This document shows, in pieces, positions 1-36,687 of a stretch of DNA of 36,687 nt. The notes beneath the pieces are model-generated. The model ran no database searches, had not been told where the DNA came from, and saw only the letters and a list, made by a program, of their open reading frames with translations. The DNA comes from Oscillospiraceae bacterium (GTDB lineage Bacteria > Bacillota > Clostridia > Oscillospirales > Oscillospiraceae). The position numbers were made by a program, and so were the translations under genes. Numbering within the stretch: position 1 is the stretch's first letter; every line of letters starts with the position of its first letter. The stretch spans positions 1 through 36,687 of the forward strand of contig JAGBBD010000068.1 of the NCBI GenBank assembly GCA_017938625.1, written 5' to 3'.

Positions 1-234
1 GGACCGGGATGGACGCACCTCTGGTGCACCAGTTGTTCTGCCAAGAGCATAGCTGGGTAGCTACGTGCGGACGAGATAAACGCTGAAGGCATCTAAGCGT
101 GAAACTCTCCCTAAGATAAGATCTCTCATCCCTCGAGGAGTAAGGCTCGACGTAGACTATGTCGTTGATAGGTCAGAGGTGGAAGCGCAGTAATGTGTGT
201 AGCTGACTGATACTAATAAGCCGAGGGCTTGACC
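1..234 (+). rRNA. rrl: 23S ribosomal RNA, 3' end (partial)
   Basis: The window opens inside the last part of domain VI of 23S rRNA. The conserved 3'-terminal stretch with tactaataagccgagggctt and the closing gacc is visible, and the end is placed at about 234. The 5' part lies outside the window. A 5S gene follows on the same strand after a spacer of about 105 bases, the usual 23S-5S order. The exact mature end is estimated from the family, not seen directly. Confidence 0.95.
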
Positions 235-339
235 TTAACGGTGAAAGCAGACTCAAAGGAGCCTCTCATGAAAGCACATTGACCATGTTCAGTTTTCAGG
301 GTATATCCCTTTAGCATGGAGCGAAAGCTCCTACAGCAG

Positions 340-455
340 TTGGTGTTGATTGGGGTGTGGGTCCACCTGTTCCCATCCCGAACACAGAAGTTAAGCACAC
401 CTTCGCCGACAATACTTTGCGGGTGACTGCACGGGAAGATAGGTAACGCCAACAC
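340..455 (+). rRNA. rrf: 5S ribosomal RNA
   Basis: The stretch has the standard 5S landmarks: the central cccatcccgaacacagaag block, the ttaagcacacc arm, and complementary ends (ttggtgttg / aacgccaacac). Its length of about 116 bases fits a bacterial 5S. It lies downstream of the 23S end, as expected in an rrn operon. No tRNA gene was found between or after the rRNAs within the window. The last bases of the mature RNA also form part of the terminator stem. Confidence 0.93.
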
Positions 456-497
456 AAAAGAAAGCACACATCGAAAGATGTGTGCTTTCTTTTGTGT
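452..497 (+). terminator. rRNA operon intrinsic terminator
   Basis: A 21-bp perfect stem (452-472 with 477-497) is closed by a GAAA tetraloop, and the descending arm carries the run cttttctt-like T-rich bases. It sits directly at the 3' end of 5S rRNA and ends the rrn operon. The stem includes the last few bases of 5S, so termination and 5S 3' processing probably use the same structure. Confidence 0.9.
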
Positions 498-577
498 GAG
501 GTAATAGGTAAAAGTGAATAGCGAATAGGTGATGTGTCGGCAAAGCCGACGGATTGGGAATCAGTTCTTCCCATGCT

Positions 578-765
578 TGTCATTGCGATCGCGCCCGCAG
601 GCGCATGCAAGCGAGCAACCGCGCAAAGCGCGGCTCTTAGCGAGTCGCAGGAGCGCAGCGACCGTGGCAATCTAACGGCAGTATTGCCATTTGATACATT
701 GCATTCTGTGTCGCTATGTTTTTAGATTGCCACGGTCGGATCTTTGATCCTCCCTCGCAATGACA
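578..765. repeat. Nested inverted-repeat element (MITE-like, non-coding)
   Basis: This 188-bp stretch has perfect 11-bp outer inverted repeats (578-588 tgtcattgcga; 755-765 tcgcaatgaca) and a second perfect 16-bp inverted repeat inside (659-674 cgaccgtggcaatcta; 723-738). No plausible gene lies in it; short open frames there lack a ribosome-binding site and recognisable protein sequence. A related half-element with the same tgtcat-cgcgag ... agcgcagcgacgtggc-atct order occurs at 15633-15666, so this is a dispersed family. Most of the gene-free stretch 498-889 is this element; the rest is a small palindrome near 538-551 (tcggcaaagccga) and the promoter of the next gene. Confidence 0.8.
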
Positions 766-828
766 GATATAAATCGGCGGCTCGTGGCTGTTGTAGAGAT
801 CCCACATCTTTGGCGCATTTTGTTTCTC

Positions 829-857
829 TTTTCATCTGAAATTCTTTATGCTATAAT
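829..857 (+). promoter_or_regulatory. Putative sigma-A promoter of the first SLH gene
   Basis: A perfect TATAAT at 852-857 is preceded, 17 bp upstream, by ttttca (829-834; 4 of 6 matches to TTGACA). The start codon is about 32 bases downstream. Confidence 0.6.
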
Positions 858-889
858 GATATCGGAATTTTGACAAAGGAGAGAGGAAC

Positions 890-1837
890 ATGAAAAGAAG
901 CTTGATCTGCGTGCTGTTGGTGTTTGTGCTTGCGATAGGTGTCATTGTGCCTGCGTCTGCGGCAGGATTAGAGCATTTTGAAAAAGTCAACACATATACC
1001 AACGGTCAGTTTTCCGATGTATTCCCTTCGGACTGGTACTATGACAGTGTCAAATGTGCGTATGAACTGGGGTTGGTCAAGGGCAGCAGTGAGACAACTT
1101 TTGACCCACAGGGCAATATTACCGTTATGGAGACCATTGCGCTGGCCTGCCGTTTACATGCCATCTACACGAAAGGCACCGGTGACTTTATGCAGGGAAC
1201 TCCTTGGTATGAGGTCTATTTGGAATATGCACAAAAGAATTTGAAAATGGGTTTGCCTCGGAATTTTGATTATATGACGGTTGCGACAAGAGAGGTTTTT
1301 GCCAGTATTTTGGCATCTGCCCTGCCCAAGGATGCACTAAAGAAGATCAATCATATTGAGGCAAAGGATCTTCCTGATGGTTTCGACATCAGCGATATGT
1401 ACCGGGATGCAGTTCTGCGTCTTTACCGGGCAGGTATTGTCACAGGTAGCGATGAAAGCGGCACATTCCAGCCTCAAAGCACGATTCGCCGCTGTGAAGT
1501 AGCTGCCATTGTAACCAGAATGGCGGATACTTCTTTGAGAAAGGTGTTTGTGCCGGATAAGTATCCTGAGAAGATCCTTCTGCCTTCGGAAGAGATTTTT
1601 ATCAGCGGTGAAGTTACGGTCTACGTTGAGATTACCGGAGATCTTGCAGACGAGATCGTTTGTGAGTATTATTCCGATATGGTTGAAATCTCGTTTGGGG
1701 ACTGGGAGGCGCGTACTGGCATTATGCCGGTGATCATCAAGCCGTTGCAGAATGGAACTACGTCCCTTCGTTTCCATCTGACAGTGGAGCCGGAGGAGTT
1801 TGTCTATCTGGATGTCAACATTTCAGGGCTGGAATAA
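890..1837 (+). CDS. S-layer homology (SLH) domain exported protein
   Basis: A 315-residue protein with a Sec signal peptide (MKRS, a hydrophobic core, then a likely cleavage after PASA at about residue 24). Three SLH-type repeats follow: residues about 40-95 (FSDVFPSDWYYDSVKCAYELG...), about 105-150, degenerate, and about 165-210, ending in REVAAI-like RCEVAAIVTRM. SLH repeats usually bind pyruvylated secondary cell-wall polymer and hold proteins on the surface. The C-terminal 100 residues look like a beta-rich module and were not recognised. The start is supported by a strong aaaggagagagg ribosome-binding site. A second SLH protein of similar layout lies at 14736. Confident about SLH; no function beyond surface attachment can be assigned. 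Confidence 0.85.
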   Translation: MKRSLICVLLVFVLAIGVIVPASAAGLEHFEKVNTYTNGQFSDVFPSDWYYDSVKCAYELGLVKGSSETTFDPQGNITVMETIALACRLHAIYTKGTGDFMQGTPWYEVYLEYAQKNLKMGLPRNFDYMTVATREVFASILASALPKDALKKINHIEAKDLPDGFDISDMYRDAVLRLYRAGIVTGSDESGTFQPQSTIRRCEVAAIVTRMADTSLRKVFVPDKYPEKILLPSEEIFISGEVTVYVEITGDLADEIVCEYYSDMVEISFGDWEARTGIMPVIIKPLQNGTTSLRFHLTVEPEEFVYLDVNISGLE

Positions 1838-1839
1838 TC

Positions 1840-1877
1840 AAAACGGACTAAAGGCAGAGTGCCTTTAGTCCGTTTTT
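1840..1877. terminator. Bidirectional intrinsic terminator
   Basis: A 17-bp stem (aaaacggactaaaggca, loop gag, then its complement) has A-rich bases before and five T after it. It serves the SLH gene on the plus strand and the converging glycosidase-like gene on the minus strand; the last codons of the latter lie inside the stem. Confidence 0.9.
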
Positions 1878-2947
1878 GATTTCACGATGGGAATACAGAT
1901 ATTAAATGTGTGACTTATGGGAGTGCTTTCCAGCGCGGCGCAGGCGGCAAGGGAGCGTGTGGCGCTGCCCTGCGCGGGGGCTGGAGATGCTGCTTCCTCA
2001 TACAAGGCGCAGGCAGAGCGCAGGCACACAGGCTTGCCATCTTCCAGATACAGCTGAGGCCGCTCCAGATGGCGCACCTCAAAGTCTGTGCCGTCTTCCC
2101 ATGTCAGATGCCTGGTATAGGCAAGGGTGTGTTCTGCAGGCTGCCATGAGATACCGTCCTCACATTCAAACAGGGCCACTTGATTTTTGCCGGCCTTGGT
2201 GAAGTACCCGTGGAAATCCTTAGCAAGACAATAAAACCTGCCGTTTTCAAACCAGATAAAGGCATCCTCCACAGACCAGTCGTTTTCCGGATTTTGCAAA
2301 ATGGGCTTGCCGTATTTGCGGAAGGGGCCGAGGGGATGATCTGCCACAGCCATGCCGCAGACCACAGCGCCGCCGCGCGGCAGTTCACCTTCAGCGGAAA
2401 CGGCTTTGTAGATCATGTAAAATCTGCCGTCGCCGCCTCGTGTTACGCTGGGGTTGGAGGTCATAAGAGAGTCAAAAGAGTTTGGCGTTATGTCAACCAC
2501 TGGTGTTTCACTGTGTGTCCATGGGCCTGCCGGATGCTCTGCCACGGCCACGCCAATGCGCTGGTGGTTGCGATGGGTCCAGTAGGAACCGTCGCCGTAA
2601 TTGCCCATGTAGTACATATAGTACTTTCCATCCTGGCGAATGACGCTGGGGTTGTGGATCACATCCGCATCCCAGCCGTGTCCCGAGCCTTCCAAGGCGA
2701 TGCCGCGGTAGCGGAAGCCACCGTAGGGGTTATCGCTGACGGCATAGCCTACCTTGGAATACTTGACCCAGCCCTCATAAAAATCTTCACCCTTGGGCCA
2801 GAAGGAAAAGTAGAGGTAGTACAGTCCGTCGTCACCTTTTGTCTGAGTACCGCACCAGACAAAGTGCCCTTCCATCTCGAAGATGGAGTCTTTGCAAACC
2901 TTACCCAGCCGTTCTTTCATATTCATAAGCTGCGTTTTATCGGACAT
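1865..2947 (-). CDS. Five-bladed beta-propeller glycoside hydrolase-like protein (GH43/GH32-like)
   Basis: A protein of about 360 residues without a signal peptide, so probably cytoplasmic. It repeats the blade signature of the GH43/32/62/68/117 propeller folds: HNPSVIRQDGKYYMYYMG, SNPSVTRGGDGRFYMIYK, VEDAFIWFENGRFYCLAKD and LERPQLYLEDGKP. Acidic residues at blade entrances (DADVIHNP, SVEDAF, HLERP) are candidates for the active site, but the substrate cannot be read from sequence. Near the C-terminus an Ala/Ser-rich insertion precedes a typical family ending (HTFNICIPI). The start at 2947 overlaps the stop of the upstream FAD oxidoreductase by 11 bases, suggesting translational coupling; starts at 2926 or 2920 are alternatives with no better ribosome-binding site. 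Probably works with the oxidoreductase on a sugar or glycoside. Confidence 0.7.
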   Translation of the reverse strand: MSDKTQLMNMKERLGKVCKDSIFEMEGHFVWCGTQTKGDDGLYYLYFSFWPKGEDFYEGWVKYSKVGYAVSDNPYGGFRYRGIALEGSGHGWDADVIHNPSVIRQDGKYYMYYMGNYGDGSYWTHRNHQRIGVAVAEHPAGPWTHSETPVVDITPNSFDSLMTSNPSVTRGGDGRFYMIYKAVSAEGELPRGGAVVCGMAVADHPLGPFRKYGKPILQNPENDWSVEDAFIWFENGRFYCLAKDFHGYFTKAGKNQVALFECEDGISWQPAEHTLAYTRHLTWEDGTDFEVRHLERPQLYLEDGKPVCLRSACALYEEAASPAPAQGSATRSLAACAALESTPISHTFNICIPIVKSKTD

Positions 2948-4646
2948 CCACGCTGAAAATGTTGACAGCGTCCGCACCGTGGGTGGAAATGGGGATGATT
3001 CTGATGCCGCCGCAGCGTACCTTTGCGGGAATGATCAGCAGTCGCTGGTGATTGTCCGTCATATGGCAGATGGTAGCGCCATCGGTGGTCTCGATCCGCA
3101 GTTCCCGTACCAGCGTTTCGGGAATGTGCACCGTGGGCTGCTCCAGAGGATAATTGGCAAGGGTGGGCTTTTCGGGAAGACACCCCTGTGCACCGACAGT
3201 TTTTCTGTCCAGATCAGAGTCCAGAATGATGCGGATCTCAGAAAGCTCATATTCCTTGTCAAAGGTGATCTCAATGGTGTCGCCGGCTTTGCCGGTCCAG
3301 AAATTGCCCTCACCGCGGTCGTGACCATTGATCAGAGCGGCGGGGACGTTTGCGTGCTTCATGATCTCGGAAGGCTCCATGGTAAAGCCGGGCAGGAAGC
3401 AGCCGTCGGCCATGAGCGTCTGCTGCAAAAGTTTTATGTCAACCTCTCTGGGAGTGCCCTTTGTCAGAGCAGCAGCTGTACCGACCGCCTGACCAATGGT
3501 GGCACAGGTGGCCATGACACGGGTGGCGCTCATGGCGGAGTGGGTCACGGAGATGTTTCTGCCAGCGCAGAAGAGGTTATTGATGTTTTTGGAATACAGG
3601 CACCGATAGGAGATGCCAAAGGGCGAGGGGGCGGGATGGAAGGTGTTGGGCGGCTCATGGGTGTCGATACCCTTGGGGTTGTGATCGTCCATGGTCCAGC
3701 CGCCAAATGCCACGGTGTCGTGAAATTTGCCGCCTGCGGAAATGTCGTTCTGAGTCATGACATAGTCGCCGATGTAGCGGCGGCTCTCACGCTTGCCGGG
3801 AAGATACCCGACCCAGTCCAGCTCCCAGTTTTCCGCATCACAGTCACCGGAGTTCTTGATATAGTCCCACATGCCGTAAGCCAGCGCAACCAGATTGTCA
3901 CGCAGACTTTCCGCGTCATCAATGGTGTGCTGCATGCCGCCCAGCTCCAGATACCAGTAGTTTTCCGCCACATCGTCCAAAGAGCCGAAACGGTGGACAA
4001 GATCTTCCTTGGTCAGCTTTCTTGCCCACTTGGGGGCAATGAAGGGGCGCGGCTCGTTCATCTGCCGTGCCTGAATGAGGCAGGTGTTTCCCATGGTTCG
4101 CTCGTCTGCCTGCTCCGGTGCGATGCTCTCGCCGTAAAGACTGCGTGCTTCTCTGCCCATGGTGTGCTCTGCGCCGGTGAGAGGCGCCAGAATGCTGTCG
4201 CCGGAGCAGTCTGCAAAGTATTTTGCGGTGACGGTATGGAAGCTCTGGGTCGTGCCCTGCCAGCCGGTGACAGACTGGATGCTGCTGCCGTCCATCCGGC
4301 AGTCGCAGCAGGAGCAGTTGAGCAGGTATGTGATGTTCTCTTCCTGCTTGATGGCCTCAAACAGCACGCTGTCCCACACGGGGAAGGTGCGGTAGGGATT
4401 GCGGTAGTAGTTTTCCAAAGTGAGCTCTTCCAGAATACCGGTCTCCCGGTTGTTGGAGCCATGAGCGCCGGAGACCCACATGCGCACCTCGGAGGAGGTG
4501 TTGCCGCCAAACATGGGCCGGTCATGCATGAGCACGACCTTCAGACCGTGGCGCGCCGCGGCAATGGCGGCACACATACCTGCCAGACCGCCGCCGACCA
4601 CGCACAGGTCACAGGAATGTGTCAGATTTTTAAGTTTTGAATTCAT
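2937..4646 (-). CDS. FAD-dependent oxidoreductase with C-terminal discoidin-like domain
   Basis: A 569-residue cytoplasmic protein of the FAD_oxidored (PF12831) type. A dinucleotide-binding fold starts at residue about 13 (CDLCVVGGGLAGMCAAIAAA) and ends with an acidic beta-strand (VVLMHDRPMFGG). The family motif FADCSGDSILA follows at about 178-188, and a second FAD contact (FCAGRNISVTHSAM...IGQAVGTAAAL) at about 385-420. Residues about 440-569 look like a discoidin/F5-8C beta-sandwich that may bind sugar. Relatives occur in carbohydrate-use loci of gut bacteria; the substrate is unknown. The ribosome-binding site aggagg (minus strand of 4656-4661) supports the start. It is the first gene of a two-gene operon with the propeller protein, divergent from an AraC-type regulator. 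Confidence 0.8.
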   Translation of the reverse strand: MNSKLKNLTHSCDLCVVGGGLAGMCAAIAAARHGLKVVLMHDRPMFGGNTSSEVRMWVSGAHGSNNRETGILEELTLENYYRNPYRTFPVWDSVLFEAIKQEENITYLLNCSCCDCRMDGSSIQSVTGWQGTTQSFHTVTAKYFADCSGDSILAPLTGAEHTMGREARSLYGESIAPEQADERTMGNTCLIQARQMNEPRPFIAPKWARKLTKEDLVHRFGSLDDVAENYWYLELGGMQHTIDDAESLRDNLVALAYGMWDYIKNSGDCDAENWELDWVGYLPGKRESRRYIGDYVMTQNDISAGGKFHDTVAFGGWTMDDHNPKGIDTHEPPNTFHPAPSPFGISYRCLYSKNINNLFCAGRNISVTHSAMSATRVMATCATIGQAVGTAAALTKGTPREVDIKLLQQTLMADGCFLPGFTMEPSEIMKHANVPAALINGHDRGEGNFWTGKAGDTIEITFDKEYELSEIRIILDSDLDRKTVGAQGCLPEKPTLANYPLEQPTVHIPETLVRELRIETTDGATICHMTDNHQRLLIIPAKVRCGGIRIIPISTHGADAVNIFSVDVR

Positions 4647-4660
4647 GGAGAAATTCCTCC

Positions 4661-4688
4661 TTGCACTTTTATGTCTTTATTATATAAT
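4661..4688 (+). promoter_or_regulatory. Divergent promoter region of regulator and oxidoreductase operon
   Basis: The 97-bp region between the two divergent genes holds tttattatataatgga. TATAAT on the plus strand is at 4683-4688, with a poor -35 (ttgcac, 16-bp spacing). A minus-strand TATAAT overlaps it (4679-4684) without a good -35, which fits promoters that need an activator. Firm for the -10 boxes only. Confidence 0.5.
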
Positions 4689-4706
4689 GGATATAAGAGG
4701 AAATGT

Positions 4707-4734
4707 CTGCAAGAAAACTTTAAAATCCTGCAAG
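4707..4734 (+). promoter_or_regulatory. Candidate AraC-type operator (direct repeat, 21-bp period)
   Basis: The heptamer ctgcaag occurs at 4707-4713 and again at 4728-4734, exactly 21 bp apart (two helical turns), in the same orientation and separated by an A/T-rich spacer. This is the geometry expected for two half-sites of an AraC-family dimer. The second copy overlaps the ribosome-binding site of the regulator, so binding could also limit its own expression. The role is inferred. Confidence 0.5.
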
Positions 4735-4743
4735 GAGTAAGCT

Positions 4744-5463
4744 ATGCTGCAAGATGCCATCAAGTATCTGGAATATCTGGAAAACGTGTGCGGTCTCAGC
4801 GTCAGCATCCACACGCCTACCGCCAATGCCGATCCTGTGATCGATTCCATGGCACCCTATAATATCCACCGAAGTCCTTTCTGCCTGTCCGTGAAGGAAA
4901 GTGTCCATCGCCATCGGCAGTGCCTTGCCCACCAACAGCAGGTGCGGAAAAAGTGTACGGAGCCTGTGTTTTGCGTCACCTGTCCCTTTGGCGTGGGGGA
5001 GTATATCGTGCCCATCTGCCGTGAGGAGGCATTGCTGGGCTACCTTGCTGTGAGCACACAGGAACGAGAGCAGACTGTGCGAACCCTGCTGCGTCCCTTG
5101 GCGGCCATGCTCTCACTTGTGCTGGAGCCGTCGCCTCACGGAGAAAACAACGATCTGTATCAGCATATCCTTGCTGTGATCCACGGAAATCTGGACAAGA
5201 AACTGACCATTGAACAAGTGGCACAGCAGTGCTACTGCAGCGCCTCCATGGTGAGCCATCTGTTCAAAAGCCGTTCGGGTACCACGGTCAACCGCTATAT
5301 CACGGAGCAGAAAATGCGAAAGGCAAAGCAGCTTCTGGAGCAGGGACGGGGCATTTCCGAAACGGCACAGCTGTGCGGCTATGAGGATGCCAATTATTTT
5401 ATCTCGGTCTTTAAGCGCCGCTTTGGACTGCCGCCCATGCGGTATCAAAAAAGCAGTCGGTGA
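4744..5463 (+). CDS. AraC-family regulator with PocR-like sensor domain
   Basis: A 239-residue protein. The N-terminal ~125 residues resemble the PocR sensory module: a small PAS-like fold rich in Cys (FCLSV, QCLAH, KKCTEPVFCVTCPFG) followed by EYIVPICREEALLGYLAVS. The C-terminal ~100 residues (about 138-236) form a standard AraC double helix-turn-helix: LTIEQVAQQCYCSASMVSHLFK, then ISETAQLCGYEDANYFISVFKRRFG and the closing PMRYQ. It is divergent from the FAD oxidoreductase/propeller operon and so is the likely local regulator, probably sensing a small metabolite. The start ATG has a well-placed aaggag. Confident about the family; the ligand is unknown. Confidence 0.88.
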   Translation: MLQDAIKYLEYLENVCGLSVSIHTPTANADPVIDSMAPYNIHRSPFCLSVKESVHRHRQCLAHQQQVRKKCTEPVFCVTCPFGVGEYIVPICREEALLGYLAVSTQEREQTVRTLLRPLAAMLSLVLEPSPHGENNDLYQHILAVIHGNLDKKLTIEQVAQQCYCSASMVSHLFKSRSGTTVNRYITEQKMRKAKQLLEQGRGISETAQLCGYEDANYFISVFKRRFGLPPMRYQKSSR

Positions 5464-5488
5464 CATTTTCCGTGATCTGTGCTATACT
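5460..5488 (+). promoter_or_regulatory. Putative sigma-A promoter of the DUF2500-like gene
   Basis: gtgaca (5460-5465, 5 of 6 matches) and tatact (5483-5488, 5 of 6) are separated by 17 bp. The -35 overlaps the stop codon of the AraC-type regulator, so the downstream gene is probably expressed independently. Confidence 0.7.
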
Positions 5489-5513
5489 GACCTTATCTTA
5501 TGGAGGGATACAT

Positions 5514-5867
5514 ATGGACTTTGGATTTCAGATGTTCAACATTATGGGGATCATTGTGCCTGTTTTCATGCTTGTGATACTGGGCGTGTTTGCAGCGACC
5601 TTTATCAAGGGCGTTTCCGGATGGAATAAAAACAACAAGGCACCCAGATTGACTGTACCTGCAACAGTGGTTGGAAAACGCATCAGCGTGTCCCGCGGCG
5701 GGGAGCATCACCATGGCTCTACCTACTATTATGTGACCTTTCAGGTGGAGAGTGGTGATCGGATGGAACTGCAGCTGCAAGGGAATCAATATGGTCTGAT
5801 CGTAGAAGGCGACCACGGAAAGCTGACATTCCAGGGAACGAGATTTTTAAACTTTGAACGGACATAA
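5514..5867 (+). CDS. DUF2500-like membrane-anchored protein
   Basis: A 117-residue protein with one N-terminal membrane segment (about residues 8-32, IMGIIVPVFMLVILGVFAATF). A small soluble beta-rich domain follows: VPATVVGKRISVSRGG, a His-rich turn (GEHHHGS), TYYYVTFQVESGDRMELQLQG and the closing GDHGKLTFQGTRFLNFER. This pattern matches DUF2500 proteins as I remember them; function unknown. The ATG at 5514 is preferred over an upstream in-frame GTG at 5460 because of the ggaggg ribosome-binding site just ahead and because the promoter overlaps the upstream choice. It has its own promoter and terminator, so it is monocistronic. Confidence 0.75.
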   Translation: MDFGFQMFNIMGIIVPVFMLVILGVFAATFIKGVSGWNKNNKAPRLTVPATVVGKRISVSRGGEHHHGSTYYYVTFQVESGDRMELQLQGNQYGLIVEGDHGKLTFQGTRFLNFERT

Positions 5868-5902
5868 AAGCATCGCGTCTGCACGGCAGACGCGATGCTT
5901 TT
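5866..5902. terminator. Bidirectional intrinsic terminator
   Basis: A 17-bp perfect stem (aaaagcatcgcgtctgc, loop acg, complement ending in gctttta) lies between converging genes. A-rich and T-rich flanks on the two sides allow it to work in both directions. Confidence 0.92.
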
Positions 5903-6383
5903 ATTTAAAAAATCCAATGTTTTCCTCGGAGGGGGAGCCGTCTGCAAGGATCAGCTCTCTCAGGTCTTCATAAAGATCAGAAGCTGCCTGATAAAAGGCA
6001 GATGTCTTTTTTCCTGTGGCGGCGTAGCCATCAAAGCCCACCACAAGACCGCCTTCATAGATGTAAAACTCATACAGCTCTCCAAAGTGGATGGTGATCC
6101 ACAGGGCTTCTTCCGTGGGGCGGGCCTTTGTTTTTTCCATGGAAGAGAACAGAACCGCCACTTCCGGCGAAGAAGGAAGAATGTATGGGCGATCTTCCAG
6201 CTTTACATACAGTTCTTCGGCCTGTTCCAGCTTTTCCGTCAGCGTTTGGCAGGAAAGCTCCGGGTTGTCGGTCTTTACGGCAAACCGCAGAAAGATAAGC
6301 AGAAATGCCAGCAAGACGACGCCCACCAGACCGTAGAGAATGGCTAAATTGCGCTTTGCCTTATTCAGCTCTGCTTTCGTCAT
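5901..6383 (-). CDS. Hypothetical single-pass membrane protein
   Basis: A 160-residue protein with a short basic N-terminus, one membrane helix (about residues 13-34, NLAILYGLVGVVLLAFLLIFL) and an extracytoplasmic domain of about 125 residues. I do not recognise the family. It is the last gene of the minus-strand operon that begins with the GTPase-nuclease fusion; its start overlaps the preceding membrane-protein gene by 23 bases, so translation is probably coupled. A role linked to the GTPase is possible by position only. Confidence 0.6.
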   Translation of the reverse strand: MTKAELNKAKRNLAILYGLVGVVLLAFLLIFLRFAVKTDNPELSCQTLTEKLEQAEELYVKLEDRPYILPSSPEVAVLFSSMEKTKARPTEEALWITIHFGELYEFYIYEGGLVVGFDGYAATGKKTSAFYQAASDLYEDLRELILADGSPSEENIGFFK

Positions 6384-6723
6384 GGTGCTTCCTTCTTTCC
6401 AGCAGCCGGGTGATCACCATGGCAAGAAGCCCAATGAGAAGATACCCGGCGGCATAAATATAAAGCTCCGGCACAAATTCTGCCACGCAGACACAGAAGC
6501 ACAGAGGCATGGCGGCTGCTGCGGCAACAGGCATCCACCAAAGACGCGGCAGATCTGTTCCTGCGAGTACGCCCACGACTGCGCAGATCAGAGGATCTGC
6601 GGCAAAGAACAGAAGAAAGCAGATGCTCATGCCTGCCATACCGGCAAAGGTCACAGACAGAAAGGGAATGAGCAAAAACGCAGTCAGACAAAGACCGGCG
6701 GACAGTAAAAGCTTTCTTTTCAT
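6361..6723 (-). CDS. Hypothetical polytopic membrane protein
   Basis: A 120-residue very hydrophobic protein with about four membrane segments (residues roughly 5-25, 28-58, 62-85 and 88-110) and a charged C-terminal tail (RLLERRKHHDESRAE). The family was not recognised. Its ATG overlaps the stop codon of the upstream GTPase gene by 4 bases (ATGA), and the GTPase's last codons contain the ggaggg ribosome-binding site, so it is very likely made in step with the GTPase. Shown to be a gene by this coupling rather than by homology. Confidence 0.6.
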   Translation of the reverse strand: MKRKLLLSAGLCLTAFLLIPFLSVTFAGMAGMSICFLLFFAADPLICAVVGVLAGTDLPRLWWMPVAAAAAMPLCFCVCVAEFVPELYIYAAGYLLIGLLAMVITRLLERRKHHDESRAE

Positions 6724-9260
6724 CCATTTCCCTCCTGCAAGAATGCCCGGATGGCCTGCTCCACCATGTCCACTTCCCGGCGGAAGTTTTCTGCGCTGAT
6801 CCGCTGGGCGCCATGGCCCAGAATGATGATCTGCTCCAGTCCATCGGAGGTGGCCACTCGGACGCGGTGCTTTTTGCCAAGCTCGTGGGTCACGCGCTCA
6901 ATATACATATCGGCAGTTTCCGCTTCCTTGGTGTAGACCACACTGAGGCCGCCGAAGTGCTCGATGGAGCCGGGATTGTTTTTCACCTTGTAGGCGTCAA
7001 AAACCACAATGACCGGGTGCTGACGGAAGCCCTGATAGTTGCGCAGCAGGTCGATCAGACGGGCGCGTGCCATGTCTAAGTTCTCCTGCCCCAGCTTTTT
7101 CAGATCATCCCACGCGAAAATGATGTTGTAGCCGTCCACCAGCAGATACTCGGGGCCCTCCGGCTGAGGCTTTGCTTTATATTTTTTGTCCTGCAGTTCA
7201 TGTCTGGCAGGCTTGAAAGCGGTGCGCTGATCGGTCTTGATAGGGCCGTAGGTGCGCTCAAAGATCTGCAGCAGCTCCTTGTCTGTGGCGACCATGGAGC
7301 AGTATTCCCGGGCAAGATCGCGCATGGGCGGCTCGTCCTTTTCTTCTTCCAGACACGACGGCAGATGCATATGGTTTTTGACCTCGTTCCACCTGACGGT
7401 GTAGCCTGCGCCGTGGGAGCAGAACACGCTGTCCGGGGTATTTTCCAGATCGGCTTCCGGGTCGTAAGCAAATTCCGCCACGATCTTCTCTTGATCCTTG
7501 CAGGGGGCGTAGCCCTTGAGAGAGCAGGAGAATCTGCCCAGACCTCTTGTGTAGGATACCACCTGCTGGGGGTATTCCTCCATGGCAGATACAGGCGCAG
7601 AGCCTGTGAGCACCGCAAACTCGCCCACGGTCTCGGGAGGATCAAACTGAGCACCCATCTGGTCAAGATCCGTCATGGCACGGCCCACATTCCCTTGGGG
7701 CACTTCCAGACGGAAGCTGTACCAAGGCTCCAAGAGAATGCTTTTGGCATGCATCAGACCGTGACGCACGGCCCGGTAGGTGCTCTGGCGGAAGTCGCCG
7801 CCCTCCGTGTGCTTCAGGTGGGCCTTGCCGGACATAAGGGTGATGGTCATATCGGTGATGGGAGAGCCTGTCAGCACACCGAGGTGCTGCTTTTCAGACA
7901 GATGTCCCATAATAAGCCGCTGCCAGTTTCTGTCCAAATCATCCTGATGACAGGCAGAGCGGAATACCAGTCCCGTGCCTGCAGGTGCAGGCTCCAAAAG
8001 CAGATGGACTTCCGCGTAGTGGCGCAGAGGCTCATAGTGCCCTACGCCTTCGGCGGCAGAGGCGATGGTCTCTTTATACAAAATGCTCCCCTGAGAGAAG
8101 GTAACGGCCAGGTCAAAGCGATCGAGCAGAGTCTGCTGCAGGATCTCCAATTGCACTGGGCCCATGAGCCGCACACGGATCTGCTGCAGATGGCTGTTCC
8201 AGTCCACATGCAGCTGGGGATCTTCCTCCTCCAGCTGACGAAGCTGCAAAAGCGCCTTCTGCACATCGCAGCCCTCCGGCAGGATCAGACGGTAGGTGAG
8301 CACCGGCTCCAGCACAGGGGGCTGGCCCTGCTGTTCTATGCCAAGTCCCAGACCGGGCATGGTCCGCGTCAGACCGGACACTGCCACCACATCGCCGGGG
8401 AGGGCTTCATCTGCGGCTGTAAACTTAGCCCCGGAGTAGACACGCAGCTGGGTCACTTTTTCTTCCCAACCGTCGCCGGTGAGGACTTCGCGCACCTTCA
8501 GCCGCCCGGAGGTGACCTTCAGATGGGTCAGACGGACGCCCTGTTCATCCCGGGAGATCTTAAAGACCTTTGCACCGAAGGCATCCGTTCCTTCGCAGAC
8601 CGGGATATAGTGATCCAGCGCCTGCATAAAATCTTCCACGCCCTCTAATTTCAGCGCTGCACCAAACCAGCAGGGGAAAAGGGTGCCTGCATGAATGGCA
8701 GCTTTGACAGCCTCATCCGATACATCGCCTGTTTCCAGAAATTCTTCCAGCAGCTGCTCACTGCCCATGGCAAGGGTCTCCTTGTCGGGATCGGAAAGCT
8801 CGGCGAAGGTACCGCCCAGATCACGGCGCAGCTCGTGGAGGATCTCCTGCTTTTCTCTGCCGGGCAGATCCATTTTATTGATAAACACAAAGGTGGGAAT
8901 GTTCCGCTGACGCAGCAGCCGCCACAGGGTCACTGTGTGGCTCTGGATACCGGCAGGGCCGCTGATGACCACAATGGCGCAGTCCAGCACATCCAGCGTC
9001 CGCTCCATTTCGGCAGAAAAGTCCACATGTCCCGGTGTATCCAGTAAGGTTGCCTGCACATTGGGCAGGGTCAAGATCGCCTGCTTGGAAAAAATGGTGA
9101 TGCCTCGTTTTCGCTCCAAGGCAAAGGTATCCAGAAAGGCATTGCCGTGATCCACCCGCCCGAAGTTTCGAATCGAGCCGGAAATATAGAGCATGGCTTC
9201 GGAAAGAGTGGTCTTTCCTGCATCCACGTGGGCAAAAACGCCGATGACAGATCGTTTCAT
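6720..9260 (-). CDS. EF-G/TetM-like translational GTPase fused to Rae1/YacP-type NYN ribonuclease
   Basis: An 846-residue protein. Residues 1 to about 640 are an EF-G-superfamily GTPase of the ribosomal-protection type: G1 AHVDAGKT (10-17), switch RKRGITIFS, G3 DTPGHVDF, G4 NKMD, then domains II-V. The domain IV loop that in TetM (YSPVST) displaces tetracycline is different here (around KHTEGGDF), so tetracycline resistance is not supported. After a charged linker, residues about 705-846 are a NYN domain very like Bacillus Rae1/YacP: LLVDGYN (Asp709), VVFDA, TKEAETAD, VATSDGLEQ, GHGAQRISA. Rae1 cuts mRNA in the ribosomal A site. The start at 9260 is chosen because aggag lies 6 bases upstream; an ATG at 9275 would put that site inside the gene. 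First gene of a three-gene operon. Confidence 0.88.
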   Translation of the reverse strand: MKRSVIGVFAHVDAGKTTLSEAMLYISGSIRNFGRVDHGNAFLDTFALERKRGITIFSKQAILTLPNVQATLLDTPGHVDFSAEMERTLDVLDCAIVVISGPAGIQSHTVTLWRLLRQRNIPTFVFINKMDLPGREKQEILHELRRDLGGTFAELSDPDKETLAMGSEQLLEEFLETGDVSDEAVKAAIHAGTLFPCWFGAALKLEGVEDFMQALDHYIPVCEGTDAFGAKVFKISRDEQGVRLTHLKVTSGRLKVREVLTGDGWEEKVTQLRVYSGAKFTAADEALPGDVVAVSGLTRTMPGLGLGIEQQGQPPVLEPVLTYRLILPEGCDVQKALLQLRQLEEEDPQLHVDWNSHLQQIRVRLMGPVQLEILQQTLLDRFDLAVTFSQGSILYKETIASAAEGVGHYEPLRHYAEVHLLLEPAPAGTGLVFRSACHQDDLDRNWQRLIMGHLSEKQHLGVLTGSPITDMTITLMSGKAHLKHTEGGDFRQSTYRAVRHGLMHAKSILLEPWYSFRLEVPQGNVGRAMTDLDQMGAQFDPPETVGEFAVLTGSAPVSAMEEYPQQVVSYTRGLGRFSCSLKGYAPCKDQEKIVAEFAYDPEADLENTPDSVFCSHGAGYTVRWNEVKNHMHLPSCLEEEKDEPPMRDLAREYCSMVATDKELLQIFERTYGPIKTDQRTAFKPARHELQDKKYKAKPQPEGPEYLLVDGYNIIFAWDDLKKLGQENLDMARARLIDLLRNYQGFRQHPVIVVFDAYKVKNNPGSIEHFGGLSVVYTKEAETADMYIERVTHELGKKHRVRVATSDGLEQIIILGHGAQRISAENFRREVDMVEQAIRAFLQEGNG

Positions 9261-9289
9261 AGCATTCTCCTGCATTGATTTCTAAGACG

Positions 9290-9318
9290 ATTTTATCATA
9301 CAGCCAATGATTTTTCAA
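9290..9318 (-). promoter_or_regulatory. Putative promoter of the GTPase-nuclease operon
   Basis: On the minus strand TTGAAA (9313-9318) and TAAAAT (9290-9295) are spaced by 17 bp, each with 5 of 6 consensus matches. The -35 box falls in the foot of the terminator hairpin of the upstream SPFH operon. Confidence 0.65.
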
Positions 9319-9353
9319 CAAAAGCCGCCTGTTGACACAGGCGGCTTTTGTTG
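9316..9353 (-). terminator. Intrinsic terminator of the SPFH operon
   Basis: A 16-bp perfect stem (caacaaaagccgcctg with 9338-9353; loop ttgaca) lies just after the stop codon of the RHH gene, with a T-rich descending arm on the minus strand. Confidence 0.85.
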
Positions 9354-9354
9354 C

Positions 9355-9555
9355 TTATTTGATGTCAAATTCCAGGGGTACGTCGATCTCTTCACCGACG
9401 TACTTGCCGTTTTTCTTCCGCTGTCTGACACACTCGGTCAGCAAATACTCGATCTGACCGTTGACAGAACGAAAATCATCCTCTGCCCATGCGGCAATGG
9501 CTGCATACAGCTTTGCGGAAAGCCGCAGGGGAATCTGCTTTTTCTGGTTATCCAT
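9355..9555 (-). CDS. Arc/CopG-like ribbon-helix-helix protein
   Basis: A 66-residue protein. Residues about 6-45 fit an Arc-type ribbon-helix-helix: a beta strand (KQIPLRLSAKLY), a first helix (AAIAAWAEDDF) and a second helix (SVNGQIEYLLTECVRQRK), with the N-terminal strand expected to enter the DNA groove. The remaining 18 residues are acidic and probably extended. Its ATG shares one base with the SPFH stop codon (TGATG), so the two proteins are translationally coupled. Pairing of a small Arc-like protein with an SPFH protein recurs in Clostridia (from memory), but its meaning is not established. It could act as a local regulator or as a partner of the SPFH protein. Confidence 0.75.
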   Translation of the reverse strand: MDNQKKQIPLRLSAKLYAAIAAWAEDDFRSVNGQIEYLLTECVRQRKKNGKYVGEEIDVPLEFDIK

Positions 9556-10568
9556 CAGTACAGGCTGCCGGAATTGACCACAGGCTGGGCATCACGGTTG
9601 CCGCACAGCACGACCAAAAGATTGGATACCATGGCAGCTTTGCGCTCTTCGTCCAGCGTGACCACGTTGTTTTCGCTCAAACGCTCCAATGCCATTTCCA
9701 CCATGCCGACGGCGCCGTCCACGATCATCTTTCTGGCGTCGATGATGGCGCTGGCCTGCTGACGCTGCAGCATGACAGCGGCGATCTCGGGCGCATAAGC
9801 AAGGTAGGTGATGCGCGCTTCCATGATCTCAATGCCGGCAGCGGCGACTTTGCTCTGAATCTCGTCCCGGATGCGCTGGGCAACTACTTCGCTGGAGCCG
9901 CGCAGGCTGCCTTCGTCTGCCTGACCGTCGCCGGTAGTATCTACGTTGGGGGCAACGTCATAAGGATAAATGCGCACGATGTTGCGCACGGCGCTGTCGC
10001 ACTGCAAAGACAGATATTCTTTGTAGTTGTCCACATCAAACACAGCCTTGGCGGTGTCGGTGACGCGCCAGATGACGGCAATGCCGATCTCCACAGGATT
10101 GCCGAGGCAGTCGTTGATCTTCTGTCTGGCATTGTTCAGCGTCATGGCTTTGAGAGAGATCTTCTTATTGACGATCTCCACGCTCTGACCATTGGTATTG
10201 ATGGCGATGCGCTTGACGCCCTCTGCGTTCACATCACCGCTCTGACTCAGCTTGGTCTTGGCGGCAGGGTTGACGGCTACACAGAAGGGGTTTACATAAT
10301 AAAAACCTGCGTCCTTCAAAGTGCCGATGTAGTTGCCGAACAGGGTCAGCACCAGTGCCTCCTGAGGGCCGACCAGCTTCAGTCCCAGAACAGGAATCCA
10401 GCCGATACAGATCCAGATCATACCTACGGCAAACAGCAGCCAGGAATTGGTGGCATCCATGATGACAGCACCCCAGATGGTAGCAGCGATGCCCAGCAGG
10501 TACAGAACGATGATGACAAATACGGCGGCAAGCCCGTTTTTGCGCTTACTCAAAATGATTTCACTCAC
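9555..10568 (-). CDS. SPFH/Band-7 (stomatin-like) membrane protein
   Basis: A 337-residue protein with two adjacent N-terminal membrane segments (about 12-36 and 42-62), then LVGPQEALVLTLFGNYIGTLKDAGFYYVNPF, the usual entry to an SPFH domain. The SPFH core runs to about 250 and includes ISLKAMTLNNARQKINDCLGNPVEIGIAVIWRV and a helical region (AQRIRDEIQSKVAAAGIEIMEARITYLAYAPEIAAVMLQRQQ). SPFH proteins form ring scaffolds in membrane microdomains. The start codon is GTG at 10566-10568, supported by a strong ggaggg six bases upstream and by a near-perfect promoter. An Asp/Gly-rich loop (VDTTGDGQADEG) resembles a calcium-binding loop. First gene of a two-gene operon with an RHH protein. Confidence 0.88.
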   Translation of the reverse strand: MSEIILSKRKNGLAAVFVIIVLYLLGIAATIWGAVIMDATNSWLLFAVGMIWICIGWIPVLGLKLVGPQEALVLTLFGNYIGTLKDAGFYYVNPFCVAVNPAAKTKLSQSGDVNAEGVKRIAINTNGQSVEIVNKKISLKAMTLNNARQKINDCLGNPVEIGIAVIWRVTDTAKAVFDVDNYKEYLSLQCDSAVRNIVRIYPYDVAPNVDTTGDGQADEGSLRGSSEVVAQRIRDEIQSKVAAAGIEIMEARITYLAYAPEIAAVMLQRQQASAIIDARKMIVDGAVGMVEMALERLSENNVVTLDEERKAAMVSNLLVVLCGNRDAQPVVNSGSLY

Positions 10569-10603
10569 AGAAAACCCTCCTTCAATATCTTTGTGATATC
10601 AAA

Positions 10604-10632
10604 ATCATATCATATTTCAAAAAAACTGTCAA
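10604..10632 (-). promoter_or_regulatory. Sigma-A promoter of the SPFH operon
   Basis: On the minus strand a perfect TTGACA (10627-10632) is followed after 17 bp by TATGAT (10604-10609). Confidence 0.82.
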
Positions 10633-10649
10633 CAGAAATTTTTCTCTTA

Positions 10650-10678
10650 TTGACGGAAAGCAGTTTGTGCGGTAAACT
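10650..10678 (+). promoter_or_regulatory. Putative promoter of the lysyl-tRNA synthetase gene
   Basis: TTGACG (10650-10655) and TAAACT (10673-10678) are spaced by 17 bp. The leader to the ATG at 10726 is about 40 bases, with no T-box or other leader structure. Confidence 0.6.
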
Positions 10679-10725
10679 ATCAAATTGAGATAGTGAGATA
10701 GAATGTACTTTTGAGGTGATTTTTT

Positions 10726-12765
10726 ATGCATTGGTCTGAAAAGATCGCAGCGGATATCGTTGCCAGAAGACCCGACAAGGAAGAATACGTCTGCGCCGCA
10801 GGCATCAGTCCTTCCGGCTCTGTTCACATCGGTAATTTCCGCGATGTAGCGACCAGTTATTTTGTAGTCCGCGCTCTGCAGAAGATGGGCAAGAAGGCCC
10901 GTCTGCTGTTCAGCTGGGACGAGTATGACCGCTGCCGCAAGATTCCCGTCAATGTCCGTAATGTGGTGGGAGATGCTTACGATAAGTATATCGGCAGCCC
11001 CTATGTAGACATCCCCGATCCCTGGGGTTGTCATGAGAACTATGCCCAGCACTTCGAGGAAGAGTTCTTCGTTTCCATGGAGAAGTTCGGCATTCCGCTG
11101 GACTGCCGCTATCAGGCTGCCATGTACAGAGAGGGCAAGTACCGTGATGACATTCTGGAAGCCATCCACAAGCGCGGCGAGATCTTCGAGATTCTTGACT
11201 CCTTCAAGACCAAGGACAAGTCTCTGTCTGAGGAAGAACTGAAGGCCCAGCACGATGCCGACAAGGCCAAGTACTATCCTGTGAGCATTTTCTGCGAAGA
11301 GTGCGGCACGGATTTTACCACCATCGATGCTCTGAGTGACGACGAGACCGAAGCCGATTACACCTGTACTCGCTGCGGTCACAAGGCACATTTTGATTTC
11401 AAGACCAACACCAACTGCAAGCTGGGCTGGAAGGTCGACTGGCCCATGCGTTGGCGCTATGAGGGCGTGGACTTTGAACCGGGCGGCAAGGATCATGCTG
11501 CACCTACCGGCTCTTACAACAACGGCAAGGTCATCGCCAAGAAGATCTTTGACTTTGAAGCACCCATCTTCCAGGGCTATGAGTTCATCGGCATCCGCGG
11601 CTCTACGGGCAAGATGTCCGGCTCCACCGGCCTTAATCTGACACCCGATACCCTTTTGAAGCTGTATCAGCCCGAGGTCATTCTGTGGCTGTATTCCAAG
11701 ACCGAGCCTACCCGCGCCTTTGACTTCTGCTTTGATGACGGCATTCTCAAGCAGTACTTTGAGTTTGACCGTATGCTGGATGCCTGCCGCAGCGGCAAGG
11801 CAGACGAGCAGATGCAGGCCGTTATGTATAACTGCACCGTTGGTGATCGTCAGGTCAACACCGTTCCCATGAGCCTGCTGGTGCAGATGGGCTCCGTGGT
11901 GGACTTCAATGTGCCCATGCTGGAGACTGTGTTCGAAAAGATCGGCACGCCCTTCAAGGAAGCCGACTTTGCCGACCGTCTGGAGCGGGCAAAGTTCTGG
12001 CTGGAGCAGTGTGCGCCCGATCAGGTCAACCGTCTGCGTCAGGGCAGAAACTGGGAGGTCTATGAGGCACTCTCGGAGCAGGAAAAGCAGGAGATCGCAG
12101 ATCTGCATGCCTATCTTGCCAAGGGCGGCTATACGCTGGAAGAACTGAACACCGCCATCTATGCCATCCCCGCCAAGGCAAGAGGTCTGGAGCAGGGCAG
12201 CAAGGAACTGAAGGCAGCACAGGGCGAGTTCTTCAAGACGGTCTATAAGCTGCTCATCGACAAGGAACGCGGTCCTCGTCTGTATCTGTTCCTGTATGCC
12301 ATCGAGACCGAACGCTATCTGAAACTGCTGGACTTCTCCACCCCCATGACTGAGGAAGAGGCTAAGAAGCCCGAAGTCGTAGAAGAGGTGGTGGAAGAGA
12401 AGGTCTACGGCGATCCCGATCCCGTGGAGCCTGTGAAGCCTGAGATCGATATCGATTACTTCGGCGGTCTCGATCTGCGTGTGTGCAAGATCGTCAAGGC
12501 ACAGGAAATCCGTAAGAGCGCCAACTGTCTGAAGCTGACGCTGGATGACGGCATCGGTGAGCGTGTGATCGTCTCCTCCATCAAGCACGACTACAAGTGT
12601 GAAGAGCTGGTGGGAAAGAAGATCATCGTGGTGGCAAACCTGAAGCCCCATCGTATCACCGGCGTGACCAGTCAGGGTATGCTGCTGGCAGGTACCAACA
12701 ATGCCTGCGGCTGCAAGGTCATTTTTGTTGACGATATGATCCCCTGCGGCACCCAGATCAAATAA
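10726..12765 (+). CDS. lysK: Class I lysyl-tRNA synthetase with C-terminal tRNA-binding OB domain
   Basis: A 679-residue protein that charges tRNA-Lys. It carries the class I LysRS signatures: HIGN at 34-37 (SPSGSVHIGNF), KMSGS from K296, the family stretch WPMRWRYEGVDFEPGGKDH, and the helical C-terminal region ending with YKLLIDKERGPRLYLFL. Two Cys pairs (C190/C193 and C214/C217) suggest a zinc knuckle. Ordinary LysRS1 ends near residue 545. Here an acidic/Pro linker (VVEEVVEEKVYGDPDPVEPV) leads to about 100 residues of an EMAP-II/Trbp111-like OB fold (DYFGGLDLRVCKIVKAQEI..., GERVIVSSIKHDY, KPHRITGVTSQGMLLAG), the type seen at the C-terminus of MetRS. Class I LysRS is archaeal-type and occurs in only some bacteria. 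Strong codon bias agrees with high expression. Confidence 0.93.
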   Translation: MHWSEKIAADIVARRPDKEEYVCAAGISPSGSVHIGNFRDVATSYFVVRALQKMGKKARLLFSWDEYDRCRKIPVNVRNVVGDAYDKYIGSPYVDIPDPWGCHENYAQHFEEEFFVSMEKFGIPLDCRYQAAMYREGKYRDDILEAIHKRGEIFEILDSFKTKDKSLSEEELKAQHDADKAKYYPVSIFCEECGTDFTTIDALSDDETEADYTCTRCGHKAHFDFKTNTNCKLGWKVDWPMRWRYEGVDFEPGGKDHAAPTGSYNNGKVIAKKIFDFEAPIFQGYEFIGIRGSTGKMSGSTGLNLTPDTLLKLYQPEVILWLYSKTEPTRAFDFCFDDGILKQYFEFDRMLDACRSGKADEQMQAVMYNCTVGDRQVNTVPMSLLVQMGSVVDFNVPMLETVFEKIGTPFKEADFADRLERAKFWLEQCAPDQVNRLRQGRNWEVYEALSEQEKQEIADLHAYLAKGGYTLEELNTAIYAIPAKARGLEQGSKELKAAQGEFFKTVYKLLIDKERGPRLYLFLYAIETERYLKLLDFSTPMTEEEAKKPEVVEEVVEEKVYGDPDPVEPVKPEIDIDYFGGLDLRVCKIVKAQEIRKSANCLKLTLDDGIGERVIVSSIKHDYKCEELVGKKIIVVANLKPHRITGVTSQGMLLAGTNNACGCKVIFVDDMIPCGTQIK

Positions 12766-12767
12766 TC

Positions 12768-12804
12768 AAAAAATGCACTCAGCGGGTCGCTGAGTGCATT
12801 TTTT
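12768..12804 (+). terminator. Intrinsic terminator after lysK
   Basis: A 17-bp stem (aaaaaatgcactcagcg, loop ggt, complement) ends in six T, three bases after the stop codon. Confidence 0.93.
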
Positions 12805-12913
12805 GTAACAACTTACTTTTTACCATGGAATTTGTTAAAAAGGGTCTTGTATTTTAGCAGCTGCGGTGATAAAAATAAGGTGAAGAGTTACGAGTCCGAA
12901 AGGAGATACATAT

Positions 12914-14608
12914 ATGGTAAATATTCCCAGAAATGAGCATCCCAATCCGCAGTTTTTCCGTGAAAACTGGAAAAATCTCAATGGCACATGGGATTTTGAG
13001 ATGGATCAGGGTGTCAGCGGCCACGAGCGTGGTATGGAGGCTTCCGACTATGCTATGAACAGCAAGATCGTGGTGCCCTTCTGTCCCGAAAGCACCCTGT
13101 CCGGCATTGGTCACAAGGATTTTATGAACTGCGTGTGGTACAAGCGTACCATCGAAGTTACCGAAGAGCAGCTGCACGGCAGAGTGGTGCTGCATTTTGG
13201 CGCTGTGGATCATACCGCAACTGTCTATGTCAATGGCAAGGAAGCAGGTCGTCACACCGGCGGTTATGTGTCCTTCGAAATTGACATCACCGACCTTCTG
13301 AAGGCAGGCGAAAACGTGCTGACAGTCCGTGCCCATGACGATGTGCGCAATCCTCTGGTGGCACGCGGTAAGCAGAGTGAAAAGTACTACTCCCACGAGT
13401 GTGACTATACCAGAACTACCGGTATCTGGCAGACTGTCTGGCTGGAGTATAAGCCCTGCGATTTTATCAAAAGCGTCAAGTATTATCCCAACTCCGCTCT
13501 CGGCTCTGTGACCATGGAGGTGCAGCTGAGCGGCTCTCAGACGCTGAAAGCAGAAGTGTTCTACGAAGGCAAGCCCATGGGCAGCAAGCAGTTCGCCTGC
13601 CATACAGGCACGGAAGTGTTCTGCATCGATCTGGCAGAGAAGCATCTGTGGGAGATCGGCAATGGCAGACTCTATGATGTGGTGCTGACCTACGGCGAAG
13701 ACAAGGTCACCAGCTACTTCGGTCTGCGCAGCATCCGAATCGACGGCAGAAAGCTGCTGATCAACGATAAGCCTATTTTCCTGCGCCAGGTGCTGGATCA
13801 GGGCTTCTATCCCGACGGCATCTACACCGCACCCAGCGATGAAGAGCTGAAGAAGGATATCCTGCGTGCCATGGATATGGGCTTCAACGGCGCAAGACTG
13901 CATGAAAAGGTCTTCGAGCCCCGATTCCTGTATCACTGCGACTGCCTCGGTTATATTGTCTGGGGCGAGTTCCCCGACTGGGGCATCGACTACTCCCGTT
14001 CCGATGCCATCACCGGCATTTTGCCGCAGTGGGTGGAGGAAATCAAGCGCGACTTCAACCATCCTGCCATCATTGGCTGGTGCCCCAGCAATGAAGTGTA
14101 TAATCTCAGCTTCCAGCGCACGGTCATTGAAACGCTCTACAGCGTGACCAAGACCATGGATCCCACCAGAATCGCCATCGATGCTTCCGGCGGCTACCAC
14201 ATCAACACCGACATTCTGGATATCCATGACTATGAGCTGCCCCATATCCTCAAGTCTTTCTATGAGCAGTTCTTCAAGTTGGAAGATCCCGATTTCTACA
14301 AAAAGGGCGACTACAAGTACAACGGCAGCCCTGTCTTTATCAGCGAGACCGGCGGTATCGGCTTCTCCGACAAGGAAGATACCTGGGCATATCACGATAT
14401 CCCCAAGACCAAGGAAGCTTTCTTTGAACGCTTTAAGGGCTGCATCGAGGCTCTGCTGTTCAATGAGAATCTGTGCGGCTTCTGCTACACCCAGCTGACC
14501 GACATCGAGCAGGAACGCAACGGTCTTTATACCTACGACCGTGTTCCCAAGCTGGATCCTGCTGAGGTTCGTGCTGTGGTTGCCCAGAAGGCAGCTATGG
14601 AAGAATAA
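12914..14608 (+). CDS. Glycoside hydrolase family 2 enzyme (beta-galactosidase/glucuronidase-like)
   Basis: A 564-residue protein with no signal peptide, so cytoplasmic. The N-terminal GH2 sugar-binding jelly roll (about 10-185) starts with RENWKNLNGTWDFEMD and contains WYKRTIEV, VYVNGKEAGRHTGGY and TTGIWQTVWLEY. A short Ig-like domain (about 186-275) precedes the TIM barrel (about 278-560). The acid/base is predicted to be Glu394 in WCPSNEVYN and the nucleophile Glu478 in FISETGG, both in the expected GH2 positions. It is shorter than LacZ and lacks the C-terminal domains. It stands alone between two terminators, without a transporter, so its substrate (beta-galactoside, glucuronide or other) cannot be fixed. 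The start has a clear aaaggaga site. Confidence 0.88.
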   Translation: MVNIPRNEHPNPQFFRENWKNLNGTWDFEMDQGVSGHERGMEASDYAMNSKIVVPFCPESTLSGIGHKDFMNCVWYKRTIEVTEEQLHGRVVLHFGAVDHTATVYVNGKEAGRHTGGYVSFEIDITDLLKAGENVLTVRAHDDVRNPLVARGKQSEKYYSHECDYTRTTGIWQTVWLEYKPCDFIKSVKYYPNSALGSVTMEVQLSGSQTLKAEVFYEGKPMGSKQFACHTGTEVFCIDLAEKHLWEIGNGRLYDVVLTYGEDKVTSYFGLRSIRIDGRKLLINDKPIFLRQVLDQGFYPDGIYTAPSDEELKKDILRAMDMGFNGARLHEKVFEPRFLYHCDCLGYIVWGEFPDWGIDYSRSDAITGILPQWVEEIKRDFNHPAIIGWCPSNEVYNLSFQRTVIETLYSVTKTMDPTRIAIDASGGYHINTDILDIHDYELPHILKSFYEQFFKLEDPDFYKKGDYKYNGSPVFISETGGIGFSDKEDTWAYHDIPKTKEAFFERFKGCIEALLFNENLCGFCYTQLTDIEQERNGLYTYDRVPKLDPAEVRAVVAQKAAMEE

Positions 14609-14615
14609 GCCTCTC

Positions 14616-14649
14616 AAAAGCTCCGTCCATGTTTGGACGGAGCTTTTTT
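14616..14649 (+). terminator. Intrinsic terminator after the GH2 gene
   Basis: A 14-bp stem (aaaagctccgtcca, loop tgtt, complement) is followed by a run of six T. Confidence 0.93.
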
Positions 14650-14679
14650 GGAAAAAGTATGGCAATGCGCAATAAAGTG

Positions 14680-14688
14680 TGTTATAAT
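14680..14688 (+). promoter_or_regulatory. Putative extended -10 promoter of the second SLH gene
   Basis: TGT directly precedes a perfect TATAAT (14683-14688), the extended -10 form. No good -35 box is seen at 16-18 bp. The ATG is at 14736 after an aaaggag ribosome-binding site. Confidence 0.6.
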
Positions 14689-14735
14689 GCATCCAATGGG
14701 GATGCGTGTCCCCAAATTCAAAGGAGTGAAAAAGA

Positions 14736-15581
14736 ATGAAGCGTATTATCAGTTTGCTTTTGACCGTATGCATGATCGCGGTCATGATCCCTGCCGTGCT
14801 GGCAGCCAGCCCCTTTGTGGATGTGGCTCCCGATGCATGGTACCATGAAGATGTGGAAAATGCCTACAACATGGGTCTGATCAACGGCAAGACCCCCACC
14901 AATTTTGCCCCCACTGACAATTTGACCTATGCCGAGGCCGTCAAGCTGGCTGCCTGCATGCATCAGCGTTATACCTCCGGCTCCGTCACGTTGACCAACG
15001 GTGAGCCCTGGTATCAGACCTATGTGACCTACTGCGAGGAAAACGGCATCATCACCAAGACCTATCCCTGGAACTACAATGCCACCCGTGCAGGCTACAT
15101 GGAGATCTTCTCCAAGGCTCTGCCCGCAGAGGCTCTGGCTGAGATCAACACGGTGGAAGACGGCTCTATCCCCGATGTGGCAGAGAGCCATCCTCAGGCA
15201 AACGCCATCTACACCCTGTACCGTGCAGGCATCCTGCAGGGCAATGACGAGGCTCATAACTGCAACCCCTCTGCCAACATCCAGCGCAGCGAAGTGGCGG
15301 CTATTCTGACCCGTATGATGGACAGCGCCGAGCGCATCACCTTCACCATGCTCAATGATGCAGATGATGAGGACGAGGAGAACAAGCCTGAGGATAACAA
15401 GCCCGAGGACAACAAGCCCGAGGACAACAAGCCCGAGGATAACAAGCCCGAGGATAACAAGCCCGAGGATAACAAGCCCGAGCAGGGCGTGATCGAAGCT
15501 CCCGAGATCGATCCCAACGATCCTCTCTACGACCCCAACAACCCCAATCTGGGCGACACCGAGCTGCCCGTTATGCCTTAA
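14736..15581 (+). CDS. SLH-domain exported protein with NKPED repeat tail
   Basis: A 281-residue protein. A Sec signal peptide (MKRIISLLLTVCMIAVMI..., cleavage near AVLAA-SP, about residue 24) is followed by three SLH repeats: about 26-80 (SPFVDVAPDAWYHEDVENAY...), 85-135, and 145-203 (IPDVAESHPQANAIYTLYRA, RSEVAAILTRMMD). Residues about 216-250 are seven near-identical pentapeptides (NKPED six times, then NKPEQ), a charged Pro-rich spacer typical of wall-spanning regions. A short acidic C-terminus rich in DPN follows. SLH repeats probably anchor it to a cell-wall polymer. It shares the design and likely origin of the protein at 890 but has no large C-terminal module, so it could be a small structural wall protein. 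Confidence 0.87.
   Translation: MKRIISLLLTVCMIAVMIPAVLAASPFVDVAPDAWYHEDVENAYNMGLINGKTPTNFAPTDNLTYAEAVKLAACMHQRYTSGSVTLTNGEPWYQTYVTYCEENGIITKTYPWNYNATRAGYMEIFSKALPAEALAEINTVEDGSIPDVAESHPQANAIYTLYRAGILQGNDEAHNCNPSANIQRSEVAAILTRMMDSAERITFTMLNDADDEDEENKPEDNKPEDNKPEDNKPEDNKPEDNKPEDNKPEQGVIEAPEIDPNDPLYDPNNPNLGDTELPVMP
15381..15485 (+). repeat. Seven tandem 15-bp units coding NKPED/NKPEQ
   Basis: Seven in-frame copies of aacaagcccgaggat/c are present. Units differ only at the third bases (cct/ccc, gat/gac) and in the last codon pair. Being 15 bp long and in frame, copy-number change would alter tail length without a frameshift. Confidence 0.95.
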
Positions 15582-15590
15582 AAGCAAACA

Positions 15591-15621
15591 CACCGCAGGA
15601 CGACTGTCCTGCGGTGCTTTT
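15591..15621. terminator. Intrinsic terminator
   Basis: An 11-bp stem (caccgcaggac, loop gact, complement) followed by cttttta ends the SLH gene. The phosphatase gene on the other strand ends nearby and may also use it, although the T-run on that side is poor. Confidence 0.88.
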
Positions 15622-15632
15622 TATTTGTGCTG

Positions 15633-15666
15633 TGTCATCGCGAGAAGCGCAGCGACGTGGCGATCT
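15633..15666. repeat. Half copy of the dispersed intergenic repeat
   Basis: tgtcatcgcgag followed by agcgcagcgacgtgg and cgatct matches, in order, the left half of the element at 578-765 with a few differences and a large deletion. Confidence 0.65.
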
Positions 15667-15676
15667 GTGAGAAGCG

Positions 15677-16411
15677 TTACTCCTGCACGAATTTTTTTCG
15701 CAGCTTTTCCAATGACTGCTCCGTCACACCGATGTCCAGCAGAAAGCCTTTGACAGAGCCGTGGGTCTCGGTGAGAAAGTCATAGAACTTTGCCATGGCG
15801 GTATAAGGTGTATGGAATACGTAGGGCTTAAAATTGGATGGGCCTTCCCGTATGGTCAGGCTGCCGTCCCGCATGGCGGCGAACATATCCTGCAAATAGA
15901 CTTCGCTCAGACAGTAATCTGCAGCAATGTCCTCCCGGCTGACGCCAACAGCGCCCAGAAGGCAGCAGGTCAAAATACCGGTGCGGTCTTTGCCGGTGGT
16001 GCAGTGAAAGAGCACCATGTTGTCTGTTTCGCAGCAGGCAGTCACCGCGTCACGAAACCAGTGGGGAAATTCCAGCGCACGCTTGATATAGACCTTGTCC
16101 CAGGAAAACTCTCCCTGGGGCAGATTTTTTTTGTCAAAGGTCTCTGCGCCGCCCTTGAGGGGGATGTGCCGATAGGGAAGTGCCTGCTCCAACGCACTTG
16201 GACGCCATGCGGTTTCTTCAGCACCCCGCAGATCGAAGCTTTCGCCCAGACCGTAATCCTTCAGCGCTTGGATACCGCTTTCGTCCAAGCCGCAGGGGGC
16301 TTCGCTTCTTAAAAACACACCGAAGCGCGTCACACCGCCATGGCAGGCAAAACCGCCCAGATCGCGGCAGTTGGAAAGACCCGGCACAGCCAGTCGTCTC
16401 ATATAGTTCAT
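15677..16411 (-). CDS. Tyrosine-protein phosphatase (Y_phosphatase3/IphP-like)
   Basis: A 244-residue protein with the dual-specificity/IphP layout. It begins with NCRDLGG (residues 14-20), a signature of this family, has SFDLRGAEE around 58-66, and holds the P-loop HCTTGKDRTG with catalytic Cys137 and Arg143. The Lys-Asp in the loop is typical of phosphatases that may also act on phosphoinositides or other lipids. No signal peptide, so cytoplasmic. The start at 16411 is chosen because ggag lies just upstream; the frame stays open much further but that extension crosses the promoters and shows no family similarity. Monocistronic and divergent from recJ. Confidence 0.85.
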   Translation of the reverse strand: MNYMRRLAVPGLSNCRDLGGFACHGGVTRFGVFLRSEAPCGLDESGIQALKDYGLGESFDLRGAEETAWRPSALEQALPYRHIPLKGGAETFDKKNLPQGEFSWDKVYIKRALEFPHWFRDAVTACCETDNMVLFHCTTGKDRTGILTCCLLGAVGVSREDIAADYCLSEVYLQDMFAAMRDGSLTIREGPSNFKPYVFHTPYTAMAKFYDFLTETHGSVKGFLLDIGVTEQSLEKLRKKFVQE

Positions 16412-16442
16412 GGTATCACTCCAGAAATCGAAGGTTTTCTCT

Positions 16443-16471
16443 ATTTTATCATTGTCGTGACGACGAATCAA
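16443..16471 (-). promoter_or_regulatory. Putative promoter of the phosphatase gene
   Basis: On the minus strand TTGATT (16466-16471) and TAAAAT (16443-16448) are spaced by 17 bp. It overlaps the recJ promoter on the other strand almost completely. Confidence 0.65.
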
Positions 16472-16480
16472 TGGTATAAT
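16452..16480 (+). promoter_or_regulatory. Putative promoter of the recJ operon
   Basis: TTGTCG (16452-16457) and an extended TGG-TATAAT (16475-16480) are spaced by 17 bp. An 11-bp palindrome (gtcgtgacgac, 16454-16464) lies in the shared spacer of the two divergent promoters and could be an operator. Confidence 0.7.
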
Positions 16481-16503
16481 AATCAGAAAATGAATTATAA
16501 TGG

Positions 16504-18561
16504 ATGGAATATACTGTGAAGTACGGAACTTGGAACATTTCTCAATTTGACAGCGGTAAGCTTGCGGCCCTGTGTGAGGCCGGCTACAGTCCTCTGGCTG
16601 CCCGTGTGCTGTGCAGCCGCGGCTACACCGAGCCCATGGATGCCAAAGCATTTTTGTCCGCATCCGGGCCCATGCCGGAGCCGGGGATCATGCAGGATAT
16701 GGACAAGGCAGCGGAGCGTGTGCGCCTTGCGCTGCAGCGCGGTGAGACCATTGCGGTCTACGGCGACTATGATGTGGACGGCATTACCGCCACCTGCCTT
16801 CTGACGGAGTTCCTGCGCTCTCAGGGCGGCAATGTGGAATACTACATACCTGCCCGTATTGAAGAGGGCTACGGGCTCAACACCATGGCGGTAGCAGAGC
16901 TGAAGCACAAGGGCGTCAGTCTCATCGTCACCGTGGACTGCGGGATCACTGCCATTGAGGAGGCGGAGTATTGTCTGCGTGAGGGTGTGGATCTGATCAT
17001 CACCGATCACCATGAGTGCAAGGAGCAGCTGCCCCGTGCCGTGGCTGTGGTGGATCCGCACCGCAAGGACGATTCGTATCCCCACCGCAATCTGGCAGGT
17101 GTGGGCGTTGCCTTCAAGCTGGCTGCTGCCATCGTGGGCAGTCAGGAGATCATTCTTGATCGCTTCTGTGACCTTTTGTGCCTTGGAACTGTGGCGGATG
17201 TGATGCCTCTTGTGGGGGAAAATCGTGTGTTTGTGGCAAAGGGTCTGCAGGTACTGACCCACGAGCCTCGTCCCGGTATCGTGGCGCTGATGGCGGAATG
17301 TGGCAGCGAGGGCACGGAAGTGACCGCCACCACCATCGGTTATACCCTTGCGCCCCGGATCAATGCTGCCGGACGTATGGGGCAGGTGGAACTGGCAACA
17401 GAACTGTTTTTGACAAACTCTCCTGCCAGAGCCGCGGAATTGGCAAAGGCACTTTGCCAGCTCAATCGCCGCCGGCAGGAAGTGGAAGCGGAGATCTACA
17501 AGGAAGCCCAGAGCATGCTGCGCGGACAGAAGACACCTTCTGCCATCGTGTTGGCAGGGGAAACGTGGCATCAGGGCGTGGTAGGGATCGTGGCATCCCG
17601 GCTTGCAGAGGAGTACGGCTGCCCGGCTTACCTTGTGTGCCTTGATGGTGAGCGCGGCAAAGCGTCTTCCCGTTCCTACGGCGGCTTCAACCTGTTCGCA
17701 TCTCTGGAGCAGCTGTCCCATCTGCTGGAAAGCTTTGGTGGTCATGAACTGGCAGCAGGTTTTACCATTGCCCGTTCTCAGATCGATACCTTCCGGGAGC
17801 AGGTCAGCCGTCTGGCGGCAGAGTTTGTGGCAAGCGGTCAGCAGCGTGCTGCGCTGATGATCGACTGCTGCGTAGAGCCGGAACTTCTGAACGAGACCAA
17901 TGTAATGGCATTGGATCAGCTGGAGCCTTGCGGTGCCGGCTGCCCCAAGCCTGTGCTGTATATGGATGGAATGTATGTCGATCAGCTCAGCGAAGTGGGC
18001 GGCGGCAAGCATCTTCGTCTGCGGCTGAGCCGTGACGGCGTCAGTCTCGGCGCCATCTTCTTCTCCGCCACGGCATCCCGCTGCGGGATCAGCCAGGGTG
18101 ACCGTGTGGAGGTCGCCTTTACTCCGCAGATCAATGATTTCCGCGGTGTCCGCTCGGTGCAGCTGAACTTAGTGGATCTGCGTCCCGATCAGGGCAGCGC
18201 ATGGCATATTTATGAGCGCTATGCCGCAGGGCAGACTCTTTCTGCTGCGGAAGCGGAGCAGCTCCTGCCGGATCGTCGGGAGTTTGCCGCCCTGTGGCGG
18301 TATCTGACTGCTATGTGTGAAGAAGAAAAACTCAGTGAAGAACGGGCGGAGCTGGCAAAGAAGCTTCGCAGCGCCACCGGTATGGACTGGTCGGCTGCCC
18401 GTGTTCAGCTGTGTCTGGATGTGCTGCGTGAGCGTGGGCTGCTCACCTTTGCAGGTACTTGTGAAAAACTGCAGATCACCCTTTGCCGCAGCGAAGGCAA
18501 GGTGGATCTGGAGCAGAGCCCCATTATGATCAAACTCAAACAGCAGAAGGGAGCGGTATAA
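16504..18561 (+). CDS. recJ: Single-stranded-DNA-specific exonuclease RecJ
   Basis: A 685-residue protein; a 5'-3' ssDNA exonuclease of recombination and mismatch/base-excision repair. DHH domain motifs are all present: YGDYDVDG (motif I), VDCGIT (II), ITDHHE with D168-H169-H170 (III), and LGTVADVMPL (IV). The DHHA1 domain has GKASSRSYGG and SFGGHELAAGF, and an OB-fold domain (about 455-560) and a Firmicutes-type C-terminal extension follow. Length is in the usual range for Gram-positive RecJ. The start ATG has no strong ribosome-binding site; a GTG four codons later is an alternative. Its stop abuts the relA start, so the two are cotranscribed. Confidence 0.95.
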   Translation: MEYTVKYGTWNISQFDSGKLAALCEAGYSPLAARVLCSRGYTEPMDAKAFLSASGPMPEPGIMQDMDKAAERVRLALQRGETIAVYGDYDVDGITATCLLTEFLRSQGGNVEYYIPARIEEGYGLNTMAVAELKHKGVSLIVTVDCGITAIEEAEYCLREGVDLIITDHHECKEQLPRAVAVVDPHRKDDSYPHRNLAGVGVAFKLAAAIVGSQEIILDRFCDLLCLGTVADVMPLVGENRVFVAKGLQVLTHEPRPGIVALMAECGSEGTEVTATTIGYTLAPRINAAGRMGQVELATELFLTNSPARAAELAKALCQLNRRRQEVEAEIYKEAQSMLRGQKTPSAIVLAGETWHQGVVGIVASRLAEEYGCPAYLVCLDGERGKASSRSYGGFNLFASLEQLSHLLESFGGHELAAGFTIARSQIDTFREQVSRLAAEFVASGQQRAALMIDCCVEPELLNETNVMALDQLEPCGAGCPKPVLYMDGMYVDQLSEVGGGKHLRLRLSRDGVSLGAIFFSATASRCGISQGDRVEVAFTPQINDFRGVRSVQLNLVDLRPDQGSAWHIYERYAAGQTLSAAEAEQLLPDRREFAALWRYLTAMCEEEKLSEERAELAKKLRSATGMDWSAARVQLCLDVLRERGLLTFAGTCEKLQITLCRSEGKVDLEQSPIMIKLKQQKGAV

Positions 18562-20745
18562 ATGGAAACCACAGAAGCCAGATATCAATCTCTGATGCGC
18601 GCCATTGCGCGCCATGCGCCCACCACCGATATTGCCTTGGTGGACAAAGCCTTCCGCTTTGCCGATGCCAAGCATGAACAGCAGCTGCGAAAGAGCGGCG
18701 AGCCCTATATCATTCACCCTCTGGCAGTTGCCGAGATCGTGGTGGAAAGCGGTCTTGACACCGATGCCATTCTGGCAGCGCTGCTCCATGACTGTCTGGA
18801 GGACACGGATGCCAGTTTTGACGAGATCGTCAAGCTTTTCGGCAGACCTGTTGCCGAACTGGTGGAAGGTGTCACCAAGCTGACAAGAGTCAATTTCTCC
18901 ACTGCGGAAGAAAAGCAGATGGAAAACCTGCGCAAGATGTTCATGGCAATGAGCAAGGACATCCGCGTGATTCTCATCAAGATCGCTGACCGGCTGCACA
19001 ATATGCGCACGCTGGAATATCAGAGTCCTGCCAAGCAGATCATCAAGTCCACAGAGACCATGGAGATCTATGCGCCTTTGGCACACCGTCTTGGTATGCA
19101 GAAGCTCAAATGGGAGCTGGAAGATATTTCTTTGCAGTATCTGGAGCCGGAGGCCTACAAGGAGATCATGGATTTTCTTGCTGTGCACAAGGATCAGGAT
19201 GAGCAGTTTATGAACGCCATTCAGACTGCCATTCAGGGGCGTCTGGAGAGCATGGGCCTGCACGGCAAGGTCTACGGACGCATCAAGCACGTCTATTCCA
19301 TCTACCGCAAATTAAAAAATCAGAACAAATCCATCGACGAGCTGTATGACATCTACGCCTTCCGCGTGATCGTCAATTCCATCGCCGATTGCTACAATGT
19401 CCTCGGTCATGTCCACGATCTGTTCAATCTGGTTCCCGGACGCTTCAAGGACTATATCTCCACCCCCAAGCCCAATATGTACCAGTCCCTGCACACCACG
19501 GTCATCGGCTCTCAGGGTATCCCCTTTGAGGTGCAGATCCGAACCTGGGAGATGCATGAGACTGCCGAATACGGTGTGGCTGCCCATTGGAAGTATAAGC
19601 AGGGCGGCGCAGGTGCAGGCTCGGAGAAGGAGTTTGAATGGGTGCGTCGTCTGCTGGAAAACCAGCAGGATACGGTAGCTGAGGACTATATCCACTCCCT
19701 GCGCGTGGATATGTTTGATGACGAAGTTTTCGTCTTCACGCCCAAGGGCAGAGTGGTCTCTCTGCCTGCAGGCTCTACGCCCATCGACTTTGCCTATGCC
19801 ATCCATTCCGGCGTGGGCAACACCATGGTGGGTGCCAAGGTCAACAATCGTATCGCGTCCTTTGATGTTCAGCTGAACAACGGCGATGTGGTGGAGGTTC
19901 TGACTTCCAAATCTGCCAAGGGCCCCAGCCGTGACTGGCTGAAGATCTGCCGCAGCAACCAGGCGCGGCAGAAGATCAAGCAGTGGTTCAAGAAAGAAAA
20001 ACGGGAAGAGAACGTGCTCCACGGCAAAGCCAGCTTTGAAGGTGAGCTGCGCCGCATGAACATCGATCCTTCTGTGCTGCAGAATGAAGAACTGCTGGCA
20101 GTTATTCTGAAAAAAGTCAGCTTCGATACGCTGGACGATATGTACGCTGCTATCGGCTATGGCGGCATGACTGCTGTCAAGTGCGTCAATCGGATGCGTG
20201 ATGAGCTGCTGAAGGCCACCAAGGCAGCGCCCAAAGAGCCTCTGGCACCCAAGAGCCTGCAGTCTCTTGGTAAAAAGTCCTCCGGCAGCGGCAATTCCGG
20301 TGTCATTGTGGAGGATATCGGCAGCTGCATGGTCAAGTTTGCACGCTGCTGCACCCCTGTTCCCGGAGACGATATCATCGGCTTCGTTACCAAGGGTTTC
20401 GGTGTGTCCATCCATCGCTGCGACTGCGACAATGCAAGCGAAAGCCTTCGTCAGAAGCAGCCGGAGCGCTGGGTGCGTGCTTCCTGGGCAATGGTGCTGG
20501 AGGAAAACTTCGACACCTCCCTGGAGATCGACTGCCGCGACCGGGATGGTCTGCTGCTGGATATGGCAATGGTGCTCAGCGGTATGAAGATCAAGCTGCG
20601 TGAGATGAACTGCCGCACCCTGACAGACGGCAGAGCCATTGCCAGTCTGACCTTCAGTATCCGCGATGTGGCGGAACTGAACTCCGTATGCGGCAAGCTC
20701 TGCGCAGTGCCCGGTGTGGAGCAGGTGAGAAGAGGTAAAACGTAA
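18562..20745 (+). CDS. relA: Bifunctional (p)ppGpp synthetase/hydrolase (RelA/SpoT)
   Basis: A 727-residue long RSH enzyme that makes and degrades the alarmone (p)ppGpp. Domain order: HD hydrolase (about 25-180; GEPYIIHPLAVAEIV, ALLHDCLEDTD, IKIADRLHNMRTL), synthetase (about 235-345; YAFRVIV, STPKPNMYQSLHTTVIG, FEVQIRTWEMHETAEYGVAAHWKYK), TGS (about 385-450; VFVFTPKGRVVSLPAGSTPIDFAY), helical region, Cys-rich CC/zinc-finger (KFARCCTPVPGDDIIGFVTKGFGVSIHRCDC, about 595-630) and C-terminal ACT (about 655-725). Both catalytic halves look intact. The start follows the recJ stop without a gap; the next gene dtd shares one base (TAATG). The recJ-relA-dtd order is classic for Firmicutes. Confidence 0.96.
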   Translation: METTEARYQSLMRAIARHAPTTDIALVDKAFRFADAKHEQQLRKSGEPYIIHPLAVAEIVVESGLDTDAILAALLHDCLEDTDASFDEIVKLFGRPVAELVEGVTKLTRVNFSTAEEKQMENLRKMFMAMSKDIRVILIKIADRLHNMRTLEYQSPAKQIIKSTETMEIYAPLAHRLGMQKLKWELEDISLQYLEPEAYKEIMDFLAVHKDQDEQFMNAIQTAIQGRLESMGLHGKVYGRIKHVYSIYRKLKNQNKSIDELYDIYAFRVIVNSIADCYNVLGHVHDLFNLVPGRFKDYISTPKPNMYQSLHTTVIGSQGIPFEVQIRTWEMHETAEYGVAAHWKYKQGGAGAGSEKEFEWVRRLLENQQDTVAEDYIHSLRVDMFDDEVFVFTPKGRVVSLPAGSTPIDFAYAIHSGVGNTMVGAKVNNRIASFDVQLNNGDVVEVLTSKSAKGPSRDWLKICRSNQARQKIKQWFKKEKREENVLHGKASFEGELRRMNIDPSVLQNEELLAVILKKVSFDTLDDMYAAIGYGGMTAVKCVNRMRDELLKATKAAPKEPLAPKSLQSLGKKSSGSGNSGVIVEDIGSCMVKFARCCTPVPGDDIIGFVTKGFGVSIHRCDCDNASESLRQKQPERWVRASWAMVLEENFDTSLEIDCRDRDGLLLDMAMVLSGMKIKLREMNCRTLTDGRAIASLTFSIRDVAELNSVCGKLCAVPGVEQVRRGKT

Positions 20746-21194
20746 TGAGAGCCGTTGTAACAAGAGTTAAAGAAGCATCGGTCACCATCGACGGTCAGAT
20801 CGTGGGGCAGATCGGGCAGGGATTTCTCATCCTGCTGGGCATCACCCATGATGACACCCCGGAGCTGTGCAGAAAGTTGGCGGAAAAGGTGTTGGGACTG
20901 CGTGTGTTCACCGATGAAAACGATAAAATGAACCGTTCTCTGGCAGATGTGGGCGGCAGCGTCCTTGTGGTCAGCCAGTTCACCCTCTACGGTGACTGCA
21001 GCCACGGCAGACGGCCCAGCTTTATGGGCGCGGCAGGCCCTGATCTGGCGATCCCGCTGTATGAGCAGTTCCTGTCGGAATGTGAGCGGCTGGGCTATCC
21101 GCCTCAGCACGGGCAGTTTGGCGCAAAGATGGAAGTGGCATCTGTCAACGATGGCCCTGTGACCATGATCGTGGATACGAAGGATCTGAAGTGA
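20745..21194 (+). CDS. dtd: D-aminoacyl-tRNA deacylase
   Basis: A 149-residue protein, the normal length. Dtd removes D-amino acids (and Gly wrongly placed on tRNA-Ala) from tRNA. Both active-site motifs are present: SQFTLYG (about 78-84) and NDGPVT near the C-terminus (canonical NxGPVT), as well as the N-terminal MRAVVTRVKEASVTIDG. Translationally coupled to relA through a one-base overlap. Confidence 0.97.
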   Translation: MRAVVTRVKEASVTIDGQIVGQIGQGFLILLGITHDDTPELCRKLAEKVLGLRVFTDENDKMNRSLADVGGSVLVVSQFTLYGDCSHGRRPSFMGAAGPDLAIPLYEQFLSECERLGYPPQHGQFGAKMEVASVNDGPVTMIVDTKDLK

Positions 21195-21214
21195 TCCTTC
21201 CCGGAGGAACAACT

Positions 21215-21808
21215 ATGAATATTACCGTATTACCCCTCGGCTCTCTGCAGGCAAACTGCTATGTGGCGGCAAACGGCAGCCGATGCGCAGTCATCGATCC
21301 CGGTGCACAGGGTGTGCAGCTGGCAGGGTGGCTGAAGGACAATCATCTGACCCCGGAAGCCATACTGCTGACTCACGGTCATTTTGATCATGTGGGTGGT
21401 GTCCGCGCTCTGGTAGAGGAGTTTGGTATGGATGTGTACCTGCACGAGGCAGATACCACCATGTCCGGTGAACTGGCGCAGGGGCTGTATTGGAACAAGA
21501 CCTATGGTGAGGGCGATACCATCACGGTGGCGGATCTGACCTTCACGGTGCATCACACACCGGGTCACACGCCCGGCAGCGTGTGTCTGCAGATGGAAGA
21601 AAATCTGTTTGCCGGAGATACCTTGTTCGCAGGTTCCTGCGGACGCACGGACTTCCCCGGCGGCAGCTGGGAGCAGATGATGGCGTCTCTTTGCCGTCTT
21701 GCTGCCATGGAGAGTTCGTATACTGTGTTCCCCGGTCACGGCGGTCAGACGACGATCGGCCGTGAAAAGGAGAGCAATCCCTATATGAAAGAGGCACTGG
21801 GGAAATGA
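21215..21808 (+). CDS. Metallo-beta-lactamase-fold hydrolase (glyoxalase II-like, YcbL type)
   Basis: A 197-residue single-domain MBL protein. The metal motif THGHFDHVGG (HxHxDH) is present, followed by a His in HTPGHTPGS, an Asp in LFAGDTLFAGSCGRTDFPGG, and a final His in FPGHGG, so both metal sites look complete. The short form without the C-terminal glyoxalase II domain matches YcbL-like proteins that hydrolyse thioesters; the true substrate is unknown. The ATG at 21215 has ggagga six bases upstream and is preferred to a GTG at 21191 inside the dtd stop region. Its stop overlaps the hemZ start (ATGA). Confidence 0.88.
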   Translation: MNITVLPLGSLQANCYVAANGSRCAVIDPGAQGVQLAGWLKDNHLTPEAILLTHGHFDHVGGVRALVEEFGMDVYLHEADTTMSGELAQGLYWNKTYGEGDTITVADLTFTVHHTPGHTPGSVCLQMEENLFAGDTLFAGSCGRTDFPGGSWEQMMASLCRLAAMESSYTVFPGHGGQTTIGREKESNPYMKEALGK

Positions 21809-23265
21809 AACTGTACCTGAAAGGTCATTGGGAGCTTTATGCGGTGGAGCAGCTGCAGATGCAGCTGTTTCCCGATGAGCCTACCGAAACTGTAGATAAA
21901 CCCTTTGGCAGCGGCGATGGTGCCGTGTCCTCCTTGTCTGAGGGCAAACGCTGGATCACAGCCACGGCAAAGGTCACATGGAAGGGAAAAACGGCGAAAG
22001 CCTGCAGAAGGATCTCCGTTCGGGACGGAGAAGATGTGCGTCTGCGCAGAAGGATCTTGCAGCAGACGTATTTCCTTGCAGCCACAAAGGTCTTGGGAAC
22101 GACCCCTGCATGGGGCGCTCTGTCCGGTGTTCGTCCCACCAAGCTGTCCACCTGGCATATGCAGGAGGGCGGCACGGAGAAAACGGCAGACAGAATGCTG
22201 CGGGATGTGTATTTTGTCACCCCTGAGCGGCGCAGACTTGCCATTGACTGTTCTTTGCATACACTGCAGGCACAGGCGCTGCTGGAAGAAAAGGATCTGT
22301 CCCTTTACATCGGCATTCCCTTCTGTCCCACAAGGTGTGCCTACTGCTCCTTTGTGAGCCAGTCCATTGAAAAATTCGGCAAGTATCTGGAGCCGTATTT
22401 AGAGGCGCTGATCAAGGAGATCGCCTATACGGGAAAGCTTCTGAAGGACTCCGGCTATCATATCCGCAGCCTGTACATGGGCGGCGGTACGCCTACGACC
22501 CTAAACGCGGCGCAGATGAAGCGTCTGCTGGAGGCCATCCGGGAGCATTTTGATCTGAGCCGCTGTCTGGAATTTACCGTAGAGGGCGGCAGACCCGACA
22601 CCTTGGATCCGGAAAAGCTGCAGGTCATCCGGCAGGGTGGTGCCGACCGTATGAGCATCAATCCCCAGACTATGTCGGACGAGGTGCTCAAAGGCATCGG
22701 CAGAAGCCACGATGTGGCGCAGATCTATGATGCCTACCGCGATGCGGTGCAGGCAGGTTTTCAGGTCATCAATATGGATCTGATCGCAGGACTTCCCGGC
22801 GACACGGCAGAGGGCTTTTTGTCCTCTGTCCGGAAAGTCATCGAGCTTGATCCGGGCAATATCACGGCCCATACCCTTGCTCTTAAAAAGGCAGCTGCCC
22901 TGTACTATGCCCGGCATGATCTGCCTTCCGGCGAGGAAGTTGCCTATATGCTGGAGCAGACGGAGCGGCTGCTGCGTAATGCCGGCTATGAGCCTTACTA
23001 CCTGTACCGGCAGAAATATATGTCCGGCAGCTTTGAAAACGTAGGTTGGTGCAAACCGGGCACCATGAGTGTATATAATATCTATATGATGGAAGAGCTT
23101 CACACCATCTTGTCCCTTGGCGGCGGCGGTATGAACAAGGTCAATACAGGCCCCAATCAGCTGGAGCGCTTCCACAATCCCAAGATTCCGCAGGACTATA
23201 TCGACAGGATCGATACCATTCTGCGGCAGAAGGACGAGATCTTCTCCATTCTGAATTCTCTTTGA
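21805..23265 (+). CDS. hemZ: HemZ-type radical SAM protein (coproporphyrinogen dehydrogenase-like)
   Basis: A 486-residue radical SAM protein. The cluster motif CPTRCAYC (Cys174, Cys178, Cys181) lies after a ~165-residue N-terminal extension characteristic of HemZ rather than HemN/HemW. SAM-binding GGGTPTTL, the family stretch VEGGRPDTL, MSINPQTMSDEVLKGIGR and INMDLIAGLPGD follow, and the C-terminal region has the typical YYLYRQKYMSGSFENVGWCKPG. HemZ is described as an oxygen-independent coproporphyrinogen oxidase, but many Clostridia carrying it have no full haem pathway, so the real reaction may differ. Coupled to the MBL gene upstream. Confidence 0.92.
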   Translation: MKLYLKGHWELYAVEQLQMQLFPDEPTETVDKPFGSGDGAVSSLSEGKRWITATAKVTWKGKTAKACRRISVRDGEDVRLRRRILQQTYFLAATKVLGTTPAWGALSGVRPTKLSTWHMQEGGTEKTADRMLRDVYFVTPERRRLAIDCSLHTLQAQALLEEKDLSLYIGIPFCPTRCAYCSFVSQSIEKFGKYLEPYLEALIKEIAYTGKLLKDSGYHIRSLYMGGGTPTTLNAAQMKRLLEAIREHFDLSRCLEFTVEGGRPDTLDPEKLQVIRQGGADRMSINPQTMSDEVLKGIGRSHDVAQIYDAYRDAVQAGFQVINMDLIAGLPGDTAEGFLSSVRKVIELDPGNITAHTLALKKAAALYYARHDLPSGEEVAYMLEQTERLLRNAGYEPYYLYRQKYMSGSFENVGWCKPGTMSVYNIYMMEELHTILSLGGGGMNKVNTGPNQLERFHNPKIPQDYIDRIDTILRQKDEIFSILNSL

Positions 23266-23277
23266 GAAAGGCGCGTT

Positions 23278-24603
23278 ATGGATACTTTATTTTCCAACAT
23301 TTCCGTCATCACCATGGATGAACGGATGCAGGTGCTGACAGATGCCTTTGTGGGCATCACGGACGGCAAGATCTCCTGGCTTGCAAAAAAGCCGCCGGAG
23401 GAAAAGCCGGAGACCATCATTGACGGTACCGGCATGGTGCTGATGCCGGGTCTGATCAACTGTCATACAAGACTGTCGGAAACGCTGCTGCGCGGCTATG
23501 CCGACGATCTGAGTGCAGAAGACAGGCTGGGCAAGCTCTATCCCAGACTGGAGCAGATGGATGAAAAGTCTGCCAAGGCGTCCGCCCTTTTGGGCATTGC
23601 TCAGTGCCTTCGCATGGGTGTGACCTCGGTCTCCGACCTCGGTTTGTTTGCAGACGCTGTGGCGCAGGCTGCGGCGGAAAGCGGCATCCGTGCCAATGTG
23701 GCGCAGGAGCTGACGCTCCTGCAGGAAGATGACTTTGACTTTGAAAAAGATCCCGGCTGCCAAAAGCTGACTGCAGTTGCAGAGGCATGGCACGGCTACG
23801 ATGACGGGCGGATCCTGGTGGAAGCAGGTCTGCAGGGTACTTACACCTCCTGCTATCCCCTGTGGGAGGCGCTGACGGAATACACCGTCAACAGCCATCT
23901 GGGCATCCATCTCAATCTGAGCCGTTTTCCGTGGGAGAATGAGGATTGTCTTGACCGCAGCGGTCTGACTCCCGCCCAGCTGCTGGACTGCCACAATGTG
24001 TTCGCCGCGCGGACACAGGCTGCCCACTGCTGCCATCTGGAGCAGGAGGACATGGCGCTGCTTGGCAGAAAGAAGGCAACTGCCGTGGTCTGCTCTGTGA
24101 CAGACCGGAAGCTGACAGCAGGAGATGCGGACATTGCAGCCATGGTCAAAAGCGGTATGAATGTGGCGCTGGGTACCGGCTCTGCCGCAGAAGGCGGTAC
24201 CATGGATCTTTTGCAGCAGGCAAGATCTGCTGCGCTGTGCGCCAAAATGAAGGCAGGCGACCCGGAGCTTCTGAATGCAGCATCTGTGCTTTTGATGGCA
24301 ACGGTCTGCGGCGCCAAGGCGCAGGGGCGCGGCGATGTGTGTGGTATGGTCAAACCGGGGCTCGATGCCGATCTGATCGCGCTGGACTTTACCCAGCCCC
24401 ACTTGATCCCCAGCCACGATCTTATGGGAAGCGTTGCCTATACCGCCACCGGCATGGATGTGTGCATGACCATGGTGCGGGGCAAGATCCTGTACGCATC
24501 TGGAAAGTACACCACCATCGATCTGAGCCAACTGATGACCGAACTGGCAGAGCATGCCATGCCCACTGTATTTACCCAAAAGGAGGAGCCGACGGATGAG
24601 TGA
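23278..24603 (+). CDS. Degenerate amidohydrolase of the MTA/SAH-deaminase type
   Basis: A 441-residue protein that aligns along its length with S-adenosylhomocysteine/methylthioadenosine deaminase-like amidohydrolases (IIDGTGMVLMPGLINCHT, ETLLRGYADDL, AAHCCHLEQEDMALLG, PGLDADLIALD). Key active-site residues are changed. The HxH metal motif is H63-T-R65 instead of HTH, the catalytic HxxE motif reads H211-L-N-L214, and the metal Asp of LGTDG is Gly301 (LGTGS). Only His63, His211 and the His of AAHCCH remain. The frame is intact and codon use is like the neighbours, so this looks like a maintained pseudoenzyme or one with changed chemistry rather than a decaying gene. It lies 12 bases after hemZ and overlaps the flippase start by 8 bases. 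Confidence 0.85.
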   Translation: MDTLFSNISVITMDERMQVLTDAFVGITDGKISWLAKKPPEEKPETIIDGTGMVLMPGLINCHTRLSETLLRGYADDLSAEDRLGKLYPRLEQMDEKSAKASALLGIAQCLRMGVTSVSDLGLFADAVAQAAAESGIRANVAQELTLLQEDDFDFEKDPGCQKLTAVAEAWHGYDDGRILVEAGLQGTYTSCYPLWEALTEYTVNSHLGIHLNLSRFPWENEDCLDRSGLTPAQLLDCHNVFAARTQAAHCCHLEQEDMALLGRKKATAVVCSVTDRKLTAGDADIAAMVKSGMNVALGTGSAAEGGTMDLLQQARSAALCAKMKAGDPELLNAASVLLMATVCGAKAQGRGDVCGMVKPGLDADLIALDFTQPHLIPSHDLMGSVAYTATGMDVCMTMVRGKILYASGKYTTIDLSQLMTELAEHAMPTVFTQKEEPTDE

Positions 24604-26206
24604 GAACAGATCCTTCCGGAAGCAGACCTTCCTGCAGGGCGCGGCGGTACTGGCACTTGCCACCGCCATCGTCAAGATCATCGGCGCCATCTATAAGATT
24701 CCGCTTCAAAGCTTTATCGGCACAGCCGGTTACAGCTATTTCGGAAAAGCCTATACCATCTATGATGTGCTGCTCATGATCTCCACCACGGGACTTCCCG
24801 TGGCAATGAGCCGCATGATCTCCGAGGCGCAGACCCTGGAGCAGCATGACCAGATCCGCAAGATCTTCTCCACGGCGCTGCGTGTGTTCTTGGTGCTGGG
24901 CATTCTGGGTACGGGCGGTATGCTCCTGTTTGCAAAGCCCCTGTCTGTCATGGTCACCACCCATGAGCGGGCATGGTTTGCCATTGCCTGTCTTGCACCT
25001 GCAGTGCTGCTGGTGTGCATCATTGCTGCCTTCCGCGGCTTCTTCCAGGGGCAGAGCAATATGACCCCCACCTCGGTCAGCCAGGTCTTTGAAGCTCTGT
25101 GCAAGCTGATCGTAGGTCTTGGACTTGCATGGCTCCTCATGAAGCTGACAGCGGGCAATGAAGCCTACGGTGCCGGCGGTGCCATTCTGGGTGTGACCAT
25201 TGGCTGCGTGATTTCGGCCGCTTACCTGTATGTCTGCTACCGAAGAGCCGTGCGGGATCTGCCCAGAGGCGGCGCGGTCAAGACCACTGCCGAGACCATG
25301 AAGCAGCTGCTTGCCATTGCTGTGCCCATCACCCTTGGATCTGCAGGTCTGCAGATCATCAATCTGGTGGATACCATGGTCTATATGCGCCGTCTTGTAG
25401 GTGCGGCGGGCATCCCCTCCCTGCGGGCAGATGAATTGAGCGGCATTTATGAATTCTGCCGTACCATCTTTAATCTGCCCGGTGCGTTCATTACCCCTCT
25501 GGTCATTTCCGTCATTCCTGCCATTACGGGACATCTGACCATGAAAAACCAGCGCGGTGTGCGCATGGTGGAAGGCTCTGCCCTTCGGATCACAGGACTC
25601 ATTGCCATGCCCTGCGCCTTTGGTTTGGTCAGCCTGAGCGGTGCGATTTTGGGTCTGCTGACAGACTATAATGCTGCAGACCTGCAGGTGGGCAAAGTGA
25701 TATTGGCATATATGGGCATCACCGTGATCTTTAATTCCATCATCCTTGTGACCAATGCCATGATGCAGGCGCACGGCGATGTGACGACCCCGGTGGTCAA
25801 TATGATCTTCGGCGGTGTGGTCAAGGTCATCGTCAACTTTATTCTGGTCGGTATTCCCGAACTGAATATTGTGGGCGCTGCCATGGGAACCCTGATCTGC
25901 TACCTTGTGATCATGGTCATGAACATCGCCGCCATGGCGAAAAAGAAGACCATCGACCTGCGCTCCTTGAAGGGACTGATCAAGCCTCTGATCGCATCCG
26001 TCCTCATGGGTGCGGTGGCATATATGGTAAACAGTGTGCTGCAGGGGCGTATTTCCGGCTCTGTCAGCTGTCTTGCTGCCATTGCCGCGGCAGGCGTCTG
26101 CTACCTGATTCTGGTCATGGTTTTGCGTGTGATCACCTATGATGACTGCCTTTTATTACCAAAAGGCGAAAAAATTGCGAAAATTCTGCGGATTCGCGTG
26201 GATTGA
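24596..26206 (+). CDS. SpoVB/YabM-like polysaccharide flippase (MOP superfamily)
   Basis: A 536-residue polytopic protein with about 14 membrane helices. The N-terminus (QTFLQGAAVLALATAIVKIIGAIYKIPLQSFIG) and the stretch GYSYFGKAYTIYDVLLMISTTGLPVAMSRM are typical of SpoVB/YtgP/YabM proteins, which export lipid-linked oligosaccharides for peptidoglycan or spore cortex. AFRGFFQGQSNMTPTSVSQVFEALCKLIVGL is a strong family motif. Position directly before mazG matches yabM-yabN in Bacillus, so YabM is the nearest guess, but SpoVB cannot be ruled out by sequence. Start at ATG 24596 with aggagg ten bases upstream, overlapping the amidohydrolase stop. Confidence 0.87.
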   Translation: MSENRSFRKQTFLQGAAVLALATAIVKIIGAIYKIPLQSFIGTAGYSYFGKAYTIYDVLLMISTTGLPVAMSRMISEAQTLEQHDQIRKIFSTALRVFLVLGILGTGGMLLFAKPLSVMVTTHERAWFAIACLAPAVLLVCIIAAFRGFFQGQSNMTPTSVSQVFEALCKLIVGLGLAWLLMKLTAGNEAYGAGGAILGVTIGCVISAAYLYVCYRRAVRDLPRGGAVKTTAETMKQLLAIAVPITLGSAGLQIINLVDTMVYMRRLVGAAGIPSLRADELSGIYEFCRTIFNLPGAFITPLVISVIPAITGHLTMKNQRGVRMVEGSALRITGLIAMPCAFGLVSLSGAILGLLTDYNAADLQVGKVILAYMGITVIFNSIILVTNAMMQAHGDVTTPVVNMIFGGVVKVIVNFILVGIPELNIVGAAMGTLICYLVIMVMNIAAMAKKKTIDLRSLKGLIKPLIASVLMGAVAYMVNSVLQGRISGSVSCLAAIAAAGVCYLILVMVLRVITYDDCLLLPKGEKIAKILRIRVD

Positions 26207-26228
26207 CTATTGCGAAAGCGTGAAAAAT

Positions 26229-27008
26229 ATGGTAGATTTTATAAGGAAACCGCGATACACCTTTGAAGACTTTGTTCACATCGTCCATTTGCTCCGTTCT
26301 CCCGGCGGTTGCCCGTGGGATCAGGCGCAGGATCATCTGTCCATCCGCCGTAACTTTCTGGAGGAAGTTTACGAGTGCTGCGAGGCGCTGGATACGGATG
26401 ATGAAGCGCTCATGCGCGAAGAACTGGGCGATGTTCTCATGCAGGTGATCTTCCACTCGGATCTGGAGCAGGAACGGGGAAGATTTACGCTGGATGATGT
26501 GTGCGATCACGCCTGTAAAAAGCTGATCTTCCGTCACCCCAATGTATTTGGGGAAGGCACCGCCAAAACGTGGGACGACATGAAGGCGCTGGAAAAGGGT
26601 CAGAAGACCCATGCCCAGACCTTAGATGCCGTGGCAAGAAGCCTGCCTGCCCTGTGGCGTGCGGAGAAGCTGATGAAAAAGGCACAGAAAGCAGGCTTTG
26701 TCTGGCCCGACCTTGATGGTGCGCTGGGAAAGCTTGCCGAGGAGATCGAGGAACTGCGCGAGGCAGTGAAGACGGGTGAGGGTATCAAGGAAGAAACAGG
26801 CGATGTGCTGTTTGCCGCCGTGTGTGCTGCGTTTATGACGCAGACCGATCCGGAGGAAGCCCTGCACGGGACCTGTGAAAAGTTCATAAAGCGGTTCGCC
26901 GCTATGGAACAGTCTGCGGAGGCCCAAGGCCGCAGTCTGGAGGCATATACTCCGGCGGAGCAGCTCTCTATGTGGGAGAGTGCGAAAGCCGACCCAATTT
27001 GGGAATAA
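26229..27008 (+). CDS. mazG: Nucleoside triphosphate pyrophosphohydrolase MazG (YabN)
   Basis: A 259-residue protein with two MazG domains. The first (about 15-105) has CPWDQAQDHLSIRRNFLEE and EELGDVLMQVIFHSDL, the ExxE...ExxD metal-binding helices. The second (about 150-225) has KLAEEIEELREA and KEETGDVLFAAV. MazG removes non-canonical or excess NTPs and modulates (p)ppGpp effects in E. coli. Bacillus YabN carries an extra N-terminal methylase-like domain, absent here. The ATG at 26229 is chosen from the family N-terminus (YTFEDFVHIVHLLRSPGGCPWD); the frame is open further upstream but overlaps the flippase. The ribosome-binding site is weak. Same gene order as yabM-yabN-yabO. Confidence 0.93.
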   Translation: MVDFIRKPRYTFEDFVHIVHLLRSPGGCPWDQAQDHLSIRRNFLEEVYECCEALDTDDEALMREELGDVLMQVIFHSDLEQERGRFTLDDVCDHACKKLIFRHPNVFGEGTAKTWDDMKALEKGQKTHAQTLDAVARSLPALWRAEKLMKKAQKAGFVWPDLDGALGKLAEEIEELREAVKTGEGIKEETGDVLFAAVCAAFMTQTDPEEALHGTCEKFIKRFAAMEQSAEAQGRSLEAYTPAEQLSMWESAKADPIWE

Positions 27009-27031
27009 AAAATCAGAAAGAGGAATAATTC

Positions 27032-27307
27032 ATGAACAAGACTGAACTCATCGCAGAAGTGGCCGCTAAGGCAGGCCTGTCCAAGAAGGACGCAGAGAAG
27101 GCTCTGAACGCTACCATCGACACCATCGCTGACACCCTGGCAAAGGGCGACAAGGTCCAGCTGGTCGGCTTCGGCGGCTTCGAGACCAAGAAGCGTGAGG
27201 CTCGTATGGGCCGCAACCCCAAGACCAAGGAAGCTATCCAGATCCCCGCATCCTGCGTTCCCGTTTTCAAGGCTGGCAAGGCTCTCAAGGACAAGGTCGC
27301 GAAGTAA
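27032..27307 (+). CDS. hup: HU family DNA-binding protein
   Basis: A 91-residue HU, normal length: MNKTELIAEVAAKAGLSKKDAEKALNA at the N-terminus (written here as its two helices), the signature VGFGGFETKKR, and the beta-arm region with MGRNPKTKEAIQIPAS. It bends and compacts DNA. Very strong codon bias agrees with high expression. Lies between mazG and rqcP, three bases before the latter; a HU gene at this site is common in Clostridia. Confidence 0.97.
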   Translation: MNKTELIAEVAAKAGLSKKDAEKALNATIDTIADTLAKGDKVQLVGFGGFETKKREARMGRNPKTKEAIQIPASCVPVFKAGKALKDKVAK

Positions 27308-27310
27308 TTT

Positions 27311-27559
27311 ATGCGGCTGGATAAATATCTGAAGGTTTCCCGACTGATCAAGCGGCGTACCGTGGCCAACGAGGCTTGCGACAATGCCCGTGTCACAGTC
27401 AACGGCAGACCTGCCAAAGCATCCTATGATGTGAAGGTGGGCGATAAGCTTCAGATCCAGTTTGGCGCAAGGACCCTGTGTATCGAGGTTCTGCAGGTGG
27501 CAGACAATGTCCGAAAGGACGATGCCTGCGCCATGTACCGGGAGATCCCGGCTGAGTAA
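27311..27559 (+). CDS. rqcP: S4-domain RNA-binding protein RqcP (YabO, Hsp15-like)
   Basis: An 82-residue protein that is almost wholly an S4 domain (MRLDKYLKVSRLIKRRTVANEACDNARVTVNGRPAK split over residues 1-36, then VKVGDKLQIQFG). RqcP works with RqcH in ribosome-associated quality control, helping add Ala tails to stalled nascent chains on 50S subunits. Length and position (after mazG/hup, before yabP-yabQ-divIC in the ancestral order) support the assignment. Ends at a terminator-like hairpin. Confidence 0.93.
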   Translation: MRLDKYLKVSRLIKRRTVANEACDNARVTVNGRPAKASYDVKVGDKLQIQFGARTLCIEVLQVADNVRKDDACAMYREIPAE

Positions 27560-27561
27560 CG

Positions 27562-27606
27562 AAAAACACCTCCGTTTGCATAGAATGTGCACACGGAGGT
27601 GTTTTT
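27562..27606 (+). terminator. Terminator-like hairpin that contains the next gene's ribosome-binding site
   Basis: A 14-bp perfect stem (27562-27575 aaaaacacctccgt with 27593-27606) extends inward by a tgca/tgca segment, with a 7-base loop, and ends in five T. It follows the rqcP stop by two bases, as a terminator would. However, ggaggtg in the 3' arm is the only good Shine-Dalgarno sequence for the ATG at 27609, so it may instead, or also, hold back translation of the ferritin-like gene. Confidence 0.8.
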
Positions 27607-27608
27607 AT

Positions 27609-28091
27609 ATGGTCAGTAAAGCAAGAGAGGCAGAAGTCTGGAGCAGAGTCATGGCAGCGTCGGCACAGGCACCGGAAAGCTGCAATCCCAAGCCGCGCAG
27701 CACGCTGACTTCGGCGCAGGTCATGGAGCTTCTGGAGCAGGAACTGTGTGACAAGGTCACCTGTGAAGCCCTTGCCTGCCGTACCCATGGTGCAGCGCGG
27801 CAGAAGCTGATGTTCCTTGCCCGGCAGGAGGGAGAACACTACAAAAAGCTGGAGGCAATTTATTATCTGTTGACGGGAGAAAAACCATGTCCCGACCGTC
27901 CCAAGCAGCCGTGCATCGCCTGCTTGAGCGAAGAGCTGCGCCGCCGTTGGCAGCAGGAAACAAAAAGTGCCCATACATATCACTGCCTCGCGGAAAAAAC
28001 AGGAGATTTTGCGTCTGAGTTCCATGTCCTCGGCAGCGAGGAAGAAAAACACGCACAGCTGCTTGTGCAGATCCTGCAGACCTGCCTGTAA
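27609..28091 (+). CDS. Ferritin-like (rubrerythrin-type) diiron domain protein
   Basis: A 160-residue, mostly helical protein. Four helices carry the expected metal ligands: E in LLEQELCDKVTCEALA, E..H in ARQEGEHYKKL, E in WQQETKSAHTYHCLAEK, and E..H in GSEEEKHAQLL, which together make two ExxH-type pairs of a ferritin-like diiron site. No rubredoxin domain follows, so electron transfer would need a partner. A role in peroxide or oxygen defence in an anaerobe is likely but unproven. It lies inside the otherwise conserved yabO-yabP order and its ribosome-binding site is inside a hairpin. Several Cys (C47, C53 area, and CIAC) are unusual for a plain ferritin-like protein. Confidence 0.75.
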   Translation: MVSKAREAEVWSRVMAASAQAPESCNPKPRSTLTSAQVMELLEQELCDKVTCEALACRTHGAARQKLMFLARQEGEHYKKLEAIYYLLTGEKPCPDRPKQPCIACLSEELRRRWQQETKSAHTYHCLAEKTGDFASEFHVLGSEEEKHAQLLVQILQTCL

Positions 28092-28103
28092 GCACTCACA
28101 GGG

Positions 28104-28121
28104 CGGTCTGACCTCAGACCG
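28104..28121. terminator. Weak hairpin between converging genes
   Basis: A 7-bp stem (cggtctg, loop acct, cagaccg) lies between the stop codons of the ferritin-like gene and uvrB. No T-run follows on either strand, so terminator function is doubtful. Confidence 0.35.
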
Positions 28122-28127
28122 TCGTGG

Positions 28128-30092
28128 TTATGCGCCTTCTTTTCTCAGCTCGATGATCTGGTCGCGCAGGACGGCGGCGTATTCGAATTCCATCATCTTG
28201 GCAGCCTCGCGCATGGCCTTTTCCAGTCTTGCGATCTCCTTTTCGCGCTCAGCCTTGGTCATCTTGATACCGCTCTTGCCAACCACATCCTGACTGGGCT
28301 TGGAGATCTCAATGAGATCACGGACGGACTTGATGATGGTCTTGGGCACGATGCCGTGTTTTTCGTTGTATGCCATCTGGATCTCACGGCGGCGCGCCGT
28401 TTCATCCATGGCTTCTTTCATGGAGGGAGTGACGGAGTCTGCATAGAGGATGACCTTGCCTTCTGCGTTTCTGGCGGCGCGTCCCATGGTCTGAATGAGA
28501 CTGGTGCGGCTGCGCAGGAAGCCCTCCTTGTCGGCATCCAGCACTGCCACAAGGCTGACTTCCGGCAGGTCCAGACCTTCACGCAGCAGGTTGATGCCCA
28601 CCAGAACATCAAACTTTGCCATGCGCAGATCGCGGATGATCTCCATACGCTCCAAAGCAGAAATGTCCGAGTGCATATACCGCACCTTGACACCGTGCTT
28701 TCTCAGATAGTCGGTCAGATCCTCTGCCATCTTTTTGGTCAAGGTGGTGACCAGAACACGCTCGTCCTTTTCCGCGCGCAGCTGGATCTCTTCCATCAGA
28801 TCGTCGATCTGCCCGTTGATGGGGCGCACTTCCACCACAGGATCCAGAAGACCGGTGGGACGGATGACCTGCTCGGCGACCTGTCCTGCCCGGGACAGCT
28901 CATACTCTGCCGGGGTGGCGGAAACGTAGATCACTTGATTTAATTTATCCTGGAATTCCTCAAAATTAAGAGGTCTGTTGTCAAAGGCGGAGGGCAGACG
29001 GAAACCGTAGTTCACAAGGCTCTCCTTACGGCTGCGGTCACCTGCATACATGGCGCGCACCTGGGGCAGGGTCACATGGCTCTCATCGATAAAGAGGATG
29101 AAATCCTCCGGGAAATAGTCTAACAGCGTCATAGGGGGCGACCCCGGCTCTCTGCCGGAAATGACACGGGAGTAGTTCTCAATGCCGGAGCAGAAGCCGA
29201 TCTCCTGCATCATTTCGATGTCATACAGCGTTCTCTGGCGGATGCGCTGTGCTTCCAGCAGCTTATCCTCTTCTTCAAATTTTTTGACCTGCTGCCACAT
29301 CTCATCTTCGATCTCGCGGATGGCGCGATCCATCTTTTCCTTGGATGCCACATAGTGGCTGGCAGGGTAGATGGCAACGTGATCCAGAATGCGATCTGCT
29401 ATGCCGGTGACGGCATTGATCTCGGAAATGCGGTCGATCTCGTCACCGAAAAACTCCACACGGATGGCACGGCCCGTCCAGTAGACGGGGTAAATTTCCA
29501 CCGTGTCGCCGCGGACGCGGAAATTGTTTCTGGCAAAATTCAGATCGTTTCGCTCATAGCGGATCTCCACCAGTCTGCGGATCAGATGATCTCTGTCCAT
29601 ATTCTGACCGGGGCGCAGGGAGATGACCATGCTCTTATAGTCGATGGGATCGCCCAGACCGTAGATGCACGATACCGATGCCACCACGATCACATCTCTT
29701 CGTTCAAAGAGGGAGGAGGTGGCGGAGTGACGCAGACGTTCGATCTCGTCGTTGACGGAAGAGTCCTTTTCGATATAGGTGTCTGTATGGGCGATGTATG
29801 CCTCGGGCTGATAGTAGTCGTAATAAGAGATAAAGTATTCCACCGCATTTTCCGGGAAAAACTCGCGGAACTCGGTGCAAAGCTGGGCGGCAAGGGTCTT
29901 ATTGTGGGCAAGTACCAAGGTGGGGCGGTTGAGCCTTTGGATGATATTTGCCATGGTGAAGGTCTTGCCGGAGCCGGTGACACCCAGCATGACCTGCTCA
30001 TCCAGACCCATCTGAAGACCGGATGCCAGCTTCTCAATGGCCTGAGGCTGATCGCCTGTAGGCTTGTATTGGCTGTGCAGTTTGAAATCCAT
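28128..30092 (-). CDS. uvrB: Excinuclease ABC subunit B
   Basis: A 654-residue UvrB, the damage-verifying helicase-like subunit of nucleotide excision repair. Walker A GVTGSGKT (37-44), the beta-hairpin region [21 protein letters not shown] split by positions 93-113, DEXX-like DESH ([11 protein letters not shown]), helicase motif V/VI ([24 protein letters not shown]), and the C-terminal UVR motif ([24 protein letters not shown]) that binds UvrC are all present. The start at 30092 fits the family N-terminus [16 protein letters not shown] and has aagaggtg upstream. It is on the minus strand inside an otherwise plus-strand block, separating yabO from yabP. uvrA is not adjacent. Confidence 0.96.
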
Positions 30093-30111
30093 AAATACAC
30101 CTCTTTCTTCC

Positions 30112-30140
30112 ATTATCAAGTATCTTCCCGAAAAAGTCAA
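30112..30140 (-). promoter_or_regulatory. Putative promoter of uvrB
   Basis: On the minus strand TTGACT (30135-30140) and GATAAT (30112-30117) are spaced by 17 bp. No clear LexA/SOS box was recognised. Confidence 0.7.
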
Positions 30141-30141
30141 A

Positions 30142-30170
30142 TCATATTCCGCATGGGCAGGACATATGAT
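30142..30170 (+). promoter_or_regulatory. Candidate sigma-E (sporulation, mother cell) promoter of yabPQ
   Basis: tcatatt (30142-30148) matches the Bacillus sigma-E -35 pattern (KMATATT as remembered), and catatgat (30163-30170) matches 6 of 8 positions of the -10 pattern CATACAMT. The spacing is 14 bp, the family optimum. No sigma-A -35 fits the same region. In Bacillus yabP and yabQ are in the sigma-E regulon, which supports the reading. Confidence 0.6.
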
Positions 30171-30198
30171 AAAACAGGGAACTGAAAAGGAGGCACCT

Positions 30199-30486
30199 AT
30201 GGCATACACGATCGAGGAAAAATTGCCGGCAGAACCACACAAACTGACCCTGGACGATCGGTGCAGACTGACCATGACAGGGATCAAAGAGGTGGAGAGC
30301 TTTGATGAAGAAATGGTGGTGCTGTACACGACCCGCGGCACGTTGGTCATCCGCGGTACAGGACTGCACCTGCAGCTTCTGAGCCTTGACTCGGGACAAG
30401 TCCATGTGGACGGCACGGTGGAAAGCCTGACCTATGAAGATACCGCACCCGGGACAGGTGGGTTCTTCTCCCGCTTGTTTGGCTGA
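30199..30486 (+). CDS. yabP: Sporulation protein YabP
   Basis: A 95-residue YabP/YqfC-family protein: [45 protein letters not shown] (given here as the core, residues about 12-56 in pieces) followed by [21 protein letters not shown]. In Bacillus YabP and YabQ are needed for cortex formation of the spore. The start has a strong aaaggagg site. Its stop codon overlaps the start of yabQ (TGATG). The presence of yabP with yabQ suggests the organism can, or its ancestors could, sporulate. Confidence 0.92.
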
Positions 30487-31196
30487 TGGAGCTGCCTGTT
30501 TCCCGGCAGGCATGGGAGTTTTTCACTGCCGTTCTCCTTGGAACAGGTCTTGGCTTGTGCTATGACCTGTTCCGCGCACCGAGGAGACTTTGCCCCAAAC
30601 TCACATGGCTGTTTGATCTGTTCTTCTGCGGTGTGTTTTTCTATGCACTTTTGTGGCAGTGGCTGGCAGTGTGCCATGGACTTCTGCGAGGATACTGCCT
30701 AATGGGGATGGGACTTGGTCTTTGGCTGTGGTTTCTCACGCTCAGCGGCACGGTTCTGCGTGGCTGGATGTGGATTTTATGTGTGATCTTCCATCCTGCG
30801 ATGATTTTTTTGAAAATTTTACAAGAAATTGCAAAAAAGTACTTTTCAATCTTGAAAAAATGGGTTAAAATAACCTGTAAGCTGTGTATTGTCGCCATTG
30901 GGCGGCTGACGCATAAAGGAGGAACGGCGCATGCGCTTCAAACGGTCATCTCTCGTGATGAAGATATTGCTTCTGGTGCTGGTGGTATACGCTACCGTTA
31001 CCCTGGTCACGATCCAGGCTCAAGTGACCGAGAAGAACGCGGAGGCAGCAGAACTGCAAAGCAGCATCGACACCGAAAAGCAGGAAAACCTGCGTCTGCA
31101 GCAAGCCATCGACCAGCTGGGCACAGAAGAGGGCGTACAGGACGTGGCCCGCGAAAAGCTGGGCTGGGTCTCCAAGGGCGAGATCATCTTTTATGA
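30486..31196 (+). CDS. yabQ: Spore cortex biosynthesis protein YabQ (3' part overlaps divIC)
   Basis: A 236-codon frame. Residues 1 to about 140 are a genuine YabQ-like membrane region: LGTGLGLCYDLFRAPRRL near the N-terminus and about four hydrophobic segments (roughly 12-28, 40-62, 66-90, 94-112), then a basic amphipathic stretch (ILQEIAKKYFSILKKWVKITCK). From about residue 149 the frame runs through the whole front of divIC in another frame, and its translation becomes Arg/Gly/Ser-rich without family similarity. Either the protein has a spurious tail, or a frameshift in the A-rich stretch near 30835-30866 (a shift there meets a stop at once) removed the true end. The 5' part is secure; the 3' end is not. 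Confidence 0.7.
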   Translation: MELPVSRQAWEFFTAVLLGTGLGLCYDLFRAPRRLCPKLTWLFDLFFCGVFFYALLWQWLAVCHGLLRGYCLMGMGLGLWLWFLTLSGTVLRGWMWILCVIFHPAMIFLKILQEIAKKYFSILKKWVKITCKLCIVAIGRLTHKGGTAHALQTVISRDEDIASGAGGIRYRYPGHDPGSSDREERGGSRTAKQHRHRKAGKPASAASHRPAGHRRGRTGRGPRKAGLGLQGRDHLL

Positions 31197-31209
31197 TATG
31201 GGCAACTAA
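30931..31209 (+). CDS. divIC: Septum formation initiator DivIC/FtsB-like
   Basis: A 92-residue bitopic protein: a short basic cytoplasmic N-terminus, one membrane helix (about 10-30), then a coiled coil (VTEKNAEAAELQSSIDTEKQ, ENLRLQQAIDQL) and the family ending VQDVAREKLGWVSKGEIIF. It forms part of the FtsL-DivIC-DivIB division subcomplex. The aaaggagg site at about 30917-30924 and conserved place after yabQ support it. The yabQ frame overlaps it almost fully; divIC is the real gene there. Confidence 0.93.
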   Translation: MRFKRSSLVMKILLLVLVVYATVTLVTIQAQVTEKNAEAAELQSSIDTEKQENLRLQQAIDQLGTEEGVQDVAREKLGWVSKGEIIFYDMGN

Positions 31210-31242
31210 GCCCAATTTTTCAGGGGAGAACAAGTAAAACAT

Positions 31243-31710
31243 ATGGAGTTAACTGTTGGTGCTATCTTAGAAGGAAAAGTCAAGTCTATCACCAAATTCG
31301 GCGCGTTTATCCAGCTTCCCGAGGATCGGACAGGTCTGGTACATATTTCCGAGATCACCCATGCCTTTGTCAGCGATATCCGTGAGCATCTGACCGAGGG
31401 GCAGGATGTGAAGGTCATGGTCATCGGTCTGGAAAACGGCAAGATCAATCTGTCCATCCGCCGCACCCAGCCTGCGCCGCAGCGCCCCCAGTCGGACAGA
31501 CCGCGTCAGGGCTTTGACCGCAGACCCGGCTCCGACCGCCCGCGCAATGACAGTCGTCCGCCTCGTACGGCAGGTGTCCCTGCCCAACCGGCAGAAAAAG
31601 CGCCCCAGTCTTTTGACGATATGCTCAAGCAGTTCATGGCGGACTCCGATTCCAAGATCTCCGGACTGAAGCAGTATTCCGACCGCAAAACAAGAAACAG
31701 AAGAAAATAA
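31243..31710 (+). CDS. yabR: S1-domain RNA-binding protein (YabR-like)
   Basis: A 155-residue protein. Residues about 3-75 are an S1 OB fold (VGAILEGKVKSITKFGAFIQL, GLVHISEITHAFV, VKVMVIG, KINLSIRRTQ). The next ~55 residues are a disordered tail rich in Arg, Pro and Asp (RPRQGFDRRPGSDRPRNDSR) that probably binds RNA, and a short helix (SFDDMLKQFMADSDSKISGLKQ) resembling the C-terminal motif of general stress protein 13/YabR relatives follows. Position after divIC matches the Bacillus order. The nearest ribosome-binding site (ggggag) is 15 bases upstream, longer than usual. Confidence 0.9.
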   Translation: MELTVGAILEGKVKSITKFGAFIQLPEDRTGLVHISEITHAFVSDIREHLTEGQDVKVMVIGLENGKINLSIRRTQPAPQRPQSDRPRQGFDRRPGSDRPRNDSRPPRTAGVPAQPAEKAPQSFDDMLKQFMADSDSKISGLKQYSDRKTRNRRK

Positions 31711-31712
31711 GT

Positions 31713-32363
31713 ATGAAACGTTTTTACAAACTGACCGCTCTGGCGGTGCTCCTTGCTCTGGTCTTTACCTTGAGCGGCTGTTCCTGGTTTGGAATGTCCA
31801 GAACGCTGACGCAGGAAGAGATCGATGCCATTGAAGTGGGCACGGTCACAGACGGTGTATATCACAATGAGACCTTCGATCTGACCTTTGCTGTCCCCGA
31901 AGGCTGGACAGTTTCCACACAGGATGAGATTCTCAGCTTCAACAAGTGGAAGGCAGACAAGGATAAGAAGGAACAGGCTCTCGATTCTCTGGGCAAGCCC
32001 GGTTATTTCTACGAAATGTCCGTCAGCCGTGACGATGGAAAGGCTGCTGTGACTGTGTGTGTGGAAAATGCCTCCATTCTGGAGCAGCCGGATATCACAG
32101 AGGATATGTACGCAGCTTCCGCCCTGCTCAACGCGCAGGAGCACTTCAAAGAGGCAGGCTGCCTCAATGTGGAGATCGAAAAGATTTGCGAAAGCTTTGC
32201 CGGGGAAGATCACTATGGCTACTATGCCACCTGTACCAGCCCCACAGGCACGCTGTTGTATTATAAGGCCATCTATGTCAAAGAGGGCATCTATGCCGCA
32301 GTCATCACTGCCACCAGCGCAGAGGAAGACCTGACCGGCGAAGCACTTGCTGTGTTTGAATAA
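31713..32363 (+). CDS. Hypothetical lipoprotein
   Basis: A 216-residue protein with a lipoprotein signal: basic MKRFYK, a hydrophobic segment and lipobox LSGC (Cys23), so it should be lipid-anchored outside the membrane. The mature part has a PsbP/DcrB-like start (YHNETFDLTFAVPEGWTVSTQDE) and alternating beta strands (YFYEMSVSRDD, AVTVCVEN, YYATCTSPTG, LLYYKAIYVKEG), as in small secreted proteins of that fold; this resemblance is suggestive only. It lies two bases after yabR, with a weak ribosome-binding site, and is followed by a terminator. Confidence 0.75.
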   Translation: MKRFYKLTALAVLLALVFTLSGCSWFGMSRTLTQEEIDAIEVGTVTDGVYHNETFDLTFAVPEGWTVSTQDEILSFNKWKADKDKKEQALDSLGKPGYFYEMSVSRDDGKAAVTVCVENASILEQPDITEDMYAASALLNAQEHFKEAGCLNVEIEKICESFAGEDHYGYYATCTSPTGTLLYYKAIYVKEGIYAAVITATSAEEDLTGEALAVFE

Positions 32364-32364
32364 C

Positions 32365-32397
32365 AAAACGGAGCGGATCTTGATCCGCTCCGTTTTT
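32365..32397 (+). terminator. Intrinsic terminator after the yabP-lipoprotein block
   Basis: aaaacggagcggat pairs with atccgctccgttttt around a cttg loop, followed by T-rich sequence. Confidence 0.93.
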
Positions 32398-32424
32398 ATT
32401 TAAGAAAATGTGACAATTTTCCTG

Positions 32425-32453
32425 TTGCCGTCAAGGAGAAATGGGTGTAAAAT
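32425..32453 (+). promoter_or_regulatory. Putative promoter of the branching-enzyme gene
   Basis: TTGCCG (32425-32430) and TAAAAT (32448-32453) are spaced by 17 bp; the ATG with aaggagg lies about 20 bases further. Confidence 0.65.
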
Positions 32454-32474
32454 AGACAAAAAGGAGGCGAGCGT

Positions 32475-34460
32475 ATGAGCCTTAAAATTCTGAGCATCGA
32501 CCCCTGGCTGAAGAACTATGAGCAGGACCTTCAGCAGCGCATGAAGAATTACAAAAACAAAAAACGCGAGCTTGTGGGCAAAGACGGTAAGCTTTCGGAC
32601 TTTGCCAACGGCTATTTGTACTACGGCATCCATAAAGTACGCGGCGGCTGGGTGTACCGGGAATGGGCACCTGCGGCAGAGGCTGTGTACCTCACCGGCG
32701 ATTTCTGCGGCTGGGATCGAAAGGCATATCCTCTGCAGCAGCTGGAAAACGGTGTTTGGGAGCTGAAACTCAAGGGCGCCGATGCCCTGAAGCATGGGCA
32801 GCGGGTCATGACCATCGTGGTGCACGATGGTGAGGAGCTGGATCGCGTGCCCCTGTATGCAGGCTATGTGGTGCAGGAGGAAGGCTCCGTCCAGTGGAAT
32901 GCCCGGATCTATGCGCCCAAGAAGAAATTCCTTTGGACGGACGAGGGCTTCAAACGGGCAAAAACACCTTATATCTATGAGTGCCATGTGGGTATGGCAC
33001 AGGAAGAGCCTAAGGTGGGTACTTACGATGAATTCCGACAGAAGACTTTGCCGCGGATCAAGCGCCTTGGCTACAATACCATTCAGATCATGGCGATCAT
33101 GGAGCATCCGTACTATGCGTCCTTCGGCTATCAGGTGACAAACTTCTTTGCTCCTGCCTCCCGCAGCGGCACGCCGGACGATCTGAAAGCTCTGGTCAAT
33201 GCTGCCCATGAGATGGGCATTGCCGTTTTGCTGGATGTGGTGCACTCCCATGCGTGCAAAAATACCAGAGAGGGCATCAATGAATTTGACGGCACAGCGG
33301 AGCAGTTCTTCCATGCCGGTGGTAAGGGCGAGCACAGCGCATGGAATACCAAATGCTTTAATTATAACAAGCCGGAGGTGCTCCATTTCCTGTTGTCCAA
33401 TCTGAAATTCTGGATGACGGAGTACCACTTTGACGGTTTCCGTTTTGACGGTGTGACCTCCATGCTCTACCATGACCACGGTCTTGGCAGCAGCTTCGGA
33501 CCCTATGAGCGCTACTTCTCCATGAACACAGACACGGAAGCTGTGACCTATCTGCAGCTTGCCAACGAACTGATAAAGGAACTGGATCCCAATGCCCTGT
33601 CCATTGCAGAAGACACCTCTGCCATGCCCGGTCTGGCGCTGCCCATCAAGGATGGCGGCATCGGCTTTGACTACCGCCTTGCCATGGGCACTCCGGATCT
33701 GTGGATCAAGCTTTTGAAGGAAGTGCCGGACGAGCACTGGGATATGTGGAACTTGTATAATGAACTTTCCGGCAGACGTCCCGGGGAAAAGGTCATCGGT
33801 TATGCCGAGAGCCACGACCAGGCGCTGGTGGGCGACAAGACCATCATGTTCCGCCTTTGCGACCAGGAAATGTACTGGTCCATGAACAAGGAAAGCAACA
33901 ATATGATCATCGACCGCGGCATGGCGCTGCATAAGATGATAAGGCTTATTACCATGAGTCTTGGCGGTGACGGATATCTGAACTTTATGGGCAACGAGTT
34001 CGGTCATCCCGAGTGGATCGATTTCCCCAGAGAGGGAAATGACTGGAGCTATCATTACTGCCGCAGACAGTGGTCTCTGGCGGATGCGGATTATCTGAAG
34101 TATCACTATCTGCAGGACTTTGACATTGCCATGGTGAGCCTCGCGCAAAAGAGCAGACTTTTGACGCAGGCGCCTGCCTGCCGCTGGATCGGGCAGGATG
34201 ACAAGACCCTTGTTTATGAGAGAAAGGGCTTGGTCTTTGCCTTTAATTTCCATCCCTCTTATTCTCCTGACGGCTACTTTGTGCCGGTGGAGCAGGAGGG
34301 CAAGTACAAGGTCGTACTGACCACAGATGAGGGCCGCTTTGGCGGTCATGACCGCATCAGCACAACCTATGTCTATGATGCAGTTCGTCAGCCGGACGGT
34401 AAGATCGGCTTCAGAATCTACCTGCCCAGCCGCACAGCAGTGGTATTGAAGAAAAAATAA
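32475..34460 (+). CDS. glgB: Glycogen/starch branching enzyme, eukaryotic-type (GH13_8-like)
   Basis: A 661-residue enzyme that makes alpha-1,6 branches in glycogen. It has a CBM48 N-terminal domain (about 50-135; VYREWAPAAEAVYLTGDFCGWD), the GH13 barrel (about 150-500) and an all-beta C-terminal domain. Catalytic residues: nucleophile Asp325 (DGFRFDGVTSM), acid/base Glu379 (IAEDTSAMP) and Asp448 (YAESHDQALVGDKT). The spellings DGFRFDGVTSMLYHDHG and AESHDQALVGDKT, and the N-terminal IDPWLKNYEQDLQQR, resemble plant/animal GBE1 enzymes (GH13_8) rather than typical bacterial GlgB (GH13_9). It stands alone with its own promoter and terminator; no other glg gene is in the window. Confidence 0.93.
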   Translation: MSLKILSIDPWLKNYEQDLQQRMKNYKNKKRELVGKDGKLSDFANGYLYYGIHKVRGGWVYREWAPAAEAVYLTGDFCGWDRKAYPLQQLENGVWELKLKGADALKHGQRVMTIVVHDGEELDRVPLYAGYVVQEEGSVQWNARIYAPKKKFLWTDEGFKRAKTPYIYECHVGMAQEEPKVGTYDEFRQKTLPRIKRLGYNTIQIMAIMEHPYYASFGYQVTNFFAPASRSGTPDDLKALVNAAHEMGIAVLLDVVHSHACKNTREGINEFDGTAEQFFHAGGKGEHSAWNTKCFNYNKPEVLHFLLSNLKFWMTEYHFDGFRFDGVTSMLYHDHGLGSSFGPYERYFSMNTDTEAVTYLQLANELIKELDPNALSIAEDTSAMPGLALPIKDGGIGFDYRLAMGTPDLWIKLLKEVPDEHWDMWNLYNELSGRRPGEKVIGYAESHDQALVGDKTIMFRLCDQEMYWSMNKESNNMIIDRGMALHKMIRLITMSLGGDGYLNFMGNEFGHPEWIDFPREGNDWSYHYCRRQWSLADADYLKYHYLQDFDIAMVSLAQKSRLLTQAPACRWIGQDDKTLVYERKGLVFAFNFHPSYSPDGYFVPVEQEGKYKVVLTTDEGRFGGHDRISTTYVYDAVRQPDGKIGFRIYLPSRTAVVLKKK

Positions 34461-34464
34461 CAAC

Positions 34465-34494
34465 AAAAGAGGCGACAACTTGTCGCCTCTTTTT
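34465..34494 (+). terminator. Intrinsic terminator after glgB
   Basis: aaaagaggcgac pairs with gtcgcctcttttt around an aactt loop. Confidence 0.93.
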
Positions 34495-34534
34495 GTGCAA
34501 AAAGATAAAAAGTAAATTTTTGGTTAAATTTTGC

Positions 34535-34563
34535 TTGCCAAAGACTTTGCTTCGCTGTATCAT
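34535..34563 (+). promoter_or_regulatory. Putative promoter of the glycine riboswitch/symporter unit
   Basis: TTGCCA (34535-34540) and TATCAT (34558-34563), each 5 of 6 matches, are spaced by 17 bp. The transcript would start near 34570, just ahead of the riboswitch. A hairpin (ctttcgg ... ccgaaag, 34592-34598 with 34611-34617) lies between. Confidence 0.7.
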
Positions 34564-34625
34564 TATCACAACAGAATACTTTCTGCAGAAGCTTTCGGAA
34601 GGGAAACCGACCGAAAGTGGAGGAA

Positions 34626-34864
34626 CTCTGGAGAATCTCACCTCGCGTAACCACTGAATAAATCGTCTGCGGTTGCCAGCGGATCTTTTGTCTCAACTAT
34701 GCGGTTTGAAAAGCTTGAAATACACAAAGTATTTCGGCGTTTTCAAAACCTTTATTTGATTCAAAATCTCTCGCTGTCCACTCTTGTCGATTTAATCATC
34801 GGTTACTTGCGTGAGTGCCGAAGGTGCAAGGCGAAAGCCGAATCTCTCAGGCAAAAGGACAGAG
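34626..34864 (+). promoter_or_regulatory. Glycine riboswitch (gcvT motif), single aptamer with extended P3 arm
   Basis: The 3' half has the aptamer core: tgccgaaggtgcaaggcg, then gaatctctcaggcaaaag and gacagag (34816-34864). The 5' half ctctggagaatctcac starts at 34626 and pairs with it: ctctg with cagag (P1), ggaga with tctct, and ctcac (P3) with gtgag (34811-34815). Between the P3 strands, gtaacc (34647-34652) pairs with ggttac (34801-34806), and about 148 bases are inserted, including a hairpin with gtttgaaaag and cttttgaaaac-like arms (34704-34748). Only one full aptamer is seen; the small hairpin at 34592-34617 may be the remnant of a second. It controls the AGCS symporter. Confidence 0.88.
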
Positions 34865-34897
34865 CGGCTGTGGGGCGACCTATGGCTGCAAACTTTG

Positions 34898-34922
34898 GAG
34901 TTGCTGAAAAGCAGCTCTTTTT
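34898..34922 (+). terminator. Riboswitch attenuator (intrinsic terminator)
   Basis: gagttgct pairs with agcagctc around a gaaa loop and is followed by ttttt. The 3' arm (34910-34918) can instead pair with agagcggct (34861-34869), which includes the 3' strand of riboswitch P1, with one mismatch. The two pairings exclude each other. Confidence 0.82.
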
Positions 34923-34941
34923 CATTTTAGGAGGAAAACTT

Positions 34942-36345
34942 ATGCAAGAAACCCTGTTGAAGATCGCCGCGACGATCAATACGTACCTGTCCGACTACAT
35001 TCTGCTCTTCCTGCTGGTCGGTGTTGGTCTGTTCTATTCCATCCGCACCCGCTTCGTGCAGGTTCGCTGCTTCGGCGAAGGTATGAAGAAGACCTTCGGC
35101 AACCTGTCCCTCAAGGGCGGTAAGCAGGAGCGCGGTATGAGCTCCTTCCAGGCTCTGGCAACTGCCATTGCCGCACAGGTCGGTACCGGCAACATCGTCG
35201 GTGCATCCGGCGCTATTCTGACCGGCGGCCCCGGTGCCATCTTCTGGATGTGGGTCATCGCCTTCTTCGGCATGGCTACCATTTACGCGGAAGCAACTCT
35301 CGCCATCAAGACCCGTCAGGTCGATGACAAGGGCAATATCCACGGCGGCCCTGTGTACTACATTACCACTGCCTTCAAGGGTGGCTTCGGTAAGTTCCTG
35401 GCTTGCTTCTTCGCCATTTCCGCAACTCTGGCTCTGGGCTTCATGGGTGCCATGGTTCAGTCCAACTCCATCGGCGGCAACATTGAGAATGCCTTCGGTA
35501 TCCCTGCCTGGATCGTGGGCGTCGTTCTTGTGATCGTCTGTGCTCTGGTCTTCCTGGGTGGTGTCAGCCGTCTGGCTTCCGTTACCGAGAAAATCGTTCC
35601 TGTTATGGCAGGTCTGTTCCTGCTGGGCGGTCTGGCTGTTCTGGTCGCTCGGATCCAGTATATCCCCCAGACCTTCGGTATGATCTTCAAGTATGCCTTC
35701 CAGCCCTCTGCCATCATCGGCGGCGGCATCGGCTATGCTCTTAAGACTGCAATCTCTCAGGGCGCAAAGCGCGGCCTGTTCTCCAACGAAGCCGGTATGG
35801 GCTCCACTCCCCACGCTCATGCTCAGGCGAATGTCAAGGATCCCCACGATCAGGGCGTTGTCGCCATGATCGGTGTGTTTATCGATACTTTCATCGTTCT
35901 GACTCTGAACGCTCTGGTCATCATCTGCACCCTCTACACTGCTGACGGCCCTCTGGCAGGCGGCTATGTGGGCAGCGTGGTGGATGCCATCAACAAGAAC
36001 AATCTGGCTCAGACCGCTTTCGGCTCCATCTTCGGCAGCACTGCCGGCGGTATGTTCGTGGCAGTTTGCCTGCTGTTCTTTGCCTTCTCCACCATCCTCA
36101 GCTGGAATCTGTTCGCCAAGATCAATGTTCAGTGGCTGACCAAGAACAACAAGGTCGCCTACTACATCTTCACCATCATCGCTCTGGTGTTCGTGTTCCT
36201 GGGCACCGTTGCTTCCAATGATCTGGTCTGGGAGCTGACCGATATGTTCAACAACCTCATGGTCATCCCCAACGCCATCGCCCTGTTCGCTCTGGGCAAG
36301 CTGGTCAGCGTGGTCAAGAGAAACCGCGACAAGATCGAAAAGTAA
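34942..36345 (+). CDS. Sodium:alanine/glycine symporter (AGCS family)
   Basis: A 467-residue polytopic protein with about 11 membrane helices. AGCS signatures are present: FQALATAIAAQVGTGNIVG, GGPGAIFWMWV (the family signature), AEATLAIKTR and GAKRGLFSNEAGMGSTPHAHA. It takes up alanine or glycine with Na+. The glycine riboswitch immediately upstream points to glycine as the physiological substrate. The start ATG at 34942 has aggagg eight bases upstream; the frame is open upstream but runs back through the riboswitch and is not coding there. Strong codon bias suggests high expression. Confidence 0.95.
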   Translation: MQETLLKIAATINTYLSDYILLFLLVGVGLFYSIRTRFVQVRCFGEGMKKTFGNLSLKGGKQERGMSSFQALATAIAAQVGTGNIVGASGAILTGGPGAIFWMWVIAFFGMATIYAEATLAIKTRQVDDKGNIHGGPVYYITTAFKGGFGKFLACFFAISATLALGFMGAMVQSNSIGGNIENAFGIPAWIVGVVLVIVCALVFLGGVSRLASVTEKIVPVMAGLFLLGGLAVLVARIQYIPQTFGMIFKYAFQPSAIIGGGIGYALKTAISQGAKRGLFSNEAGMGSTPHAHAQANVKDPHDQGVVAMIGVFIDTFIVLTLNALVIICTLYTADGPLAGGYVGSVVDAINKNNLAQTAFGSIFGSTAGGMFVAVCLLFFAFSTILSWNLFAKINVQWLTKNNKVAYYIFTIIALVFVFLGTVASNDLVWELTDMFNNLMVIPNAIALFALGKLVSVVKRNRDKIEK

Positions 36346-36349
36346 AATT

Positions 36350-36379
36350 AAAAGGCAGCTCTTCGGAGCTGCCTTTTTT
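36350..36379 (+). terminator. Intrinsic terminator after the symporter
   Basis: aaaggcagctc pairs with gagctgccttt around a ttcg tetraloop, followed by six T. Confidence 0.94.
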
Positions 36380-36436
36380 AATGGACAATTGACAATTATG
36401 GTGTCGGCTTCGCCGATAAAATTTTAATTTTGCTTT

Positions 36437-36568
36437 GCACCCCTGCCTCCCTCTGATGAGGGAGGTGGTTGTGCGGAGCGAAACCGGAGGGAGAGATACT
36501 ACCCCTCAGTCAAAATCAGAGATTTTGCCAGCTCCCCTGACAAGGAGAGCCAAGGGGAGGCTGCAGCT
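36437..36568. repeat. Dispersed intergenic repeat (Oscillospiraceae-type)
   Basis: The stretch has the modules cctccctc-tgat-gagggagg (36446-36465, a perfect hairpin), gaaaccggagggagag, tcaaaatcagagattttg and agctcccctgacaaggag followed by ccaagggg. From memory this module order is a frequent intergenic repeat in gut Oscillospiraceae genomes. No gene is seen in 36380-36687; this repeat, gtgtcggcttcgccgata (36401-36417) and the end hairpin are all it holds. Confidence 0.7.
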
Positions 36569-36663
36569 CTCAAGCTTTTTCTTTATAGGAGATCGATGTG
36601 GGTATTAGCGAAATAGAGAAATTACTTAAAAATGGTGCCGGCTGCGCCGACGACAGAGTAAGC

Positions 36664-36682
36664 GGGCGACCAAAGGTCGCCC
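36664..36682. repeat. Short palindrome at window edge
   Basis: gggcgacc and ggtcgccc flank aaa. With ggtgccggctgcgccgac just before it (36634-36651), this looks like the start of another copy of an intergenic repeat cut by the window end. Confidence 0.5.
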
Positions 36683-36687
36683 CCGTA

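Follow-up and report, generated by a model that had tools for sequence, protein, structure and literature searches.

A Tet-like translational GTPase with a C-terminal Rae1-type NYN domain in Clostridia

The window, a stretch of 36,687 nucleotides from the genome of an Oscillospiraceae bacterium (contig JAGBBD010000068.1), carries on its minus strand a gene (6720..9260, stop codon included) for a protein of 846 residues, and this protein is an EF-G/Tet-like GTPase with a Rae1/YacP NYN domain at its C-terminus. Rae1 is described as an A-site nuclease (PMC12320835, PMC6613710). From sequence comparisons, we lean towards reading the fusion as this lineage's own form of Rae1, borne on a GTPase of the ribosome-binding type. 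The open frame begins with the ATG at 9260 and ends with the stop at 6720. The original prediction had seen a GTPase with its G motifs and a Rae1-type NYN domain in one polypeptide, and Pfam bears this out. The product matches GTP_EFTU (163.9 bits), EF-G_D2 (33.7), EFG_IV (53.6) and EFG_C (60.0), EFG_III remaining with 25.2 bits under its cut-off of 27.0, and the profile search for a NYN/YacP domain found NYN_YacP (PF05991) at residues 706-842 with 162.8 bits, the curated cut-off being 24.6. The sequence AGGAGA lies just 5' of the ATG at 9260, and a second in-frame ATG is found at 9275.

The fusion is not an artefact: over 100 further genomes carry it as a single open frame, as do 78 of 80 named loci, and the remaining two loci stop soon after the GTPase match. 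Both halves are under purifying selection, dN being well below dS in the ten pairs compared. A survey of its spread, as proposed with the original prediction, located the fusion in 136 of the 393 genomes of the window's class, that is, in 135 genomes plus G190, where a single stop breaks the GTPase part. In nine of these genomes the fusion is cut off, split or interrupted (G044, G062, G071, G156, G172, G185, G190, G235 and G295). The notion that such genes never reside on plasmids proved wrong: megaplasmids of Ligilactobacillus salivarius carry NYN-less copies, and the fusion itself sits on large replicons in Monoglobus and Agathobacter.

The G domain (residues 5-220; 8601..9248, minus strand) contains the motifs AHVDAGKTT, DTPGH and NKMD, and the P-loop, the switch II DTPGH and NKxD are invariant or nearly so over 38 aligned rows. 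EF-G-like domains II, III, IV and V follow at about residues 230-590 (7491..8573, minus strand, by Pfam), domain IV being the most strongly conserved segment of the fusions when conservation is compared per domain in the 38 rows. For this alignment (A2) 40 regions were fetched; L054 (free-standing), L059 (missed by the pattern) and L075 (cut by a contig end) were dropped.

The best solved relatives of residues 1-590 are TetO and TetM, and the records of some members are annotated 'TetM/TetW/TetO/TetS family'. Both points speak for a role in shielding the ribosome from tetracycline or some other compound of the A site, the RNase being an additional arm, as suggested by Atkinson 2015. In the same direction, B. 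toyonensis has a TetM-like protein encoded on its chromosome (Btoyo_0322; 647 residues by coordinates), which may or may not belong to the family of the fusion and is reported to confer tetracycline resistance (PMC5209696). A tetracycline role is nevertheless less likely, and we would assign it a low probability. Against NCBIfam tet_protect, the fusion protein scores 402.8 bits, below the cut-off of 775, and it falls into a clade separate from TetM/TetO. Neighbouring genes are not conserved, any one of them being shared by at most six of 69 loci (the survey covered 69 of the 80 named loci and left out 11, in which the pattern gave no GTPase frame longer than 500 residues). Moreover, a promoter-like site, TTGAAA-17-TAAAAT (9290..9318, minus strand; a consensus match only), about 30 nt 5' of the start codon, would leave little room for a leader.

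Loop III of domain IV (residues 478-491, GKAHLKHTEGGDFR; 7788..7829, minus strand) also counts against this role. It is unlike the loops of TetM (YSPVS) and EF-G, and the difference from TetM extends throughout the rows compared. The position of TetM Pro509 is taken by K483 in the window protein and by K in 55 of 64 fused rows, P being absent from the four commonest letters. In the original prediction, the loop needed for tetracycline release was seen as not conserved, so that the GTPase may serve the nuclease rather than resistance; the difference in the loop stands, while the argument against release is weakened. TetM tolerates changes in loop III, its triple mutant S508A P509A V510A being reported active (PMC4750697), and a deviating loop sequence does not by itself rule out release of the drug.

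Beyond domain V, the GTPase continues into a C-terminal extension (about residues 591-638; 7347..7490, minus strand) with the motif SVFCxHGxGxxVxWxxVxxxMH, and NYN-less relatives end in this extension or shortly after it. A CxH...HxH motif within it is a conceivable metal site. The GTPase family of 73 rows stands apart from TetM/TetO with an SH-aLRT of 100, in a tree where the Tet group consists of TetM, TetO and two Paenibacillus-like proteins only. Fused rows cluster in both GTPase trees, 63 of them together in the first (SH-aLRT 93) and 34 as one clade in the second (SH-aLRT 100). L122 was left out of the first tree, which gave a long-branch warning for OtrA and a GTP-binding protein of Enterococcus. 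Neither of these two entered the second tree, from which 30 fused rows, six further near-copies and two references are also missing, being either omitted or not carried over. The trees favour a single origin of the fusion from NYN-less relatives outside TetM/TetO.

These NYN-less relatives are present in 28 of the 393 genomes of the window's class and in 19 of 200 genomes in the class of G688 (read as Bacilli). Seven of the 28 sit in genomes with no PF05991 match, and the GTPase thus has a function independent of the NYN domain; the original proposal that the GTPase serves the nuclease is weakened to that extent. A Rosetta-stone argument tried on the class of G688 was uninformative: YacP occurs in all 19 NYN-less genomes, yet also in 195 of the 200. 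A Subdoligranulum frame of 668 aa ends without a NYN motif.

The nuclease half (residues 706-846; 6723..7145, minus strand) has YacP of B. subtilis as its best solved relative (5mq8/5mq9, 85.4 bits). Its acidic residues D709, D755, D784 and D806 are present in all 71 fused and all 39 free-standing rows, D709 aligning with residue 7 of the YacP chain (counted along the alignment). With 145 residues, the NYN stretch of the window is shorter than most (medians 169 and 171). A C-terminal LExxR tail, a pattern defined in this analysis and not a published criterion, was found in 35 of 39 free-standing rows versus 4 of 71 fused ones, and it is missing in the window protein.

The two halves could also be independent activities in one chain, the GTPase acting like its NYN-less relatives and the NYN domain as an ordinary Rae1 without GTP control. 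The commonness of these relatives agrees with such an arrangement, as does the linker (about residues 639-703; 7152..7346, minus strand), which is long and, by sequence comparison, variable, with a partly conserved ELxxIFxRTYG. So does L027 of G209, a stand-alone NYN that shares one side of the NYN tree with the 71 fused rows, two of which are one gene (SH-aLRT 97); the NYN domain may thus not need the GTPase. We consider independence improbable, however, given that the fusion is kept intact in many families and that fused NYN domains are mostly devoid of the LExxR tail of free Rae1, as if docking had moved to the GTPase.

Whether genomes with the fusion lack a separate rae1 was a check proposed with the original prediction, and the lack holds in 135 of the 136 fused genomes, a complete free-standing rae1 accompanying the fusion only in G284. 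Within the class, 250 genomes are positive for PF05991, and 245 of them, including that of the window, have just one match. In the canonical locus mrnC-rlmB-rae1-sigH, rae1 was located between rlmB and sigH in five of the six free-standing controls fetched. The rlmB-sigH arrangement is retained in 21 of the 34 fused genomes examined, and there the intervening rae1 is intact in one genome, a clearly decayed remnant in four, and absent or without a clear trace in 16. Each of the four remnants (36.6-57.8 bits) scored above all 100 shuffles of its own gap, the top shuffle reaching 25.0 bits. In the remaining 13 genomes, the window's own included, sigH is not near rlmB and the locus comparison is uninformative; as the window's genome is 71% complete, the missing separate rae1 counts for little there. 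Apparently, the fusion has replaced the separate rae1 at its canonical locus, which is a new result and one that a tetracycline role would not explain. Such replacement suggests a continuing task for the NYN domain but says nothing of control by the GTPase. Free rae1 was present in 21 of the 28 NYN-less genomes versus 94 of 230 others, among them G190 and the outlier G376 (naive Fisher p 0.001); related genomes are not independent, and we give this difference little weight.

The natural joining of Rae1 to an A-site-type GTPase offers a candidate answer to how the nuclease reaches the A site and what times its cuts, and a good lead on how cutting is controlled. Taking the fusion as the Rae1 of this lineage, we infer Rae1-like activity, ribosome binding, an order of events and GTP control as follows. 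The NYN domain of Rae1 would have been added, probably once, behind a Tet-like translational GTPase that has a C-terminal extension of its own, with some 70 residues of flexible linker in between; beside this fused copy, the free-standing rae1 would afterwards have become redundant. On paused ribosomes, the GTPase would bind at the factor site while its domain IV occupies the vacant A site, and would thereby hold the NYN domain at the ribosome. Domain IV would then withdraw, probably after GTP hydrolysis, and the NYN domain would cut A-site mRNA like Rae1 of B. subtilis. GTP-controlled delivery of the nuclease, as put forward in the original prediction, is a plausible hypothesis. More tentatively, and with doubts outweighing our confidence, we propose that the GTPase is a delivery and timing device, which would enter ribosomes whose A site is vacant and, on GTP hydrolysis, hand this site to the tethered Rae1; the fusion would then be a one-protein factor of mRNA cleavage and ribosome rescue which replaced free Rae1 across much of Clostridia.

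Carriage of an rRNA or tRNA maturation enzyme to the ribosome by the GTPase would accord with an early proposal for the NYN domain cited in PMC4342817, but it appears highly improbable, as later work on Rae1 points to A-site mRNA cleavage (PMC12320835, PMC6613710). If the fusion is indeed a form of Rae1, annotation is concerned as well: proteins of gut commensals labelled as tetracycline resistance factors, for example in Agathobacter rectalis, may be mRNA-surveillance factors instead, and such relabelling would affect resistome counts.

In our literature search for a GTPase-NYN fusion, which worked from listings with the opening lines of abstracts, only PMC4342817 (Atkinson 2015) was found to describe one; the main text of PMC8547433 contains no mention of it, and PMC11452824 is about fusA. 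Atkinson 2015 described Tet proteins from ten species of Clostridiales that bear a YacP-like NYN domain, and read them as a possible resistance mechanism working through an RNase. The architecture is the same as here; to it the present analysis adds an origin outside TetM/O, a broad distribution and the apparent replacement of rae1. With Rae1/YacP of Bacillus subtilis (PF05991) the fusion shares the domain, the acidic residues and the usual single copy per genome, whereas its NYN domain stands behind a translational GTPase and most fused rows have no LExxR tail. EF-G-like domains I-V and a C-terminal extension are common to the fusion and Tet(M)/Tet(O), from which it differs by an identity of only about 28-29%, a score under the tet_protect cut-off, another loop III, a separate clade and the possession of a nuclease. 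Finally, the NYN-less 'translation factor GTPase family protein' of Bacilli, Lactobacillaceae and Clostridia shares the GTPase, loop III and the C-terminal extension with the fusion and, unlike it, has no NYN domain.

The gene at 6720-9260 on the minus strand is one open frame of 846 residues, in which Pfam recognized a G domain of EF-Tu/EF-G type, EF-G domains II to V and, at the C-terminus, a NYN_YacP domain. The solved chains closest to the GTPase part (first 599 residues as query) were Tet(O) and Tet(M), with 236 and 223 bits, and the one closest to the NYN part was B. subtilis YacP/Rae1 (85.4 bits). Both results agree with the original prediction of a GTPase joined to a Rae1/YacP-type NYN domain in one polypeptide. 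Across 38 aligned fusions conservation is highest in domain IV, which is the part entering the A site in TetM and EF-G; its mean commonest-residue frequency is 0.83 (0.77 in the first 150 residues, 0.67 in the NYN domain). Domain V is followed by an extension with the motif SVFCxHGxGxxVxWxxVxxxMH. Since relatives of the same GTPase family lacking NYN stop within this extension or shortly beyond it, it is part of the GTPase; the NYN domain was appended through a variable linker, 70 residues long in the window's protein (median 75).

Residues D709, D755, D784 and D806 are invariant in 71/71 fused rows (one gene entering twice, as L098 and L210) and 39/39 free-standing NYN rows. Of the free-standing rows 35/39 carry the LExxR pattern typical of the Rae1 tail, versus 4/71 fused rows, and in one or two of these four it precedes the tail. 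The C-terminus of B. subtilis Rae1 appears to matter, because R166P is, in the available text of PMC6613710, among suppressors read by its authors as loss of function. Purifying selection works on both halves of the fusion (10 pairs), several dS values above 1 making the direction alone safe.

Within 393 genomes of the window's class, the fusion was found in 136, namely 135 and G190, whose gene (L245) has its GTPase part interrupted by a single in-frame stop while the NYN part is still open. Nine of the 136 copies are truncated at contig ends, divided over more than one frame or interrupted (G044, G062, G071, G156, G172, G185, G190, G235, G295). NYN-less relatives occur in 28/393 genomes of this class and in 19/200 of the class of G688, which was taken for Bacilli. 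Domain IV and the NYN motif share one frame in 78 of 80 named loci, carriers including Ruminococcus flavefaciens (L150, L155), Intestinimonas butyriciproducens (L140) as well as many uncultured Oscillospiraceae; Monoglobus pectinilyticus also carries it, as does Agathobacter rectalis, whose protein of 933 residues includes the NYN. A NYN-less homologue in two broken frames lies in Limosilactobacillus fermentum DR9 (L096, 3000-4900); its upstream neighbour is gpsB, and on the downstream side NUDIX and RNA methyltransferase genes follow.

The original prediction had also asked whether fused genomes lack a separate rae1, and 135 of the 136 indeed have no second complete copy, G284 being the only exception. 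Weak 21-bit matches in G120, G174 and G208 fall under the family cut-off, and G370 holds rae1 in broken pieces. The window's own genome, only 71% complete, contains one YacP domain, that of the fusion.

The mrnC-rlmB-rae1-sigH locus was compared in 34 fused genomes, chosen rather than drawn at random, and in six controls fetched from a set of 16 free-standing genomes. In five controls rae1 lies between rlmB and sigH (some distance from rlmB in G072); the sixth, G209, has its NYN (L027) at another place. In eight of the other ten free-standing genomes, coordinates put rae1 at most 60 nt from rlmB; in G117 the two genes are about 3 kb apart, and in G095 they lie on different contigs. Among the fused genomes, sigH stands beside rlmB in 21/34. 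In G284 rae1 is intact between them, and same-strand remnants are present in G370 (57.8 bits), G022 (53.1), G097 (42.4) and G344 (36.6), each exceeding all 100 gap shuffles (highest 25.0 among these four). G299 (25.8, top shuffle 20.8) and G116 (23.9, 20.0) exceed their own shuffles weakly and were left out of this count. The remaining gaps of the 21 gave no clear rae1 trace, three being too short for testing, and in the other 13 of the 34, the window's genome included, rlmB has no nearby sigH and no NYN match was found there. Genome family f51 spans intact (G284), decayed (G097, G344) and no clearly traceable rae1 (G299, G238, G191), a mixture expected if a free rae1 becomes redundant once the fusion is present. 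Our verdict from these comparisons is that the fusion has probably displaced free Rae1.

Trees were quick searches made with no bootstrap. In the NYN tree (110 rows), 71 fused rows and the free NYN L027 fall on one side with SH-aLRT 97. The first GTPase tree (88 rows) places 63 fused rows on one side (93), and in the second (81 rows), for which 34 fused rows were taken, these make up a single clade (SH-aLRT 100). Closest to the fused clade, with support 98, stand NYN-less proteins from G178 and G288, both of the window's own order; a PF05991 search of these two genomes gave no match. The simplest reading would be a single fusion event. L027, off the canonical locus in G209, may be either a fission product or a remainder of the donor; G209 also encodes a NYN-less GTPase (L255), which falls outside the fused clade.

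Homology to tetracycline-protection proteins and automatic labels speak for a plain resistance gene, and so does a chromosomal TetM-like protein of B. toyonensis, possibly of the fusion family, which is experimentally proven to give tetracycline resistance according to the accessible part of PMC5209696. Against this, the family of 73 rows separates from TetM, TetO and EF-G with support 100 (second GTPase tree), no neighbour gene is conserved across the 69 loci compared out of the 80 named ones, and a promoter-like site lies only ~30 nt before the start codon. The NCBIfam tetracycline-protection model scored the window fusion 402.8 versus a cut-off of 775. Loop III of domain IV also differs from TetM: its consensus is G-[RK]-A-H-x-K-H-T-x-G-G-D-F-R, with T485 in 64/64 fused and 19/19 NYN-less rows, and the place of TetM Pro509 is taken by Lys in 55/64 fused rows and by Glu, Lys or Gln in NYN-less ones. 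Its length equals that of the TetM loop in the same alignment. The claim that the tetracycline-release loop is not conserved therefore holds for the letters, but these alone do not rule out drug release, because the TetM triple mutant S508A P509A V510A is reported active in the part of PMC4750697 available. More Tet-like proteins with the loop EHTHGGDFR and no usual C-terminal extension (L350, L261) branch just outside the family. NYN-less copies on many Ligilactobacillus salivarius plasmid records show that the GTPase family also occurs outside chromosomes; on a megaplasmid of this species such a gene (L358, 2435-4825) adjoins rpsN, encoding ribosomal protein S14.

Elsewhere, the window begins with the 23S rRNA 3' end and a complete 5S rRNA (1-454, plus strand). 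A class I lysyl-tRNA synthetase at 10726-12765 (plus; PF01921, 361.5 bits) bears a C-terminal tRNA_bind domain (PF01588, 70 bits), an unusual combination for class I LysRS. A glycine riboswitch aptamer match at 34764-34872 (plus), slightly above the Rfam gathering score (36.9 versus 32), falls in the early portion of a frame predicted at 548 residues, whose true start is thus probably further downstream.

The best reading of the sequences is the functional idea first proposed: an A-site nuclease that would be carried by a ribosomal GTPase, possibly under GTP control. Rae1 is described as an endonuclease attacking mRNA in the A site (available text of PMC12320835 and PMC6613710), and TetM-like factors as binding the A-site region (PMC8161019, likewise in part). 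Since NYN and domain IV could hardly share the A site, the order would be stepwise: the GTPase binds the ribosome, domain IV withdraws, and the tethered NYN cuts mRNA. Docking may have passed from the NYN tail to the GTPase, which the scarcity of the tail pattern fits. In addition, the GTPase must serve some function of its own, because 7 of the 28 genomes with NYN-less relatives have no PF05991 match. Beyond PMC4342817 we found no description of the fusion in the literature, a 2018 paper on Rae1 distribution lying outside that search. In the accessible part of PMC4342817, Atkinson 2015 reported a YacP-like NYN domain on Tet proteins of ten Clostridiales species, which may show a resistance mechanism involving RNase activity. 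The architecture is already known; the knowledge added here is its wide distribution, its probable single origin and its apparent displacement of free Rae1.
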